Part shown: positions 1-64,000 of the stretch, piece after piece
How positions within the stretch are numbered: position 1 is the first letter of the stretch
How the letters are laid out: every line of letters starts with the position of its first letter
Assembly (NCBI RefSeq): GCF_016428585.1
Contig: NZ_JAELVR010000001.1
Coordinates: 62,001-126,000 of the forward strand
Origin: Sedimentitalea arenosa
Lineage (GTDB): Bacteria; Pseudomonadota; Alphaproteobacteria; Rhodobacterales; Rhodobacteraceae
Direction: 5' to 3'
DNA: 64,000 nucleotides
The notes under the pieces: model-generated
Databases searched by the model: none
Told to the model about the DNA's origin: nothing
What the model saw: the letters and a program-made list of their open reading frames with translations, nothing else
Position numbers and translations under genes: made by a program

Positions 1-455
1 AAGAAAGCGATGACTGCCAGATATCGAGTCAATCGGTTATAGACTTTCGAATATGGTGATGCGACTTTAGGGGTAGGTCATTCTGCCTTCGAAGTAAGTA
101 GCCTGAAGGTCAAATACACCTTTTAGGTAGTCCGTACCGGCATTTCCTTTGGCGCCAACTGGTTATGTCCGAATTCTCTTCGGATAGCGGCGAATCGGCT
201 TTTTCATACAAGCATAGTGATTCTGCAATCTATGGTTTGCTCGCATCTCGATTGGCTTTCGCGCTGGTTGCAGTGCAATCCGCTCACATGAATTTTTTTG
301 CAATCCAATCAATGTCCTAAAGTTTTTTTCACCCTTTGAGGTAGCCAATAACAATTCCGTGTTATCGTTGTCTTGGGAGGAGTGTCTTGAAAGCAACGCG
401 CTTGGGACGTTTCACGTAATTTATTGTTTCGAGGCTTTGCATTGACCATTTTTCA
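1..455. other. AT-richer stretch without a recognisable gene
   Basis: No convincing coding region or RNA gene is visible here. The only moderate open frame (complement 163-396, 77 codons) matches no family I recognise and has no clear ribosome binding site. The base composition is visibly less GC-rich than the rest of the window, as is the regulator gene that follows, which suggests acquired or non-coding DNA. The promoter of that regulator presumably lies at the right edge, but no standard -35/-10 pair stands out. Confidence 0.5.
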
Positions 456-1217
456 ATGGGTATTTTTGTTGTTTCAAAATTGGATTTATATCGGGAATTG
501 ATCGCATCCCATTGTATGGGTGAGGGGATAGCTGTCATTGATCTCTACTCGTCACTGTCAGAGATACCGGGTGAATCGGCAGACGGTTCAGAGCATCCGA
601 TGAATATCGTGCTTTACGTCACAAGCGATTCAGATCCTGCATCGCTTGGTATCACGGCGTTCAAATCACGCTTTCCCGAGTCCAGCATTGTAGCTCTGGT
701 TTCCTCGGTCTTGCCGGGTAGCATGATTTGCGAAATAGCCGCCTGCGTCGATGCGGCGATTCCGGATGATCGGTCCCTGAAAACGCTCTCAAGCTGTCTC
801 ATGGTTGTTCAGGAGGGCTTCCGCATTCACCCGGCCGATCGAGGGCCGGTGCCGATGGGTGACCGACTTGTGGCTGACCACAATCTACGTTCTGGTCCAT
901 CTGGACCGGCGAACGACATCACCGTGTCGACGCATTCGCCTGTCGCGAGTTCAAGTTTCGACAAGGCAATCCAGAGAGAATTGTCAATAAATCGCGGCGA
1001 GCACGCAATGGCCGAGACCGCGCGTGTCAAGCTCTCGGTGCGCGAACAGGAAGTCCTTCGCCTGGTTCGCGACGGCAAGTCCAACAAGGACATCGCCAAA
1101 TGCCTGGACATAGTGGAAAGCACGGTGAAAGTTCATCTAAGGGGATGCCTTCGAAAAATAGGGCTTCAGAATCGAACGCAAGCCGCTGTCTGGGCTATGC
1201 AAAATCTATCCGAATGA
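456..1217 (+). CDS. LuxR-type transcriptional regulator with degenerate receiver-like N-terminus
   Basis: A 253-residue protein. Residues about 192-253 form a LuxR/GerE helix-turn-helix: SVREQEVLRLV opens it and STVKVHLRGCLRKIG is the recognition-helix region. The first ~125 residues resemble a response-regulator receiver in length and hydrophobic strand pattern, but I cannot identify the acidic pocket and phosphoacceptor Asp with confidence, so it may not be phosphorylated. A poorly conserved linker joins the two. No cognate kinase gene is nearby. The gene is less GC-rich than its neighbours and sits beside a transposase remnant, consistent with horizontal transfer. The DNA-binding role is secure from the family; target genes and signal are unknown. 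Confidence 0.8.
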   Translation: MGIFVVSKLDLYRELIASHCMGEGIAVIDLYSSLSEIPGESADGSEHPMNIVLYVTSDSDPASLGITAFKSRFPESSIVALVSSVLPGSMICEIAACVDAAIPDDRSLKTLSSCLMVVQEGFRIHPADRGPVPMGDRLVADHNLRSGPSGPANDITVSTHSPVASSSFDKAIQRELSINRGEHAMAETARVKLSVREQEVLRLVRDGKSNKDIAKCLDIVESTVKVHLRGCLRKIGLQNRTQAAVWAMQNLSE

Positions 1218-1281
1218 GGGCATCACAACAGCTGCCGGATAAATTGACCTAAAGGTGGAAGTTTGATGCAAAGATCAGGTC

Positions 1282-1860
1282 TTATGGCCATTCGATGACG
1301 CTTGCGGCGGGCGAGATTTCGGATCGGTACACCTGCGAATCCAAATCATTGGATGTGACCACGCGTTGCCAGTCCGTCTATCTGCCGAACATGATCTCGG
1401 CGCGGTTGTGAGGCGTGTATCGGCACTTGTCATGATTGACGGTGTTTTCGCTTCTTTCGATCGGCGATGAAGGCGTTCAACGCCGTGTCTTACAAGGCGT
1501 TTCTGAACCAACTAGCGTCATGTCCGCGATCTGCCGGAAGCCACTCAACGTGCGGCAGGCTGCTCAGTAACGCTTCCGCGCTGATGTATCCACCGACCTG
1601 ACGCGTGGCGACGAACAAACTGATTGGGCCAGCACGGCTGTTGCAGACGGCATGTAATTTGACCCCCATCGGTCCTTCTAGTTCAGAAATACTGTGTCGA
1701 GCGGTGGTACGTAGCCGCTTTCGGCGGGGCAATCAGGCGTCCGCGGCCTCTATTTGTCTTTTTCGTTGCCGCGGTGCGGTGCGCCCATAGATCTGTCGCG
1801 TCGATCATGACCGTGTTCTTTTCGCCGCTGAGTTTTTTGCTGTGAACGCTGCCTTTCGAC
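1282..1860 (-). pseudogene. Decayed IS5-family transposase fragment
   Basis: Pieces of an IS5-type DDE transposase can be read on the minus strand in more than one frame. The first block has VMIDATDLWAHRTAA (first catalytic Asp). After a frame change comes MGVKLHAVCNSRAGP and then LPADRGHDASWFRN (second Asp). After another frame change comes RYTPHNRAEIMFGR (Glu) followed by an in-frame TAG, then TDWQRVV and a terminal TAA at 1282-1284. At least two frameshifts, one internal stop and a missing N-terminus make it inactive. The 5' end lies about 35 bases from the 3' end of tRNA-Tyr. I could not identify terminal inverted repeats, so the limits are approximate. Confidence 0.8.
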
Positions 1861-1894
1861 TTAAATCGATAGGTCCATAGACCCGAGCGCGGAA

Positions 1895-1978
1895 TGGTGG
1901 GCGACCCTGGAATCGAACCAGGCGTGCGTCTCCGCGAGGGAGTTACAGTCCCCTGCCACACCTTGCGGCCTGTCGCCC
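1895..1978 (-). tRNA. tRNA-Tyr (GTA)
   Basis: Read on the minus strand, this is an 84-base tRNA with a 7-bp acceptor stem (GGGCGAC/GTCGCCC), discriminator A and an encoded CCA. The anticodon stem is GGGGA/TCCCT around the loop CTGTAAC, giving anticodon GTA. There is a long variable arm as expected of bacterial tRNA-Tyr, and the T arm is CCTGG-TTCGATT-CCAGG. It is divergent from rlmB. The transposase remnant lies directly downstream of its 3' end, a common position for mobile-element insertion. Confidence 0.95.
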
Positions 1979-2100
1979 ACTGTCCGGCGCGCATTGCGCC
2001 AGACGCGAAGGCGTGATTACAAGCGGGTCATTGGGGCGTCAACAGGAAAATCCGGGGAAGTCGCGTCCCCACAATCGATAGCAGAGCGGGGGTCTCACCG

Positions 2101-2883
2101 ATGAAAAAACCCAAATGGGTGGTCGAGAAGGAGCAGGCCCGCAAGGCGGAGGCGGCTGAGACCGTCTGGCTGTTCGGCTTGCACGCGGTGCGGGACGCAC
2201 TGCTCAATCCTAGGCGCGAGAAATTGCGCCTGATCACGACGCTCAATGCCCAGGCGAAGCTGGCTGATGCGATCGCGGAAGCCGGGATCGAGCCCGAAGT
2301 GGTGGATGCGCGCAAGTTCGTCGCGCCGATTGATCCGGGCTCGGTACACCAGGGCGCGGTACTGGAAGTCAAACCTCTGTCCTGGGGGAGTCTGGAGGAG
2401 GTGTGCATCGGGAAAGAGGCGCCGCGCGTCGTGATGCTGGACCGGGTGACGGACCCCCACAACGTGGGTGCAATCCTGCGTAGCGCCGAGGTTTTGGGCG
2501 CGTCTGCGGTGATCGGAACACGGCACCATTCCGCACCCGAAACCGGGGCGCTGGCGAAGACGGCGAGCGGAGCGCTCGAACGTCAGCCCTACCTGAGGGT
2601 GCGCAATCTTTCGGATACGATCGTCGCCTTGCAAGGCATGGGCTACATCGTACTCGGCCTAGACGGAGAGGCGCGTGAGACCATTGAGAGCAGTCTCGCC
2701 GGGCGGTTCGATCGGCCGGTGGCGCTGGTGCTTGGCGCCGAAGGCCCCGGCCTGCGCCAGAAGACGCGCGAAACCGTGGACATGCTGGTCAGGATACCTG
2801 CTGCGGGGGCCTTCGGATCGCTCAACGTATCCAACGCGGCGGCCGTGGCGCTTTATGCGTCGCGGGCGGATCGGTCGAACTGA
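2101..2883 (+). CDS. rlmB: 23S rRNA (guanosine-2'-O-)-methyltransferase RlmB
   Basis: A 260-residue SpoU/TrmH-family enzyme. A short basic N-terminus leads into the substrate-binding domain (WLFGLHAVRDAL, residues about 22-95). The SPOUT catalytic domain with its trefoil knot follows: motif 1 is DRVTDPHNVGAILRSAE (about 118-134), motif 2 LVLGAEGPGLR and motif 3 RIPAAGAFGSLNVSNAAAV near the C-terminus. The family 2'-O-methylates G2251 (E. coli numbering) in the peptidyl-transferase loop of 23S rRNA using SAM. The length is typical. The gene stands alone on this strand after the divergent tRNA-Tyr. RlmB is preferred over the paralogue TrmH because of the N-terminal domain and the family length. 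Confidence 0.92.
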   Translation: MKKPKWVVEKEQARKAEAAETVWLFGLHAVRDALLNPRREKLRLITTLNAQAKLADAIAEAGIEPEVVDARKFVAPIDPGSVHQGAVLEVKPLSWGSLEEVCIGKEAPRVVMLDRVTDPHNVGAILRSAEVLGASAVIGTRHHSAPETGALAKTASGALERQPYLRVRNLSDTIVALQGMGYIVLGLDGEARETIESSLAGRFDRPVALVLGAEGPGLRQKTRETVDMLVRIPAAGAFGSLNVSNAAAVALYASRADRSN

Positions 2884-2958
2884 GGCTGCCGGTCGGTTGC
2901 AAATTGGATCTTGCGACCCGATATCAGACGGCAGAATCATTTTGAAACCGGAAATGAA

Positions 2959-3273
2959 ATGCCCCACGGAACCAAGATCGCCACATGTTGCTATTGCGGA
3001 ACCCGGGCCGCTCTGGTGTTGAAAGGTTCGGTGCGGCATGAACTGGCCTGCTCGGCCTGCGGGGCGCCATTGCATCACCTCAAGATGCTGCGTAGCGATA
3101 CGGTCGGAGAGCGGGAGTTGCGGCCACGTCCCAAGCCCGCACGCCCGATGCAGGCGGCCTATTCGGACAGGCCGGTGAAACCGAAAAAAAACAAACCGCG
3201 CAAGCGCCGAAAGGGTCTTGTCGCGAAGATCTTCGAAGAGGCGTTCGACGTGATCGAGGATATCTTCGACTGA
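2959..3273 (+). CDS. Zinc-ribbon protein with highly basic tail
   Basis: A 104-residue protein of unknown function. Residues about 7-32 hold two Cys pairs, CCYCG and CSACG, arranged as a zinc ribbon. The middle is rich in Arg and Pro, then comes a strongly basic stretch (KPKKNKPRKRRKG) and an acidic C-terminus. The ATG at 2959 is chosen because the ribbon starts just after it; an upstream in-frame ATG at 2911 would add 16 unlikely residues. The basic stretch suggests contact with nucleic acid or ribosomes, but that is inference. It may be co-transcribed with rlmB, whose stop is 75 bases upstream. Confidence 0.75.
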   Translation: MPHGTKIATCCYCGTRAALVLKGSVRHELACSACGAPLHHLKMLRSDTVGERELRPRPKPARPMQAAYSDRPVKPKKNKPRKRRKGLVAKIFEEAFDVIEDIFD

Positions 3274-3380
3274 CTCCGGGACCGGCGGGATTGAAGCACC
3301 GTTCACGGGCGGGAAGCGTGGATTTCACAAAGACGTATGAGTGGTTTTCAAGTCGCCACCAAAGCGCCATTCTTCCCCGC

Positions 3381-3857
3381 ATGGCCAAGACTCACCTCAT
3401 CGCGTTCCTGCATCGTGTGATCGTTCTTTCGGTCCTCGCACTTGGTGTGGGGCTTGCCCAAACGGTGCGGGCGGATGCGCCGATGTTCCAGTCCAGCGGC
3501 GGGATCGCGCTCGGTGGGGTCGACGCAGTCAGCTATTTCACGGAGGGTGCCCCCCGGTTGGGGTCGCCGGCCCACTCGGTGATGTGGAAAGGCGCAGTTT
3601 GGCAATTTGCCTCGCGCTCCAACCGGGAGCGGTTCGAGGCGAATCCCTGGGCCTATGCGCCGCAATATGGTGGCTATTGCGCCTACGGCGTTTCACGCGG
3701 CAAGACCGTCAAGGCCGACCCGACAGTTTGGGAGTTGCGTGACGGCAAGCTCTATCTGATCCGCGACCGGACTGTCCGGGTGCTTTGGGAGAACGAACTT
3801 CCCGAAAACATCAGGGCTGCCGACGCGGCCTGGCCTGCTGTCCTGATTAACGAGTGA
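3381..3857 (+). CDS. Exported YHS-domain protein
   Basis: A 158-residue protein from the ATG at 3381. Residues 1-28 form a signal peptide: MAKTH, a hydrophobic core, then a VRADA cleavage region. The body carries a YHS-type domain, with GIALGGVDAVSYFTEGAP, then WQFASRSNRERFEANPWAYAPQYGGYCAYGV, a pattern typical of small periplasmic YHS proteins. YHS domains are linked to metal handling, but the ligand here is unknown. An upstream in-frame ATG (3291) would put 30 polar residues ahead of the signal peptide and is less likely. A clear intrinsic terminator follows at 3982-4013. Confidence 0.82.
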   Translation: MAKTHLIAFLHRVIVLSVLALGVGLAQTVRADAPMFQSSGGIALGGVDAVSYFTEGAPRLGSPAHSVMWKGAVWQFASRSNRERFEANPWAYAPQYGGYCAYGVSRGKTVKADPTVWELRDGKLYLIRDRTVRVLWENELPENIRAADAAWPAVLINE

Positions 3858-3981
3858 ACGGCAGCACCAGCAATCACGGAATTGCGAGCCGGTCTTTTCA
3901 ACATCGCATTCGATCTTATCTGAATGGTGTCCACGAACCGGAACTTCGTGGTTCATTTTACTGTCCCTCGTTCCGTACTTT

Positions 3982-4013
3982 GCGCTCACGGTTCTTGCCG
4001 TGGGCGCTTTTTT
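3982..4013 (+). terminator. Rho-independent terminator after the YHS gene
   Basis: A 10-bp stem (3982-3991 with 3998-4007, one G-T pair) and 6-base loop are followed by a run of six T (4008-4013). A second hairpin lies just upstream at 3931-3951 (CCACGAA/TTCGTGG, 7-base loop) and may assist. The next plus-strand gene starts only 30 bases further on, so it needs its own promoter or read-through. Confidence 0.85.
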
Positions 4014-4042
4014 CTTTTTCCGGCGCGGGCTAGGGTGGCGAT

Positions 4043-4513
4043 ATGACACTGTATTCCGACGACCTTCTGAAAACGGTACTGAAGAGAACCAAGGTGATCG
4101 CCGTGGTCGGGGTGTCGATGAATCCGGTCCGACCCAGCTATTACGTCGCGCGTTATCTCGGGCTCAAGGGCTTCACCGTGATCCCGGTCAATCCGCTGCA
4201 CGCGGGGGAGATCCTGTTCGGGCGCAAGGTCGTCGAGTCGCTGTCGGCGATCGAAGAGCCGGTGGACATGGTCGACATCTTTCGCCGCTCGGAGGCGGTC
4301 CCGCCGATCGTCGAGGAGGCGCTGGAGCGGCTTCCGGACCTGCGGACGATCTGGATGCAGATCGGGGTTCAGCACGCGGAGGCCGCGGCAATGGCCGAGG
4401 CCCGTGGTGTAACGGTGATCCAGAACCGCTGCCCGAAGATCGAGTATCAACGTCTGTTCGGCGAGTTGCGAATGGGGGGCTTCGCGACCGGGATCATCTC
4501 TTCGAAGCTCTGA
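4043..4513 (+). CDS. CoA-binding domain protein (YccU-like)
   Basis: A 156-residue single-domain protein of the CoA_binding_2 family. It shows a Rossmann-type start (KVIAVVGVSMNPVRPSYYVARYL), then GFTVIPVNP, DMVDIFRRSE, IWMQIGVQ and the conserved NRCPKIEY near the C-terminus. It resembles the nucleotide-binding N-terminal domain of succinyl-CoA synthetase alpha but lacks the catalytic domain. The family binds CoA or nucleotide; its physiological role is not settled. It starts just after the terminator of the YHS gene and converges on hisE. Confidence 0.85.
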   Translation: MTLYSDDLLKTVLKRTKVIAVVGVSMNPVRPSYYVARYLGLKGFTVIPVNPLHAGEILFGRKVVESLSAIEEPVDMVDIFRRSEAVPPIVEEALERLPDLRTIWMQIGVQHAEAAAMAEARGVTVIQNRCPKIEYQRLFGELRMGGFATGIISSKL

Positions 4514-4597
4514 AAGACGCGTAGGCGGTCAACCCCTGAGGGGGTGCAGCGGTATCATCTCTCAAAATGGTTCGAAGCAAGAAACACTCGGTCAGGC

Positions 4598-4911
4598 TCA
4601 GGCGGGCGGGCGCGCCGCCTTTTCGGCGAGGCCGCTGGTGCCGTCGCGGCGTTGCAATTCTTCAAGAACATCAGCGAGCGTCACGTCGCGTGCGGCGAGC
4701 ATGACGAGGAGGTGATAAACTACGTCCGCGGCTTCGCGGGTGAGGGCGTCGCGGTCGTTCTGCGCCGCCGCAATGATGGCCTCGATCGCTTCTTCACCGA
4801 ATTTCTCGGCACATTTCTCGGGGCCCTTGGCGAGCAGTTGCGCTGTCCAGCTGCTGTCGGGATCAGCGGACTTCCTTGCCATGATGGTGGCGGCGAGCGT
4901 TTCGAGCGTGG

Positions 4912-4915
<4 letters not shown>
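4598..4915 (-). CDS. hisE: Phosphoribosyl-ATP pyrophosphatase HisE
   Basis: A 105-residue MazG-like all-helical enzyme. The start [11 protein letters not shown] leads to [21 protein letters not shown] and [13 protein letters not shown], the acidic metal-binding motifs of HisE. It hydrolyses phosphoribosyl-ATP to phosphoribosyl-AMP, the second step of histidine synthesis. Its ATG overlaps the TGA of hisF (4912-4915), so the two are translationally coupled. HisI is not fused here and is absent from the window, so the cyclohydrolase must be encoded elsewhere. Confidence 0.95.
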
Positions 4916-5673
<758 letters not shown>

Positions 5674-5793
5674 GGCGGATCCTTTCCGCCCACCTCCTAA
5701 TGGCAAAACCGTGCCGATACCAGAGATGTGACTGGACGGTTGCTTCGGACCATGACGACACTCGGACACATGCAGAAATGGAAAGGTATCGAC

Positions 5794-6243
5794 ATGCGCA
5801 AACACATCATTCTGGCCGCGGCACTTGCAGTGGTGGGCGCGGGACAGGCACTGGCGGACGACCTGATGCGGGTCAAGACCGACAAGTCGGTCGGCGCGGC
5901 GATGGACGCGCTGCAGGCGGCGGTCGAGGGTGCCGGGGCGACCGTGTTCGCGCGTATCGATCACGGGGCCGGGGCGAAAACGGTCGACATGGATATTGGC
6001 GACATGCAGCTGCTGATCTTCGGCAACCCGCAGATGGGCTCACCGATCATGAGCGCCGATCCGCTGGCCGGGCTGTTCCTGCCGCTCAAGGTTCTGGCCT
6101 ATGCGGATGCGGACGGGCAGGTCTGGCTGGTCTATGAGGACCCGGACGAGACATTGGACGACCTGAAGGTCGATGACGATCATCCGGTGATCGGCAAGAT
6201 GCAAGGGGCGTTGAAAAACCTGACCGCAGCAGCGGCCGAATAG
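5794..6243 (+). CDS. Exported DUF302 protein
   Basis: A 149-residue protein with a signal peptide ([21 protein letters not shown], cleavage before DDLM). A DUF302 domain follows: [30 protein letters not shown], then [14 protein letters not shown] and [22 protein letters not shown]. The family function is unknown; these are small periplasmic proteins that may bind a ligand between strands. The ATG at 5794 is chosen for its AAAGG upstream and because the signal peptide starts there. Its TAG ends two bases from the stop of convergent hisA, so the two transcripts must overlap at their 3' ends unless termination is very tight. Confidence 0.85.
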
Positions 6244-6244
6244 C

Positions 6245-6967
6245 CTAGCCGCGCAGGGCTGCCAACGCCTGTTTCAGGTCGAGCGCACCGTCATAGAGCG
6301 CCCGGCCTGAAATCGCGCCATCCAGTGGGGCGCCGCAATCGCGCAGGGCGATGAGATCCGCCAGGGAAGAGACGCCGCCCGAGGCGATGACCGGGATCGA
6401 CACCGCGCGTGCCAGCGCCGCGGTGGCGGAGATGTTGGGGCCCTGCATCGCGCCGTCGCGGTCGATGTCGGTATAGATGATCGCGGCGACTCCCGCGTCC
6501 TGGAAGGACCGGGCGAGATCGGTTGCGTCGACATCGGTGGTTTCGGCCCAGCCCTTGGTGGCGACCCGACCGTCACGGGCGTCGATGCCGACCGCGACCT
6601 GGCCGGGGAAGGCGCGGGCGGCCTCGCGCACCAGCGTCGGGTTCTCGACCGCGACCGTGCCGAGGATCACCCGCGCAAGGCCGGCGTCGAGCCAGCGTTC
6701 GATCGTCGCCATGTCGCGGATGCCACCGCCAAGCTGGGCCGGTACCGGGCAGGCCGCAAGAATTGCGCGGACCGGGTCGGCGTTGACCGGCTTGCCGGCG
6801 AAGGCGCCGTTCAGATCGACCAGGTGCAGCCATTCGCAACCCGCATCGACGAAGGCGCGGGCCTGGGCGGCGGGGTCGTCGTTGAAGACGGTGGCTTTCT
6901 CCATCTCGCCGCGCAGCAGGCGCACGGCCTGACCGTCCTTGAGGTCGATGGCGGGGTAGAGGATCAT
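6245..6967 (-). CDS. hisA: Phosphoribosyl isomerase HisA
   Basis: A 240-residue (beta/alpha)8-barrel starting [20 protein letters not shown], with the catalytic Asp in the first strand. [29 protein letters not shown] and [13 protein letters not shown] give the second Asp and the two phosphate sites. HisA performs the Amadori rearrangement of ProFAR to PRFAR. The gene stands as a separate minus-strand unit flanked on both sides by plus-strand genes for exported proteins. Its start is 134 bases from the divergent DUF2147 gene, so it must have its own promoter in 6968-7101 or be read through from hisB-hisH. Confidence 0.96.
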
Positions 6968-7101
6968 GGGCGGCCCTTTCCGACTGGCTGACGGGTGCGA
7001 TATGGCACAGGGCGCCGAGGGATTGCAACGCGCCGCGAGGTCACGCTTGCCAGATCGTCCGCGGCCGGGCCAGATGGGCGGAGACAGGGGGAGACACCAT
7101 C

Positions 7102-7494
7102 ATGAACACACGCATACTCGGCATTCTCGCCGCCTTGGTTGTGGCCGGTGCGGCGCAGGCCGATCCGGTTCACGGCGATTGGCGCACCACCGCTGACGAC
7201 AACGGAAACACCGGGATCATCCGGGTCGCGGCCTGTGGCGACAAGATCTGCGGTACGCTGGTCAAGGCGCTGGACGGATCGGGGCAGGAGATCGCGTCCG
7301 ACAACGTCGGCAAGCGGATCATCTGGGACATGGAGGCGCAGGGCGGCGGGGCCTATGCAAAGGGCAAGGTCTGGTCGCCCGACCGCGACAAGACCTACAA
7401 CTCCAAGATGCAGCTGACCGGCGACAAGCTGGCGATCTCGGGCTGCGTCCTGGTGGTTTGCCGGGATGGCGGCACCTGGACGCGGGTCAACTGA
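7102..7494 (+). CDS. Exported DUF2147 protein
   Basis: A 130-residue protein with signal peptide MNTRILGILAALVVAGAAQA cleaved before DPVHG. The mature part is a DUF2147 domain: HGDWRTTADDNGNTGIIRVAACGDKICGTLV, then DNVGKRIIWDM, and a C-terminal GGTWTRVN resembling the family's Trp-Thr-Arg ending. Two Cys in CGDKIC and two near the C-terminus could form disulphides. Function is unknown. Its TGA (7492-7494) directly abuts the TCA that is the complementary stop of hisH, so the palindrome TGATCA ends both genes. Confidence 0.85.
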   Translation: MNTRILGILAALVVAGAAQADPVHGDWRTTADDNGNTGIIRVAACGDKICGTLVKALDGSGQEIASDNVGKRIIWDMEAQGGGAYAKGKVWSPDRDKTYNSKMQLTGDKLAISGCVLVVCRDGGTWTRVN

Positions 7495-8133
7495 TCACGG
7501 CGTCCAGCGCAGGAAATTGGCGATCAGGCGCAGCCCGGTCGCCTGGCTTTTCTCGGGGTGAAACTGCATGCCCAGCATGGTGCCGCGCCCGATCACGGCG
7601 GTGACATCGCCGCCGTAGTCCACATGCGCCAGCCGGTCGCCAGGATCAGCCGTGTGAAACTGGTAGGAATGCACGAAATAGGCGTGATCCCCAGAGGTTA
7701 TGCCGTCGAAAACCGGGTGCGGCTGGTCCAGGACCAGGTCGTTCCAACCCATGTGCGGCACTTTCAGCGCCGGATCGTTCGGGGTGATCCGCACTACTTC
7801 TCCGTCGACCCAGCCCAGCCCTGGGGTGTCCTCGTATTCGCGGCCCCAACTCGCCATCAGCTGCATGCCGACGCAGATGCCGAGGAAGGGGCGACCACGG
7901 GTCTCGACCGCCTCGCGCAGGGCGTCGAACAGGCCCGAGTGACCCCGCAGGGCTGCGGCACAGGCCGGAAACGCCCCGTCGCCGGGCAGCACCACCCGGT
8001 CGGCCCGCGCGACCACGTCGGCGTCCCCGGTCACGACCACGCTGCCGGCATCGACCTCGCGCGCCATGCGTTGGAACGCCTTTTCGGCGGAGTGGAGGTT
8101 CCCGCTCTCGTAGTCGATGATCGCGGTCAGCAT
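7495..8133 (-). CDS. hisH: Imidazole glycerol phosphate synthase glutaminase subunit HisH
   Basis: A 212-residue class I glutamine amidotransferase from the ATG at 8133 (MLTAIIDYESGNLHSA, the family N-terminus). The nucleophile is Cys87 in FLGICVGMQL, and the His/Glu pair is in MQFHPEKS. It releases ammonia from glutamine for HisF. A GTG at 8142 overlapping the hisB stop would add three residues and is a real alternative for translational coupling. It forms a unit with hisB upstream. Confidence 0.95.
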   Translation of the reverse strand: MLTAIIDYESGNLHSAEKAFQRMAREVDAGSVVVTGDADVVARADRVVLPGDGAFPACAAALRGHSGLFDALREAVETRGRPFLGICVGMQLMASWGREYEDTPGLGWVDGEVVRITPNDPALKVPHMGWNDLVLDQPHPVFDGITSGDHAYFVHSYQFHTADPGDRLAHVDYGGDVTAVIGRGTMLGMQFHPEKSQATGLRLIANFLRWTP

Positions 8134-8138
8134 GGCGC

Positions 8139-8726
8139 TCACAGCGCGCCCTTGGTCGAGGGCACGGCGTCGGACTTGCGCGGGTCGGTCTCGACGGCGT
8201 CGCGCAGGGCGCGGGCAACGGATTTGAAGGCGGCCTCGGAGATGTGATGACTGTTCAGCCCGTGCAGACGGTCGACATGCAGCGTGATCCCGCCATTGGT
8301 CGCGAAGGCCTGGAAGAATTCGCGCACCAGTTCGGTGTCGAACGTGCCGATCTTGGCGGTCGGCATCTCGACATTCCAGACCAGGAAGGGCCGGGCCGAC
8401 AGGTCGAGCGCGGCGCGCACCAGCGCGTCGTCCATCGGCAGCAGGCAGGCGCCATAGCGGCGGATTCCGCGTTTGTCGCCAAGGGCCTGGGTCAGGGCCT
8501 GTCCCAGCGCGATGCCCACGTCCTCGACCGTGTGATGATCGTCGATATGCAGATCTCCCGTGGCACGGATCGTCATGTCGATCAGCGAGTGGCGGGCCAG
8601 CTGGTCGAGCATGTGATCGAAGAATCCGACGCCCGTCAGGTTGTCATAGGCACCGCTGCCGTCGAGATTGATCTGCACCGAGATGTCGGTCTCGGCGGTC
8701 TTGCGAGAGATGGTCGCGCTGCGCAT
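8139..8726 (-). CDS. hisB: Imidazoleglycerol-phosphate dehydratase HisB
   Basis: A 195-residue monofunctional enzyme without the phosphatase domain found in enterobacterial HisB. Manganese-binding His clusters are visible: [13 protein letters not shown], then [17 protein letters not shown] in the first half and [21 protein letters not shown] in the second half, reflecting the internal gene duplication of the family. It converts imidazole glycerol phosphate to imidazole acetol phosphate. It is the first gene of the hisB-hisH unit, and the divergent Lrp-domain gene starts 160 bases away. Confidence 0.96.
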
Positions 8727-8886
8727 GTCGGTTGTCCTGTCTGATCGGCCCGCTTATAGGCGCAGCGGTCCGCACTTCCAAGCCATCCCGGCATCGCGCG
8801 GGTGCGGTTGTGTCCGTCGCGCCGCGGGGGATTGCACCCTTGCTTCCGCCGTGCCAGCGTGTCGCAACCCTGAGACGAGGCCCGCC

Positions 8887-9126
8887 ATGACCACCTGCGT
8901 ATACATCCAGATCCGCTGCAAGCCCGGCACGACCTACAAGGTCGCCGAGGACATCGCGCTGCGCGAGATCCATTCCGAGCTTTACTCGACCAGCGGCGAA
9001 TACGACCTGCTGATGAAGCTCTACGTGCCGGCGGAGGCGGATGTGGGCAAGTATATCAACGAGAATCTGCTGGTGATCGACGGGATCGAACGGTCTTTGA
9101 CCACGATCACCTTCAAGGCGTTCTGA
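8887..9126 (+). CDS. Stand-alone Lrp/AsnC ligand-binding (RAM) domain protein
   Basis: A 79-residue protein equal to the C-terminal effector domain of Lrp/AsnC regulators: MTTCVYIQIRCKPGTTYKVA, then REIHSELYSTSGEYDLLMKLYVPA and the terminal GIERSLTTITFKAF. No helix-turn-helix domain precedes it. Such stand-alone domains form dimer rings and bind amino acids; they may modulate full-length Lrp proteins. The ligand is unknown. It converges on the VWA-protein gene 9 bases downstream. Confidence 0.85.
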   Translation: MTTCVYIQIRCKPGTTYKVAEDIALREIHSELYSTSGEYDLLMKLYVPAEADVGKYINENLLVIDGIERSLTTITFKAF

Positions 9127-9134
9127 GGCGCTGT

Positions 9135-9878
9135 TCAGCCGAAGCGGCGCCACCACGGGGCCGCGCCGAAGAGCGGGCAGCCCAGCGTGTCCTGCAGTGC
9201 CTTGACCAGGTCTTCGGTGGTCTCCGTCGACACGTATTGACCCCCGGTCCGGTCGGCGAGGCAGCGGGCGACGGTGCGCCCGTCGTCCATCCCGGCGGTG
9301 GGCGAATCCTTCCAGGCGAAGAAGCTGCCGCGGACGCGGAAGCCGATGACGTGGACGGTGAGGCCGGGGCCGGTGGCGGCGAGGTCGGCGGCGAGCTGGC
9401 AGGGGGCGCCGCCGCAGGTTTCCTTGCCGTCGGTCACGAGGACGATGGCACCGCTGCGATGGCGGTAGTCGAGCGCCACGGCGGCATCGTGCACCGCTTG
9501 CGTCAGGGGCGTGTCGCCGTCGGGGCTGAGCGCATCGACGGCGGTGAGGATCGGACCGGTGGCATCGGGGCGGGGCAGGAAGCGCAGATCGACGTTGCTG
9601 CAGGCGTCGCGCGGGCCCGGACCATAGACCAGAAGGCCGAGGCGGCGGTGCGGGGTGATGCCGGGCAGGGCGTCGCGCAGGGCCGCGCGGGCGTCCACGA
9701 TCCGTGGGGCGTCGAGCCCGTTATAGCCCATTTCCGCCATCGAGCCCGAGGCGTCGAAAACCAGCATCGCGTCGTCGGTGCAGTCGCCGCCGTCCTGGGC
9801 GGTGCCGCCGGAAGCCCATGAAAACAAGGCACATGCGAGCAGAGCCGCGCCTGTCCGTGCTGCTCTCGCTGGGGCCAT
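9135..9878 (-). CDS. Exported von Willebrand factor A-domain protein
   Basis: A 247-residue protein from the ATG at 9878, where a signal peptide begins (MAPARAARTGAALLACALFS, cleavage near GGTAQD). A single VWA domain follows with a complete MIDAS: DASGSM in AMLVFDASGSMAEMG, a Thr in DGDTPLTQAV and an Asp in IVLVTDGKETC. Several Cys suggest disulphides in the periplasm. VWA proteins bind partners through a metal ion; the partner is unknown. The open frame extends upstream, but those residues are low-complexity Arg/Pro and unlikely to be translated. Confidence 0.85.
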   Translation of the reverse strand: MAPARAARTGAALLACALFSWASGGTAQDGGDCTDDAMLVFDASGSMAEMGYNGLDAPRIVDARAALRDALPGITPHRRLGLLVYGPGPRDACSNVDLRFLPRPDATGPILTAVDALSPDGDTPLTQAVHDAAVALDYRHRSGAIVLVTDGKETCGGAPCQLAADLAATGPGLTVHVIGFRVRGSFFAWKDSPTAGMDDGRTVARCLADRTGGQYVSTETTEDLVKALQDTLGCPLFGAAPWWRRFG

Positions 9879-10023
9879 GATGAGGTCCAAAACCGGTTGC
9901 GGGACGCGCCCTGCATGGGGTGCGGGCGCGCGGCCAGTCTGGCATCGCGAAACGCGCCTGTCCATCGCGGCGGGAGCGGCGGCGCTCCACCTTCGCTGGT
10001 CTGTCGAGTGTCCGGCTGAAAAA

Positions 10024-10098
10024 TGGAGCGGGCGATGAGATTCGAACTCACGACCCTAACCTTGGCAAGGTTATGCTCTACCCCTGAGCTACGCCCGC
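10024..10098 (-). tRNA. tRNA-Gly (GCC)
   Basis: Read on the minus strand, this is a 75-base tRNA. The acceptor is GCGGGCG/CGCCCGC, the D arm contains AGCTCAGGGGTAGAGC, the anticodon loop is TTGCCAA (anticodon GCC) in the stem CAACCTT-type arm, the T loop is TTCGAAT, and CCA is encoded at 10024-10026. It lies between the VWA-protein gene and a 400-base intergenic region. Confidence 0.96.
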
Positions 10099-10271
10099 GT
10101 CCTTGGGTGAGGCGTGAGATATAAACAACCGTCCGGCGCTGCAAGGGGAAAAATGGACCGGATGGCAAAAATTCTCGCCCGTCGGCGCGGCTTTGCGCAA
10201 CACTCGGGAGCGGAAATGGCGCGGATCGCGCCAAACCGGGTTAACGCCCTTGTTTTGCGGGCCATGGCGGG

Positions 10272-10320
10272 TGTGCAGCCCGTGCAGACCGCGTGCATAC
10301 CGCGTGCATACGCGATGTGC
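10272..10320 (+). repeat. Direct-repeat array with 11-base period (copy 1)
   Basis: Consecutive units TGCAGCCCG, TGCAGACCGCG, TGCATACCGCG and TGCATACGCGA follow one another, the last three at exactly 11 bases. The array lies in the otherwise gene-free 10099-10499 region, about 180 bases upstream of the redoxin start. The same arrangement, 9-base unit then 11-base units, occurs inverted at 63699-63740. Flanking the array, the motif CGGGTTAACGC appears twice (10237-10247 and 10339-10349). The 11-base spacing, about one helical turn, suggests a protein-binding site; function unknown. I see nothing else in this 400-base gap. Confidence 0.75.
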
Positions 10321-10499
10321 CTTTCCGGCGTCCCGGCCCGGGTTAACGCGGCGTGCGGGCGAAAGGGTGAAGAAACCGTGACCGCGCGCGGCGGGATCGC
10401 CGGGTCTGACCATTTCGTGAGGCGTCTCGAAACCGGGTGCGGCGTGCGGGCAAGCTGCTAGGGATCGCCGCATCGTTTCATGATCACGAAAGGCCCGAC

Positions 10500-11036
10500 A
10501 TGCTGAGTCCCCGCAAGAAAACCCCCGACCTGAACCTGCCGACGCTGGATCACGGTGCGTTCGACCTGTCCGCGGACGGATCGGAGCGCGGCACCGTGAT
10601 CTGTTTCTATCGCGGCCTGCATTGCCCGATCTGCGCCACCTACCTGACCGAGTTCCAGAAGCATGTGGCCGATTTCGCCGACCGCGGGGTCAAGGCCGTG
10701 GCGGTCAGTTCGGACGGGGAGGACCGCGCCCGGCAGATGGCCGAGAAGATCGGCGCCGACACCTTGCGGATCGCCTATGACCTGCCGCTGAGCGTGGCGC
10801 GGGACTGGGGGCTCTACATCTCGACCTCGCGGGGCAAGACGTCGCTGGGGATCGAGGAACCGGCGCTGTTCTCGGAGCCGGGCCTGTTCATGGTGACGCC
10901 GGAACAGACGCTGTATTACGGATCGGTGCAGACCATGCCCTTCGTGCGGCCGCATTTCTCGGAGCTGGTCGGCGCGCTGGATTTCGCCATCGCCAAGGAC
11001 TATCCGGCGCGCGGCGAATACACCGGCGCGGTGTAG
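10500..11036 (+). CDS. AhpC/TSA-family peroxiredoxin-like protein
   Basis: A 178-residue thioredoxin-fold protein. TVICFYRGLHCPICATYLTEFQ carries a CxxC pair (HCPIC) at the position of the peroxidatic Cys of redoxins; AVAVSSDGEDRARQMAEKIG and LFMVTPEQTLYYGSVQTMPFVRP follow. It is likely a cytosolic thiol peroxidase or redoxin, since no signal peptide is seen. The ATG at 10500 gives the family N-terminus (LSPRKKTPDLNLPTLDHG). The substrate cannot be told from sequence. It is preceded by the 400-base region holding the 11-base repeats. Confidence 0.85.
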   Translation: MLSPRKKTPDLNLPTLDHGAFDLSADGSERGTVICFYRGLHCPICATYLTEFQKHVADFADRGVKAVAVSSDGEDRARQMAEKIGADTLRIAYDLPLSVARDWGLYISTSRGKTSLGIEEPALFSEPGLFMVTPEQTLYYGSVQTMPFVRPHFSELVGALDFAIAKDYPARGEYTGAV

Positions 11037-11052
11037 GTCTGCGCAGCCGGGG

Positions 11053-11349
11053 TCACTTGCGGCGCAGGTAGCCTGCCGAGACGTAGCCCTTGACCGCGCG
11101 GGATTCGCGCAGCGACACGAGGCACCAGCGGGTGCCGCCGGTCTGCTGGCAATCGTGCAGGCGCAGTTCGGTGCCATTGGGCAGGCCGAGCAGGATGCGG
11201 TAGCCGGTGCCCGGACCGGCCCGCATCTTGAGCATGTCGTCGGTATCGACCCCGGCCACCTCGTGCAGGCCGGCGGCCTGCGCCCCGGCGGGGGCCAGCA
11301 TGGTGGCCGCAATGAGCGCGGCCAGCGCGGCGGGTAACGCTCGGCGCAT
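11053..11349 (-). CDS. Exported bacterial SH3-domain protein
   Basis: A 98-residue protein. A signal peptide (first ~25 residues, ending PAGAQA) is followed by one SH3b domain: DMLKMRAGPGTGYRILLGLPNGTELRLHDCQQTGGTRWCLVSL and GYVSAGYLRR. Two Cys could pair. SH3b domains usually bind peptidoglycan or peptides; here the role is unassigned. It is convergent with the redoxin gene, 16 bases between stops. Confidence 0.85.
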   Translation of the reverse strand: MRRALPAALAALIAATMLAPAGAQAAGLHEVAGVDTDDMLKMRAGPGTGYRILLGLPNGTELRLHDCQQTGGTRWCLVSLRESRAVKGYVSAGYLRRK

Positions 11350-11517
11350 GGTGTTCTCCTGTTGTCTGCCTCGCGCGCAGTCTAGGGCAAGGTGGCACGG
11401 GCGGGCAATCGCCGAAGTTCATCCGACCCCGGCGCGGATCGGCGCCCGTGGTCGCCATGCTGCGCCGCGGCATTGTGTGCCGTTCTCGCCGGGCGGGGAC
11501 GGGGATAGGTTGCGGGA

Positions 11518-12888
11518 ATGGTCGCGACGTTCACCCTTCTCTTGCCGCTCGGTCTGCTCATCTGGTCGGTCTATCGCGGCTGGCCGGTTCTGGTGGCCGC
11601 GCCGGTGATGGCGCTGTTTGCCGCGGCGCTTGCCGCGGACCCGCTGCTGGCGACGCTGACCCAGCGCTTCATGCCGGCCACGGGCGGCTTCGTCGTGTCC
11701 TTTTTCCCGCTGTTCCTGCTGGGGGCGGTGTTCGGGAAACTGATGGAAACCTCGGGTGCGGCGTTGGCCCTGGCCCGGGCGATCGTCGGGCGCATGGGCA
11801 CAAGGCACGCGATGTCCGCGGTGGTGCTGTCCTGTGCCGCGCTGACCTATGGCGGGGTGTCGCTGTTCGTCGTGGCCTTCGCCATCTATCCCCTGGCGAT
11901 CGCGCTGTTCACGGCCGCCGGGCTGCCCCATCGCCTGATCCCGGCCGCGATCGCTCTGGGCGCCTTCACCTTTACCATGAGCGCCCTGCCGGGGTCGCCG
12001 TCGATCCAGAACGCGATCCCGATGCCGTATTTCGGCACGACCATCTTCGCCGCGCCGGGGCTGGGCCTGATCGCGGGGGCCATCATGGCGTTCGGCGGGC
12101 TGTTCTATCTGTCGCGGGTCGCCGGGCCGGTCATGGAGTCCGCAGCGCCGGGGCCCATGCCCGACGCGGAGGTCGACGCCGCCGATCTGCCATCGGTCTG
12201 GTTGGCGCTGGCGCCGATCCTGACGGTCTTCGTGTCGAACCTGGTTCTTGCGGAGCTTGCGCTGCCGCGTCTCGATCTGGGCTTTCTCGCCGACCCCGCG
12301 TGGGGGGGCGTGATGCCGTCGCAGGTGATCGGGGTCTGGGCGCTGATCGGTGCGCTGACGATGGCGATCCTTCTTCTGCTGGTGCTGAGCTGGCGGCGAT
12401 TGCAGGCCCCGCGCCGGACGCTGGCCGAGGGGGCGGAGGCCGCGCTGGTTCCCCTGTTCAACACCGCGACGCTGGTCGGGTTCGGCGCGGTCGTGGCGGC
12501 CCTGCCGGCCTTTTCGGCGCTGAGCGCGATGCTGGAAGACATCCCCGGTGGCGCGCTGACGGGGCTTGCGGCCTCGGCGAGCCTGTTGGCGGGGATCACG
12601 GGGTCGGCCTCGGGCGGGATGTCGATCGCGTTGGACGCGATGGGGGCGCATTACCTGGACATGGCCGTGGCGGACGGCACGGACCCGGAGGCGTTGCATC
12701 GGATCGTGGTGCTGGCGACAGGGGGGCTGGATGCCTTGCCGCATAACGGGGCGGTGGTGACGCTTCTGGGGATCGCCGGGCTGAGCCATCGCGAGGCCTA
12801 TGGCCCGATCTTCGTCGTCGCGGTGGCCATTCCGGTCGCGGCCCTGGCGGCGGCGCTGGTGCTGGCGTCGTGGGGCGGCGGCTTCTAG
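11518..12888 (+). CDS. GntP-family permease
   Basis: A 456-residue very hydrophobic protein with about 12 membrane segments. Family-like stretches include the first segment LLLPLGLLIWSVYRGWPVLVAAP, FVVSFFPLFLLGAVFGKLMETSGAA, LTYGGVSLFVVAFAIYP and the half-repeat GITGSASGGMSIALD followed by HRIVVLATGGLDALPHNGAV. GntP transporters carry gluconate and other hydroxy or keto acids with protons. The substrate cannot be predicted here, and no sugar-acid catabolic genes are adjacent. The ATG at 11518 is the first start after the upstream noncoding DNA. Confidence 0.85.
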   Translation: MVATFTLLLPLGLLIWSVYRGWPVLVAAPVMALFAAALAADPLLATLTQRFMPATGGFVVSFFPLFLLGAVFGKLMETSGAALALARAIVGRMGTRHAMSAVVLSCAALTYGGVSLFVVAFAIYPLAIALFTAAGLPHRLIPAAIALGAFTFTMSALPGSPSIQNAIPMPYFGTTIFAAPGLGLIAGAIMAFGGLFYLSRVAGPVMESAAPGPMPDAEVDAADLPSVWLALAPILTVFVSNLVLAELALPRLDLGFLADPAWGGVMPSQVIGVWALIGALTMAILLLLVLSWRRLQAPRRTLAEGAEAALVPLFNTATLVGFGAVVAALPAFSALSAMLEDIPGGALTGLAASASLLAGITGSASGGMSIALDAMGAHYLDMAVADGTDPEALHRIVVLATGGLDALPHNGAVVTLLGIAGLSHREAYGPIFVVAVAIPVAALAAALVLASWGGGF

Positions 12889-12936
12889 CCGCCGCGACGG
12901 CGCCCGCATTGGCCGCCGGGCCCGGGACGGCCCGGC
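12875..12936. terminator. Paired GC hairpins between convergent permease and pyc genes
   Basis: Two perfect 8-bp GC-only hairpins: 12875-12882 with 12888-12895 (loop of five, overlapping the permease stop codon) and 12915-12922 with 12929-12936 (loop of six). Neither is followed by a T run, so they are not classical intrinsic terminators. They lie between two convergent genes and may pause or protect both 3' ends. Confidence 0.35.
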
Positions 12937-12980
12937 ACCCGACCCGCCGATCGCCGGGCAGATCGCCGGTCAGGCCCGCA

Positions 12981-15900
12981 TCACTCCAGTTCGATCAACA
13001 GGTCCTTGGCGTCGATCTGGCCGCCGGGCTGGACGTGGACGGCCTTGACCGTCGCGTCGTGGTCGGCGTGCAGGCCGGTTTCCATCTTCATCGCCTCGAT
13101 GGTGAGCAAGAGGTCGCCCTGCTTGACGGCGGCGCCGGGCTGGACCGCGACCGAGGCGACCACGCCCGGCATCGGCGCGCCGACATGGTGGCTGTTGGTC
13201 GGGTCGGCCTTGGGGCGCTGGGCGGTCGAGGCCTTGACCTTGCGGTCGGGCACGCGGATCACGCGGGGCTGGCCGTTGAGTTCGAAGAACACCTTGACCT
13301 CGCCGTCCTCGCTGGTTTCGCTGATCGCCTGCATGCGGATTTCCAGCGTCTTGCCGGGGTCGATCTCGGCGCTGATCTCGTCGCCGGGCTGCATGCCGTA
13401 GAAGAAGGTCGTCGTGGGCAGGGTGCGCACGGGCCCGTATTGGCGGTGGCGGCCCATGTAGTCGAGGAACACCTTGGGATACATGAGGTAGCCGTTCAGG
13501 TCCTCGTCATCGACCTCCTTGCCCTCCATCTCGGCGCTGACCGCGGCGCGGGTCGCTTCGAGGTCGACGGGGGGCAGGTGTTTGCCGGGACGTTCCATGT
13601 TGGGGCTTTCGCCCTTGAGCACCTTGGCGACGATCGCCTCGGGGAAGCCGCCGGGCGGGTGGCCCATGTCGCCGCGCATCAGCGCGATGACGCTGTCGGG
13701 GAAGGAAACCTCGACATCGGGGTCCTCGACCTCGGCGCGGGTCAGGCCCTGGGAGACCATCATCAGGGCCATGTCGCCGACCACCTTTGACGATGGCGTG
13801 ACCTTGGGGATGTCGCCGAACATCTGGTTCACGTCAGCATAGGTCTGGGCGACCTCGTGCCAGCGGTCTTCCAGCCCGAGGCTGCGGGCCTGGGCCTTGA
13901 GGTTGGTGAACTGCCCGCCGGGCATCTCGTGCAGGTAGACCTCGGAATTGGGCGCCTGCAGGCCCGACTCAAAAGCGGTGTATTGCGCGCGCACCTGTTC
14001 CCAGTAGTCGCTGATCTCGCGGATCGCGCTGATATCCAGCCCGGTGTCCCGGTCGGTGCGGCGCAGCGCCTCGACCACCGAGCCGAGCGTCGGTTGCGAG
14101 GTGTTGCCCGAGAGCGCGTCCATCGCGCAGTCGACCGCGTCCACCCCGGCCTCGCTCGCGGCGAGGATGGTGGCGCAGCCGACGCCGGCGGTGTCATGGG
14201 TGTGGAAGTGGATCGGCAGGCCGACCTCTTCCTTCAGCGCCTTGACGAGCGCCTTGGCGGCGGTGGGTTTCAGAAGGCCGCCCATGTCCTTGAGGCCGAG
14301 GATGTGGGCGCCGGCGTCGCGCAGCTCCTTGCCGGCCTTGACGTAGTATTTCAGGTCGTACTTGGCGCGGTCGGGATCGTTGATGTCGCCGGTATAGCAG
14401 ACCGAGCCCTCGCAGAGCTTGCCCGCCTCGAGCACGGCGTCCATCGCCACGCGCATGTTCTCGACCCAGTTCAGCGCATCGAAGACGCGGAACAGGTCGA
14501 CGCCGGTTTCGGCCGCCTGGCGGACGAATTCCTGCACAACGTTGTCGGGATAGTTGGTGTAGCCGACGCCGTTGCTGCCGCGCAGCAGCATCTGGGTCAT
14601 CACGTTGGGCATCGCGGCGCGCAGGTCGCGCAGGCGTTGCCAGGGGCATTCCTGCAGGAAGCGATAGGCCACGTCGAACGTCGCCCCGCCCCAGCATTCG
14701 ACCGAGAAGAGGCCGGGCAGGTTGGTGGCGTAGGCGGGCGCGACGCGGATCATGTCGATGCTGCGCATCCGGGTGGCCAGGAGGCTCTGGTGGCTGTCGC
14801 GCATGGTGGTGTCGGTGATCAGCAGCTGGCGCTGTGCCTTCATCCAGTCGGCAACGGCCTGCGGGCCTTGCTGTTCGAGCAGGTTGCGTGTGCCCATCAT
14901 CGGTTCGGCGTGTTGCCGGGGCGGTTTGGGCAGGCGCAGGTCGAGCGGCGGGCGCGGGCGGTCCTTGACGTCGGGATGCCCGTTCACGGTGATGTCGGCG
15001 ATGTAGGTCAGGACCTTGGTGCCGCGATCGCGCCGCTTGGTGAACTGGAACAGCTCGGGCGTCTCGTCGATGAAGCGGGTGGTGTAGGTGTTGTTCAGGA
15101 AGGTCGGGTGCTTGAGCAGGTTCTCGACGAAGGCGATGTTGGTGGACACGCCGCGCACGCGGAATTCGCGCAGGGCGCGGTCCATACGGGCGATCGCCAT
15201 CTCGGGCGTCGGGGCCTTGGCGGTGACCTTGGTCAGCAGGCTGTCATAGAACCGGGTGATCACCCCGCCGGCATAGGCGGTGCCGCCGTCGAGCCGGATA
15301 CCGAGGCCGGTGGCGCTGCGATAGGCGGTGATGCGGCCATAGTCCGGGATGAAGTTGTTCTGCGGGTCCTCGGTGGTCACCCGCGTCTGCAGGGCGTGGC
15401 CGTTCAGCGTCACGTCGGCCTGGGTCGGCTTGCCGGTCGCTTCGGCGATGGTCTTGCCCTCGGCGATCAGGATCTGGGCGCGGACGATGTCGATGCCGGT
15501 GACCTCCTCGGTCACGGTGTGTTCGACCTGAACGCGGGGATTGACCTCGATGAAGTAGAACTGGCCGTCATCCATATCCATCAGGAATTCGACGGTGCCG
15601 GCGCATTCGTAGTTCACGTGCTTGCAGATCTTGTAGCCCAGCTCGCAGAGCTCGGCGCGCTGGGCGTCGTCGAGATAGGGGGCGGGCGCGCGTTCCACGA
15701 CCTTCTGGTTGCGGCGCTGCACCGAGCAGTCGCGCTCGAACAGGTGATACATGCCGCCATGCTTGTCGCCGAGGATCTGAACCTCGACATGGCGGGCGCG
15801 CTGGATCATCTTTTCCAGGTAGCCCTCGCCGTTGCCGAAGGCGGCCTCGGCCTCGCGCCGGCCCTCGCGGACCTTCTCGGCCAGGTCTTCGGGGCCCTGG

Positions 15901-16421
15901 ATCGGGCGCATGCCGCGCCCGCCGCCGCCCCAGGACGCCTTGAGCATCAGCGGGTAGCCGATCTTGTCGGCGTCGGCGCGGATCGTGTCCATGTCGTCAC
16001 CGAGCACCTCGGTGGCGGGAATCACCGGCACGCCGGCCTCGATCGCCACCCGGCGGGCGCTGGCCTTGTCGCCGAGCGCGCGCATGGTTTCGGCGCGCGG
16101 ACCGATGAAGGTGATGCCGGCAGCGTCGCAGGCCTCGACGAAATCGGGGTTTTCCGACAGCAGGCCGTAGCCCGGGTGGATCGCGTCGGCGCCGCTCTGC
16201 TTGGCGACGCGGATCATCTCGTCGATGGAGAGATAGGCCGCGACCGGCCCCAGGTCTTCGCCGATGCGATAGGCTTCGTCGGCCTTGAAGCGGTGCAGGC
16301 CGAGCTTGTCCTCCTCGGCGTAGACGGCGACGGTCTTCTTGCCCATCTCGTTGGCGGCACGCATCACCCGGATGGCGATCTCGCCACGGTTCGCGATCAG
16401 GATCTTGGAGAAATCGGTCAT
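12981..16421 (-). CDS. pyc: Pyruvate carboxylase
   Basis: A 1146-residue single-chain enzyme from the ATG at 16421 (MTDFSKILIANRGEIAIRVM). It has an N-terminal biotin carboxylase domain (to about residue 455, with ATP-grasp glycine loop WGGGGRGM), then the carboxyltransferase TIM barrel (ITDTTMRDSHQSL about 540, GLKDMGGLLKP, FHTHDTAGVG). The allosteric/tetramerisation region follows, with a C-terminal biotinyl domain carrying EAMKMETG (biotinylated Lys about 1112). It carboxylates pyruvate to oxaloacetate for anaplerosis and gluconeogenesis. Full length with no sign of damage. In roseobacters this enzyme is a major CO2-fixing anaplerotic step. Monocistronic by appearance. Confidence 0.97.
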   Translation of the reverse strand: MTDFSKILIANRGEIAIRVMRAANEMGKKTVAVYAEEDKLGLHRFKADEAYRIGEDLGPVAAYLSIDEMIRVAKQSGADAIHPGYGLLSENPDFVEACDAAGITFIGPRAETMRALGDKASARRVAIEAGVPVIPATEVLGDDMDTIRADADKIGYPLMLKASWGGGGRGMRPIQGPEDLAEKVREGRREAEAAFGNGEGYLEKMIQRARHVEVQILGDKHGGMYHLFERDCSVQRRNQKVVERAPAPYLDDAQRAELCELGYKICKHVNYECAGTVEFLMDMDDGQFYFIEVNPRVQVEHTVTEEVTGIDIVRAQILIAEGKTIAEATGKPTQADVTLNGHALQTRVTTEDPQNNFIPDYGRITAYRSATGLGIRLDGGTAYAGGVITRFYDSLLTKVTAKAPTPEMAIARMDRALREFRVRGVSTNIAFVENLLKHPTFLNNTYTTRFIDETPELFQFTKRRDRGTKVLTYIADITVNGHPDVKDRPRPPLDLRLPKPPRQHAEPMMGTRNLLEQQGPQAVADWMKAQRQLLITDTTMRDSHQSLLATRMRSIDMIRVAPAYATNLPGLFSVECWGGATFDVAYRFLQECPWQRLRDLRAAMPNVMTQMLLRGSNGVGYTNYPDNVVQEFVRQAAETGVDLFRVFDALNWVENMRVAMDAVLEAGKLCEGSVCYTGDINDPDRAKYDLKYYVKAGKELRDAGAHILGLKDMGGLLKPTAAKALVKALKEEVGLPIHFHTHDTAGVGCATILAASEAGVDAVDCAMDALSGNTSQPTLGSVVEALRRTDRDTGLDISAIREISDYWEQVRAQYTAFESGLQAPNSEVYLHEMPGGQFTNLKAQARSLGLEDRWHEVAQTYADVNQMFGDIPKVTPSSKVVGDMALMMVSQGLTRAEVEDPDVEVSFPDSVIALMRGDMGHPPGGFPEAIVAKVLKGESPNMERPGKHLPPVDLEATRAAVSAEMEGKEVDDEDLNGYLMYPKVFLDYMGRHRQYGPVRTLPTTTFFYGMQPGDEISAEIDPGKTLEIRMQAISETSEDGEVKVFFELNGQPRVIRVPDRKVKASTAQRPKADPTNSHHVGAPMPGVVASVAVQPGAAVKQGDLLLTIEAMKMETGLHADHDATVKAVHVQPGGQIDAKDLLIELE

Positions 16422-16524
16422 TGCTGGTCCTCGGAGCAGACGGTTGGCCAAGGTCTATTCAGTTTGACGCCGTGTCACAACCGAAGACAGCGGCCGCGGC
16501 GTCACGGCCGCCCAAAAGCGGGGT

Positions 16525-16540
16525 TTAATCAAATTTTAAC
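16525..16540 (+). promoter_or_regulatory. CtrA-type binding box
   Basis: A complete TTAA-N7-TTAAC motif (TTAA at 16525-16528 and TTAAC at 16536-16540) lies 53 bases before the start of the receiver-like gene and in the gap between it and divergent pyc. This is the full-site consensus of the alphaproteobacterial cell-cycle and motility regulator CtrA. The spacing to the start codon fits control of the plus-strand gene. Confidence 0.6.
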
Positions 16541-16593
16541 GGCATCGTCGCTAGCTTGGCAGGCACTTTGGATGCAGGACAGGGGGATACGTC

Positions 16594-17082
16594 ATGCAGG
16601 CTCTCATTCTGGACGACCGGTACGAACGGCAGGCCCGCCTGACGGCGGCGCTGAGGAAGACCGGTATCCGCACCTTCGCGACCAGCATCGCGCAGGTTGC
16701 GGAGACCGCGATCCGCGGCGCCCTGTTCGATTTCATGATCGCGCCGGAACGGGTCAACGGCAAGCTGACCCATTCGCTGTTCCTGCTGGCGGAGTATCGC
16801 AACCCGGTGGTGTCCTCGATCATGCTGACCGACCGGTCGGACCCGGACACCGAGGAACTGTTCCTTTTGATCCCGTCGCTGCATTGCCTGCTGGCGCCGG
16901 ACAGTTCTCCCGAGTTGATCCGCAAGCTGGCCGTGGCGTCGATGGCGGGCGTGACCGACGGGCGGGGGGCGATGGTGCTGCGCCCGTCGATGCGGATCAC
17001 CGGGGGCGAGACGGCCCGGCCGCGATTCGCGACGCGCCGAGCGGTTGCGCCGGTGCGCGCGGCCTGTCCGGCGGTCGCCTAG
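16594..17082 (+). CDS. Receiver-like protein of unknown function, probable CtrA target
   Basis: A 162-residue protein. The first ~125 residues look like a CheY-type fold: MQALILDDRYERQARLTAALRK has the acidic pair (DD) of the first strand, but the phosphoacceptor position reads LFDFMIAPERV without an evident Asp in the usual setting, and VVSSIMLTDRSD resembles the switch strand. The C-terminal ~35 residues are Arg/Ala-rich and low complexity. It is probably a pseudo-receiver or atypical response regulator without output domain. A full CtrA box lies 53 bases upstream. Its TAG overlaps the stop of convergent lldD within CTAG at 17079-17082. I do not recognise a named family. Confidence 0.75.
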   Translation: MQALILDDRYERQARLTAALRKTGIRTFATSIAQVAETAIRGALFDFMIAPERVNGKLTHSLFLLAEYRNPVVSSIMLTDRSDPDTEELFLLIPSLHCLLAPDSSPELIRKLAVASMAGVTDGRGAMVLRPSMRITGGETARPRFATRRAVAPVRAACPAVA

Positions 17083-18221
17083 GGCGCGAGCGTCACCGGC
17101 GCGGGCAGCTGCGCCAGGTCATGGGCGCCGAGCTGGCCCATGTTGGCCTGCATGTCCTTTTTCAGAACGTCGATCACATGCGCCGGGCCGCGCGCGCCGA
17201 GGGCGGCGAGCGCGAAGTGGAAGGCGCGGCCGAGCATGACGAAATCGGCGCCCGAGGCGAGGGCGCGCAGGATGTCGAGGCCGCTTTCCACGCCGCTGTC
17301 GAAGATCAGCGGCAGTGTCGTGGCGGCGCGCAGGGCGGGCAGGGTCTCGATCGTGGCGGGGCTGCCGTCGAACTGCCGCCCGGCGTGGTTGGAGATCCAG
17401 AGCGCATCGACGCCGATCCGTTCCAGCGCCTCGGTATCTTCGGGGCGCATCACGCCCTTGACCAGGAATGGCCCGTCCCAGTGGTCGCGCAGCCATTGCA
17501 CGTAGCCGAGGTCGGGCGACGTGCGCAGGATATAGCCGATATGGGCGGTCGGGGGCAGGTTGGCCTGCGCGCCCTCGATATACTTGTCGAGGGTGCGCAT
17601 CCGGGGCATTCCGCCCGTCGCCATGCCCATCGCCCAGGCCGGACGCAGGGCGATCTGCGCCAGCAGGCGCGGCGTCAGGCGCGGCGGCTGGGTGAGGCCC
17701 GAGCGGGTCTGCCGCTCGCGGCGGGACGCCATCGGCACGTCGACCGTCAGCACGAGGGTGGAGAACCCGGCGGCGCGGGCGCGCTCGAGCAGGTCGCGGC
17801 GGATCTCCTCCTTCTTGGGCGGATACATCTGGAACCAGGCGTGCGGGCCGAGCCACGGGGCCATGTCCTCGGGGCTCTGGCTGGCGACGGTGGAGAGGGT
17901 GTAGGGCATCCCCGCCTTGCCCGCCGCCTTGGCCAGCAGCTTTTCGGCATCGGGCCAGATCAGGCCCGACATGCCGATCGGCGCGATGCCGAAGGGCTGC
18001 GCGTAGGACTGTCCGAGAAAGGTGGTGGTGAGGTCCGGGTCGATCGCGCCGTGCAGGATCGAGGGCATGAACCCGATCCGGTCCAGCGCCGCGCGGTTGC
18101 GCGCCTTGGTGGCCTCGACCCCGGTGCCGCTGTCGAGATACTCCCACACGAATGTCGGCAGGCGCCGTTTGGCGCGCCATTTCAGGTCCATGACGCCGGG
18201 GTATGTGCTGTGCAGATCCAT
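17079..18221 (-). CDS. lldD: FMN-dependent alpha-hydroxy acid dehydrogenase (L-lactate dehydrogenase-like)
   Basis: A 380-residue TIM-barrel flavoenzyme. N-terminal DLKWRAKRRLPTFVWEYLDSG is the family start. PIGMSGLIWPDAEKLLAKAAG and YTLSTVASQSPEDM bind FMN; WFQMYPPKKEE and LTVDVPMASRRERQTRSG follow. The catalytic His is in SNHAGRQFDGSPAT, and FDSGVESGLDILRALASGADFVMLGR holds the phosphate site. It oxidises L-lactate or a related 2-hydroxy acid, passing electrons to the respiratory chain. Mandelate or glycolate cannot be excluded. Lactate use would connect naturally with the neighbouring pyruvate carboxylase gene, but that is inference. Confidence 0.88.
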   Translation of the reverse strand: MDLHSTYPGVMDLKWRAKRRLPTFVWEYLDSGTGVEATKARNRAALDRIGFMPSILHGAIDPDLTTTFLGQSYAQPFGIAPIGMSGLIWPDAEKLLAKAAGKAGMPYTLSTVASQSPEDMAPWLGPHAWFQMYPPKKEEIRRDLLERARAAGFSTLVLTVDVPMASRRERQTRSGLTQPPRLTPRLLAQIALRPAWAMGMATGGMPRMRTLDKYIEGAQANLPPTAHIGYILRTSPDLGYVQWLRDHWDGPFLVKGVMRPEDTEALERIGVDALWISNHAGRQFDGSPATIETLPALRAATTLPLIFDSGVESGLDILRALASGADFVMLGRAFHFALAALGARGPAHVIDVLKKDMQANMGQLGAHDLAQLPAPVTLAP

Positions 18222-18342
18222 GCGTCTTTTGTGGGTCGGGACCGCGCGCGACGCAAGCGCGATTCGGACGGTGCTTTGACGGGTGCCGTGCGCGTGCTAG
18301 GCTCGTCGTCATTGCAGACAGATCATTCCCGGGAGTGTTTTC

Positions 18343-19143
18343 ATGAGCATCCAGTCCGCCATTCTCGCCTGTGCGTCCTCGTCGGTGACGGCCAGCGCCG
18401 CCTTCGCCGCCTGGCAATCGGTCGCCGACCGGCTGGAGGCGATCGGCATCGACAACGACCTGCGCCGCGCCGCGCTGATCGGGCAATGCGCGCATGAGAG
18501 CGCCAGGTTCCGCACCCGGTTCGAGAACCTGAACTATTCCGCCGCCGGCCTCTGGAAGATCTTTCGCAGCCATTTCGCCAACGAGGCCGAGACCCGCCAG
18601 TTCGCCGGCCAGCCCGAGAAGATCGCCAACCGGGTCTATGCCGATCGCATGGACAATGGCGGCCCGGCCTCGGGCGATGGCTGGCGCTATCGCGGGCGGG
18701 GCTACATCCAGCTGACCGGCAAGTACAACTACCGGATCTATGGCGATTTGCTGGGCGAGGACCTGCTGAACAATCCGGACCGCGCCGCCGACCCGGACAT
18801 GTGCTGGCTGATCGCCGCGAGCTACATGGCGCGCACGCGGCGGTCGGGCAGGACGCTGCTGGAATGGGCCGATGCCGACGATATCGTGATGGTGACCAAG
18901 GGCATCAACGGCGGCATCCACGGGTTGGCCGATCGCGAGTTGCAGACCGGCAAGGCGCTGTCGGCGCTGACCGGCACCGCGAGCACGGCCGAGTGGCAGG
19001 CGCTGTTGCTGAACGCGGGGTTCAACCCGGGGCCGATCGACGGGCTGATGGGCGCCAAGACCCGCGCCGCGCAGGAGGCCGCCGCCGCGCATTTCGGCGT
19101 GCAGGGCGAGGCCTTGCTGCAGGTTCTGCGCGACGTCGAGTGA
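18343..19143 (+). CDS. GH19-type endolysin with C-terminal peptidoglycan-binding domain
   Basis: A 266-residue protein without an evident signal peptide. Residues about 20-200 match the GH19 chitinase/lysozyme fold: AALIGQCAHESARFRTRFEN includes the catalytic Glu, and GWRYRGRGYIQLTGKYNY is the hallmark second motif. The last ~60 residues (WQALLLNAGFNPGPIDGLMG, KTRAAQEAA) are a PG_binding_1 domain. GH19 endolysins cleave peptidoglycan. No holin, tail or capsid genes are adjacent, so this is an orphan lysis-type or cell-wall enzyme, perhaps a phage or gene-transfer-agent relic. Confidence 0.85.
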   Translation: MSIQSAILACASSSVTASAAFAAWQSVADRLEAIGIDNDLRRAALIGQCAHESARFRTRFENLNYSAAGLWKIFRSHFANEAETRQFAGQPEKIANRVYADRMDNGGPASGDGWRYRGRGYIQLTGKYNYRIYGDLLGEDLLNNPDRAADPDMCWLIAASYMARTRRSGRTLLEWADADDIVMVTKGINGGIHGLADRELQTGKALSALTGTASTAEWQALLLNAGFNPGPIDGLMGAKTRAAQEAAAAHFGVQGEALLQVLRDVE

Positions 19144-19203
19144 CTCCGGAACAAGCGGCGAACATCCCTTTTCCTGCGGCGCGGTCTGGTCTAGATTGCG
19201 CCC

Positions 19204-21558
19204 ATGAGCAGTTTTGACGAGATGGACGCCTTCGAGGGCGCATCGCTGTCGGCGCGCGCGATGCAGGCGCGGCCGCAGCCCTATCTGGATGGCCTGAACC
19301 CGGCGCAGCGCGAGGCGGTCGAGCAGTTGAACGGCCCGGTGCTGATGCTGGCCGGGGCGGGCACCGGCAAGACCCGCGCCCTGACCGCACGCATCGTGCA
19401 TCTGTTGAACACCGGCACCGCGCGCCCGAACGAGATCCTGGCCGTGACCTTCACCAACAAGGCCGCGCGCGAGATGAAGAACCGCGTCGGCGGGATGCTG
19501 GGGCAGGCGATCGAGGGGATGCCGTGGCTGGGCACGTTCCATTCGATCTGCGTCAAGCTGCTGCGCCGCCACGCCGAACTGGCCGGGCTGAAGAGCAATT
19601 TCACGATTCTGGACACCGATGACCAGCTGCGCCTGCTCAAACAGCTGGTGGCGGCGGCGGGGATCGACGACAAGCGCTGGCCGGCACGGCAACTGGCGGG
19701 GGTCATCGACAACTGGAAGAACCGCGCCCTGACGCCCGACAAGGTGCCCGCCGCCGATGCGGGGGCCTACAACCACAAGGGTGTCGAGCTGTATGCGCAG
19801 TACCAGACCCGCCTGCGCGAGCTGAACGCGGTCGATTTCGGCGACCTGCTGCTGCACGTTGTGACGATCTTCCAGCAGCACGAGGACGTTCTGGCGCAAT
19901 ACCGGCGCTGGTTCCGCTATATCCTGGTGGACGAATACCAGGACACCAACGTGGCCCAGTACCTGTGGCTGCGCCTGCTGGCGGGCGGGCACAAGAACAT
20001 CTGCTGCGTCGGCGATGACGACCAGTCGATCTATGGCTGGCGCGGCGCCGAGGTGGGCAACATCCTGCGCTTCGAGAAGGATTTTCCCGGCGCGCACGTG
20101 GTGCGGCTGGAGCAGAACTATCGCAGCACGCCGCATATCCTGTCGGCTGCCTCGAACGTGATCCGCGGCAACGAGAGCCGGCTGGGCAAGGAGCTGTGGA
20201 CCGAGGCCGAAGACGGCGAGAAGGTGCGCCTGATCGGCCATTGGGACGGCGAGGAGGAGGCGCGCTGGATCGGCGAGGAGATCGAATCGATGCAGCGCGG
20301 CACCCGCGGCCTGCGGCCCTTCGATCTGGACGAGATGGCGATCCTTGTCCGCGCATCCCACCAGATGCGTGCCTTCGAGGACCGGTTCCTGACCATCGGG
20401 CTGCCCTACCGGGTGATCGGCGGACCGCGCTTTTACGAGCGCATGGAGATCCGCGACGCGATGGCCTATTTCCGCCTCGTCGTCAGCCCCGAGGACGACC
20501 TGGCCTTCGAGCGCATCGTCAACACGCCCAAGCGCGGGCTGGGCGACAAGGCGCAGCAGACGATCCAGCAGACCGCCCGCGCCAACGGGGTGAGCCTCCT
20601 GGAGGGCGCGCGGCTGGCGGTGCAGGGCGGGCTGATCAAGGGCAAGGGCGGCGCGGCGCTGGGCGAACTGGTGTCGGGGCTGGCGCGCTGGGGCCGGATG
20701 ACCGGCGATGCCGACATGACCCACATGGAACTGGCCGAGGTGATCCTCGACGAGAGCGGCTATACCGCGATGTGGCAGAACGACAAGACGCCCGAGGCGC
20801 CGGGACGGCTGGAGAACCTCAAGGAACTGGTCAAGGCGCTGGAGGGGTTCGAGAACCTGCAGGGGTTCCTCGAGCATGTCAGCCTGATCATGGACAACGA
20901 GCAGGAGGGCGACGGCGCGAAGGTCAGCATCATGACGCTGCACGCCGCCAAGGGGCTGGAGTTTCCTGCCGTGTTCCTGCCGGGCTGGGAGGACGGGCTG
21001 TTCCCGTCCCAGCGCAGCATGGACGAGAGCGGGATCAAGGGCTTGGAGGAAGAGCGGCGGCTGGCCTATGTCGGCATCACCCGCGCCGAGGAAGTGTGCA
21101 CGATCTCCTTTGCCGGCAACCGGCGGGTGTTCGGCCAGTGGCAGTCGCAGATGCCGTCGCGCTTTGTCGATGAACTGCCCGAGGCGCATGTGGAGGTGCT
21201 GACGCCGCCAGGGCTCTATGGCGGCGGGTATGGCGCGGCGGCGCCCGCGACCGGGGTGCGGTCGGACCTGGCGGAGAAGGCCGCGCGGGCGGATGGCTAC
21301 AATTCGCCGGGCTGGAAGCGGCTGCAGGCGCGGGCCGGGCAGCGCGGGTTGTCCCAACCCGCCGAGTCGCGCCACACGGTGATCGACATGAACGCGGTCA
21401 GCAGTTTCACGTTGGGCGAGCGGGTGTTTCACCAGAAATTCGGCTATGGCGCGATTATCGGCATCGAGGGCGACAAGCTGGAGATCGCTTTCGAAAAGGC
21501 CGGGACCAAGAAGGTGGTCGCGCGTTTCGTGTCGGCCAGCGACGACATTCCGTTCTAG
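19204..21558 (+). CDS. uvrD: ATP-dependent DNA helicase UvrD/PcrA
   Basis: A 784-residue superfamily 1A helicase. Walker A is LAGAGTGKTRALTARI (GxGKT about residues 51-57), motif Ia AVTFTNKAAREMKNRVG, motif II (Walker B) VDEYQDTN, motif III CCVGDDDQSIYGWRGA, motif IV RLEQNYRSTPHI, motif V IMTLHAAKGLEFPAVFLPG and motif VI RRLAYVGITRAEE. The C-terminus (FTLGERVFHQKFGYGAIIG, EIAFEKAGTKKVVARFV) is the Tudor-like domain that binds RNA polymerase in PcrA/UvrD. It functions in nucleotide-excision and mismatch repair and in removal of stalled complexes. Confidence 0.94.
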   Translation: MSSFDEMDAFEGASLSARAMQARPQPYLDGLNPAQREAVEQLNGPVLMLAGAGTGKTRALTARIVHLLNTGTARPNEILAVTFTNKAAREMKNRVGGMLGQAIEGMPWLGTFHSICVKLLRRHAELAGLKSNFTILDTDDQLRLLKQLVAAAGIDDKRWPARQLAGVIDNWKNRALTPDKVPAADAGAYNHKGVELYAQYQTRLRELNAVDFGDLLLHVVTIFQQHEDVLAQYRRWFRYILVDEYQDTNVAQYLWLRLLAGGHKNICCVGDDDQSIYGWRGAEVGNILRFEKDFPGAHVVRLEQNYRSTPHILSAASNVIRGNESRLGKELWTEAEDGEKVRLIGHWDGEEEARWIGEEIESMQRGTRGLRPFDLDEMAILVRASHQMRAFEDRFLTIGLPYRVIGGPRFYERMEIRDAMAYFRLVVSPEDDLAFERIVNTPKRGLGDKAQQTIQQTARANGVSLLEGARLAVQGGLIKGKGGAALGELVSGLARWGRMTGDADMTHMELAEVILDESGYTAMWQNDKTPEAPGRLENLKELVKALEGFENLQGFLEHVSLIMDNEQEGDGAKVSIMTLHAAKGLEFPAVFLPGWEDGLFPSQRSMDESGIKGLEEERRLAYVGITRAEEVCTISFAGNRRVFGQWQSQMPSRFVDELPEAHVEVLTPPGLYGGGYGAAAPATGVRSDLAEKAARADGYNSPGWKRLQARAGQRGLSQPAESRHTVIDMNAVSSFTLGERVFHQKFGYGAIIGIEGDKLEIAFEKAGTKKVVARFVSASDDIPF

Positions 21559-21579
21559 CGGGTCCCGGCGCGTGGCGCG

Positions 21580-23007
21580 TCAGAGCACCGGGCCGATCGT
21601 GGCGACCGCGTTGTTCCACATCCGCTGGTAGAGCGGCCAGGCGTGCACGTCGGCGATCTTCACCGGGTCGGACTGGGCGATGTAGTCTTCCTGCCGCGCG
21701 ATGATCTGGCCGGTCAGGTCATGGTCGTGCAGCAGCAGGTTGCTTTCGTAGTTCAGGTCGAAGCTGCGCAGGTCGAGATTGGACGAGCCGAGGAAGCTGA
21801 CCTGGCCGTCGATCGTGACGGTTTTCGCATGGAGCAGCCCGCCCTTGAATTCGTGGATCCGGACCCCGGCTTCGAGCAGGCGGCGATAGTTCGAGCGGCT
21901 GGCGGCGGCGACGATCTTGGAATCGTTGACCTTGGGCAGGATCAGCCGCACCGCGACGCCCCGGAAGGCGGCGGCGCAGAGCGCCTCGGCGACGATGGAA
22001 TCGGGCACGAAATAGGGAGTCGTGATCGTCACGCTGTGTTCGGCGGTGGCCATCAGGATCGAGAACAGGTGCGGCGTGGCCTGGCGTCGCTCGGTCGGCC
22101 CGTCGCCCATGATCTGCGCCACGAAGCCCGGATCGTGCACCTCCGGCGCCACCCGGAAATCCTCGAGCGTGCCGCCGCAATGGGCGATCCAGTCGCTGGC
22201 GAAGAGCAGCTGGTTCTGCGCCACGACGGGGCCCGAGACGCGCAGCATGATGTCGACCCAGGGGGCGTACCTGGCCTTGACCCGGAACTCGGGGTCGGCG
22301 CAGTTCTGGCTGCCGCAATAGGTGATGCGTCCGTCGATGATGGTGATCTTGCGGTGGTTGCGCAGGTCGAGCCGGCTTTTCAGCACCGTCATCACCGGGT
22401 TGCCGATGGGCAGGGCGATGGCGACCTGCACCCCGGCGTCGCGCATCTCGTTCCAGAGCGGCGAGCCGACGAAGGCGCGCGAGCCCAGCCCGTCGGCCAT
22501 CACCCGGCAGGTGACGCCGCGCTGCGCCGCGCGCATCAGGGCGCGGGCGGTGTTGGTGCCGGTCTCGTCGTCCAGCCAGATGTAGTAGAGGACGTGGACG
22601 TGATGCTCGGCGGCGTCGATATCTTCGATAATCCGCGCCCGCGCGGTGGCCGCGTCGGGCATCAGTTCGGCGGCGTTGCCGGAGAGGGCGGCGAAACCGT
22701 TGATCGAGCTGCTGTAGGTGAAGGCCTGGCGATAGCGGTGCGGCACCGCGTGCAACCCGTCGCTGACCTCGCGCATCAGCGCGTCCCGGTGCGCCTGGAT
22801 GCGCCTCGAGACGGCCGCGATCCGGTCGCTGGCGGTCTCGCCGATGTTGATCTCGCCGAAGAGGAAATAGATCAGCACGCCGGCGAAGGGCAGAACCGCG
22901 ATCACCAGGAGCCAGGCCAGGCGCGTCGGCGCGGCGAGATCGTCGCGCAGCAGGACACGCACCATCAGGGCGAAGACGATGAGGATATGCAGGGAGAGTG
23001 TGAGCAT
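21580..23007 (-). CDS. cls: Cardiolipin synthase (phospholipase D family)
   Basis: A 475-residue inner-membrane enzyme. Two N-terminal membrane segments (about 1-60) precede two PLD catalytic domains. The first HKD motif reads NHRKITIIDGRITYCGSQN, the second LLHAKTVTIDGQVSFLGSSNLD. It joins two phosphatidylglycerol molecules, or PG with another donor, to form cardiolipin. Length and layout are those of ClsA-type enzymes. It is convergent with uvrD (22 bases) and lies downstream of the CcsR RNA array on the same strand, about 100 bases after the last RNA hairpin. Confidence 0.9.
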   Translation of the reverse strand: MLTLSLHILIVFALMVRVLLRDDLAAPTRLAWLLVIAVLPFAGVLIYFLFGEINIGETASDRIAAVSRRIQAHRDALMREVSDGLHAVPHRYRQAFTYSSSINGFAALSGNAAELMPDAATARARIIEDIDAAEHHVHVLYYIWLDDETGTNTARALMRAAQRGVTCRVMADGLGSRAFVGSPLWNEMRDAGVQVAIALPIGNPVMTVLKSRLDLRNHRKITIIDGRITYCGSQNCADPEFRVKARYAPWVDIMLRVSGPVVAQNQLLFASDWIAHCGGTLEDFRVAPEVHDPGFVAQIMGDGPTERRQATPHLFSILMATAEHSVTITTPYFVPDSIVAEALCAAAFRGVAVRLILPKVNDSKIVAAASRSNYRRLLEAGVRIHEFKGGLLHAKTVTIDGQVSFLGSSNLDLRSFDLNYESNLLLHDHDLTGQIIARQEDYIAQSDPVKIADVHAWPLYQRMWNNAVATIGPVL

Positions 23008-23105
23008 CGGGTCGGTCGGGTGTCCTTGGCCGGGAGCCTGTCCGGGCAGAAAAGATCATTTTCGGATCGGGGACAACCGCAAGCGTACGGGATGCGGAAT
23101 TCGAA

Positions 23106-23142
23106 AACGGCGACACCCGGGAGGAGGATAGGTGCCGCCGTT
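23106..23142 (-). ncRNA. CcsR4-like small RNA hairpin (with weak terminator)
   Basis: On the minus strand this hairpin presents CCTCCTCCC (complement of 23119-23127) in a 13-base loop. The stem is made of 23115-23117/23131-23133 and 23106-23112/23136-23142. Four T follow on the transcribed strand, so it may end the transcript. It is the fourth and last in a row of similar hairpins behind the DUF1127 gene, the arrangement of CcsR1-4 in Rhodobacter sphaeroides. Confidence 0.8.
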
Positions 23143-23151
23143 CTCTTCAAA

Positions 23152-23185
23152 CACCGGAACGCAGGGAGGAGGAGAGCGCCCGGTG
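23152..23185 (-). ncRNA. CcsR3-like small RNA hairpin
   Basis: The stem is 23152-23157/23180-23185 plus an inner 3-bp stem 23160-23162/23176-23178 and a 13-base loop that carries CCTCCTCCC on the minus strand (complement of 23164-23172). The stem sequences differ from the other copies while the loop is kept, the sign of a structured RNA family. Confidence 0.8.
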
Positions 23186-23216
23186 CATCTTGTCCGGCTT
23201 GGGGACCGGTGAAAAA

Positions 23217-23249
23217 GGCGGCGACATCAGGGAGGAGGAAGATGCCGCC
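23217..23249 (-). ncRNA. CcsR2-like small RNA hairpin
   Basis: The stem is 23217-23222/23244-23249 with a small bulge, then 23226-23228/23241-23243. The 12-base loop carries CCTCCTCCC on the minus strand (complement of 23230-23238). The loop is complementary to Shine-Dalgarno-like GGGAGGAGG sequences. Confidence 0.8.
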
Positions 23250-23254
23250 GCGAG

Positions 23255-23298
23255 CAACAGATCGCCAGGGAGGAGGAGAGGCGACCTGATCTCTGTTG
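23255..23298 (-). ncRNA. CcsR1-like small RNA hairpin
   Basis: The inner stem is 23262-23266/23280-23284 and the outer stem 23255-23260/23293-23298. The 13-base loop holds CCTCCTCCC on the minus strand (complement of 23268-23276). It begins only nine bases after the stop codon of the DUF1127 gene, so it is part of that transcript and would be released by processing, as described for CcsR RNAs. Confidence 0.8.
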
Positions 23299-23306
23299 TT
23301 CGTTCG

Positions 23307-23516
23307 TCAGGCCGCGTCGTAGGCGGCCTGGTAGGCGACGCGCTTCAGCATGGACCGGGTCAGGCCCAGGTCGTCGAGCTGCCGTGCGTCCAGTGCCGAC
23401 AGCTCGTTGTAGGTCTGCCGGTAGAGCCGGTAGCGGTTGAACCGCGTCATGATGTCGGTCAGCCAGGGCGCGGAATGGTGCGCCGTGGCCGGGTTGGTCA
23501 GGGTAAACGTTCCCAT
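23307..23516 (-). CDS. ccaF1: DUF1127 small protein, CcaF1-like (CcsR host gene)
   Basis: A 69-residue protein. The C-terminal half is the DUF1127 domain: RFNRYRLYRQTYNELSALDARQLDDLGLTRSML, the pattern of an N-terminal helix followed by LSxLDxRxLxDIGLTR. In Rhodobacter sphaeroides the equivalent gene (RSP_6037, CcaF1) encodes an RNA-binding protein and is co-transcribed with CcsR1-4; four matching hairpins follow here. The ATG at 23516 is preferred because AGAAGG lies nine bases upstream; an ATG at 23522 is only three bases from it. Expression is probably stress-induced (RpoH-type sigma factors in Rhodobacter); I cannot fix the promoter. Confidence 0.88.
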   Translation of the reverse strand: MGTFTLTNPATAHHSAPWLTDIMTRFNRYRLYRQTYNELSALDARQLDDLGLTRSMLKRVAYQAAYDAA

Positions 23517-23580
23517 GATCATATGCCTTCTTTGTCACGCAGCGCCTGTTAGCGCCTCAACTTGAGACTGAAGATAGGCC

Positions 23581-23632
23581 ATTGCTGCAGATGCACAATA
23601 GCCCGTGTCTTCAATGCTGCTATGCAGCAATT
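23581..23632. promoter_or_regulatory. Clustered inverted repeats between DUF1127 gene and mrp
   Basis: The 236-base divergent gap holds ATTGCTGCA at 23581-23589 and its complement at 23623-23631, with related half-sites between. Examples are ATTG...CAAT at 23581-23599 and TGCTGC-TAT-GCAGCA at 23615-23629. Such clustering in a shared regulatory gap suggests an operator acting on one or both genes. The binding protein is not identifiable. Confidence 0.35.
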
Positions 23633-23752
23633 GCATGGGTGAAGTGGCGCGTTATCAGGCACTTGCCGGTATATTGAACATTTGGGAGTCGCATTTCCGG
23701 GCAGTCTGAAATAGGACGCTACGTAATGTGCAAGGCTGCGGGAGAGAACGGC

Positions 23753-24823
23753 ATGGCTGTGACACGGGACCAGATCGAGAGCTGCCTTTCGCGGCTCGTT
23801 TTGCCGGATGGCGGCGACCTCGTGGGGCGCGACATGATTCGTGCCCTGACGATCGAGAACGGCGCTGTCCGCTTCGTGATCGAGGCGCCATCGCCCGCGA
23901 TCGCGCAGCAGATGGAGCCCTTGCGCCGCGCCGCCGAGGCGGCCGTGGCGGCGCTGGACGGGGTGACGTCGGTCAGCGTGGCGTTGACGGCCCATGGCCC
24001 GGCGGCGAAACCGGCCGCGCCCAGCCTGAAGATCGGCGGCCACCCGAAGCCGCAGGACGGTCCGACGCGCCCCAGTGGGGTGGATCGCATCCTCGCCATC
24101 GGCTCGGGCAAGGGCGGTGTCGGAAAATCGACCGTGTCGGCGAACCTGGCGGTGGCGCTGGCGCGGGCCGGGCGCAAGGTCGGGCTGCTGGACGCGGATA
24201 TATATGGTCCGAGCCAGCCGCGCATGATGGGCGCGTCCGGGCGTCCGGCCTCTCCGGACGGCAAGACGATCATTCCGCTCAAGGCGCATGGGGTCACGCT
24301 GATGTCGATCGGCTTCATGATCGAGGAGGGCAAGGCGGTGGTCTGGCGCGGCCCGATGCTGATGGGTGCGTTGCAGCAGATGCTGGGACAGGTCGAATGG
24401 GGCGAACTGGACGTTCTGATCGTCGATCTGCCGCCCGGAACCGGCGACGTGCAACTGACGCTCTGCACCAAGTCGCAGCTCACTGGCGCGATCGTGGTCA
24501 GCACGCCGCAGGACGTCGCCTTGATCGATGCCCGCAAGGCGCTGGACATGTTCAAGACGCTGAAGACGCCGGTTCTGGGGTTGATCGAGAACATGTCGAT
24601 GTTCGTCTGCCCCGATTGCGGCGCGCAGCACGCGATCTTCGGGCAGGGCGGGGTCGCGGCCGAAGCCGAGGCGCTGGGCGTGCCGCTGCTGGGGGCGTTG
24701 CCGATCGATCTGGAGACCCGGCTGTCGGGAGACAGCGGGATGCCGGTCGCCCTGGGCGGTGGCGCGATGTCCGAGGCCTATGCCCGGATCGCCGAGCGGC
24801 TGATCAAGGGCGGCATGGCCTGA
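23753..24823 (+). CDS. apbC: Mrp/NBP35-family iron-sulfur carrier ATPase
   Basis: A 356-residue protein from the ATG at 23753. The N-terminal ~80 residues are a MIP18/DUF59-type domain (IESCLSRLVLPDGGDLVG). The deviant Walker A is GSGKGGVGKSTVSANLAVALA, followed by LLDADIYGPSQPRM, the Walker B-like VDLPPGTGDVQLTL and a CPDCG Cys pair that binds the bridging 4Fe-4S cluster. It stores and transfers Fe-S clusters to target apoproteins. The gene appears monocistronic and is divergent from the DUF1127/CcsR locus. Confidence 0.93.
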   Translation: MAVTRDQIESCLSRLVLPDGGDLVGRDMIRALTIENGAVRFVIEAPSPAIAQQMEPLRRAAEAAVAALDGVTSVSVALTAHGPAAKPAAPSLKIGGHPKPQDGPTRPSGVDRILAIGSGKGGVGKSTVSANLAVALARAGRKVGLLDADIYGPSQPRMMGASGRPASPDGKTIIPLKAHGVTLMSIGFMIEEGKAVVWRGPMLMGALQQMLGQVEWGELDVLIVDLPPGTGDVQLTLCTKSQLTGAIVVSTPQDVALIDARKALDMFKTLKTPVLGLIENMSMFVCPDCGAQHAIFGQGGVAAEAEALGVPLLGALPIDLETRLSGDSGMPVALGGGAMSEAYARIAERLIKGGMA

Positions 24824-24938
24824 GGGCCACCCACGGGAAATGATGGGACGGGTTGGGCGCCACGGGGTCCTCGAATCGGGATTCCCCGTGATTCCCGGCT
24901 GCTTGCAGGGTCTGGGTGCGGAACAAATCAGAAACATA

Positions 24939-24967
24939 TTGACAGCCCGCGCGCCAGAGGCAATAAA
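24939..24967 (+). promoter_or_regulatory. Possible sigma-70 promoter in the mraZ upstream region
   Basis: TTGACA (24939-24944) is separated by 17 bases from AATAAA (24962-24967), a perfect -35 with a 4/6 -10. It would start RNA near 24975, about 455 bases before mraZ. A second candidate -10 (CTATAT, 25165-25170) nearer the gene lacks a good -35. Which one drives the cluster is unknown. The rest of 24824-25177 shows only a small hairpin (25078-25109, ATCTTG/CAAGAT) and no gene. Confidence 0.35.
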
Positions 24968-25177
24968 ATCGGGAAATCGTGGGAAAATTCGGCTTCCCTC
25001 TAATCCTACCATATCTAGTGTTGTATGGTGTTGATGTCCGCTAATTATTCCGCTTCTGACCGCTGAATCGTCCCCAGATCTTGTTTTCTTAACGCATCAG
25101 AAGCAAGATTTAGGGAGTCGTTAACTAAAAATCCCTTGCCAGACCATGAATTCCCACGGTATCCCTATATCCATCGG

Positions 25178-25376
25178 ATGAGGAAGACAGCAGGGGCAGC
25201 AAACGACCCCAAGCCAACGATAAGCAGGTTTCATACAGGCTTCGACTTCATCAGACCAAGAGATCCGGCGCGCGAGCGAGCAGACATCCCCCCAGGTGGC
25301 GCGCGCGACTGGACACCCCGCACAGCGGGACGAGGGCGGCGGGTTGATCGGTGGCAGCGGATCAACCCGCCGTTTC
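25178..25376 (+). ncRNA. UpsM-like leader RNA upstream of mraZ
   Basis: In Rhodobacter sphaeroides the small RNA UpsM, about 200 nt, is made from the 5' leader of the mraZ/dcw transcript. Here a -10-like CTATAT at 25165-25170 would give a start near 25178, roughly 250 bases before mraZ. A 13-bp hairpin ends at 25372, followed by TTT, giving an RNA of about 200 nt with the same position and size. Primary-sequence identity to UpsM was not checked, so both ends are estimates. Confidence 0.45.
25337..25372 (+). terminator. Strong 13-bp hairpin in the dcw leader (attenuator/terminator candidate)
   Basis: 25337-25349 pairs perfectly with 25360-25372 over 13 bp around a 10-base loop; only three T follow. 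It lies 58 bases before the mraZ start. It could partially terminate the dcw transcript and form the 3' end of a leader RNA, or act as a barrier to exonucleases. Confidence 0.6.
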
Positions 25377-25430
25377 CACATCCGGGGGACGGAAAAACGA
25401 ACGCGGAGCGCGTAATAAGGGGCGAGGCAG

Positions 25431-25949
25431 TTGGGCCGCAGGTTCAGAGGCGAAAGCCACCACAAGGTGGATGCGAAGGGCAGGGTGTCTATCCCGGCCT
25501 CTTTCCGCCGCGTGCTGGAAGCCGGCGACCCGAACTGGCAATCCGGCCTGAACCCCGAACTGGTCATCGTCTATGGCGATCACCGCCGCAAGTTCCTGGA
25601 ATGCTACACGATGGAGGCGATCGACGAGGTCGATAGCAAGATCGATGCGCTGCCGCGCGGCTCGATGCAGCGCAAGGCGCTTCAGCGCATGTTCCATGGC
25701 CAGTCCTTTCCCACCACGGTGGATGAAACCGGGCGGCTGGTGCTGCCCGCCAAGCTGCGCGCCAAGATCGGGCTGGAGGGCGAGGCCTTCTTCATCGCGG
25801 CCGGCGACACGTTCCAGATCTGGAAACCCGAGACCTACGAAACCGAAGAATTGGCCAAGGCCGAGGCCTGGTTGGATGAGCAGCCCGATGACTTTGATCC
25901 GATGGAATTTCTGGACGACGCCGGAACCGGTGCCGCGTCCGGTGCGTGA
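25431..25949 (+). CDS. mraZ: Transcriptional regulator MraZ
   Basis: A 172-residue protein with two AbrB-like repeats: [20 protein letters not shown] near the start and [21 protein letters not shown] in the middle. MraZ forms rings and binds repeats upstream of itself to control the dcw operon. The start is a TTG at 25431: it gives the family N-terminus [12 protein letters not shown] and has AAGGGG eight bases upstream, while no ATG or GTG fits. The C-terminal extension ([11 protein letters not shown]) is acidic. First gene of the cluster, with rsmH starting five bases after its stop. Confidence 0.93.
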
Positions 25950-25953
25950 GCCG

Positions 25954-26949
25954 ATGGCCGGCGGGGTCAAGCCCGAGGACGCCGGCCCCCATGTTCCCGT
26001 TCTGCTGCGCCCCCTGCTGGAGGCGGTCGCGCCGGTCACCGGGACCTGGCTGGACGGCACGTTCGGTGCGGGCGGCTACACGCGCGGCCTGCTCGCGGCG
26101 GGCGCGGAGCGGGTGATCGCGGTTGACCGCGATCCTCTGGCCTTCGAGATGGCGGCCGACTGGGCCGAAGCGTTCGGCGACCGGATCGTGATGCAGCAGG
26201 GCGTGTTTTCGCAGATGGACGCCTATGCGCAGGATCTCGACGGGGTCGTGCTCGACCTTGGCGTGTCGTCGATGCAGCTGGACCGGGCCGAGCGCGGTTT
26301 TTCCTTCATGAAGGACGGTCCTCTGGACATGCGGATGTCCCAGAGCGGGCCGTCGGCGGCGGACCTGGTCAACGAGGCGGACGAGGCGGCGCTGGCCGAC
26401 ATCCTGTTTCACTATGGCGAGGAACGCGCCAGCCGCCGCATCGCCCGTGCCATCGTGCGCGAGCGGACCGTGGCGCCGATCACCTCGACGCTGCAGTTGG
26501 TCGGGATCATCGAAACCTGCCTGCCGCGCCCCAAGCCGGGCCAGAGCCACCCGGCGACGCGCAGTTTCCAAGCGCTGCGGATCGCGGTGAACGCCGAGTA
26601 TGACGAGCTGTTCCGCGGGCTGATGGCGGCGGAGCGCGCCCTGCGTCCGGGCGGCAAGCTGGCGGTCGTGACCTTTCATTCGGTCGAGGACCGCATGGTC
26701 AAGCGTTTCCTGACGGCGCGGGCCGGGCAGGGCGGCCGCGCCAACCGCTATGCGCCCGATATCGCGCAGGACGCGCCGCAATTCGCGGTGGCGAGCCGCA
26801 AGGCGATCGGGCCGGATGCCGAGGAACTGGCCGTGAACCCGCGCGCGCGCTCGGCCAAGCTGCGCGTGGCGGTGCGCACCGACGCGCCCGCCGGCGAGAT
26901 CGATGCCCGCAGCATCGGGATGCCGCAGCTGAAGGAGGCGCGCCCATGA
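25954..26949 (+). CDS. rsmH: 16S rRNA (cytosine(1402)-N4)-methyltransferase RsmH
   Basis: A 331-residue SAM enzyme. [15 protein letters not shown] and [15 protein letters not shown] form the SAM site, [13 protein letters not shown] and GPLDMRM are diagnostic of RsmH/MraW, and [20 protein letters not shown] closes the fold. It methylates C1402 of 16S rRNA at the P site. The ATG at 25954 is chosen; an in-frame GTG at 25942 overlapping the mraZ stop is possible. Its stop overlaps the ftsL ATG (26946-26949). Confidence 0.95.
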
Positions 26950-27302
26950 GGAGCCTCGCCTTCGTTCTCGCGGCGCTCGCGGTGTTCGGCCTCGCCTTCT
27001 GGGCCTATCGGGAAAACTATGCCACGCAGCGCGCGCTGTCGGAGGCCCGCAACCTGCAGCGGCAGATCGGCGAGGCGCAGGAGCGGCTGAGCGTGCTGCG
27101 CGCGGAATGGGCCTATCTGAACCGGCCCGACCGCCTGTCGGAACTGGCCGAGATCAATTTCGACCGGCTGGGTCTGCTGCCGCTGCGGCCCGACCAGTTC
27201 GGCCGCGTCGACGAGGTGAGCTTTCCGAACCTCTTGCTGTTGCCGCTGATCGGTCCGGTCGACGTGTCCTCGGCCGCCGCCGGTGAGGAGGAGCCGCTGT
27301 GA
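26946..27302 (+). CDS. ftsL: Cell division protein FtsL
   Basis: A 118-residue bitopic protein. A single N-terminal membrane helix ([19 protein letters not shown]) precedes a coiled-coil periplasmic part ([36 protein letters not shown]), the typical FtsL pattern. It forms a complex with FtsB and FtsQ and helps activate FtsWI septal synthesis. The assignment rests on this layout plus its position between rsmH and ftsI; sequence identity in the family is low. It overlaps both neighbours by four and four bases. Confidence 0.9.
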
Positions 27303-29083
27303 TCCGCACGCCGCTGCGCCCGCTGGCCCGCATCCTGTCCGCCCGCGCCAAGGGCGAGAACCCCGACAGCATCGAACGCGAGAACATCCGCCGCCGTCAC
27401 GAGGACATGCAGGACCGCTCGCGCGCGCGCGCGGAGGGGCGACTGCTGGTGCTGGGGCTGTTCTTCTTCTGCGCCTTCGCGGTGGTCGGCGCGCGGATGG
27501 GGCTGCTGGCCACCTCCGAGGCGGTCGAACCGCAGGCCAGCGCCGGGGGCACCGCCATCGCCACCCAGCGGGCGGATATCGTGGACCGGGACGGGCGCAT
27601 CCTCGCGACGAATTTCGAAACCCACTCTCTCTATGCCCAGCCGCCGCTGATGGTCGATCCGGTCGCCGCGGCCAAGGGGCTGGCCGAGATCTTTCCGGAT
27701 CTGGACGAAGAGCGGCTGGTGCGCGATTTCACCGGCAAGCGGAAATTTATCTGGATCAAGCGCAAGATCAGCCCCGAGCAGAAACAGGCGGTGCATGACC
27801 TGGGCGATCCGGGCCTGCTGTTCGGTCCGCGCGAGATGCGGCTTTACCCGAATGGCCGGCTGGCGGCCCACGTTCTGGGCGGTGCGAGTTTCGGCAAGGA
27901 GGGCGTGAGCGCCGCCGAGGTGATCGGTGTCGCCGGTGTCGAAAAGCAGTTCGACACCTATCTGCGCGACCCGGCCAACGGCGCCAAGCCGCTGCAGCTG
28001 TCGCTGGACCTGACCGTGCAGGCCGCCGCCGAGGAGGTGCTTCACGGCGGCATGCGGCTGATGAACGCCAAGGGGGCGACCTCGATCCTGATGGATGTGC
28101 ATACCGGCGAGGTCGTGTCGGTGGTGTCGCTGCCGGATTTCGACCCGAACGACCGCCCGCGCCCGCCGGCGAGCGGCGACGACCCCTCGGTCAGCCCGCT
28201 GTTCAACCGGGCGGTCCAGGGGGTCTATGAGCTTGGCTCGACCTTCAAGATCTTTGCCACCGCGCAGGCGATCGACCTGGGGCTGGTCAGCCCGGAAACG
28301 GTGGTCGACATCCGCGGCCCGCTGCGCTGGGGAAAATTCCGCATCCGGGATTTCCGTAATTACGGCAACGAGTTGTCGGTGACCAAGATCATCGTCAAGT
28401 CCTCCAACATCGGCACCGCGCGGCTGGCCCAGCAGATCGGCGTCAAGCGCCAGAAGGAGTTCATGGCCGCGCTCGGGATGCTCGAAGCGACGCCGTTCGA
28501 GATCGTCGAGGCCGCGGGCGGGGCCCCGCTGCTGCCGGCCAACTGGTCCGAGCTGAGCGCGATGACGATTTCCTATGGCCACGGGCTGTCGACCAGCCCG
28601 ATGCACCTGGCCGCGGGCTATGCGGCGATCGCCAATGGCGGCCACTATGTCGCGCCGACGATTCTCAAGAAGGACGGGCCGCAGTACGGGCCGCGCGTGA
28701 TGTCCTCGCAGGCGGCGGCGGCCTCGCGGCGGATGCTGCGCCAGGTGGTGACCGACGGCACGGCGAGCCTGGGCGAGGTGCCCGGCTATGCGGTGGGCGG
28801 CAAGACCGGCACCGCCGACAAGCCGCGTCCGCGCGGCGGCTACTACGAGAACAAGGTGATCGCCACCTTCGCCACCATGTTCCCGGCACATGATCCGAAA
28901 TACGTGCTGGTGGTGACGCTGGACGAACCGTCGGAAAACTCCGGCACCGAGCCGCGCCGCACCGCCGGCTGGACCGCCGTGCCGGTCGCCGCCGAGATGA
29001 TCGGGCGCGTCGCACCGCTGCTGGGACTGAGACCGGATGTTGAACCCGCGACACTGGCTGGTATAACCCTGACCTCGAATTGA
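27299..29083 (+). CDS. ftsI: Penicillin-binding protein 3 / septal transpeptidase FtsI
   Basis: A 594-residue class B PBP. A cytoplasmic N-terminus precedes one membrane helix (about 45-70) and then a pedestal domain (QRADIVDRDGRILATN). The transpeptidase domain has the nucleophile in GSTFK (Ser314), SSN in VKSSNIGTARLA and GGKTGTADK. It cross-links septal peptidoglycan with FtsW. The start is the GTG at 27299, overlapping the ftsL stop (GTGA), which couples translation. Confidence 0.95.
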   Translation: MIRTPLRPLARILSARAKGENPDSIERENIRRRHEDMQDRSRARAEGRLLVLGLFFFCAFAVVGARMGLLATSEAVEPQASAGGTAIATQRADIVDRDGRILATNFETHSLYAQPPLMVDPVAAAKGLAEIFPDLDEERLVRDFTGKRKFIWIKRKISPEQKQAVHDLGDPGLLFGPREMRLYPNGRLAAHVLGGASFGKEGVSAAEVIGVAGVEKQFDTYLRDPANGAKPLQLSLDLTVQAAAEEVLHGGMRLMNAKGATSILMDVHTGEVVSVVSLPDFDPNDRPRPPASGDDPSVSPLFNRAVQGVYELGSTFKIFATAQAIDLGLVSPETVVDIRGPLRWGKFRIRDFRNYGNELSVTKIIVKSSNIGTARLAQQIGVKRQKEFMAALGMLEATPFEIVEAAGGAPLLPANWSELSAMTISYGHGLSTSPMHLAAGYAAIANGGHYVAPTILKKDGPQYGPRVMSSQAAAASRRMLRQVVTDGTASLGEVPGYAVGGKTGTADKPRPRGGYYENKVIATFATMFPAHDPKYVLVVTLDEPSENSGTEPRRTAGWTAVPVAAEMIGRVAPLLGLRPDVEPATLAGITLTSN

Positions 29084-29096
29084 CGGGGATGGTCAC

Positions 29097-30590
29097 ATGA
29101 GCAGCGCTGATTCTCCGGTGGCCAAGTCACTCAGCCAGCTTGCATTGACCGCGCGTGGCGGTGCCGACCCGGTGATCACCGGGATCGCGGTGGACAGCCG
29201 CGACGTGCGCGAGGGATTTCTCTTCGCCGCGCTGCCGGGCAGCAAGGTACACGGCGGCGAGTTCATCCAGTACGCCCTGCGCATGGGCGCGGCCGCGATC
29301 CTGACCGACGAGGAAGGCGCCGCCTTGGCGGAAGCCGAACTGGTGGCCTCGGACGCGGCTCTGGTCGTGAGCGAGACGCCGCGCCAGGCGCTGGCCTTCA
29401 CCGCGGCGCTGTGGTTCGGCGCGCAGCCCGCCATCATGGCGGCGGTCACCGGCACCAACGGCAAGACCTCGATCGCCAGTTTCCTGCGCCAGATCTGGAT
29501 CGAACTGGGCCATGCGGCGGTCAATCTGGGCACCACCGGGGTCGAGGGTGCCTGGGCCGCACCGCTGGCCCATACCACGCCCGAGCCGATCACCCTGCAT
29601 CGCACCCTGGCGCGGGCGGCGGCGCATGGCATCACCCACGCGGCGATGGAAGCGTCGAGCCATGGGCTCGACCAGTGCCGCCTCGACGGTGTCCACCTGA
29701 CCGCGGCCGGCTTCAGCAATTTCTCGCAGGATCACCTCGACTATCACGACACGTTCGAAGCCTATTTCGCGGCCAAGGCCGGGCTGTTCCGCCGCGTGCT
29801 CCCGCCGGAGGGCACCGCGGTCATCAACCTCGACGATGCGCGCGGCCCCGAGATGCGCGCTATCGCCGCCGCACGCGGCCAGCGGGTGATCACCATCGGG
29901 CGCGGGCTTGGCGACATCAGCCTGATGGCGCAGCGCTTCGATGCCACGGGACAGGATCTGCGCTTCGTGCATGACGAGCGCGCCTACCAGGCGCGGTTGA
30001 ACCTGATCGGGGGCTTTCAGGCCGAGAACGTGCTGTTGGCCTGCGGCCTCGCCATTGCCTGCGGCGACGCGCCCGAGGCGGTGTTCGAGACCCTGCCCGA
30101 TCTCGTCACCGTGCGCGGGCGGATGCAGCTGGCGGCCACGCGCGCCAATGGCGCGGCGGTCTTCGTCGATTTCGCCCACACGCCCGACGCCATTGCCACC
30201 GCGCTGGCCGCTTTGCGCCCGCATGTGATGGGCCGCCTGATCGCGGTGATCGGCGCCGGGGGCGACCGGGATGCGAAAAAGCGCCCGCTGATGGGGCGGG
30301 CCGCGGCCGAGAACGCCGACCTGGTGATTGTGACCGACGACAACCCGCGCAGCGAGAACCCGGCCCTGATCCGCGCCGCCGTGCGCGAGGGCGCACCGGA
30401 CGCGACCGAAGTCGGCGACCGGGCCGAGGCGATCCTGCGCGGCGTCGATGCGCTCGGCCCCGGAGACGCGCTGCTGATCGCGGGCAAGGGACACGAGACC
30501 GGCCAGATCGTCGGCGACGACATCCTGCCGTTCGACGATGTGGAACAGGCCAGCGTGGCCGTCGCCGCGCTCGACGGGAGGTTCGCATGA
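29097..30590 (+). CDS. murE: UDP-MurNAc-tripeptide synthetase MurE
   Basis: A 497-residue Mur ligase. The N-terminal UDP-MurNAc-Ala-Glu site region has GIAVDSRDV. The ATP site is AVTGTNGKTSIASF and the central motif MEASSHGLDQ. The C-terminal TDDNPRSENP is the signature of meso-diaminopimelate-adding MurE, so the peptidoglycan is DAP-type. It adds the third amino acid of the stem peptide in the cytoplasm. The start is 14 bases after ftsI; its stop overlaps the murF ATG. Confidence 0.96.
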   Translation: MSSADSPVAKSLSQLALTARGGADPVITGIAVDSRDVREGFLFAALPGSKVHGGEFIQYALRMGAAAILTDEEGAALAEAELVASDAALVVSETPRQALAFTAALWFGAQPAIMAAVTGTNGKTSIASFLRQIWIELGHAAVNLGTTGVEGAWAAPLAHTTPEPITLHRTLARAAAHGITHAAMEASSHGLDQCRLDGVHLTAAGFSNFSQDHLDYHDTFEAYFAAKAGLFRRVLPPEGTAVINLDDARGPEMRAIAAARGQRVITIGRGLGDISLMAQRFDATGQDLRFVHDERAYQARLNLIGGFQAENVLLACGLAIACGDAPEAVFETLPDLVTVRGRMQLAATRANGAAVFVDFAHTPDAIATALAALRPHVMGRLIAVIGAGGDRDAKKRPLMGRAAAENADLVIVTDDNPRSENPALIRAAVREGAPDATEVGDRAEAILRGVDALGPGDALLIAGKGHETGQIVGDDILPFDDVEQASVAVAALDGRFA

Positions 30591-32008
30591 CGCTCTGGAC
30601 CGCGGCCGAGGCCGAAAAGGCCACCGGCGGGCGCAGCACGGGCGACTGGAGTGCGACCGGCGTGTCGATCGACACCCGCACCCTGCAGCCCGGCGACCTG
30701 TTCGTGGCGCTGACGGCCGCGCGCGATGGTCATGAGTTCGTCGCCGGCGCGCTTCGGACGGGTGCGGCGGCCGCGCTCGTCAGCCGCGTCCCCGAGGGCC
30801 TGCCGGCCGATGCGCCGCTGCTGCTGGTGCCCGACGTGCAGGCCGCGCTCGAAGCGCTCGGCCGGGCCGGACGCGCCCGCACCGGCGCCCGCGTGGTCGC
30901 CGTCACCGGCAGTGTCGGCAAGACCTCGACCAAGGAAATGCTGGCCCGGATGCTGGGCGATCAGGGCAGCGCCCATGCCAGTGTCGCCAGTTACAACAAC
31001 CATTGGGGCGTGCCGCTGACGCTGGCCCGGATGCCGCAGGAGACCGATTTCGCGGTGATCGAGATCGGCATGAACCACCCGGGCGAGATCGCGCCGCTGG
31101 CCCGGATGGCGCGCCCGCACGTGGCGATGATCACCACCGTCGCCGCCGCCCATCTCGAGGCCTTCGAGTCGATCGAGGGAATCGCCGTCGAAAAGGCGTC
31201 GATCCTGGACGGTCTGGAAGCCGGCGGCACCGCGATCCTCAACGCCGATATCGCGCAAAGCACGATCCTGTTCGACAAGGCCCGCGCGGTCGGCGCCAAA
31301 GCCATCGGCTTCGGACGCAAGGCGCGCGACTACCGGCTGCGCGACGTGACCGTCCGGGGCGACGCCACCGTCGCCCGCGCCGAGGTCGACGGGCAGGAGG
31401 TGATCTTCAAGATCGCGACCGCCGGGCAGCATTTCGCGATGAACGGGCTCGGCGCGCTGGCCGCCTGTGCGGCGCTGGGCGCAGACCCGGCGCTGGCCGC
31501 GATCAGCCTCGGGCGCTGGTCGCCCTACAAGGGGCGCGGGGTGCGCGAGCGAATCGTGCTCGATCCCGTCGTCGGCCTCGCGCTGACGCTGCTGGATGAT
31601 TCCTACAACGCCAACCCGACCTCGATGTCCGCCGCGCTCGACGTGCTGGCCGCGACCCCGGTCGAGTCCGGCCGCCGGATTGCGATCCTCGGCGACATGA
31701 AGGAACTGGGCCCCGATGCCGAAGCGCTGCACGCCGCCCTGGCCGAACTGCCGGCGATGGACGCGATAGACCGCGTCTATTGTGTCGGGCCGCTGATGCG
31801 GGCGCTTCACGCGGCCCTGCCGGCGGACAAGCGCGCCGGCTGGCACGCCCAAAGCGACGATGTGCCGGCCGCGCTGCGCGGCCGCCTGCATGGCGGCGAC
31901 GCGGTTCTGGTCAAGGCCTCGCTCAGCATGAACCTCGGCCCGGTCGTTGACGCGATCCGCAAAATGGGCCATGCCGAACACGAACCCGTGACACAAGATG
32001 ATGAGTAG
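30587..32008 (+). CDS. murF: UDP-MurNAc-tripeptide-D-Ala-D-Ala ligase MurF
   Basis: A 473-residue Mur ligase that adds D-Ala-D-Ala to the tripeptide. Motifs are [18 protein letters not shown] at the N-terminus, [19 protein letters not shown] at the ATP site, [16 protein letters not shown], and [15 protein letters not shown] in the C-terminal half. It overlaps murE by four bases (30587-30590) and is followed 12 bases later by mraY, within the same operon. Confidence 0.95.
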
Positions 32009-32019
32009 GACCCGCTGAC

Positions 32020-33102
32020 ATGCTCTACTGGTTGACGGCGCTGTCGGACGGGGGGGATGTGTTCAACCTCTTCCGCTATATCACCTTCCGCGCCGGGGGC
32101 GCCTTCCTGACCGCCCTGATCTTCGGCTTCCTGTTCGGCAAGCCGCTGATCGAGGTGCTGCGCCGGCGGCAGGGAAAAGGCCAGCCGATCCGCGACGACG
32201 GGCCCGAGGGGCACTTCGTCAAGGCCGGAACGCCGACGATGGGCGGATTGCTGATCGTCGGGGCGCTGGTCACCGCGACCCTGCTCTGGGCGCGACTCGA
32301 CAATCCCTTCGTCTGGCTGGTGCTGTTCGTCACGCTCAGCTTCGCGATCATCGGCTTCGCCGACGATTACGCCAAGGTCAGCAAGCAGAACACGTCGGGC
32401 GTGCCCGGCAAGCTGCGCCTGGCGCTCGGGATCCTGATCGCCGTGATCGCGGCCTACTGGGCGGCGGAGTTTCACCCGCCGGAGCTGCAGGGCCAACTCG
32501 CGCTGCCGGTGTTCAAGGACACGCTGATCAATCTCGGCTATTTCTACATCCCGTTCTCGGTCTGCGTGATCGTCGGCGCCGCCAACGCGGTGAACCTCAC
32601 GGACGGGCTCGACGGGCTGGCGATCATGCCGGTGATGATCGCGGCGTCCACCCTCGGTGTCATCGCCTACGCGGTCGGGCGGGTCGACTTCACCGAATAT
32701 CTCGACGTCCACTACGTGCCGGGAACCGGGGAAATCCTGATCTTCACCGCCGCGCTGTTCGGCGGCGGCCTCGGGTTTCTCTGGTACAATGCGCCGCCCG
32801 CGGCCGTCTTCATGGGCGACACCGGCAGCCTCGCGCTCGGCGGCGCGCTCGGGGCCATCGCCATCGTCACCAAGCACGAACTGGTGCTGGCCATCGTCGG
32901 GGGACTCTTCGTCGTCGAAGCCCTCAGCGTGATCGTCCAGGTGCTCTATTTCAAATCGACGGGAAAACGCGTCTTCCTGATGGCCCCGATCCACCACCAC
33001 TACGAAAAGAAGGGCTGGGCCGAGCCGACCATCGTCATCCGCTTCTGGATCATCTCGCTGATCCTCGCGATGATCGGTCTGGCGACGCTCAAGGTGCGCT
33101 GA
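32020..33102 (+). CDS. mraY: Phospho-MurNAc-pentapeptide transferase MraY
   Basis: A 360-residue membrane enzyme with about ten helices. Catalytic motifs are [16 protein letters not shown] (the Asp-Asp pair), [28 protein letters not shown] and the His-rich loop [11 protein letters not shown]. It attaches phospho-MurNAc-pentapeptide to undecaprenyl phosphate, giving lipid I. A dispersed hairpin element separates its stop from murD. Confidence 0.96.
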
Positions 33103-33122
33103 TGGCGCCGGCGCTCCCGCCG

Positions 33123-33187
33123 TTTCATCTTCGGAGAAATACTCCGGGGGAGTCCGCCGTAGGCGGACGGGGGCAGCGCCCCCGCCG
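33123..33187 (+). repeat. Dispersed three-hairpin intergenic element, copy A
   Basis: The element runs TTTCATCTTC, AAATACTCC, then three adjacent palindromes: ACTCC-GGG-GGAGT, TCCGCC-GTA-GGCGGA and GGGGGC-AGC-GCCCCC. Related copies are at 34597, 53346, 53409, 58401 and 60331. This copy sits inside the dcw operon between mraY and murD, so it is transcribed and could tune message stability or murD expression. Confidence 0.85.
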
Positions 33188-33196
33188 GGTCCGGCC

Positions 33197-34597
33197 ATGA
33201 TTCCGGCGCGCGGGGTCGACGGCGCCCGCGTCGCCCTGCTGGGTCTGGGCCGCTCGGGCCTCGCCGCGGCGCGCAGCCTGCGCGCGGGCGGGGCGGACCC
33301 GCTCTGCTGGGACGACAACCCCGACGCCCGCACCCGCGCCGAGGCCGAGGGCTTCGCCTGCACCGACCTGCGCCGCGATGGCGCCTTTGACGAGGTCGCC
33401 TTCCTGCTGCTGTCGCCGGGGATCCCGCACCTCTATCCCGCGCCCAACCCGGTGGTTACGGCGGCCCTGGCCGCCGGGGTGCCCGTCGACAACGATATCG
33501 GGCTCTTCTTCCGCTCCTTCGCGACGGCCGATTGGGACGGGTTCGACACGACGCCCCGGATCGTCGCGGTGACCGGGTCCAACGGCAAGTCCACGACCTC
33601 GGCCTTGATTCATCACATCCTCACCTGCGCGCATCGCCCGGCGCAACTGGCGGGCAATATCGGGCGCGGGGTGCTGGATATCGAGCCGGCCGTCGACGGC
33701 GAGGTGGTGGTGCTGGAGCTCAGCAGCTACCAGACCGAACTGGCCCGAGCGTTGACTCCGGACATCGCGGTCTTCACCAACCTGTCGCCCGACCACCTGG
33801 ACCGGCATGGCGGCATGGGCGGTTATTTCGCGGCCAAGCGGCGTCTCTTCTCCGAGGGCGGTCCCGACCGCGCGGTGATCGGGGTGGACGAACCCGAGGG
33901 CCGCTTCCTGGCCGGTCAGATGGCCGAGGGGCCGGCCGACGACCGGGTGATCCGGGTCTCGGTCGCGGGCAAGCTCACCGGCCCGGGCTGGTCGGTGGTC
34001 GCGCGCAAGGGGTTTCTCGTCGAGATGCGCAAGGGGCGGCAGGCGGCGTCGATCGATCTGCGCCCGATCACCGGGTTGCCCGGCGTGCACAATCACCAGA
34101 ACGCCTGCTGCGCCTATGCGACCTGCCGCGCGCTCGGCCTCGCGCCCCGCGTGATCGAGGCGGGGTTCAGGAGCTATCCCGGGCTGCCGCATCGCAGCCA
34201 GATCGTCGCGCAGGCGGGCGGGGTGCTCTACGTCAACGACAGCAAGGCGACAAATGTCGACAGTGCCGCCAAGGCGCTGAGCGCTTTTCCGAACATCCGC
34301 TGGATCTGCGGCGGGTTGGAAAAGGAGGGCGGGCTGGCCGGGCTCGCGGCGGCGACAGGATCGGTTCTGAAAGCCTATGTGATCGGGCGCGAGGCAGCCG
34401 GCTTCGCGGTCCAGCTGAACGTACCGACAGAGATCTGCGGCACGATGGACGAAGCCGTGGCCCGGGCGATGAGCGAGGCCGCGCCGGGCGACACGGTGCT
34501 GCTGGCTCCGGCGGCGGCGAGTTTCGACCAGTATGACAATTTCGAGCAGCGCGGCGACGATTTCACCGCGCGGGTCAGGCAGCGGCTGGACAGATAG
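33197..34597 (+). CDS. murD: UDP-MurNAc-Ala-D-Glu ligase MurD
   Basis: A 466-residue Mur ligase. The Rossmann start [22 protein letters not shown] binds UDP-MurNAc-Ala. [19 protein letters not shown] is the ATP site, LSSYQTE and [11 protein letters not shown] the central motifs, and [17 protein letters not shown] the C-terminal domain signature. It adds D-glutamate. No strong Shine-Dalgarno sequence precedes the ATG; the upstream bases belong to repeat copy A. A second repeat copy starts at its stop codon. Confidence 0.95.
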
Positions 34598-34657
34598 GGG
34601 GCGCTGCCCCCGTCCGCCTGCGGCGGACTCCCCCGGAGTATTGTGGCGAAGATGAAG
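34597..34657 (-). repeat. Dispersed three-hairpin intergenic element, copy B (inverted)
   Basis: The same element as copy A in opposite orientation, starting at the last base of the murD stop codon and ending about 20 bases before the stop of the convergent flavoprotein gene. The GGGGGC-type hairpin is at the murD side and the TTCATCTTC end at the right. All three palindromes are present. Confidence 0.85.
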
Positions 34658-34679
34658 CGGTGGTGGTCTCGGCGCGGAG

Positions 34680-35858
34680 TCATCGGCTGGCGAGTTCGGT
34701 GCCCGCGGCGTGGCCCGAGGACCAGGCCCATTGGAAGTTGTAGCCGCCGAGCCAGCCGGTCACGTCGACGGCTTCGCCGATCGCGAAGAGGCCGGGGATC
34801 TGGCGTGCCTCCATCGAGCGCGAGGAGAGGGCGGCGGTGTCGATGCCGCCGAGGGTGACTTCGGCGGTGCGGTAGCCCTCGCTGCCCGAGGGGGTGAGGG
34901 ACCAGGCCGAGAGCGTCTCGGCCAGTGCTTCGAGGACCGCGTCGGGTTGATCGGCGAGGCGGCCGGAGAGATCGAGCGTGTCCGAGAGGTGATCGACCAG
35001 GCGGGCAGGCAGGTGGCGGGCGAGTTCGGTCGAAAGCCGGCGGCGGCCTTCGCGCTGGCGTTGCGCGCGCAAGGACCGGGCCAGCGGCAAGCCGGGCGTC
35101 AGGTCGACCGTGATGTCCTCGCCTTCGCGCCAGTAGGAGGAAAGCTGCAGCACCGCGGGACCGGAGAGGCCGCGATGGGTGAACAGCAGCGCCTCCTCGA
35201 AGCTTGCGCGGGTGTTGGACAGGCGGACCGGAAGCGACAGGCCGGAGAGCGCGGCGAAGCGGCCTTCGGGGAAGGTGAGGGGCACCAGCGCCGGGCGGGT
35301 TTCGGTGAGCGCGAGGCCGAAGCGTTCCGCGATCTCGTAGGCGAGGCCGGTGGCGCCCATCTTCGGGATCGACTTGCCGCCGGTGGCGAGCACGAGATTG
35401 CGGCAGCTTGCGGTCACACGCCGGCCTTCGCGGTCGAGTTCGAGCGAGAAGCCGCTGTCGGTCTTGCGAAAATCGCGCAGCGTCGTCTGCAGCCACAGGT
35501 CGGCGCCGGCGCGGTCGATCTCGGCCAACAGCATAGAGACGACCTGTTTCGCCGAGCCGTCGCAGAACAGCTGCCCCAGGGTCTTTTCGTGCCAGGCGAT
35601 GCGGTGGCGGTCGACGAGGTCGATGAAATCCCATTGCGTATAGCGGGCGAGCGCCGATTTCGCGAAATGCGGGTTTCCCGAGAGAAAATTCTCGGGCCCC
35701 GCGTGAAGGTTGGTGAAGTTGCAGCGCCCGCCGCCCGAGATGCGGATCTTTTCGCCCGGGGCGCGGGCATGGTCGATCACCAGCGTGCCCGGCCCGGCAT
35801 GGGCGGCGCACATCAGGCCGGCGGCCCCGGCACCGAGGATGATCGTGCGATACTCCAT
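34680..35858 (-). CDS. HI0933/BaiN-like FAD-dependent oxidoreductase
   Basis: A 392-residue flavoprotein. The N-terminal dinucleotide fold is TIILGAGAAGLMCAAHAG, followed by KIRISGGGRCNFTN (diagnostic of the HI0933/YhiN family), the central VLATGGKSIPKMGATGLAYEIAERFG and the C-terminal GLFAIGEAVDVTGWLGGYNFQWAWSSG. The family is FAD-bound and its physiological substrate is generally unknown. It interrupts the dcw cluster on the opposite strand between murD and ftsW, so the cluster cannot be one transcript across this point without long antisense RNA. Confidence 0.87.
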   Translation of the reverse strand: MEYRTIILGAGAAGLMCAAHAGPGTLVIDHARAPGEKIRISGGGRCNFTNLHAGPENFLSGNPHFAKSALARYTQWDFIDLVDRHRIAWHEKTLGQLFCDGSAKQVVSMLLAEIDRAGADLWLQTTLRDFRKTDSGFSLELDREGRRVTASCRNLVLATGGKSIPKMGATGLAYEIAERFGLALTETRPALVPLTFPEGRFAALSGLSLPVRLSNTRASFEEALLFTHRGLSGPAVLQLSSYWREGEDITVDLTPGLPLARSLRAQRQREGRRRLSTELARHLPARLVDHLSDTLDLSGRLADQPDAVLEALAETLSAWSLTPSGSEGYRTAEVTLGGIDTAALSSRSMEARQIPGLFAIGEAVDVTGWLGGYNFQWAWSSGHAAGTELASR

Positions 35859-35984
35859 TGCGTCCGGGTGGCGCGGATTGCGGCCGAACGCAAGTCAAAG
35901 ACGCTGGCCTGAGCGCGGTTTTTGCTGTAGCCTCGCATCACAGACCCCGCAAAGGGGCGAGCAGAGGCAAAACGGCGGTAAACC

Positions 35985-37151
35985 ATGACTGAAATGGTGT
36001 ATGGCGCGGTCCCGGAACGGGGCGGCGAACCTATTCTTCCCAAATGGTGGCGCACGCTCGACAAGTGGTCGATGTCCTGCGTTCTGATGCTCTTCGTCAT
36101 CGGCCTCCTGCTGGGGTTGGCGGCGAGCCCGCCGCTGGCGGCGCGCAACGGGCTGGAACCGTTCCACTACGTCACGCGGCAGGCGGTTTTCGGCACCGCG
36201 GCGCTGATGGCCATGCTGGTGACCTCGATGATGTCGCCGACGCTGGTGCGCCGCCTGTCGGTGCTGGGCTTTCTGGGCGCGTTCGTCGCGATGGCCTTTC
36301 TGCCGGTCTTCGGGACCGATTTCGGCAAGGGCGCCGTGCGCTGGTATTCGCTGGGCTTCGCCTCGGTGCAGCCGTCGGAATTCCTCAAGCCCGGCTTCAT
36401 CGTGGTCTCGGCTTGGCTGATGGCCGCGAGCCAGGAGATCAACGGTCCGCCGGGGCGGACCTGGTCATTCGCGCTGTGCATGGCGATCGTGGCGATGCTG
36501 GTGCTGCAGCCGGATTTCGGGCAGGCCTGCCTGATCCTGTTCGGCTGGGGCGTGATGTATTTCGTCGCGGGCGCGCCGATGGTGCTGCTGGTCGGAATGG
36601 CCGGGCTGGTGGTGCTGGGCGGCACGCTGGCCTATTCCAACTCGGAGCATTTCGCGCGCCGCATCGACGGGTTCCTGTCGCCGGATGTCGATCCGACGAC
36701 GCAGCTTGGCTATGCCACCAACGCGATCCGCGAGGGTGGGCTGTTCGGCGTCGGTGTCGGCGAGGGGCAGGTCAAGTGGTCGCTGCCCGATGCGCACACG
36801 GATTTCATCGTCGCCGTGGCGGCCGAGGAATACGGGCTGGTCCTCGTTCTCATCATCATCGCGCTTTATGCGAGCATCGTGGTGCGGTCGCTGTTCCGTC
36901 TTATGCGCGAGCGAGATCCGTTCATCCGTCTTGCGGGCACCGGGCTGGCCTGCATCTTCGGGGTCCAGGCGATGATCAACATGGGCGTCGCCGTGCGGCT
37001 GTTGCCGGCCAAGGGCATGACCTTGCCGTTCGTCAGCTATGGCGGCTCGTCCCTCATCGCCGGGGGCATCGCGGTCGGGATGCTGCTGGCGATGACCCGC
37101 AGCCGCCCGCAGGGTGAATTCGCCGACCTGTTGAGGGGCCGCGGGCGATGA
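35985..37151 (+). CDS. ftsW: Septal peptidoglycan polymerase FtsW
   Basis: A 388-residue SEDS protein with about ten membrane helices. Family motifs are [36 protein letters not shown] and [19 protein letters not shown]. It polymerises lipid II at the septum with FtsI as partner transpeptidase. The ATG at 35985 follows the divergent flavoprotein gene by 126 bases, so a promoter must be in this gap. Its stop overlaps the murG ATG (37148-37151). Confidence 0.95.
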
Positions 37152-38242
37152 ACCAGCCGCTGTTGCTGATGGCCGCGGGCGGCACCGGGGGGCACATGTT
37201 CCCGGCCCAGGCGCTGGCCGAGGCGATGCTGCACGAGGGCTGGCGGGTGCGCCTCTCGACGGATGCGCGCGGGGCGCGCTATACCGGTGGCTTTCCCCAT
37301 TCGACCGAGATCACCGAGGTGTCGAGCGCGACATTCGCGCGCGGCGGGCTGGTGTCCAAGGCGATGGTCGCCCCGCGCATCGCCGCGGGCGTTCTGGGAA
37401 TGGCGCGCCAGATGCGGCGCGACCGGCCCGCGGTGGTTGTTGGATTCGGGGGCTATCCGTCGATTCCGGCGCTTGGCGCGGCGGTGTTGCTGAAACACCC
37501 GCGGATGATCCACGAACAGAACGGCGTGTTGGGCCGGGTCAACCAGCTGTTCGCGCCGCGCGTCGCCTGCGTCGCCTGCGGCGTCTGGCCCACCGATCTG
37601 CCCGAGGACGCCAATGGCATCCACGTCGGAAACCCGGTGCGCGCCGCGGTTCTGGACCGGGCCGGGGCCTCGTACATTCCGCCGGGCGACTACCCGATGT
37701 CGCTGCTGGTGATGGGCGGCAGCCAGGGCGCGCGCATCCTGTCGGACGTGGTGCCGGCCGCCGTCGCGGCCTTGCCCGACGCGATCCGCATCCACCTGCG
37801 GGTCAGCCACCAGGCCCGCCCCGAGGACATGGACCGCGTCTCCGAGTCCTATGCCGCGGCGGGCATCTCGGCGGAGGTTCAACCCTTCTTTCACGACGTG
37901 CCGCGCCGGATGAGCGAAGCGCAGCTGGTCATCAGCCGCGCCGGCGCCAGTTCGATCGCCGATCTCACCGTGATCGGGCGTCCGTCGATCCTGATCCCCT
38001 ATGCCGCCGCCGCCGGCGATCACCAGACCGCCAATGCGCGCGGTCTGGTCGAGGCCGGCGCGGCGATCCTCGTTCCGGAAAAAGCGCTTGACGTGTCCGC
38101 CCTCGCGGCGCAAATGGCCGCCGTCCTCGGCAATCCGGACGCGGCCCAGCAGATGAGCGCCGCCGCGCTGTCCGCGGGTATCCCCGACGCGACACAGCGT
38201 CTTGTTGCCCTTGTCAAGGAATTGGCCGAAAGGACCGACTGA
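37148..38242 (+). CDS. murG: UDP-GlcNAc:lipid I N-acetylglucosaminyltransferase MurG
   Basis: A 364-residue GT-B glycosyltransferase. The N-terminal glycine loop is [30 protein letters not shown] and [15 protein letters not shown] are the lipid I and membrane-facing motifs, [13 protein letters not shown] starts the UDP-GlcNAc domain, and [19 protein letters not shown] holds the nucleotide-binding region. It turns lipid I into lipid II at the inner membrane face. Confidence 0.96.
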
Positions 38243-38266
38243 CCCATGATGGATGGAAGCCCCCTT

Positions 38267-39664
38267 ATGAATGCCGCGACAAAACTGCCCCTGGATGTGG
38301 GCCCGATCCATTTCGTCGGAATCGGCGGCATCGGCATGTCGGGCATCGCCGAAGTGCTGATCAACCACGGCTATACCGTGCAGGGCAGCGACCTGAAGGC
38401 CAGCAAGATCACCGAGCGCCTGGCCCATCTGGGGGCCGAGATCTTCGTCGGGCAGGCCGCCGAAAACCTGGGCGCGGCCGAGGTCGTGGTGATTTCCTCG
38501 GCCATCAAGTGCGGCAACCCGGAGCTGGACGAGGCGCGCAAGCGTGGCCTGCCGGTCGTGCGCCGGGCCGAGATGCTGGCCGAGCTGATGCGGCTGAAGT
38601 CCAACATCGCGGTGGCGGGAACCCACGGCAAGACCACGACGACGACGATGATGGCGGAGTTGATGGTGGCGGGGCATTTCGACCCGACCGTGATCAACGG
38701 CGGCATCATCCATGCCTACGGCTCGAACGCGCGCATGGGGCAGGGCGAATGGATGGTGGTCGAGGCGGACGAGAGCGACGGCACCTTCAACCGGCTGCCC
38801 GCGACCATCGCCATCGTGACCAATATCGACCCCGAGCACATGGAACATTGGGGCGATTTCGAGAAACTGCGCGCGGGCTTCCACGATTTCGTCAGCAACA
38901 TCCCGTTCTACGGGCTGGCCGTCTGCTGCACCGATCACCCCGAGGTGCAGGCGCTGGTCGGGCGCATCACCGACCGCCGCGTCGTCACCTACGGCTTCAA
39001 CGCCCAGGCCGATGTGCGCGCGGTGAACCTGACCTACAGCAAGGGGGTCGCGCATTTCGACATCCAGTTGCAGGCCGAGGACAAGGTGATCGAGGGCTGC
39101 AGCCTGCCGATGCCCGGCGATCACAACGTCTCCAACGCCCTGTCGGCCGTCGCGGTGGCGCGGCACCTGGGCATGAAGACCGACGAGATCCGCACCGCGC
39201 TGGCCAATTTCGGTGGCGTCAACCGGCGCTTCACCAAGGTGGGCGAGGTCGATGGCGTCACCATCATCGACGATTACGGCCACCACCCCGTGGAAATCGC
39301 CGCCGTGCTCAAGGCGGCGCGGCAGGCCTCCGAGGGCCGCGTGATCGCGGTGCACCAGCCGCATCGCTACACCCGCCTGCACAGCCTGTTCGATGATTTC
39401 TGCGCCTGCTTCAACGATGCCGACGTGGTCGCCATCGCCGAGGTCTTCTCTGCCGGCGAGGACCCGATCGAGGGGGCCACGCGCGACGACCTGGTGGCAG
39501 GGCTGATCCGCCACGGTCACCGCCATGCCCGCGCCATCATGTCCGAGGACGATCTCGAACGGCTGGTGCGCGAACAGGCCAAGCCCGGCGACATGGTGGT
39601 CTGCCTCGGCGCCGGCACCATCAGCGCCTGGGCGAACGCCCTGCCGGAGCGGCTGAGGGGCTGA
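38267..39664 (+). CDS. murC: UDP-MurNAc-alanine ligase MurC
   Basis: A 465-residue Mur ligase adding L-alanine to UDP-MurNAc. [22 protein letters not shown] is the UDP-binding start, [17 protein letters not shown] the ATP site, [10 protein letters not shown] and [11 protein letters not shown] central motifs, and [18 protein letters not shown] the C-terminal domain. The ATG at 38267 is chosen because GGAAG lies seven bases before it and the protein then begins MNAATKLP; an in-frame ATG at 38246 adds seven residues. Confidence 0.95.
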
Positions 39665-39670
39665 TACCTG

Positions 39671-40858
39671 ATGGCAGAGCGGCTCAAGCGACGCATCGGC
39701 CCGGCTCTGCTCACCGCGTATGGGGTCGGTGTCATGGTCGGGGCCGGCATCTACGTGCTGGTCGGGGCCGTGGTCGGCGATGCGGGGGTCCATGCCCCGC
39801 TGTCCTTCCTGCTGGCGGGTCTGATCGCCGCGCCGACCGCGCTGAGCTATGCCGAATATTCGACACGCCTGCCCGAAGCGGCGGGCGAGGCCGCCTTTGT
39901 GGGGCAGGGCCTGAACAGCCAGGCCATGGCGCTGATCGTCGGGCTCGCCATCGTCGCCGCCGGCACGCTGTCGGCGGGCGCGGTGCTGCGCGGCGGGGTC
40001 GGCTATCTGACCCATGCCATCGCGATCGATCCGACGCTGGCGATCCTTGTCCTCGGCGCCGCGTTGACGGCGGTCGCGGTGTTCGGCGTTCTCGAAAGCC
40101 TCGCCCTGGTCGCGGTGTTCACCGTGATCGAACTCTCGGGCCTCGTGCTGGTGATCTGGGCGGGCCTGGGGGCCGCGCCGAGTCCCGACTGGGCCGCCCC
40201 GACCGGGATCGTGTGGAGCGGTGTCACGCTCGGCGCCGTGCTGGCCTTCTTCGCCTTCATCGGGTTCGAGGACATCGTCAACATGGCCGAGGAGACCAGC
40301 CGCCCGTCCCGCACCCTGCCGCTGGCCATCCTGCTCTCGCTGGCGATCACCACGGTGATCTATGCGCTGGTCGCGCTGGCGGCGGTGCGCGCCGTGCCGC
40401 TGGGCCAGCTCGTGGCGAGCGAAAGCCCCCTGGCGCTGGTCTGGAGCACCGCGCGCGGCGGCAACGGGGCCTTCCTGTCGGCCATCGCGGTCTTCGCCGC
40501 GCTGAACGGGGTTCTGGCACAGATCGTCATGGCCAGCCGGGTTCTCTTCGGCCTCGGCCGCCGCACCCCCGCGCTGGCGGTGTTTCACCACGCCAGCCCG
40601 CGGTTCGGAACCCCGGTGCTGGCCACGCTGCTGCTGGGGGCCGCGGTGGTGCTGGGCGCGCTCTTCGTGCCTTTCGCGACGCTGGCCGAGACCACGTCCT
40701 CGATCCTGCTCGGCGTGTTCGTGCTGGTGAACCTCGCGTTGATCCTGCAGAAACGGCGCGCGCCCGATGCCCCTTTCCGGGTGCCCATGAGCGTGCCGGT
40801 CGCCGGGCTGGTGCTGTCCCTGGCGGCCCTGTCCGTCGCGTTGGCGGGGCTGGCCTGA
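39671..40858 (+). CDS. APC-family amino acid permease
   Basis: A 395-residue membrane protein with about 12 helices. The first helix reads ALLTAYGVGVMVGAGIYVLVGAVVG, the unwound glycine-rich substrate helix of the APC superfamily. SYAEYSTRLPEAAGEAAF and FFAFIGFEDIVNMAEETSRPSRTLP are further APC motifs. The substrate is unknown; cationic or branched amino acids are usual. It lies between murC and murB in the operon, seven bases after murC, an unusual companion for cell-wall genes. Confidence 0.87.
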   Translation: MAERLKRRIGPALLTAYGVGVMVGAGIYVLVGAVVGDAGVHAPLSFLLAGLIAAPTALSYAEYSTRLPEAAGEAAFVGQGLNSQAMALIVGLAIVAAGTLSAGAVLRGGVGYLTHAIAIDPTLAILVLGAALTAVAVFGVLESLALVAVFTVIELSGLVLVIWAGLGAAPSPDWAAPTGIVWSGVTLGAVLAFFAFIGFEDIVNMAEETSRPSRTLPLAILLSLAITTVIYALVALAAVRAVPLGQLVASESPLALVWSTARGGNGAFLSAIAVFAALNGVLAQIVMASRVLFGLGRRTPALAVFHHASPRFGTPVLATLLLGAAVVLGALFVPFATLAETTSSILLGVFVLVNLALILQKRRAPDAPFRVPMSVPVAGLVLSLAALSVALAGLA

Positions 40859-40892
40859 TGCGGTGCGCCCCCGTTGCTTCCAAGGAGACTCC

Positions 40893-41159
40893 ATGTCGCT
40901 GTCGCTGATCCTCGCCGCGCTCTGGGCGCTGATCGCCAACCTGCTCGCGATGCTGCCCAGCCGGGACAACCACTGGCGCCGCGCCTATGCGCTGATCGTC
41001 GTCGGTATTCCAATTCTGGGCTATGTCACCTATGAGAACGGACCGTGGATCGGGCTGGCGGCCCTGCTGGCCGGAATGTCGGTGCTGCGCTGGCCGCTGA
41101 TCTACCTCGGCCGCTGGACAAAGCGCCAGTTGCAGGACAAGACCACGGCGCGGGACTGA
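40893..41159 (+). CDS. DUF2484 small membrane protein
   Basis: An 88-residue protein with two or three membrane helices: MSLSLILAALWALIANLLAMLPS, then YALIVVGIPILGYVTYENG and GLAALLAGMSVLRWPLIYLG, with a basic cytoplasmic tail. It matches DUF2484, a family I associate with Rhodobacterales and found near murB. AAGGAG lies six bases before the ATG at 40893. Function is unknown; its place in the dcw cluster suggests an envelope role. Confidence 0.8.
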   Translation: MSLSLILAALWALIANLLAMLPSRDNHWRRAYALIVVGIPILGYVTYENGPWIGLAALLAGMSVLRWPLIYLGRWTKRQLQDKTTARD

Positions 41160-41187
41160 TCCCCGCCATCAGACATTGGAGACCCGA

Positions 41188-41484
41188 ATGGACGTCGCCG
41201 GAACCATCGCCTACCTGCCTCTCACCGCCATGATCCTGGGCGCCATTGCCGGCCTTCTGGCCGGGCGGTTCCTGACCGGTCGCTGGCTCTGGGCACTGCC
41301 GATCCTGCTGTGCCTGGCCGCGCTGGTGCTGATCGTGCGCCTTGCCGCGATTCCCGAGGCCGAGGCCGAATCGGCCTTCGGTCCCTTTGTCTGGCTGACG
41401 GGCGGCATCTTCCCGGCGCTCTTCACCGTTGTCATGGGCACGCTGGGCGGGCGCGCCCTGCGCGGCCGGGCGCAGCGGCCGTGA
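41188..41484 (+). CDS. Small membrane protein of unknown function
   Basis: A 98-residue protein with three predicted helices: [42 protein letters not shown] and [20 protein letters not shown]. The tail is basic. I do not recognise a named family. The ATG at 41188 has GGAG about seven bases upstream. Its TGA overlaps the GTG of murB (41481-41484), so it is translationally coupled to murB. Confidence 0.75.
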
Positions 41485-42419
41485 GCGGTGCGCCCGGAAC
41501 GCTTGCCGTGCGCGGCCGGCTGAGCCCGGGCAAGCCCTTGTCGGAACTGACCTGGCTGCGCGTCGGCGGACCGGCGGACTGGCTCTTTCAGCCCGCCGAT
41601 GCCGAGGACCTGGCGCAGGCGCTGGTCGCGCTTTCCCCGGAGGTCGCGGTCTTTCCGATCGGCGTGGGGTCCAACCTGATCGTCCGCGACGGGGGGCTGC
41701 GCGGTGTCGTGATCCGTCTGGGGCGCGGGTTCAACGCGATCGACATCGCGGGCGATACCGTCACCGCCGGCGCCGCCGCGCTGGATGCCCATGTGGCGCG
41801 CAAGGCAGCCGATGCGGGGATCGACCTGACCTTTCTGCGCACCATTCCCGGCAGCATCGGCGGCGCGGTGCGGATGAACGCGGGCTGCTACGGCACCTAT
41901 CTCGCCGATGTGCTGGTCTCGGCCCGCGCGGTCACGCGGCGGGGCGAGATCGTGACCCTGACACCGGCTGATCTGAACCTGCGCTATCGCCAGTCCGACC
42001 TGCCCGAGGGCGCGGTGCTGATCGAGGCGACGCTGCGCGGCCCGGCGGGCGATCCGGCGGAGCTGCACGCCCGGATGGACGCGCAACTGCGCCGCCGCGA
42101 CGAGACCCAGCCGACCAGGGACCGCAGCGCCGGATCGACCTTCCGCAACCCGGCCGGGTTTTCCAGCACCGGGCGGGCCGATGACGTGCACGATCTCAAG
42201 GCCTGGAAACTGATCGACGAGGCCGGCCTGCGCGGGGCGCGCCGGGGTGGCGCGCAGATGAGCGAGAAGCACAGCAACTTCCTCATCAACGCGGGCGGCG
42301 CGACGGCCGCCGATCTCGAAGGTCTGGGCGAAGAGGTGCGAAAAAAGGTTTACGATTCCAGTGGGATCACGCTAGAGTGGGAAATCATGCGGGTGGGCGA
42401 ACCCGCGGATGAACGTTAA
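41481..42419 (+). CDS. murB: UDP-N-acetylenolpyruvoylglucosamine reductase MurB
   Basis: A 312-residue FAD enzyme of the type I/II MurB family. FAD-binding motifs are [37 protein letters not shown] and [18 protein letters not shown]; the catalytic Ser is in SAGSTFRNP, and [25 protein letters not shown] closes the fold. It reduces the enolpyruvyl group to give UDP-MurNAc. The start is a GTG at 41481 within GTGA overlapping the upstream stop. Confidence 0.95.
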
Positions 42420-42527
42420 CCCTTTACCGCGACCCGAACAGGCAAAAAACACGGGCGTGGTGCGCAAAAGGGACCATGAATGACACGGACCAATCAATAA
42501 GGTCCGGAAAACATCGAGGCACATGTC

Positions 42528-43448
42528 GTGGGTCAGTCGAGCAGGACCCCCCGGACAGTGGCGGTATTGATGGGCGGGCCCTCGGCCGAGCGCGAGGTCT
42601 CCCTGTCCAGCGGACGCGAATGCGCCGCTGCACTGCGGGGCGAAGGATTTGAAGTCACCGAACTGGACGCGGGCGCGGACCTTTGCGACCGCCTGCGCGC
42701 GCTGGCGCCCGACGTGGTCTTCAACGCGTTGCATGGCCGCTGGGGCGAGGATGGCTGCGTGCAGGGCCTGCTGGAATGGCTGCGCATCCCCTATACCCAC
42801 TCGGGCGTTCTGTCCTCGGCGCTGGCGATGGACAAGCAGCGCAGCAAGGCCGCGTTCCGCGCCGCGGGGCTGCCGGTGGTCGACAGCGTGATCCGTCCCA
42901 GGGAAGAGGTCATGGCCGCGCATGTGCTGCCGCCGCCCTACGTGGTCAAGCCGAACAACGAAGGTTCGAGCGTCGGCGTGTACCTCGTGAACGAGGCCGC
43001 CAACGGGCCGCCGAAGCTCTCGGAGGACATGCCCGCCGAGGTGATGGTCGAGACCTTCGCGCCGGGGCGCGAGATGACCACGACGGTGATGCGGGACCGC
43101 GCCTTGACCGTGACCGACATCCTGACCGACGGCTGGTATGACTACGACGCCAAGTACAAGCCCGGCGGCTCGCGCCATGTCGTTCCCGCCGACATCCCGG
43201 ACGAGATTTTCGACCTCTGCATGGACTATGCCCTGCGCGCCCACGCGGCGCTGGGATGCCGGGGCGTCAGCCGCACCGATTTCCGCTGGGACGAAAGCCG
43301 CGGCGCCGCGGGGCTGATCCTGCTTGAAACCAACACCCAGCCGGGCATGACTCCGACCTCGCTCTCGCCCGAGCAGGCCGAGGCGGTCGGAATCGGCTTC
43401 GGGGCGCTCTGCCGCTGGATGGTGGAGGACGCCTCGTGCAATCGGTGA
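42528..43448 (+). CDS. ddl: D-alanine--D-alanine ligase Ddl
   Basis: A 306-residue ATP-grasp enzyme. N-terminal VAVLMGGPSAEREVSLSSG, central FNALHGRWGEDGCVQGLLE and YTHSGVLSSALAMDKQRSK, ATP-grasp VVKPNNEGSSVGVY and C-terminal LLETNTQPGMTPTSL are all Ddl motifs. It supplies D-Ala-D-Ala for MurF. The start is a GTG at 42528 with GAGG nine bases upstream; the nearby ATG at 42523 is in another frame. It follows murB after a 108-base gap and overlaps ftsQ by 13 bases. Confidence 0.95.
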   Translation: MGQSSRTPRTVAVLMGGPSAEREVSLSSGRECAAALRGEGFEVTELDAGADLCDRLRALAPDVVFNALHGRWGEDGCVQGLLEWLRIPYTHSGVLSSALAMDKQRSKAAFRAAGLPVVDSVIRPREEVMAAHVLPPPYVVKPNNEGSSVGVYLVNEAANGPPKLSEDMPAEVMVETFAPGREMTTTVMRDRALTVTDILTDGWYDYDAKYKPGGSRHVVPADIPDEIFDLCMDYALRAHAALGCRGVSRTDFRWDESRGAAGLILLETNTQPGMTPTSLSPEQAEAVGIGFGALCRWMVEDASCNR

Positions 43449-44308
43449 ACCCCGTGTCCCGCGACCCCGCCCCCTCGCGCCTGCGCTACCGGATGCAGCG
43501 CTGGATGCTGACGCCGGGCATCCGGCTGGGGCTGCGGGTCGGGATGCCGCTGGCGCTGGTCGTCGCCGCCGCCGGCAGCTACCTCGCCGATGCGGACCGC
43601 CGCGGCGCGCTTGTGCAGCAGGCCGTCGATCTGCGCGAGAGCCTTGAGCAGCGGCCCGAGTTCCTGGTCGGCGTCATGGCCATCGACGGCGCCAGCGCCG
43701 ACCTGTCGGACGCGATCCGCGCCGCCGTGCCGCTGGACTTCCCGATCAGTTCCTTCGATCTCGACCTCGAGTCCATCCGGTCCGCCATCGCCGTGCTCGA
43801 CCCGGTGAAGTCGGTCTCGGTGCGGATCCGTCCGGGCGGCGTGTTGCAGGTCGACGTGGCCGAACGCCAGCCGGTCGTGGTCTGGCGCACCCGCGACGGC
43901 ATCCGCATTCTCGATGAATCCGGCGCCCGGATCTACCAGATCGAGGACCGCAAGAGCCGCCCGGACCTGCCGCTGATCGCGGGCGACGGCGCCCAGTTCG
44001 CGGTGGCGGAGGCGCTTGAGCTCTTCGCCGCGGCCGCGCCGTTGAAAGAGCGGCTGCGCGGCTTGGTGCGGATCGGCGAACGCCGCTGGGACGTGGTGCT
44101 GACCCGCGATCAGCGCATCCTGCTGCCGCCGGACGATCCGGTGCGCGCGCTGGAACGCGTGATCGCGCTGAGCGAGGCGCAGGACATGCTGGAACGTGAC
44201 GTGGCCGTGGTCGACATGCGGCTGGCCGAGCGGCCGACCCTCAGAATGACACCGGATGCCGTGCAGAACTGGTGGCGCATCCGGGACATCAAAGAAAGCG
44301 GGCAATGA
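43436..44308 (+). CDS. ftsQ: Cell division protein FtsQ
   Basis: A 290-residue bitopic protein. A basic cytoplasmic N-terminus (~35 residues) and a membrane helix (LRVGMPLALVVAAAGSYLA) lead to a POTRA domain (FLVGVMAIDGASADLSDAI). The beta domain follows (VKSVSVRIRPGGVLQVDVAERQPVVVWRT and GIRILDESGARI). FtsQ binds FtsL-FtsB and gates septal synthesis. The start is a GTG at 43436 inside ddl. ftsA starts two bases after its stop. Confidence 0.93.
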   Translation: MQSVNPVSRDPAPSRLRYRMQRWMLTPGIRLGLRVGMPLALVVAAAGSYLADADRRGALVQQAVDLRESLEQRPEFLVGVMAIDGASADLSDAIRAAVPLDFPISSFDLDLESIRSAIAVLDPVKSVSVRIRPGGVLQVDVAERQPVVVWRTRDGIRILDESGARIYQIEDRKSRPDLPLIAGDGAQFAVAEALELFAAAAPLKERLRGLVRIGERRWDVVLTRDQRILLPPDDPVRALERVIALSEAQDMLERDVAVVDMRLAERPTLRMTPDAVQNWWRIRDIKESGQ

Positions 44309-44309
44309 A

Positions 44310-45644
44310 ATGGCGGATTTCTACCACACACAACGGGCGATGCGGCAGATGCGGCAGCAGGCGATGCAAAGGGGCGTCGTCGCGATCCTCGATGTGGGCA
44401 GCTCCAAGACAGCCTGCCTGGTGCTGCGTTTCGACGGCATCGGGCGGCTGAGCGAGGACAACTCGATCGGATCGCTGGCGGGGCAATCGGGCTTTCGCGT
44501 CATCGGCGCCGCCACCACCCGCTCGCGCGGGGTGCAATTCGGCGAGATCACCGCGATGCAGGAGACCGAACGCGCCATCCGCACCGCGGTGCAGGCGGCG
44601 CAGAAGATGGCCGACATCCGCGTCGATCACGTCATCGCCTGTTTTTCGGGCGCCAATCCGCGCAGCTACGGGCTCGACGCGCAGATCGAGCTCGAAGGGC
44701 AGGTGGTCACCGAACACGAGGTCGCCCGCGTGCTGGCCTCCTGCGATGTGCCCGACTACGGCGCGGGCCGCGAGGTGCTGCATGCCCAACCTGTGAATTT
44801 CGCGCTCGACAACCGGTCCGGCCTGTCCGACCCGCGCGGCCAGCTCGGCCAGGACCTGTCGGTGGACATGCACATGCTGACGGTGGACGCGGTCGCGGTG
44901 CAGAACCTCGTGCATTGCGTCAAGCGCTGCGACCTGGAACTGGCCGGCATCGCCAGTTCCTCCTATGCCTCGGGCATCTCGGCGCTGGTCGAGGACGAAC
45001 AGGAACTGGGCGCGGCCTGTGTCGATCTTGGCGGCGGCTCGACCGGCGTGTCGATCTTCATGAAGAAGCACATGATCTTTGCCGATTGCGTGCGCATGGG
45101 CGGCGACCACGTCACGGCGGACATTTCCATGGGGCTGGCGATTCCGACCGCCAACGCCGAACGGATCAAGACTTTCTATGGCGGGGTGCACGCCACCGGC
45201 ATGGACGATCGCGAGATGATCGAGATCGGCGGCGACACCGGCGACTATGAACATGATCGCCGCAGGGTCAGCCGGGCCGAGCTGATCGGCATCATGCGCC
45301 CGCGCGTCGAGGAGATCCTCGAGGAGGTGCGCGCGCGGCTCGACGCGGCCGGGTTCGAACACCTGCCCAGCCAGCAGATCGTGCTGACCGGCGGCGGCAG
45401 CCAGATCCCGGGACTGGACGGGTTGGCCAGCCGTATCCTCGGGCAGCAGGTGCGGCTCGGCCGGCCGCTGCGCGTGCATGGCCTGCCCCAGGCCGCGACC
45501 GGTCCCGGCTTTGCCAGCGCTGTGGGCCTGTCGCTGTTCGCGGCGCATCCGCAGGATGAATGGTGGGATTTCGAAATCCCGGTCGATCGCTACCCGGCGC
45601 GGTCGTTCAAGCGCGCGGTCAAGTGGTTCCGGGACAATTGGTGA
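44310..45644 (+). CDS. ftsA: Cell division protein FtsA
   Basis: A 444-residue actin-fold ATPase. VVAILDVGSSKTACLVLR is phosphate 1. HVIACFSGANPRSYGLDAQIELEG begins the 1C region, CVDLGGGSTGVSIF is phosphate 2, and IVLTGGGSQIPGLDGLASRIL the adenosine site. It tethers FtsZ filaments to the membrane; a basic amphipathic C-terminal tail (SFKRAVKWFRDNW) fits the membrane-targeting helix. The ATG at 44310 is the family start. Confidence 0.95.
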   Translation: MADFYHTQRAMRQMRQQAMQRGVVAILDVGSSKTACLVLRFDGIGRLSEDNSIGSLAGQSGFRVIGAATTRSRGVQFGEITAMQETERAIRTAVQAAQKMADIRVDHVIACFSGANPRSYGLDAQIELEGQVVTEHEVARVLASCDVPDYGAGREVLHAQPVNFALDNRSGLSDPRGQLGQDLSVDMHMLTVDAVAVQNLVHCVKRCDLELAGIASSSYASGISALVEDEQELGAACVDLGGGSTGVSIFMKKHMIFADCVRMGGDHVTADISMGLAIPTANAERIKTFYGGVHATGMDDREMIEIGGDTGDYEHDRRRVSRAELIGIMRPRVEEILEEVRARLDAAGFEHLPSQQIVLTGGGSQIPGLDGLASRILGQQVRLGRPLRVHGLPQAATGPGFASAVGLSLFAAHPQDEWWDFEIPVDRYPARSFKRAVKWFRDNW

Positions 45645-46009
45645 CGGGCGCGCCATGGGCTGGTGACAGCCCGCGCGCGTCATGCTAGGCAACGCTCAAA
45701 GCTCCCGCAAGAAAGGGGCGCAAAAGGGGATCGAGCAGACCCCCGGACATCAGGATCAAGCCGGTCGAACCGGTGCGCCGCGCGCCCGTTTCACGGCGTG
45801 CGACCGGGTGCGTCTTGTGTCTGCCCTTTCGAATCCCGCTATATAAGGGGAGTTTGGCGAAATCCTGCCGGCTGAAGCCGATTTTTCGCCATATTTTGTG
45901 GTAATTTGCCGTTTTTTTGATGACGCCCGCAGTCAGCGCCGTTACTATTGAAGCAATTGAGTGACAAGAACGCCCGGAAACGCGGGCAGGCAGCACAGGC
46001 GGACATTCC
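45645..46009 (+). promoter_or_regulatory. ftsA-ftsZ intergenic region with promoter candidate
   Basis: This 365-base gap has no convincing gene. TTGTGT (45815-45820) and TATATA (45840-45845) are 19 bases apart; read as a CTATAT -10 at 45839-45844 the spacing is 18. Downstream are AT-rich blocks (45880-45925), a small hairpin with T run (CGGC-TGAA-GCCG, near 45870-45888) and a 5-bp GCCCG/CGGGC hairpin before ftsZ. The likely role is a dedicated ftsZ promoter and leader. Confidence 0.4.
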
Positions 46010-47629
46010 ATGACTCTGAACCTTTCGATTCCCGGACAGGACGACTTGAAACCTCGGATCACCGTGTTCGGTGTCGGGGGCGCGGGCGGCAACGCGGTCA
46101 ACAACATGATCGAAAAGCAGCTCGACGGGGTCGAGTTCGTGGTCGCCAACACCGATGCACAGGCACTGCAGCAAAGCGCCTCGGCCAACCGGGTGCAGCT
46201 GGGCGTCAAGGTCACCGAAGGGCTCGGCGCGGGCGCGCGGGCCAGTGTCGGCGCGGCGGCGGCCGAGGAAAGCATCGAGGAGATCGTCGATCACCTCGCC
46301 GGCGCGCATATGTGCTTCATCACCGCTGGCATGGGCGGCGGCACCGGCACCGGGGCCGCCCCGATCATCGCGCAGGCCGCGCGTGAACTGGGCGTGCTGA
46401 CCGTGGGCGTCGTGACCAAGCCGTTCCAGTTCGAGGGCGCCAAGCGGATGCGTCAGGCCGAAGACGGGGTCGACGCGCTGCAGAAGGTCGTCGACACGCT
46501 CATCATCATCCCGAACCAGAACCTGTTCCGCCTCGCCAACGAGAAGACCACCTTCACCGAAGCGTTCTCGATGGCCGATGACGTGCTCTACCAGGGCGTG
46601 AAGGGCGTGACCGACCTCATGGTGCGTCCGGGCCTCATCAACCTCGACTTCGCCGACGTGCGCGCGGTGATGGACGAGATGGGCAAGGCGATGATGGGCA
46701 CCGGCGAGGCCGAGGGCGAGGATCGCGCCAAGCAGGCCGCCGAGAAGGCCATTGCCAACCCGCTGCTGGACGAAATCAGCCTCAACGGCGCCAAGGGCGT
46801 CCTGATCAACATCACCGGCGGACACGATCTGACCCTGTTCGAACTGGACGAAGCCGCCAACGTGATCCGCGAGAAGGTGGACCCCGAAGCCAACATCATC
46901 GTCGGCTCGACGCTCGACACCGATATGGCCGGCTTCATGCGCGTCAGCGTCGTCGCCACCGGCATCGACGCGGTCGATGTCAACGCCGACATCCCGGTGC
47001 CGCGCCGTTCGATGTCCGCTCCGCTGCGCCAGACCGTTTCGGTCGAGGACGCACGCGAGGAAGACCAGCAGCGCCAGCCCGAGCCCGCCGTGGCCGAGGT
47101 CGCCATGACCGCGGAGGAGCCGACGCTCTTCCCGGGGATGCAGGACGCGGCGTTCGCGCAGTCCGACACCGCGCGCGAGCCCGAGTACGAAACCCGCGAC
47201 GAGGATGACGGCCTGCCGCCGCCGGCCTACCAGCCCGAGATGCCGCATTTCGAACCGCAGCCCGAAGAGACGCTCGAGGCCGAGCCCGAGCAGTTCGTCG
47301 CACCGCGCGCGCCCGCACCGGGCACGCCGTCGCCCGAAACGCTGGTTCGTCTGCAGCATGCGGTGCGCAACGTGCCCAACGCCGGCGGCGCCCGCGCACC
47401 CCAGGGCCACGCCCACGCCGGGGGCGAGAAACCCCGCTTCAGCGTGAACTCCCTGATCAACCGGATGACCGGCCATGCGGCTGACACGCCCTCCGAACGC
47501 GGCGCACAAACCGTTCGCCAGCAGCCGCCGATGCGTCACAGTGACGTAGCGGAACATCGCGACAGCGAGGCCCAGGGCGATCAGGACCGCATCGAAATCC
47601 CCGCGTTTTTGCGCCGCCAGGCCAACTGA
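46010..47629 (+). CDS. ftsZ: Cell division protein FtsZ
   Basis: A 539-residue tubulin homologue. [17 protein letters not shown] is the first GTP loop, [12 protein letters not shown] (residues about 107-118) the tubulin signature and [13 protein letters not shown] the T7 synergy region. Residues beyond ~330 form a long, acidic and Pro-rich linker, and the C-terminal peptide [12 protein letters not shown] binds FtsA and other partners. The total length exceeds the ~380 of E. coli because of the linker, as is usual in alphaproteobacteria. A terminator follows at 47652. Confidence 0.97.
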
Positions 47630-47651
47630 AGCGGTCACAATCTGACTGGAA

Positions 47652-47677
47652 GGGGTCGCCCATGGGCGGCCCCTTTT
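47652..47677 (+). terminator. Rho-independent terminator after ftsZ
   Basis: A 9-bp stem (47652-47660 with 47665-47673, one G-T pair), a 4-base loop and TTTT. It separates ftsZ from lpxC, which therefore likely has its own promoter in 47678-47838. Confidence 0.85.
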
Positions 47678-47838
47678 CATTTGAAAACAATGCCTTGAGC
47701 TTTCCGCGGCGGGGTTTCGCCGATCTGTTACATCCATGTTTCAAACGGTTGCAAAGATTGAGTTGAGACATTGCCGGACGCCGCTTAACTGAATTCACGC
47801 CAGCCCGGACGAGGTTGGAATGGCAGTAGAGGCATGTT

Positions 47839-48759
47839 GTGCAAAATACGCTCAAAGCTCCCGTGACGTTCGTTGGCGTCGGTCTGCACAGCGGTGCGCC
47901 GGCGACGATGGTCCTGCGCCCGGCGCGCACCGGCTTCGGAATCCAGTTCCGCCGCACGGACATCGAATTGGGCAACGCGCTGATCCCGGCCCGTTGGGAC
48001 AATGTCGACCGTACCCCGCTCTGCACCCGGCTCGAGAATTCCGCCGGCGCGACCGTCTCGACGGTCGAGCACGTGATGGCCGCACTCGCCGGATGTGGCG
48101 TCACCAACGCTCTGGTCGACATCGACGGTCCCGAGGTTCCGATCCTCGACGGCTCTTCCGCCCCCTTCGTGCGCGGCATCATGGCACGCGGCGTGCAGCC
48201 CCAGGCCGCGCCGGCCGTCGCGATCGAGATCCTGAAGCCGGTGACCGTCGAAAAGGACGGCGCGCGGGCCAGCCTTCTGCCGTCCGACAGCTTCGAGATC
48301 GAATTCCATATCGATTTCGAGGATGCCGCGATCGGCCGACAGTCCAAGCGGCTCGACCTGCGCAACGGCGCTTTCGCGCGCGAACTCTGTGACAGCCGCA
48401 CCTTCTGCCGCCAGGCGGATGTGGACGCGATGCATGAACACGGGCTCGCGCTCGGCGGCACACTCGACAACGCGGTCGTCGTCGATGGCGCAAAGGTGCT
48501 CAGCCCGGGCGGGTTCCGCCACGCGGACGAGGCCGTGCGCCACAAGATGCTCGACGCGCTCGGCGACCTCGCGCTGGCCGGTGGGCCGATTCTGGGCCGC
48601 TATGTCGGCGAACGCGCCGGCCACTCGCTGACCAACACGCTGCTGCGCGCCCTCTTCGCCACCCCCGGCGCGTTCCGGTTCGTGACCTGCGACGGCGAAA
48701 AGGCCGCCCGCCTTCCGGGGCAGGGCCTTGTCTGGTCCGAAATCCCGCAGGTGGCATGA
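47839..48759 (+). CDS. lpxC: UDP-3-O-acyl-N-acetylglucosamine deacetylase LpxC
   Basis: A 306-residue zinc enzyme, the committed step of lipid A synthesis. TFVGVGLHSGAPATM is the N-terminal active-site loop. STVEHVMAALAGCGV holds the first zinc His, and VRHKMLDALGDLALAG (His and Asp ligands) and GERAGHSLTN the catalytic His region. The length equals E. coli LpxC. The start is a GTG at 47839 with AGAGG six bases upstream. Confidence 0.96.
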   Translation: MQNTLKAPVTFVGVGLHSGAPATMVLRPARTGFGIQFRRTDIELGNALIPARWDNVDRTPLCTRLENSAGATVSTVEHVMAALAGCGVTNALVDIDGPEVPILDGSSAPFVRGIMARGVQPQAAPAVAIEILKPVTVEKDGARASLLPSDSFEIEFHIDFEDAAIGRQSKRLDLRNGAFARELCDSRTFCRQADVDAMHEHGLALGGTLDNAVVVDGAKVLSPGGFRHADEAVRHKMLDALGDLALAGGPILGRYVGERAGHSLTNTLLRALFATPGAFRFVTCDGEKAARLPGQGLVWSEIPQVA

Positions 48760-48880
48760 CTGGGTCTGCCGCACACCCTGTGTCGCAGCGGGCTTAAAGG
48801 CGTTTTGCACCCGAAACTATTGTGCTAGACCGACCATCAAAGCGGGGGCCACCCCACACAGGCGACGAGGTTAGTCAAAC

Positions 48881-49723
48881 ATGATCGGCGGCAAGTCCCG
48901 GGCCAGAGTCATCGGTACCGTTCTTCTCCTGTCCGTTCTGGCGGCGTGTGGAGGCACCGGCGCCGACCGGACCGAGTCGCTCGAAGCCTATACCCCCGAG
49001 CAGATCTTCGAGCGCGGCGAGTACGATCTCGCCAATGGCAACGAGGACGACGCGGCCTGGTATTTCTCCGAGATCGAACGGCTCTATCCCTATTCGTCCT
49101 GGGCCAAGCGGGCGCTCATCATGCAGGCCTTCGCCCATCACCAGGACAAGGACTATCCCAACAGCCGCGCCGCCGCGCAGCGGTTCATCGATTTCTACCC
49201 GGCCGACCAGGACGCCGCCTATGCGCAATACCTGCTCGCGCTGTCCTATTACGACCAGATCGACGAGGTCGGCCGCGACCAGGGCCTGACCTTCCAGGCG
49301 CTGCAGGCGCTGCGCACGGTGATCGAGGTCTATCCCGACAGCGAATACGCCACCTCGGCGATCCTCAAGTTCGACCTCGCCTTCGACCATCTGGCAGGCA
49401 AGGAGATGGAGATCGGGCGCTACTATCTCAAGCGTCAGCACTACACCGCCGCGATCAACCGCTTCCGCGTCGTGGTCGAGGATTTCCAGACCACCAGCCA
49501 CACCGCCGAGGCGCTTTATCGCCTGATCGAGGCGTACCTGTCGCTGGGCCTGACCGACGATGCGCAGACCGCCGGTGCGATCCTGGGCTACAACTACCGC
49601 TCCTCGGAATGGTACGAGGACGCCTATCGCCTGCTGACCAACCAGGGGCTCGAACCCGGGGCGCGTGGCGACAACTGGCTCAGCAGCATCTACCGTCAAT
49701 CGATCCAGGGCCGGTGGCTCTAA
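48881..49723 (+). CDS. bamD: Outer membrane assembly lipoprotein BamD
   Basis: A 280-residue lipoprotein: signal peptide with lipobox LAAC (Cys23), then five TPR-like repeats, for example YTPEQIFERGEYDLANGNEDDAAWYFSEIERLYPYS and KFDLAFDHLAGKEMEIGRYYLKRQHYTAAINRF, the ComL/BamD pattern. It anchors in the outer membrane's inner leaflet and works with BamA to insert beta-barrels. It follows lpxC after 121 bases and precedes recN, a common alphaproteobacterial order. Confidence 0.94.
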   Translation: MIGGKSRARVIGTVLLLSVLAACGGTGADRTESLEAYTPEQIFERGEYDLANGNEDDAAWYFSEIERLYPYSSWAKRALIMQAFAHHQDKDYPNSRAAAQRFIDFYPADQDAAYAQYLLALSYYDQIDEVGRDQGLTFQALQALRTVIEVYPDSEYATSAILKFDLAFDHLAGKEMEIGRYYLKRQHYTAAINRFRVVVEDFQTTSHTAEALYRLIEAYLSLGLTDDAQTAGAILGYNYRSSEWYEDAYRLLTNQGLEPGARGDNWLSSIYRQSIQGRWL

Positions 49724-49762
49724 CCCGCTCCGGCGGGGCCTCCCGCTTACCGGATGGCATTC

Positions 49763-51412
49763 ATGCTGCGCGCTCTTGATATTCGCGACGTTCTCATCAT
49801 CGACCGACTCGACCTGGCGTTTCAGCCGGGCCTGAACGTGCTGACCGGCGAGACCGGTGCCGGCAAGTCGATCCTGCTCGAATCGCTGGGGTTCGTACTG
49901 GGATGGCGCGGGCGTGCCGACCTGGTGCGGCAGGGGGCAGAGCAGGGCGAGGTCGTGGCCGTGTTCGACCTGCCCGAAGGCCACCCGGCGCACGCGGTTC
50001 TGGAGGAGGCCGGTTTGCCGGGCGGGTCCGAACTGATCCTGCGGCGCGTCAATTCCGTCGACGGGCGCAAGACCGCCTGGGTCAATGACCGGCGTTGTTC
50101 GGGCGAAGTGTTGCGGTCGCTGTCCGACACGCTCGTGGAACTGCACGGACAGCACGACGATCGCGGCCTGCTCGACCCGCGCGGTCACCGGGCGCTGCTC
50201 GACGCCTATGGCGACCTCGACCCGCTGCGCAGCGCGACCCGCGCGGCGTGGTCCGGGCTCAATGCCGCGCGAAAGGCCGTCGCGGCGACCGAGGCCGCGC
50301 TGTCCGCCCTGCGTCAGGAGGAGGACTTCCTGCGCCATGCCGTCGCCGAACTTGACGCGCTCGACCCGCAACCGGGCGAAGATGCCGAACTGGATGCCCG
50401 CCGCCGCAGCATGCAGGGGGCGGCGCGGATCCGCGACGACGTGGTGCGCGCCTTCCAGCTGCTGGGCAGCGACGGGGCCGAGGGCGCGATGGGCGATGCG
50501 CTGCGCTGGCTCGACGGAGTCGCCGACCGGGCCGATGGCACGCTCGATGCCCCCCTCGCCGCGCTCAATCGGGCGCTGATCGAACTGGGAGAAGCGCAGT
50601 CCGGCGTCGAAGCCAGCCTGGAGGCGCTCGATTTCGATCCGTCCGACCTCGAGGCGACCGAGGAACGGCTGTTCGCCATCCGCGCCCAGGCGCGCAAGCA
50701 CGACACGGCGCCGGACGATCTCGCCGGTTTCGCGGACGGCCTGCGCGACCGCCTCGCGGCCCTCGATGGCGGCGATGCCGATCTGGCGCAGCAGCAGGTC
50801 GCGCTGCGCACCGCGCAGGCGACCTATGACAGCGCCGCCGACGCGCTGTCGGCGGCCCGGGCCCGGGCCGCTACCGCGCTCGATGCCGCCGTGACGGCCG
50901 AACTCGCTCCGCTCAGAATGGAACGCGCGGTGTTCCAGACCGTGCTCAGCCCGGCGGATCCCGGTCCGGACGGGCGCGATACCGCGACCTTCACCGTCGC
51001 CACCAACCCGGGCGCGCCGTCGGGCCCGCTCAACAAGATCGCCTCCGGCGGCGAACTCAGCCGCTTTCTGCTGGCGCTCAAGGTCTGCCTCACCGGGGAG
51101 GACAGCGGTCTCACCATGATCTTCGACGAGATCGACCGAGGCGTCGGAGGCGCCACCGCCGACGCGGTCGGGCGTCGGCTGGCCGATCTTGCGCGGAACG
51201 GCCAGGTGCTGGTCGTCACCCACTCGCCGCAGGTGGCCGCCCGTGGCGCGCATCACTGGCGGGTTCAGAAACAGGTGACCGGGGGGGCGACCCTGACCGA
51301 TGTGGTGCCGCTGGACGCGGCCGACCGTGTCGACGAAATCGCCCGCATGCTCGCCGGCGACACCCTCACGGACGAGGCCCGCGCCGCCGCGCGCAAACTC
51401 CTGACGGGCTGA
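49763..51412 (+). CDS. recN: DNA repair protein RecN
   Basis: A 549-residue SMC-like ATPase. N-terminal MLRALDIRDVLIIDRLDL and Walker A GETGAGKSILLESLG, coiled-coil arms in the middle third, ABC signature KIASGGELSRFLLALK and Walker B LTMIFDEIDRGVGG. It acts at double-strand breaks in the SOS response. The ATG at 49763 is chosen to match the family N-terminus, with GGATGG five bases upstream; the ATG at 49754 is the alternative. Confidence 0.94.
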   Translation: MLRALDIRDVLIIDRLDLAFQPGLNVLTGETGAGKSILLESLGFVLGWRGRADLVRQGAEQGEVVAVFDLPEGHPAHAVLEEAGLPGGSELILRRVNSVDGRKTAWVNDRRCSGEVLRSLSDTLVELHGQHDDRGLLDPRGHRALLDAYGDLDPLRSATRAAWSGLNAARKAVAATEAALSALRQEEDFLRHAVAELDALDPQPGEDAELDARRRSMQGAARIRDDVVRAFQLLGSDGAEGAMGDALRWLDGVADRADGTLDAPLAALNRALIELGEAQSGVEASLEALDFDPSDLEATEERLFAIRAQARKHDTAPDDLAGFADGLRDRLAALDGGDADLAQQQVALRTAQATYDSAADALSAARARAATALDAAVTAELAPLRMERAVFQTVLSPADPGPDGRDTATFTVATNPGAPSGPLNKIASGGELSRFLLALKVCLTGEDSGLTMIFDEIDRGVGGATADAVGRRLADLARNGQVLVVTHSPQVAARGAHHWRVQKQVTGGATLTDVVPLDAADRVDEIARMLAGDTLTDEARAAARKLLTG

Positions 51413-51605
51413 TCGACACGCGCGGGCCACACCCTTCGCCCAATCGCGCGTCTCTCCCAGCCCATTTCGCCGCGCCGCGAAACGAGGCCGCAGATTTGCA
51501 CCACTCCGGCGTCCAGGCGCGACCGATATGGGCCCTGCGCGGCAAAGAGGGTTCCGGGACGCCCGTGGCTGTCCTAGACAGGGTCCAAAGCTTCACGAGA
51601 TCCAG

Positions 51606-53294
51606 ATGGACCAGCCCGATCGCCCCTTCCTGTCCCGCTACCTGACGCATGCCGTCACGCGCAGCCGCGACGGCCTGCGCGTTCTGCGTCACCGCGGGCC
51701 GAGCCAGATCCAGTTCTGGTTCCTCGCACTCGCCATCGGCATCGGCGCGGGCTTCGCCGCGCTCGGCTTCAGGCTGGGCATCAACGCGCTGCAGGCGGCG
51801 CTCTACGGCACCGAGGACGTGCAGAACCTGCACAGTTTCGCCGAGTCCCTGCCGTGGTACCTGATCCTCCTGATCCCGATCGGCGGGGGACTTCTGGTCG
51901 GACTGATCCTCCATCGCTTCACCGATGACGGGCGGGTGCGGGCGGTCGCGGACGTGATCGAGGGCGCGGCTCTGCGCGACGGCCGGGTCGAGACCCGCGA
52001 GGGATTTGCCTCGATGGCCGCATCGCTGATCACGCTCAGCTCGGGGGGATCGTCCGGGCGCGAAGGGCCGGTGGTGCACATGGCCGGCATGATCTCGACC
52101 TGGGTCTGCAACCGCATCCACGCCGACGGCATCACCGGGCGCGACCTGCTCGGCTGTGCCGTGGCGGCGGCGGTCTCCGCCAGCTTCAACGCCCCGATCG
52201 CGGGCGCGCTCTTCGCTCTCGAGGTGGTGCTGCGCCATTTCGCGGTCCATGCCTTCGCCCCGATCGTGATCGCCAGCGTCGCCGGTACGGTCATCAACCG
52301 GCTGAATTTCGGCGATGTCGCCGAGTTCACCCTGATCACGCCGGGCCCGTTGCAATTCTACGTCGAACTGCCCGCCTTCCTGATCCTCGGCCTGGTCTGC
52401 GGGATCGTCGCGGCGGTGCTGATGCGTTCGATCTTCTTCGCCGAGGACGTCGGCGGGGTCATCCAGGACCGTACGGGCCTGCCACGCTGGCTGCGTCCGG
52501 CGGTGGCCGGGGCGCTGCTGGGCGGGCTCGCGATCTTCTATCCGCATATCATCGGGGTCGGCTACGAGACCACGCTGTCCGCGCTCAAGGGGCAGATCCT
52601 GCTGCACGAAGCGATCGTCTTCACCATGCTCAAGGTCGCCGCCGTGGCGATCACCTTCGGCGGACGCATGGGCGGCGGCGTCTTCTCGCCCTCGCTGATG
52701 GTCGGCGCCCTGACCGGCCTGGCCTTCGGCTGGATCGCGACCTCGATCCTGCCCGAGGTCTCCGGCATTCACACGCTCTATGCCTTCGCCGGCATGGGCG
52801 CCGTGGCCGCCGCGGTCCTTGGCGCGCCGATCTCGACCACGTTGATCGTCTTCGAACTGACCGGCGACTGGCAGATCGGCCTGGCGGTGATGGTGTCCGT
52901 CAGCATGTCGACCGCGCTTGCAAGCCGTCTCGTCGACCGCTCCTTCTTCCTCACCCAGCTCGAGCGGCGCGACATCCACCTCGCCGCCGGGCCGCAGGCC
53001 TACCTGCTGTCGATGTTCCAGGCCGGCGGGATCATGCGTGCCAGCGACCACGCGCGCGCCGCCGATCCCGAACGCTGCGCGGCGCTCATCGCCGACGGAA
53101 TCTGCGTCACCCCGTCCAGCACGCTGGAAACGGCCATGCCGATGCTGGAACGGTCCGAGGACGGGTTCGTGCCGGTCGTGATCCTTGACAAGGACGACGC
53201 CACGCCCCGCCTTGTCGGCGCGCTGTTCCACATCGATGCGTTGATGGCCTACAACCGTGCCCTGGCTGCGACGGCAGCCGAAGAGCACTCCTGA
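51606..53294 (+). CDS. ClC-family chloride channel or H+/Cl- antiporter
   Basis: A 562-residue membrane protein from the ATG at 51606. After ~35 cytoplasmic residues, about 10-12 helices carry ClC motifs: SSGGSSGREGPVVHMAG (gating Glu, about 145-160) and ASFNAPIAGALFALEVVLRHF. GGRMGGGVFSPSLMVGALTG and GAVAAAVLGAPISTTLIVFELTGDW follow. The gating glutamate is present, so either transport mode is possible. The C-terminal ~80 residues look like a single degenerate CBS-type module (GICVTPSSTLETAMPMLERSEDGFVPVV). Confidence 0.9.
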   Translation: MDQPDRPFLSRYLTHAVTRSRDGLRVLRHRGPSQIQFWFLALAIGIGAGFAALGFRLGINALQAALYGTEDVQNLHSFAESLPWYLILLIPIGGGLLVGLILHRFTDDGRVRAVADVIEGAALRDGRVETREGFASMAASLITLSSGGSSGREGPVVHMAGMISTWVCNRIHADGITGRDLLGCAVAAAVSASFNAPIAGALFALEVVLRHFAVHAFAPIVIASVAGTVINRLNFGDVAEFTLITPGPLQFYVELPAFLILGLVCGIVAAVLMRSIFFAEDVGGVIQDRTGLPRWLRPAVAGALLGGLAIFYPHIIGVGYETTLSALKGQILLHEAIVFTMLKVAAVAITFGGRMGGGVFSPSLMVGALTGLAFGWIATSILPEVSGIHTLYAFAGMGAVAAAVLGAPISTTLIVFELTGDWQIGLAVMVSVSMSTALASRLVDRSFFLTQLERRDIHLAAGPQAYLLSMFQAGGIMRASDHARAADPERCAALIADGICVTPSSTLETAMPMLERSEDGFVPVVILDKDDATPRLVGALFHIDALMAYNRALAATAAEEHS

Positions 53295-53345
53295 AAAACA
53301 CAGCTGCGCCGCACTCGGGTCGGTTGGGCGTGGTTGCATGTGTCT

Positions 53346-53389
53346 TGGGGCTCTGCCCCAAACCCCGGAGTATTTGGACGAAGATGAAA
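53346..53389 (-). repeat. Dispersed hairpin element, copy C (partial, inverted)
   Basis: A shortened copy in minus orientation: GGGGC-TCT-GCCCC hairpin, CCCCGGAGTATTTGG and the end AAGATGAAA. The middle hairpin of the full element is missing. It faces copy D 20 bases away, the two TTTCATCTT ends toward each other. Confidence 0.8.
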
Positions 53390-53408
53390 ACACCGGTCTG
53401 GCTGCGTT

Positions 53409-53474
53409 GTTTCATCTTTGCCGAAATACTCCGGGGGAGTCGCCCGCACGGGCGGCGGGGGCGGAGCCCCCCGT
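53409..53474 (+). repeat. Dispersed three-hairpin element, copy D
   Basis: A full copy in plus orientation: TTTCATCTTTGCCG, AAATACTCC, then ACTCC-GGG-GGAGT, CGCCCG-CA-CGGGCG and GGGGC-GGA-GCCCC. The middle stem differs in sequence from copies A, B and F (TCCGCC/GGCGGA) but still pairs. It lies between the stops of convergent ClC and DUF427 genes. Confidence 0.85.
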
Positions 53475-53497
53475 GATGTCGTCAAATGGTGTCTTCG

Positions 53498-53842
53498 TCA
53501 GATCTGCTCGACGGTTACGAGGTCGCCTGTGAAAAACGCGAGGTGATCCTTGATCGCGGCGACAGGGTCGTGTGGGTCTTCGTAGCTCCAGACCGCGTCT
53601 TTCAGCGTGGCGGACCGGTTCACGATGTCGAAATAGCGCGCGGTGCCCTTGTGTGGGCAGGTCGTGGTGGTCTCGGACGGGTCGAGCATCGCCATGGCGA
53701 TGTCTTCGCGCGGAAAATAGACCACCGGGGGAAGGTCGCCTTCGCTGAGTTCGAGGGCATTGGTGCTTTCGCCCAGAACGGCGCCGCCCGAGCGCACCGT
53801 CCAGACGCCGCCGAGGCGGCGGATGCGGATGTGATCTGCCAT
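53498..53842 (-). CDS. DUF427 protein
   Basis: A 114-residue cytosolic protein. It has the DUF427 core: IRIRRLGGVWTVRSGGAVLGESTNALEL, PPVVYFPREDIAMAMLDPSETTTTCPHKGTARYFDI and WSYEDPHDPVAAIKDHLAFF. The PHKG-type motif with Cys and His is a family hallmark. The fold is Tudor-like; function is unknown. It is downstream of the aminopeptidase gene (70 bases) on the same strand and may share its transcript. Confidence 0.88.
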   Translation of the reverse strand: MADHIRIRRLGGVWTVRSGGAVLGESTNALELSEGDLPPVVYFPREDIAMAMLDPSETTTTCPHKGTARYFDIVNRSATLKDAVWSYEDPHDPVAAIKDHLAFFTGDLVTVEQI

Positions 53843-53911
53843 GTTCTGTCCTTCCGAAAAACGAGCGTCGCGGCCTTGTCGATGTGGCCGCGACCGAGAG
53901 CCGTGCGCCTC

Positions 53912-55702
53912 TCAGATCGGCGCGGTCGCCGCATCCAACCACACATTCGCCGCCTTGCCCAGACGCGGGCCGATCTTTTCGCGCACCTCGCGGTGATAGG
54001 CGTCAAGCCATGCGCGCTCGTCTGTCGTGAGCCTGTCGCGCAGGATCAGACGACGGTCGATCGGCACGAAGGTCAGCGTTCGCCAGCAGAGCATCTCGCG
54101 CTCGGGATCGCCGCCGGGAAGGGCCGGTGCGGCCTGCGCCACCAGCAGATTCTCGATCCTGATGCCGAAGGCACCTTCGCGGTAATAGCCGGGCTCGTTG
54201 GAGAGGATCATCCCGGGTTCGAGCGGCACTGTCGACATGCGGCTGAGCCGCTGGGGGCCCTCGTGCACGCTGAGATAGGCCCCGACGCCATGACCGAGCC
54301 CGTGGTTGAAATCCTGCCCGGCCAGCCAGAGCGGCATCCGCCCGATGGCTTCGATGTCGCGTCCGGCGAGCCCCCTGGGCCAGCGCAACCGCGACATCGC
54401 GATCATGCCCTGCAGCACACGGGTGAAGGCGGCGCGCTCGTCCTCGCCGGGCGTGCCGATGGCGATGGTGCGGGTGATGTCGGTGGTGCCGTCGAGATAT
54501 TGCCCACCGCTGTCCAGAACCAGCAAATGCCCGTCGGCGAGAACCGAGTCGGTTTCCTCGCTGACGCGGTAGTGCATGATCGCCCCGTTCGGCCCGGTGC
54601 CGGCGATGGTGTCAAAGCTGATGTCCTGCAGCGCGTTGTCCTTGCGCCGGCAGGACTCCAGCCGGCTGACGACCTGCGTCTCGCGCAGGCTGCCCGGCGC
54701 CTGCGCATCCAGCCAGGCCAGCAGTTCGACCATGGCCGCGCCGTCCCGCAGATGGGCGGCGGCGCTGCCGGCGATCTCGGCCGCGGTCTTGGTGGCCTTG
54801 GGCAGGGCACAGGGGTCATTCCCGGCCACGCCCGCCGCGCCGAGCGCGTCCGCCAGCTTCTGCGGCGCGGTGCTGCGGTCATAGCGCACCGGGCCCGCGA
54901 GCGCCGCGAGCGCCGGCAGAAGGCTCTCGGGCAGGCACACCGTCACAGCCGGGCCGAGGTGATCCGCAAGGCCGTCAAGCTTGACGGCGGCAATGAACAG
55001 ATCGACCCGGCCGTCGTCGTGCAACACCGCGAACCCGTGCGCCACCGGGTTGCGGGGGATGTCGCTGCCGCGGATATTCAGCAGCCACATGATCGAGTCC
55101 GGCTGGGTCAGCACTGCCGCGCGATGCCCTGCCTTGCGCAGCACTTCCGCCAGTCGCGTGCACTTGGACTCCGCCGTCTCACCCGCGAATTCAATCGGGT
55201 GCGGCTTGACCGGCCGCATCGGCGGGGAAGGCTGGTCCTCCCAGATCGCGTCGACCAGGTTGGCGCTCTGCACCATCTCGATGCCCGATCCTTCCAGCGC
55301 CCGGGTCCAGCCTTCCACCTCGGCGACCGTGTGCAGCCAGGGGTCGAACCCGACGCGTCCGCCCGAAGGCAACTGGTCGCGCAGCCACTCGGCCAGACCG
55401 GTCTCGGGCCACGGCACCGGGGTAAAGACATCGGCCACCTGCGCCTTGACCTGGGTGCGATACCGCCCGTCGACGAAGACCCCTGCGACCGTGCCGAGCG
55501 CCGCGCAGAAGCCCGCCGAGCCGGTGAACCCGGTCAGCCAGGCCAGCCGCGCGTCGTGATCGGCGACATACTCGCCCTGATGCGCGTCGGCGCGCGGCAC
55601 CAGGAACCCGTCGAGCCCGGCCTCGGCCATCGCGGCGCGCAGCCGCGCCAGCCGGGGAGGGCCCTGCTCCGGGCGGGCGGTGACCTCGAATGTCTGGAAC
55701 AT
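53912..55702 (-). CDS. pepP: Xaa-Pro aminopeptidase (M24B)
   Basis: A 596-residue peptidase from the ATG at 55702, with two N-terminal creatinase-like domains (LARLRAAMAEAGLDGFLVPRADAHQGEYV) and a C-terminal pita-bread domain. Metal ligands are visible: the two Asp in VLDSGGQYLDGTTDITRT, the His in HGLGHGVGAYLSVHEGP, and the Glu residues in LSNEPGYY and RIENLLV. It removes N-terminal residues before proline. The length matches the long, three-domain eukaryote-like aminopeptidase P1 family rather than the ~440-residue E. coli form. Confidence 0.93.
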   Translation of the reverse strand: MFQTFEVTARPEQGPPRLARLRAAMAEAGLDGFLVPRADAHQGEYVADHDARLAWLTGFTGSAGFCAALGTVAGVFVDGRYRTQVKAQVADVFTPVPWPETGLAEWLRDQLPSGGRVGFDPWLHTVAEVEGWTRALEGSGIEMVQSANLVDAIWEDQPSPPMRPVKPHPIEFAGETAESKCTRLAEVLRKAGHRAAVLTQPDSIMWLLNIRGSDIPRNPVAHGFAVLHDDGRVDLFIAAVKLDGLADHLGPAVTVCLPESLLPALAALAGPVRYDRSTAPQKLADALGAAGVAGNDPCALPKATKTAAEIAGSAAAHLRDGAAMVELLAWLDAQAPGSLRETQVVSRLESCRRKDNALQDISFDTIAGTGPNGAIMHYRVSEETDSVLADGHLLVLDSGGQYLDGTTDITRTIAIGTPGEDERAAFTRVLQGMIAMSRLRWPRGLAGRDIEAIGRMPLWLAGQDFNHGLGHGVGAYLSVHEGPQRLSRMSTVPLEPGMILSNEPGYYREGAFGIRIENLLVAQAAPALPGGDPEREMLCWRTLTFVPIDRRLILRDRLTTDERAWLDAYHREVREKIGPRLGKAANVWLDAATAPI

Positions 55703-55831
55703 GGCGACCCCTTCACGTCCTGAGATGGGCCGACCCTGTCCCCCGATCCGCGAAAAGTCCAGCACTCTTGCGGTTCTGGCGGGCGCGGCCGGGCTTTGCT
55801 AGTCTGTGCCCAACTCAGACCGGGACAGACT

Positions 55832-56188
55832 ATGACCATGATCCGATTTGCCGCGCCGCTCTGCCTTCTCCTCCTGCCCGCCACCGCCTGCGCTGAAAGC
55901 AGCGAGGAGCGTGTCGCCCTGCCGGACCTCGCCGCCGACGCGCTGGCCGAGAAGGCCGGCGGCCGCGATCGCGTCAGCGGGCTCGAGCTGTCGGGCAGTT
56001 TCCGCAAGGGCGGAACGCAGGCGCTCTGCGCGACCACGAACGCCTATGATGCCAACGGCCATTTCATCGGCTTGACCTATTGGCAGGTCGAGTTCAGCGC
56101 CGATGGCACCGCCGTGCGCAACCTGCGCAACGTCACCGGCCTGAACAGCGACTGTTACAGCCGCAGCTACGATCGCTACGGCCGCTGA
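55832..56188 (+). CDS. Exported protein of unknown function
   Basis: A 118-residue protein with an N-terminal signal peptide (IRFAAPLCLLLLPATACAES). The signal contains LLPATAC, which could be a lipobox variant but ends in a normal-looking ACAES cleavage site. The mature part includes SGLELSGSFRKGGTQALCATTNAYDANGHF and YWQVEFSADGTAVRN, with two Cys. No family is recognised. The ATG at 55832 is used; one at 55838 is in frame. It is divergent from pepP by about 130 bases and convergent with a small minus-strand gene. Confidence 0.7.
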   Translation: MTMIRFAAPLCLLLLPATACAESSEERVALPDLAADALAEKAGGRDRVSGLELSGSFRKGGTQALCATTNAYDANGHFIGLTYWQVEFSADGTAVRNLRNVTGLNSDCYSRSYDRYGR

Positions 56189-56191
56189 CGT

Positions 56192-56338
56192 CTAGACGCG
56201 CTTGTCGCTCCCGTCCGTCCGCTCCTGCCGTGCGGTCGGCCCGACCTGCATCCAGCCGAGCCAGGGGCGGCGGCACGCGGGGCAGGGACACTGCTGCGGT
56301 CCCGGGTCGCGTCTGTGTCTGATATCCGAAATGCTCAT
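56192..56338 (-). CDS. Small Cys-rich protein (48 residues)
   Basis: A short open frame on the cobT strand: MSISDIRHRRDPGPQQ, then CPCPACRRPWLGWMQVGPTA and a polar tail. Three Cys in CPCPAC suggest metal binding. An excellent ribosome binding site (GGAAAGGA) lies eight bases before the ATG at 56338, which is the main support. The stop is four bases from the end of the convergent exported-protein gene. It is 132 bases downstream of cobT, behind two hairpins. No family is recognised. Confidence 0.55.
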   Translation of the reverse strand: MSISDIRHRRDPGPQQCPCPACRRPWLGWMQVGPTARQERTDGSDKRV

Positions 56339-56360
56339 GTCTCAAATCCTTTCCGCGCGT

Positions 56361-56412
56361 CATCCGAAACGGATGGCGCTGCGGGACAGGATCGAAATCC
56401 TGCCTGTCCCGC
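56361..56412 (-). promoter_or_regulatory. Tandem hairpins between cobT and the small Cys-rich gene
   Basis: On the minus strand, a hairpin at 56381-56412 has arms GCGGGACAGG and CCTGTCCCGC, with the stem continued by GAT/ATC and an extra CAG bulge. A smaller one at 56361-56376 (CATCCG/CGGATG) comes just before the ribosome binding site of the small gene. Neither has a T run. They may stabilise the cobT 3' end or control the small gene. The rest of the 282-base gap shows nothing else. Confidence 0.45.
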
Positions 56413-56470
56413 ACATCATGGTTAACACATCCGTCGCGACTGATCTGTGATCCGGGTCACACCCGGCGCG

Positions 56471-58345
56471 TCAACTCGCCTTGCGGATTCCCATGACACG
56501 CGCCCGCGCCCGCGGGTCGCTGTCAAACAGCGCCGCCAGCTGCTCGGTCATCGCCCCGGCCAGTTGCTCGACATCGGTGATCGTCACCGCGCGATCATAA
56601 TAGCGCGTCACGTCATGGCCGATGCCGATGGCCAGCAATTCGACCACCTTGCGCTTCTCCACCATGGCGATCACGTCGCGCAGGTGTTTTTCCAGATAAT
56701 TCGCCGGGTTCACCGACAGGGTGGAATCATCCACCGGCGCCCCGTCCGAAATCACCATCAGGATCTTGCGCGCCTCGCGCCGGTTCACCATCCGCCGATG
56801 CGCCCATTCCAGCGCCTCGCCGTCGATGTTTTCCTTCAGCAGGCCTTCCTTCATCATCAGCCCCAGGTTGGGCCGCGCCCGCCGCCAGGGTGCATCGGCG
56901 CGCTTGTAGATGATGTGGCGCAGATCGTTCAGGCGGCCCGGCTGCTGCGGCCGGCCATCGTTGAGCCACGCTTCGCGCGCCAGCCCGCCCTTCCACGCCT
57001 TGGTGGTGAAGCCGAGGATCTCGACCTTGACGTTGCAGCGCTCCAGCGTGCGCGCCAGGACGTCGGCGCAGATCGCGGCGATCGAGATCGGCCGCCCGCG
57101 CATCGACCCGGAATTGTCCAGCAGCAGCGTCACGATCGTGTCGCGGAACTCGGTATCCTTCTCGACCTTGAAGCTCAGCGGAGTCGTCGGGTTCGCGACG
57201 ACACGCGCCAGCCGACCGGCATCCAGAATGCCTTCCTCGCGGTCGAACTCCCAGCTGCGGTTCTGCTGCGCCTGCAAGCGGCGCTGCAGCTTGTTGGCCA
57301 GCCGCGAGACGGCCCCTTTCAGGGGTTCCAGCTGCTGGTCCAGGTAGGCCCGCAACCGCTCCAGTTCGACCGGCTCGGCCAGATCCTCGGCGGCGATCTC
57401 CTCGTCGTGATCGCCCTTGTAGACGCGATAGTTCGGATCGGCGTCCGAAAACGGCTGCGGCGCCGGCGGCTCGAGCGGCGCCTCGCCCTCGGGCATCTCG
57501 GCATCCTCGCCCAGGTCCTGGTCGGCCATGTCCTCGGTGCTGACCTGCGCCTGGGACTGGTCCTGCTGATCCTCCTGGCTCTGCTCGGGGTCGGCATCGG
57601 CGGACTGGTCGTCGTCGTCCTCGCCGGTGCTGTCGGGCTGCTGGTCGTCCTCGGCGTCGTCCTCGGCCTGGTCTTCCTGATCGTCGTCCTCGCTGTCCGG
57701 GTCCTCGCCCAGCTGGTCGCCATAACCAAGGTCCGAGATCACCTGCCGCGCGAACTTGGCGAACTCGGTCTGGTCGGCCAGGATGTCCTGCAGGTTCTCC
57801 AGCCGCCCGCCCGCCTGCGCCTCGATGTAACCGCGCCACAGCTCCATCACGTTCTGCGCGCCCGCAGGCATGTCCCGCCCGGTGGCCAGGTGCCGGATCA
57901 GGTAGCCCGCCGCCGCCGCCAGCGGCGCTTCGGAGGCATCGCTGATCTGGTCATAGCCCTTGCGCAGCGCCTCGTGGCCGATCTTGGCGTCGATATTGCC
58001 CGCCGTGCCCGGCATGTCCCGGGCCCCCATCGCCTCGCAGCGCGCCGTCTCCATCGCCTCGTAGAGATCGCGCGCCATGTCGCCCGGCGGGGCATAGCGC
58101 GCATGGGTCCTGTCATTGTGATACTTGCGGTTCAGCGCCAGCGCATCCGCCGTGCCGCGCGCCAGCAGCACCTCCTCCCGCGTCATCCGCCGGCTGACCT
58201 GCGGCAGCCGCATCGCGTCGCCCGACAGGCCCGACGGGTCGACCGTGTAGCTGATCGTCAGCTCCGGGTCGTCGGCCATCACCTTGGTGGCTTCGGCCAG
58301 CGCCTTCTTGAACGGATCGGCCGGATTGTCGGATTTCTGCGCCAT
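56471..58345 (-). CDS. cobT: Aerobic cobaltochelatase subunit CobT
   Basis: A 624-residue subunit from the ATG at 58345. The N-terminal helical domain is followed by a very acidic, Asp/Glu/Gln-rich stretch (residues about 205-300, many DD and QD pairs), then a VWA domain with [13 protein letters not shown] (about 409-416) and [14 protein letters not shown]. With CobS it forms the AAA+ motor that drives insertion of cobalt into hydrogenobyrinic acid a,c-diamide by CobN. The acidic insert is a known feature of CobT. Confidence 0.95.
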
Positions 58346-58400
58346 CGCCCTGTCACTCCGCAGTTGCGGCAAAGACGGCAGCAGCGGGCGCCGCGCCCCG

Positions 58401-58435
58401 CTTCATCTTTGCCCAAATACTCCCGCCGGAGGCGT
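58401..58435 (+). repeat. Dispersed hairpin element, copy E (partial)
   Basis: The left part of the element only: CTTCATCTTTGCCCAAATACTCC followed by a changed hairpin (CTCC-CGCC-GGAG). The middle and right hairpins are absent or diverged. It lies in the 117-base cobS-cobT gap. Confidence 0.65.
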
Positions 58436-58462
58436 CACGCCACCGGCGTGATCCCGCGCGCG

Positions 58463-59449
58463 TCACCCCAGCGCCGTGCTCGCCGCACTTTCCGGCAGTT
58501 CCTCGTCGAAACAGCGCTGGTAGAACTCCGCCACCGTCTGCCGTTCCAACTCGTCGCACTTGTTCAAAAAGGACAGGCGGAAGGCATAGCCCACGTTGCG
58601 GAAGATCTCGGCGTTCTGCGCCCAGGTGATCACCGTCCGCGGGCTCATCACCGTCGACAGATCGCCGTTCATGAAGGCGGTGCGCGTCAGGTCCGCGACC
58701 GTCACCATCTGCCCGACTGTCTTGCGCCCGGCGGCGGTGTTGTAATGCGGCGCCTTGGCCAGCACGATGGCGCTTTCGGCGTCATGGGACAGGTAGTTCA
58801 GCGTCGCCACCAGCGACCAGCGGTCCATCTGCGCCTGGTTGATCTGCTGGGTGCCGTGATACAGCCCCGTCGTGTCGCCCAGGCCGACGGTGTTGGACGT
58901 GGCGAACAGGCGGAAATACTTGTTCGGCGTGATGATCTCGTTCTGGTCCAGCAGCGTCAGCTTGCCGTCATGCTCCAGCACCCGCTGGATCACGAACATC
59001 ACGTCCGCGCGCCCCGCGTCATACTCGTCGAACACGATGGCGGTCGGGTTGCGCAAGGCCCAGGGCAGGATGCCCTCGTGGAACTCGGTCACCTGCTTGC
59101 CGTCGCGCAGCTTGATCGCGTCCTTGCCGATCAGGTCGATCCGGCTGATGTGGCTGTCCAGGTTCACCCGCACCGTGGGCCAGTTCAGCCGCGCGGCGAC
59201 CTGCTCGATATGGGTCGATTTCCCGGTGCCGTGATAGCCCTGGATCATCACCCGGCGGTTGTGGCTGAACCCGGCCAGAATCGCGAGCGTGGTGTCCGGA
59301 TCGAACTTGTAGGTATGATCCACCTCGGGCACCCGCTCGGTGCGTTCGGCAAACCCCTTGACCGTCATCGGCGTGTCGATTCCGAACACGTCGCGGACAG
59401 ACACGTCCTCCGTCGGCTTCGCATTCATGTCCATCGCACCATCGGCCAT
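58463..59449 (-). CDS. cobS: Aerobic cobaltochelatase subunit CobS
   Basis: A 328-residue AAA+ ATPase from the ATG at 59449, with AAGGA eight bases upstream. N-terminal [20 protein letters not shown], Walker [14 protein letters not shown] (about 70-82), Walker [15 protein letters not shown], sensor region [14 protein letters not shown]. It partners CobT in the ATP-driven cobalt chelatase for B12 synthesis. It precedes cobT on the same strand. Confidence 0.95.
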
Positions 59450-59901
59450 GTCCGTCGTCCTTGTCGCTAGCTGGCTTGGGGTTGCCCCCGTGAAACCCGG
59501 ACGTGGTGCAACATCTGGCGGCCAAGAGCAAGGGGAGCACGCCATAATTCTCGCCGTGCTCCCCGGATCGCGCCGCCTCTGCCGCGCGCCAGGGCGCCGC
59601 GCGACGGAGGCGGCACGACCCGTTCGGCCCCGCATCGCCTTGACCTCACCCGCCCGCAGAAGCCAGATCCCGCCGTGTTTTCGCTGTGAGACGAGTATCG
59701 GCATGGACGCCGCGATTTTGAGCCTGGCGCTTGGCGCCCTGGTGTATCTGGCCGTCACGGTGGTCAAACGCGGCGCGACCGACGCCCCCCCCGCGTCCCG
59801 AGGGGCCGCCGCCACCCCGCAGCCCCGTCCCACGCCCTGTTCGACGCCCGGACACCGCGGCACACGCCGCGCCCGCGCAGCCCACCCCGACCCTGCCGCC
59901 G

Positions 59902-60318
59902 ATGCCGCCTGACCGCGTCCTCACCGGCAAGGCCCACGTGATCGACGGCGACACGATCCGGATCGGCAAGACGAAAATCCGCCTGGCCGGCATCGACGCG
60001 CCGGAACGCGACATGCCCTGGGGGCAAAAATCGAAATGGGCGATGGTCGCGATCTGCAAGGGGCAGACCATCACCGCACGGCTCGATGGGGAACGCTCCC
60101 ACGATCGGCTGGTCGGCACCTGTTTCCTGCCCGACGGTCGCGACATCGGTGCCGAGCTTGTCCGCCAGGGGCTGGCGCTCGATTGCGCGCGGTTCTCAGG
60201 CGGGACATACCGCTCCCTCGAACCCGAGGGCGCCCGCCGCCGCCTCGCCAACGGCAGGTTCGGCCACGCCTCGATCCGCCTCCGCACCGATATCCGCACC
60301 AGGGCCCGGAGCGACTGA
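59902..60318 (+). CDS. Thermonuclease (SNase)-like protein, possibly missing its N-terminal anchor by frameshift
   Basis: A 138-residue OB-fold protein: [36 protein letters not shown] holds the SNase-family Asp residues and the Arg of [27 protein letters not shown] and [11 protein letters not shown] follow. A separate start at 59703 encodes a membrane anchor ([21 protein letters not shown]) in another frame and runs into an eight-C run at 59785-59792. Removing one C would fuse anchor, Pro-rich linker and nuclease domain. So either this ATG (59902) is real, or the gene is frameshifted or misread. Nuclease activity is inferred. Confidence 0.65.
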
Positions 60319-60330
60319 CGCCCGGACCGT

Positions 60331-60393
60331 CTTTCATCTTCACAGAAATACTCCGGGGGAGTCCGCCGCAGGCGGACGGGGGCAGCGCCCCCG
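60331..60393 (+). repeat. Dispersed three-hairpin intergenic element, copy F
   Basis: A full copy: CTTTCATCTTCACAGAAATACTCC, ACTCC-GGG-GGAGT, TCCGCC-GCA-GGCGGA and GGGGGC-AGC-GCCCCC. It fills the gap between the convergent thermonuclease-like and J-domain genes almost completely, starting 12 bases after one stop and ending next to the other. Confidence 0.85.
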
Positions 60394-60399
60394 CGCCGG

Positions 60400-61026
60400 T
60401 CAGTCCTTGAAGTTCCGGCTGGCCTTGATCTGGTCCCAGGCCCAGACGACTTCCTGCAGCTGTTCCTCCTGGCTGCGGTCGCCGCCATTCATGTCCGGGT
60501 GCAGCACCTTGATCAGCTTCTTGTAGGCCTTGCGCACCTCGGTCTTGGTCCAGCTGTCCTTGACCTCGAGGATCTCGACCGCGCGCCGCTCGGTCGGCGG
60601 CAGACGCCGGCCCGACCCGTTGTTGCGCCCGGGGTTCTGGGTCGCGTTCGCGCCCAGCACCTGGTGCGGATCCTCGATGCCCAGCCGCGCCCAGGCCCGC
60701 GCCTCGGGGTCGCTCATCGGCTTGGTGGTGCGTTCCCAGACCTTGTCCTTGGACTGCTGCGCGTTGATCTCGGCCTCGGTGGTGCCGTCGAAGAAATTCC
60801 ACTTCAGGTTGTATTCGCGCACATGCTGCTGACAGAACCAGTAATAATCGTCCAGCACGTCCGGGGCCTTGGGCGCCCGGAACTTGCCCGGCTCCTCGCA
60901 GCCCTCGTGCTCGCATTGCCGCACCGATGTCTCGGACGCGCCGGACATGCTGCGCCGTCCGCGCGGGTTCTTTTTCTTCGCCGACTTGATCGACATGTCG
61001 AAGCCAAACGGGTCAGGTTTTGTCAT
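60400..61026 (-). CDS. J-domain (DnaJ-like) protein with N-terminal Cys motif
   Basis: A 208-residue protein. The N-terminal half has CEHEGCEEPGKFRAPKAP and WFCQQHVREYN, a possible zinc site of Cys/His residues. The C-terminal ~65 residues are a J domain: VKDSWTKTEVRKAYKKLIKVLHPDMNGGD, with HPD at about 176-178, which stimulates DnaK ATPase. It lies between cobS and bolA as in other Rhodobacterales. The client protein is unknown. Confidence 0.9.
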   Translation of the reverse strand: MTKPDPFGFDMSIKSAKKKNPRGRRSMSGASETSVRQCEHEGCEEPGKFRAPKAPDVLDDYYWFCQQHVREYNLKWNFFDGTTEAEINAQQSKDKVWERTTKPMSDPEARAWARLGIEDPHQVLGANATQNPGRNNGSGRRLPPTERRAVEILEVKDSWTKTEVRKAYKKLIKVLHPDMNGGDRSQEEQLQEVVWAWDQIKASRNFKD

Positions 61027-61133
61027 TTCAGATCCCTTCTCGACACATCTTTTCGACTCGGAGCACAGAGTTTAATGTAAGTCTCGACAGATAGAAGAGG
61101 GTGCAGCAAAAAAACTGCTGCAAATCGACCAAC

Positions 61134-61391
61134 ATGACCGTGACCCAAGACATCACCACCCGACTGGAACAGGCCTTCGCGCCGACCGCGCTGGACGTGG
61201 TGGACGACAGCGAAAGCCATCGCGGCCATGCCGGCTACCGGGACGGTGGCGAAAGCCATTTCAACGTGATGATCCGCTCGCCCGCCTTTGCCGGCCAGTC
61301 CCGGATCCAGCGTCACCGCGCGGTCCACGCCGCGCTCGGCCCGGACCTGGTGGGGCGCATCCACGCCCTGTCGCTGGACATCGGCGTCTGA
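61134..61391 (+). CDS. bolA: BolA-family protein
   Basis: An 85-residue class II KH-like protein: DSESHRGHAGYRDGGESHFNVMIRSPAF contains the His pair that coordinates a shared Fe-S cluster with monothiol glutaredoxin. QSRIQRHRAVHAALG is the BolA helix, and the C-terminal HALSLDI the last strand. It takes part in Fe-S trafficking or stress morphology. The ATG at 61134 matches the family start. It is divergent from the J-domain gene. Confidence 0.92.
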   Translation: MTVTQDITTRLEQAFAPTALDVVDDSESHRGHAGYRDGGESHFNVMIRSPAFAGQSRIQRHRAVHAALGPDLVGRIHALSLDIGV

Positions 61392-61428
61392 CGCAGCCCG
61401 CGCCACGTCTGCACCAGGGGAGTCTCCC

Positions 61429-61659
61429 ATGCGCCCGTCCACATCGGCCCCGCTGGCCCTGACCGGTCTGCTCCTGGCGGCCTGCGCCGAGGAAAACCCG
61501 GCCACCCTGGCCAATCCCGCGGCCACGTTCTGCATCGAAGAGGGCGGCCGATACCAGATCCGCAAGGACGCCGCCGGCGCCGAAACCGGGATCTGCGTGC
61601 TGCCCGACGGCACGGAGGTCGACGCCTGGGCGCATTTCCGCGCCAACGCCCCCGCCTGA
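61429..61659 (+). CDS. DUF333 small lipoprotein
   Basis: A 76-residue protein with a lipoprotein signal ending in LLAAC (Cys19). A DUF333 core follows: NPAATFCIEEGGRYQIRKDAAGAETGICVLPDGTEVDAWAHF, with two conserved Cys likely disulphide-bonded. The family appears with hemolysin-like annotations but its role is unproven. It starts 38 bases after bolA and could share its transcript. Confidence 0.85.
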   Translation: MRPSTSAPLALTGLLLAACAEENPATLANPAATFCIEEGGRYQIRKDAAGAETGICVLPDGTEVDAWAHFRANAPA

Positions 61660-61668
61660 GCGGGCCTG

Positions 61669-62124
61669 TCAGCCGCGCTCGTGCCGGTCTTCCACGGCGG
61701 TCTCGGGCGCGTCGTCCGCGAGGCCCGGCGCCTCACCCGCATGGCCCGCGCGCTCCTCGGCATCCGGAGACTGCACCGGCACGGCCGCCCCGTCCCCGGC
61801 GACCACCGACGGCGCGGGCACGATGGCCGGGGCCGGTGCGCCCGGCGCATCCAGCACCCGCGGCGCATGCGCGTCCCTGTTGGCACCAACCTCGAGCGGC
61901 CGGCGGAACACCAGGACGTTGCGCCAGTTCGTCGTGGAGCCGGTCAGCCCGCTGCGTTCCTCGCTCGGCAGCAGTTCGGCGCGCTGGTACTCCCAGCCCG
62001 CAGCGCCCATCTCGTTCAACACGGTTTCGACCGACAGGGCAAAACGCCCCTCCGCCGTCTTGACGCCCTTGGCCTTCTGCCCGCGCGCCGGCGCCGGAAC
62101 CACCTTGTATTCGTATCGCGACAT
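61669..62124 (-). CDS. DUF4177 protein
   Basis: A 151-residue protein from the ATG at 62124. The first ~75 residues are the DUF4177 domain: MSRYEYKVVPAPARG, VETVLNEMGAAGWEYQRAELLP and NWRNVLVFRRPL. The remaining half is low-complexity Ala/Pro/Glu and probably disordered. Function is unknown. It is convergent with the small lipoprotein gene (9 bases) and follows the thioesterase gene on the same strand. Confidence 0.85.
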   Translation of the reverse strand: MSRYEYKVVPAPARGQKAKGVKTAEGRFALSVETVLNEMGAAGWEYQRAELLPSEERSGLTGSTTNWRNVLVFRRPLEVGANRDAHAPRVLDAPGAPAPAIVPAPSVVAGDGAAVPVQSPDAEERAGHAGEAPGLADDAPETAVEDRHERG

Positions 62125-62192
62125 CTGATTTCCCGAAATCCTGCTGCCGGGCACCCTATAGCACCCCGGCGTCAAAGCGCCAGACCCCGCGC

Positions 62193-62681
62193 TCAGCCCT
62201 TGCGCCGGATCCCGACACTGCGCCCGACACGCTCGGGCCGGGGCAGGGTGGCATGGCGCTTCGCCATCGCCGCGACCTTCTCGGCCACGTCGGGCGGAAA
62301 GGGCGCGACCTTCGGTCCGCTCATGTCGATATGCAATCCCAGCGCCTCGCCCGTGGCGGCCAGCCAGCCATCCTCGTGGAACAGCTCCTGGTAGGTGTGG
62401 AACCGCTTTTCGTCATGGTCGATCAGCTGGAAACTCACCCGCACCCGGTCGCCCTCGTGCAGCTCGCGCACATAGCAGACGTGGAATTCCGCGGTGTAGG
62501 TGGTGAACCCCCGGCTTTTGGCATAGTCCGGGCCAAAGCCGAGCTCCGCATAGACCTCGTCGGCACAGCTGTCGAACAACACGTTGTAATAGGCCATGTT
62601 CAGGTGGCCGTTATAGTCGATCCAGTCCGGCTTCACCGTCATCAGACTCGACATGAATGGGGCGGCTTGTGTCATTCGCAT
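62193..62681 (-). CDS. 4-hydroxybenzoyl-CoA thioesterase-fold protein
   Basis: A 162-residue hot-dog fold acyl-CoA thioesterase-like protein. KPDWIDYNGHLNMAYYNVLFDSCADEVYAELG is the active-site region with the conserved Asp-x-x-Gly-His; FTTYTAEFHVCYVRELHEGDRVRVSFQLIDHDEKRFHTYQELFHEDG follows. The sequence resembles thioesterases of carnitine/betaine metabolism, but the substrate is uncertain. The ATG at 62681 has AAGGG six bases upstream; the ATG at 62675 is equally usable. Confidence 0.87.
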   Translation of the reverse strand: MRMTQAAPFMSSLMTVKPDWIDYNGHLNMAYYNVLFDSCADEVYAELGFGPDYAKSRGFTTYTAEFHVCYVRELHEGDRVRVSFQLIDHDEKRFHTYQELFHEDGWLAATGEALGLHIDMSGPKVAPFPPDVAEKVAAMAKRHATLPRPERVGRSVGIRRKG

Positions 62682-62808
62682 CTCTTTCCCTTTTTTGCGC
62701 CGCGACCCTACCGGCTTTGCCGGGCGCGTCAAACGCCTTTGCATCGGGCACCCGTCCGGCCCCTCTGACAATTGGATCGATCCGGGTCAGTAAACAGTAG
62801 GTGATGCG

Positions 62809-62823
62809 TTAACCTTCTGTTAA
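62809..62823 (+). promoter_or_regulatory. CtrA-type binding box
   Basis: TTAA (62809-62812), seven bases, then TTAA (62820-62823) form a full CtrA site 66 bases before the VPLPA-CTERM gene. The other flanking gene (thioesterase) is divergent. A TTGACG lies just after, but no good -10 follows at 16-18 bases. Confidence 0.55.
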
Positions 62824-62889
62824 TGTCTTGACGCGTTCGGGCGGGAACCCGGGCGCGTGTATTTATCGTTTCAAGGGAAGGACTGACCA

Positions 62890-63543
62890 ATGAAAACACT
62901 TTTGGCCATCGTGGCGGCCGCGGGCATGAGCCTCGCGAGCGGCGCATATGCCGCGACGCTTCAAGGCACGTTCTACGACACCGGCGGCAACCAGGGCGGC
63001 GGTTCGCCGCTGACCAACACCATGACCCTCGCCGAGGCATTCCTCGCGGGCAACCCGACTCCGGACGCGACCTTCCAGTCGACCGGGATCAATTACGGAA
63101 CGCCGCCAAATTACACGTTCACCGACCTGAACGCGTTCCTTGGGGCCGATGCTGCATCGCTCAACCCGGCCTCGGCCGGCACCATCGACATGCTGGGATC
63201 GGTCATCACCATCGCCGGCACGATCAGTGTCGGTGCTGGCAACAACGTGTTCGACGTGTTCAGCGATGACGGCTTCTCGATCAAGGTCAACGGCAGCGAA
63301 ATCGGCCGCCAGGAAGGTCTGACCGCGCCAAGCAACTTCAGCTTCAACTTCGACGGCGGACTCGGTGGCCTTGCCGATTTCGAGATCACGTGGTTCGAAG
63401 GGTCGCGGACCCAGGCTGCGCTCGGCGTCAAGCTGAACGGCGATACGCTGACCGCTGCGGTGCCGCTTCCGGCCGCGGGCTTTCTGCTGATCGGCGCTCT
63501 GGGTGGCCTCGCCGCCGTCAAGCGCCGCCGCAAGGCCGCCTGA
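62890..63543 (+). CDS. VPLPA-CTERM sorting-domain surface protein
   Basis: A 217-residue exported protein. The signal peptide ends at GAYAA. The body is Gly/Thr/Asn-rich and includes NNVFDVFSDDGFSIKVNGSEIG, which resembles a PA14/lectin-type sheet. The C-terminus is a PEP-CTERM-like sorting signal: VPLPA, a hydrophobic helix (GFLLIGALGGLAAV) and a basic end KRRRKAA. Such tails are processed by an exosortase, not encoded here, during export with exopolysaccharide. A CtrA box lies upstream and a clear terminator downstream. Confidence 0.88.
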   Translation: MKTLLAIVAAAGMSLASGAYAATLQGTFYDTGGNQGGGSPLTNTMTLAEAFLAGNPTPDATFQSTGINYGTPPNYTFTDLNAFLGADAASLNPASAGTIDMLGSVITIAGTISVGAGNNVFDVFSDDGFSIKVNGSEIGRQEGLTAPSNFSFNFDGGLGGLADFEITWFEGSRTQAALGVKLNGDTLTAAVPLPAAGFLLIGALGGLAAVKRRRKAA

Positions 63544-63573
63544 TCCAACGATCCACCGCTGGATGACATGCTG

Positions 63574-63600
63574 AACGGCGGCTCACGGGCCGCCGTTTTT
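63574..63600 (+). terminator. Rho-independent terminator after the VPLPA-CTERM gene
   Basis: A 9-bp stem (63574-63582 with 63589-63597) with a 6-base loop; T runs through 63600. It ends the single-gene transcript 31 bases after the stop. Confidence 0.88.
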
Positions 63601-63698
63601 CCGTCTGCCGGGGCGGCCAGCGTGGCCCCGGCAAGGTGGCTGGCGGTGTCCGCCGGGCGATCTTTAGCGATCACGCCGGCCCGACAGGCTGCACGCGC

Positions 63699-63740
63699 CG
63701 TATGTACGCGATATGCACGCGGTCTGCACGCTCTGCACAG
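63699..63740 (-). repeat. Direct-repeat array with 11-base period (copy 2, inverted)
   Basis: On the minus strand the units read TGCAGAGCG, TGCAGACCGCG, TGCATATCGCG and TACATACGG, the same order and spacing as at 10272-10320. The array begins six bases after the gatB stop, so it lies in the gatB 3' untranslated region in the sense direction. The stretch 63601-63698 holds nothing else recognisable. Confidence 0.75.
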
Positions 63741-63745
63741 GGGGC

Positions 63746-64000
63746 TTACAACCCCAGCTTGGCCTGCACGATCTGGTTGACGGCGGCCGGGTTGGCCTTG
63801 CCGCCGGTCGCCTTCATCACCTGCCCGACGAACCAGCCGGCCAGCTTCGGGTTGACCTTGGCCTTTTCCACCTGCGCCGGATTGGCGGCGATGATCTCGT
63901 CCACCGCGGTCTCGATCGCGCCGGTGTCGGTGACCTGTTTCATCCCGCGTGTCTCAACGATTTCAACGGGATCGCCGCCCTCGGTATAGACGATCTCGAA
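63746..64000 (-). CDS. gatB: Aspartyl/glutamyl-tRNA amidotransferase subunit B (3' end only)
   Basis: The C-terminal 84 codons of GatB; the gene continues beyond the right edge of the window. Frame read from the edge: [20 protein letters not shown], then [24 protein letters not shown] and [26 protein letters not shown], the GatB/YqeY helical tail that binds the tRNA elbow. GatCAB amidates Glu-tRNA-Gln and/or Asp-tRNA-Asn. Its 3' end is followed by the 11-base repeat array. Confidence 0.93.

Follow-up and report, generated by a model that had tools for sequence, protein, structure and literature searches.

A CcsR-like locus of paired anti-Shine-Dalgarno hairpins in Sedimentitalea arenosa, with two conserved promoter blocks, one of them resembling an LsrB/VtlR-type regulator site

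The closest described counterpart of the locus analyzed here is the CcaF1-CcsR1-4 operon of Rhodobacter sphaeroides, in which two-hairpin RNAs with CCUCCUCCC loops are arrayed in tandem behind a DUF1127 gene. The operon has an RpoHI/RpoHII promoter, and the CcsR RNAs are processed, separate molecules with targets in C1 and pyruvate-dehydrogenase metabolism; flhR mRNA has also been reported as a CcsR target. Oxidative and other stresses induce these RNAs, and their processing depends on RNase E and CcaF1. For the R. sphaeroides RNA RSs0680a, two stem loops with an anti-Shine-Dalgarno motif in each were described (PMC3927594). Similar CCUCCUCCC loops on variable stems are found in the ar14/NfeR1 RNAs of Rhizobiales (Rfam RF02344). 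NfeR1, the closest tested relative, silences ntrB by pairing through its anti-Shine-Dalgarno loops and pairs at the start regions of particular mRNAs; its expression requires LsrB, and its promoter carries an LsrB-type box. The VtlR/LsrB regulon of Brucella, Agrobacterium, and Sinorhizobium includes DUF1127 genes as well as AbcR- and NfeR1-type sRNAs, and CAATGCAGCCATGCA is the motif published for Brucella VtlR. LsrB, the gene of which adjoins trxB in Rhizobiales, was described as unique to Rhizobiales (PMC11975290).

The window (the whole 64-kb stretch of S. arenosa DNA that was analyzed) contains five copies of the motif CCTCCTCCC against an expected count of 0.86 per 64 kb, and none of the shuffles reached five. 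Four copies, located on the minus strand at 23119, 23164, 23230, and 23268, make up the array, and the fifth (58171, plus strand) lies outside any hairpin loop. Within positions 23080-23310 (231 nt), the shuffle mean of the motif was 0.02, and four copies occurred in 0 of 5000 dinucleotide shuffles. Folding placed all four motifs in exposed hairpin loops of 13, 12, 13, and 11 nt; the four exposed loops that a preliminary description placed on one strand were recovered, and their range is 11-13 nt instead of the 12-13 bases given there. The folding energy of the array region was -95.3 kcal/mol (z = -6.1 against shuffles), with z values of -2.7, -5.5, -2.3, and -5.5 for the individual hairpins. 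The four stems, when compared, differed from one another in sequence, as the same description had stated. The exact motif occurs 23 times in the whole 3.98 Mb genome, and strong, regular loop hairpins were formed only by these four copies. The remaining genomic copies of CCTCCTCCC were ruled out by folding as array-like hairpins, none being both strong and regular.

A permissive Rfam search recovered the array as two minus-strand matches to CcsR1 (RF02791), the model of which describes two hairpins in an 83-nt RNA. Both matches span the full model (1-83), and both loops of each unit are CCUCCUCCC. The first match (23213-23293; 39.6 bits, E 4e-8 in 721 nt) comprises hairpins H1 (23252..23293, loop at 23268-23276) and H2 (23218..23251, loop at 23230-23238, followed by UUUUU). 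The second (23102-23189; 33.9 bits, E 2e-6 in 721 nt) comprises H3 (23151..23186, loop at 23164-23172) and H4 (23102..23145, loop at 23119-23127). Comparison with the CcsR covariance model, which had been proposed as a check, was thus positive by E-value and negative at the curated cut-off, both scores being below the Rfam gathering score of 65.3 bits. The ar14 model likewise gave two matches (43.1 and 39.5 bits), which together cover all four hairpins and fall under its gathering score of 58.8 bits. At the gathering threshold, the Rfam scan of the window returned a tRNA alone and missed the array. Weak matches to 6C, ar7, and Scr3202 (E 0.01-0.5) were dismissed as loop look-alikes.

Since a CcsR RNA consists of two hairpins, the four hairpins of the window correspond to two CcsR-like RNAs (H1+H2 and H3+H4), and the four RNAs CcsR1-4 of R. 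sphaeroides should have eight. A relative with top-scoring CcsR1 matches, the R. sphaeroides-like locus L045, contains four units and eight hairpins. The earlier statement that the hairpin number equals that of R. sphaeroides was wrong, given the two-hairpin RF02791 model and the published structure (PMC3927594): the numbers are eight there and four here. Hairpins come in pairs, so the size of an array should be counted in two-hairpin RNAs.

The RNAs are located behind a ccaF-like gene (23307..23522, minus strand) encoding a 71-aa DUF1127 protein (Pfam PF06568, 54 bits at a cut-off of 23.3), in contrast to ar14, which is an independent transcript of three hairpins with a sigma-70 promoter in S. 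meliloti. The open reading frame has possible starts at 23522 and 23516; a DUF1127 gene directly upstream of the hairpins had been correctly recognized, with its start placed at the second ATG (23516), while the frame opens at 23522. A cardiolipin synthase gene lies downstream, as in other loci of the genus; this arrangement, the number of RNAs, and the covariance score below the cut-off distinguish the window from the R. sphaeroides operon. Taken with the two CcsR1 matches and the family-wide conservation described below, the DUF1127 gene sustains the original assignment to the CcaF1/CcsR type. The locus is very probably a CcsR (also 'cuckoo' or CIN1) stress-regulator locus with trans-acting, mRNA-pairing RNAs, and it extends the described family to one more genome.

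Conservation was evaluated across the family, taken to be Rhodobacteraceae, in a sample of 299 genomes. Of these, 250 have RF02791 matches at E <= 0.001, often as tandem units about 105-120 nt apart, and only 10 of the 299 attained the gathering score; two or three units per locus are present within the genus. In the H2-type stem, which was compared over 40 units, 8 of the 11 predicted pairs changed on both sides with pairing kept in at least one sequence. The H1-type stems keep at least nine pairs with many pair types, the pairing itself not being independent evidence, as these stems were located by folding each sequence. The loop motif is near-invariant across the family. A near-invariant loop combined with compensatory stem changes is the pattern seen when both the hairpins and their loop are under selection, and we propose that stem sequence is free to drift while stem length and loop are constrained.

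The core of the anti-Shine-Dalgarno sequence, CCUCCU, is contained in the CCUCCUCCC loop, and it had been suggested that the loops sequester or mimic ribosomes. Such general action, by mimicry of the 16S rRNA 3' end or by non-selective occupation of Shine-Dalgarno regions, would lower translation under stress, and the 4 to about 15 loop copies per locus would suit titration. We nevertheless consider it quite improbable, because the near-invariant nine-base loop reaches beyond the ribosomal core and has few exact partners, numbering 23 genome-wide with a handful at plausible starts, and because the related NfeR1 acts on particular mRNAs with redundant motifs. An anti-Shine-Dalgarno function as such is retained in the favored reading, in which the loops would pair with selected mRNAs. 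Candidate targets were sought as 8-9 complementary bases at plausible starts, with gene names assigned from the look of the sequence and not from a family search. They comprise a leuC-like gene (L075), a xanthine/uracil-type permease-like gene (L079), a TRAP-type permease-like gene (L083), and, with full nine-base matches, a flavocytochrome-c sulfide dehydrogenase-like gene (L089) and an acyl-CoA ligase-like gene (L090). As putative CcsR targets, these five genes are leads only.

The divergent neighbor of the ccaF-like gene is an mrp/apbC-like gene for an Fe-S carrier (23753..24823, plus strand; Pfam ParA/NUBPL, 323 bits), which is context and lies outside the RNA locus. Among 36 loci from distinct genomes, selected mostly for high CcsR1 scores so that the fractions do not describe a random sample, mrp is the neighbor in 34, and a DUF1127 relative was detected at the corresponding position in 31; in all 31 loci that have both genes, mrp is divergent. 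Divergent mrp is also shared with L045. This adjacency, kept in nearly all loci examined, would agree with a functional tie in which Fe-S supply is co-regulated with CcsR. Such a tie is nonetheless doubtful and rather unlikely, as the CcsR loci L060 and L073 have no mrp within reach and the conserved blocks of the intergenic gap sit on its ccaF side. The divergence, singled out in the preliminary description for its bearing on regulation, is real but amounts to conserved synteny, and what stands out in the gap is a conserved, regulator-like double site. Further along the window, a gap of about 400 bases (25013-25430) precedes an mraZ-like gene at the start of a dcw cluster and corresponds in position to the UpsM leader RNA of R. 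sphaeroides; an Rfam search of this leader gave no match.

The alignment of 31 mrp-ccaF gaps revealed two nearly invariant blocks, A and B, both read on the minus strand, which are new in this analysis; no paper joining CcsR with a LysR regulator was found among the openly accessible papers searched, and an earlier report of the promoter blocks is possible. Block A (ATGCNNNTGCTGCATRGCAGCATTG, 23612..23636) resembles an LsrB/VtlR box: when its reverse complement CAATGCTGCYATGCA is set against the Brucella VtlR motif, the family consensus agrees at 14 of 15 bases and the window at 13 of 15. It is a dyad close to that motif and is predicted to be an LsrB/VtlR box, serving as an upstream LysR site. 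Block B (ATTGTGCANNYGCAGCA, 23583..23599) is proposed as a second LysR site lying over an RpoH-like -35 element, the TTG of which is at 23596-23598. An RpoH-like -10 element, CCTATCTT, occupies 23571..23578 on the same strand, 20 nt from the TTG, and reads CCCATGTT in many relatives. The arrangement of TTG and CCTATCTT is termed RpoH-like on the basis of the sigma-32 consensus, and TTG is important in the RpoH -35 element; RpoH-like promoter elements are a further likeness to the R. sphaeroides operon. A promoter scan of the region returned no sigma-70-type promoter. Contact with a sigma factor may account for part of the conservation of block B, since this block overlaps promoter elements.

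The 18-base core of block A has one exact copy in the genome, and the next best site has three mismatches. A strict two-block pattern was present in 134 of the 299 family genomes, and the reversed control in none; a slightly different strict pattern gave 0 hits among 237 sampled genomes of the class outside the family. Of the 57 genomes with both a block pair and a listed CcsR match, 54 have the RNAs downstream of the blocks, on the same strand and no more than 1.2 kb away. None of the genome's other three DUF1127 genes carries the blocks. Several side observations concern the distribution of these elements. In one genome (G152), the strict two-block pattern occurs three times (C1:11686, C24:5439, and C48:12038). 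A second exact block B, ATTGTGCAACTGCAGCA, is present in S. arenosa without block A (L117; G000:C23:23926-23942), flanked by a CoA-lyase-like gene on one side and a divergent DUF1611-like gene on the other. Another DUF1127 gene (L027/L147; G000:C1:315414-315894) and a LysR-type regulator gene are immediate divergent neighbors, and neither block A nor block B is present at this pair.

CcsR hairpins a short way behind the promoter blocks were observed in L067 and L166 and in genomes G047, G092, G116, and G226. In L067 the hairpins follow directly and no DUF1127 gene is recognizable; no DUF1127 reading frame was seen between blocks and hairpins in L166 either, which suggests that the site is constantly associated with the RNAs and not with the protein. 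This bears on whether the hairpins mainly serve the ccaF mRNA itself, as 3'-end or stability elements (terminators or exonuclease barriers), with no action in trans. The UUUUU after H2 would be in keeping with such a role, as would H4, a strong GC stem (-27.7 kcal/mol, z -5.5) with a 3' arm ending in UUUU; H4 is a possible terminator, and the negative result of a terminator scan was set aside because the scan is blind to loops of more than 8 nt. However, terminators need no invariant nine-base loop in every hairpin while the stems diverge, L067 keeps blocks and hairpins without the gene, and the CcsR RNAs of R. sphaeroides are separate molecules, so that a purely 3'-terminal role is very improbable. 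Trans-acting RNAs remain the preferred reading.

A candidate for the protein acting at the blocks is the LysR gene P0001 (G000:C1:406396-407298), located outside the window and one of 28 LysR genes in the genome. Its best solved relative is A. tumefaciens LsrB (PDB 9HH1; 240.7 bits, the next being 99.7), of which it is the reciprocal best match among the 28 LysR genes. The two proteins share 41% identity overall, with 48 identities among the first 66 residues, which indicates a very similar DNA-binding domain. P0001 has a match in all but one of the family genomes (298 of 299); an earlier study of Brucella reportedly describes VtlR in its title as conserved among alphaproteobacteria. P0001 and 29 relatives lack the four redox cysteines (including C144 and C273) that A. 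tumefaciens LsrB possesses, and 28 of the 29 relatives carry a different cysteine (190); any redox sensing would therefore differ. In contrast to lsrB of Rhizobiales, P0001 (contig C1) is not beside trxB (contig C20), and no lsrB-like gene was found in the trxB neighborhood. Lacking both the redox cysteines and the trxB neighbor, P0001 may answer another signal. Diverged P0001 was found in 24 of 49 genomes without a CcsR match versus 7 of 250 with one, in counts that ignore kinship and in which some low P0001 scores may stem from broken contigs. Diverged or missing P0001 tends to accompany the absence of CcsR1, for example in genomes G005, G008, G020, G053, G058, G088, and G097.

Based on the sequence comparisons, it is somewhat probable that in most of the family a near-universal LsrB/VtlR-like LysR regulator controls CcaF-CcsR through an upstream site and a site overlapping the -35 element. 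The likeness to the VtlR/LsrB regulon would then lie in the box, which is closely similar, and in a LysR protein whose DNA-binding domain is very similar; the difference would be that the predicted box of the window drives DUF1127 and CcsR as one unit. Alternatively, the blocks may serve a regulator other than P0001, or block B may merely be an extended RpoH promoter. This tentative alternative carries appreciable weight in view of the RpoHI/RpoHII promoter known for the R. sphaeroides operon, the number of LysR genes in the genome, and the missing redox cysteines, but it is rated below an even chance, since block A is located upstream of the promoter as a dyad close to the VtlR motif and P0001 is the near-universal reciprocal best match of LsrB with its DNA-binding domain well preserved.

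For the locus as a whole, we infer the following course of events. A promoter at about 23570-23640 would give rise to the ccaF-like DUF1127 mRNA, with the two CcsR-type RNAs of two hairpins each in its 3' part. Cleavage between the units, performed in R. sphaeroides by RNase E with the DUF1127 protein, would release the RNAs. Each of them would present the anti-Shine-Dalgarno sequence CCUCCUCCC in rigid loops, and these would base-pair with selected mRNAs at Shine-Dalgarno regions of the GGAGGAGG type, blocking translation. In a further step, held with only slightly better than even confidence, P0001 bound at blocks A and B would activate the promoter together with a heat- or oxidative-stress (RpoH-type) polymerase.

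The promoter architecture outweighs the RNA locus in importance, as it makes a CcsR switch besides the heat-shock sigma factors directly testable; the pair of boxes and the near-universal regulator are the part that specialists might not expect. If the predicted control is true, the regulation of DUF1127 proteins and anti-Shine-Dalgarno RNAs by a LysR protein would be an old circuit of Rhodobacterales and Rhizobiales. The architecture also suggests that a regulator of virulence and symbiosis in Rhizobiales may have a counterpart with a similar job in their marine and phototrophic relatives.
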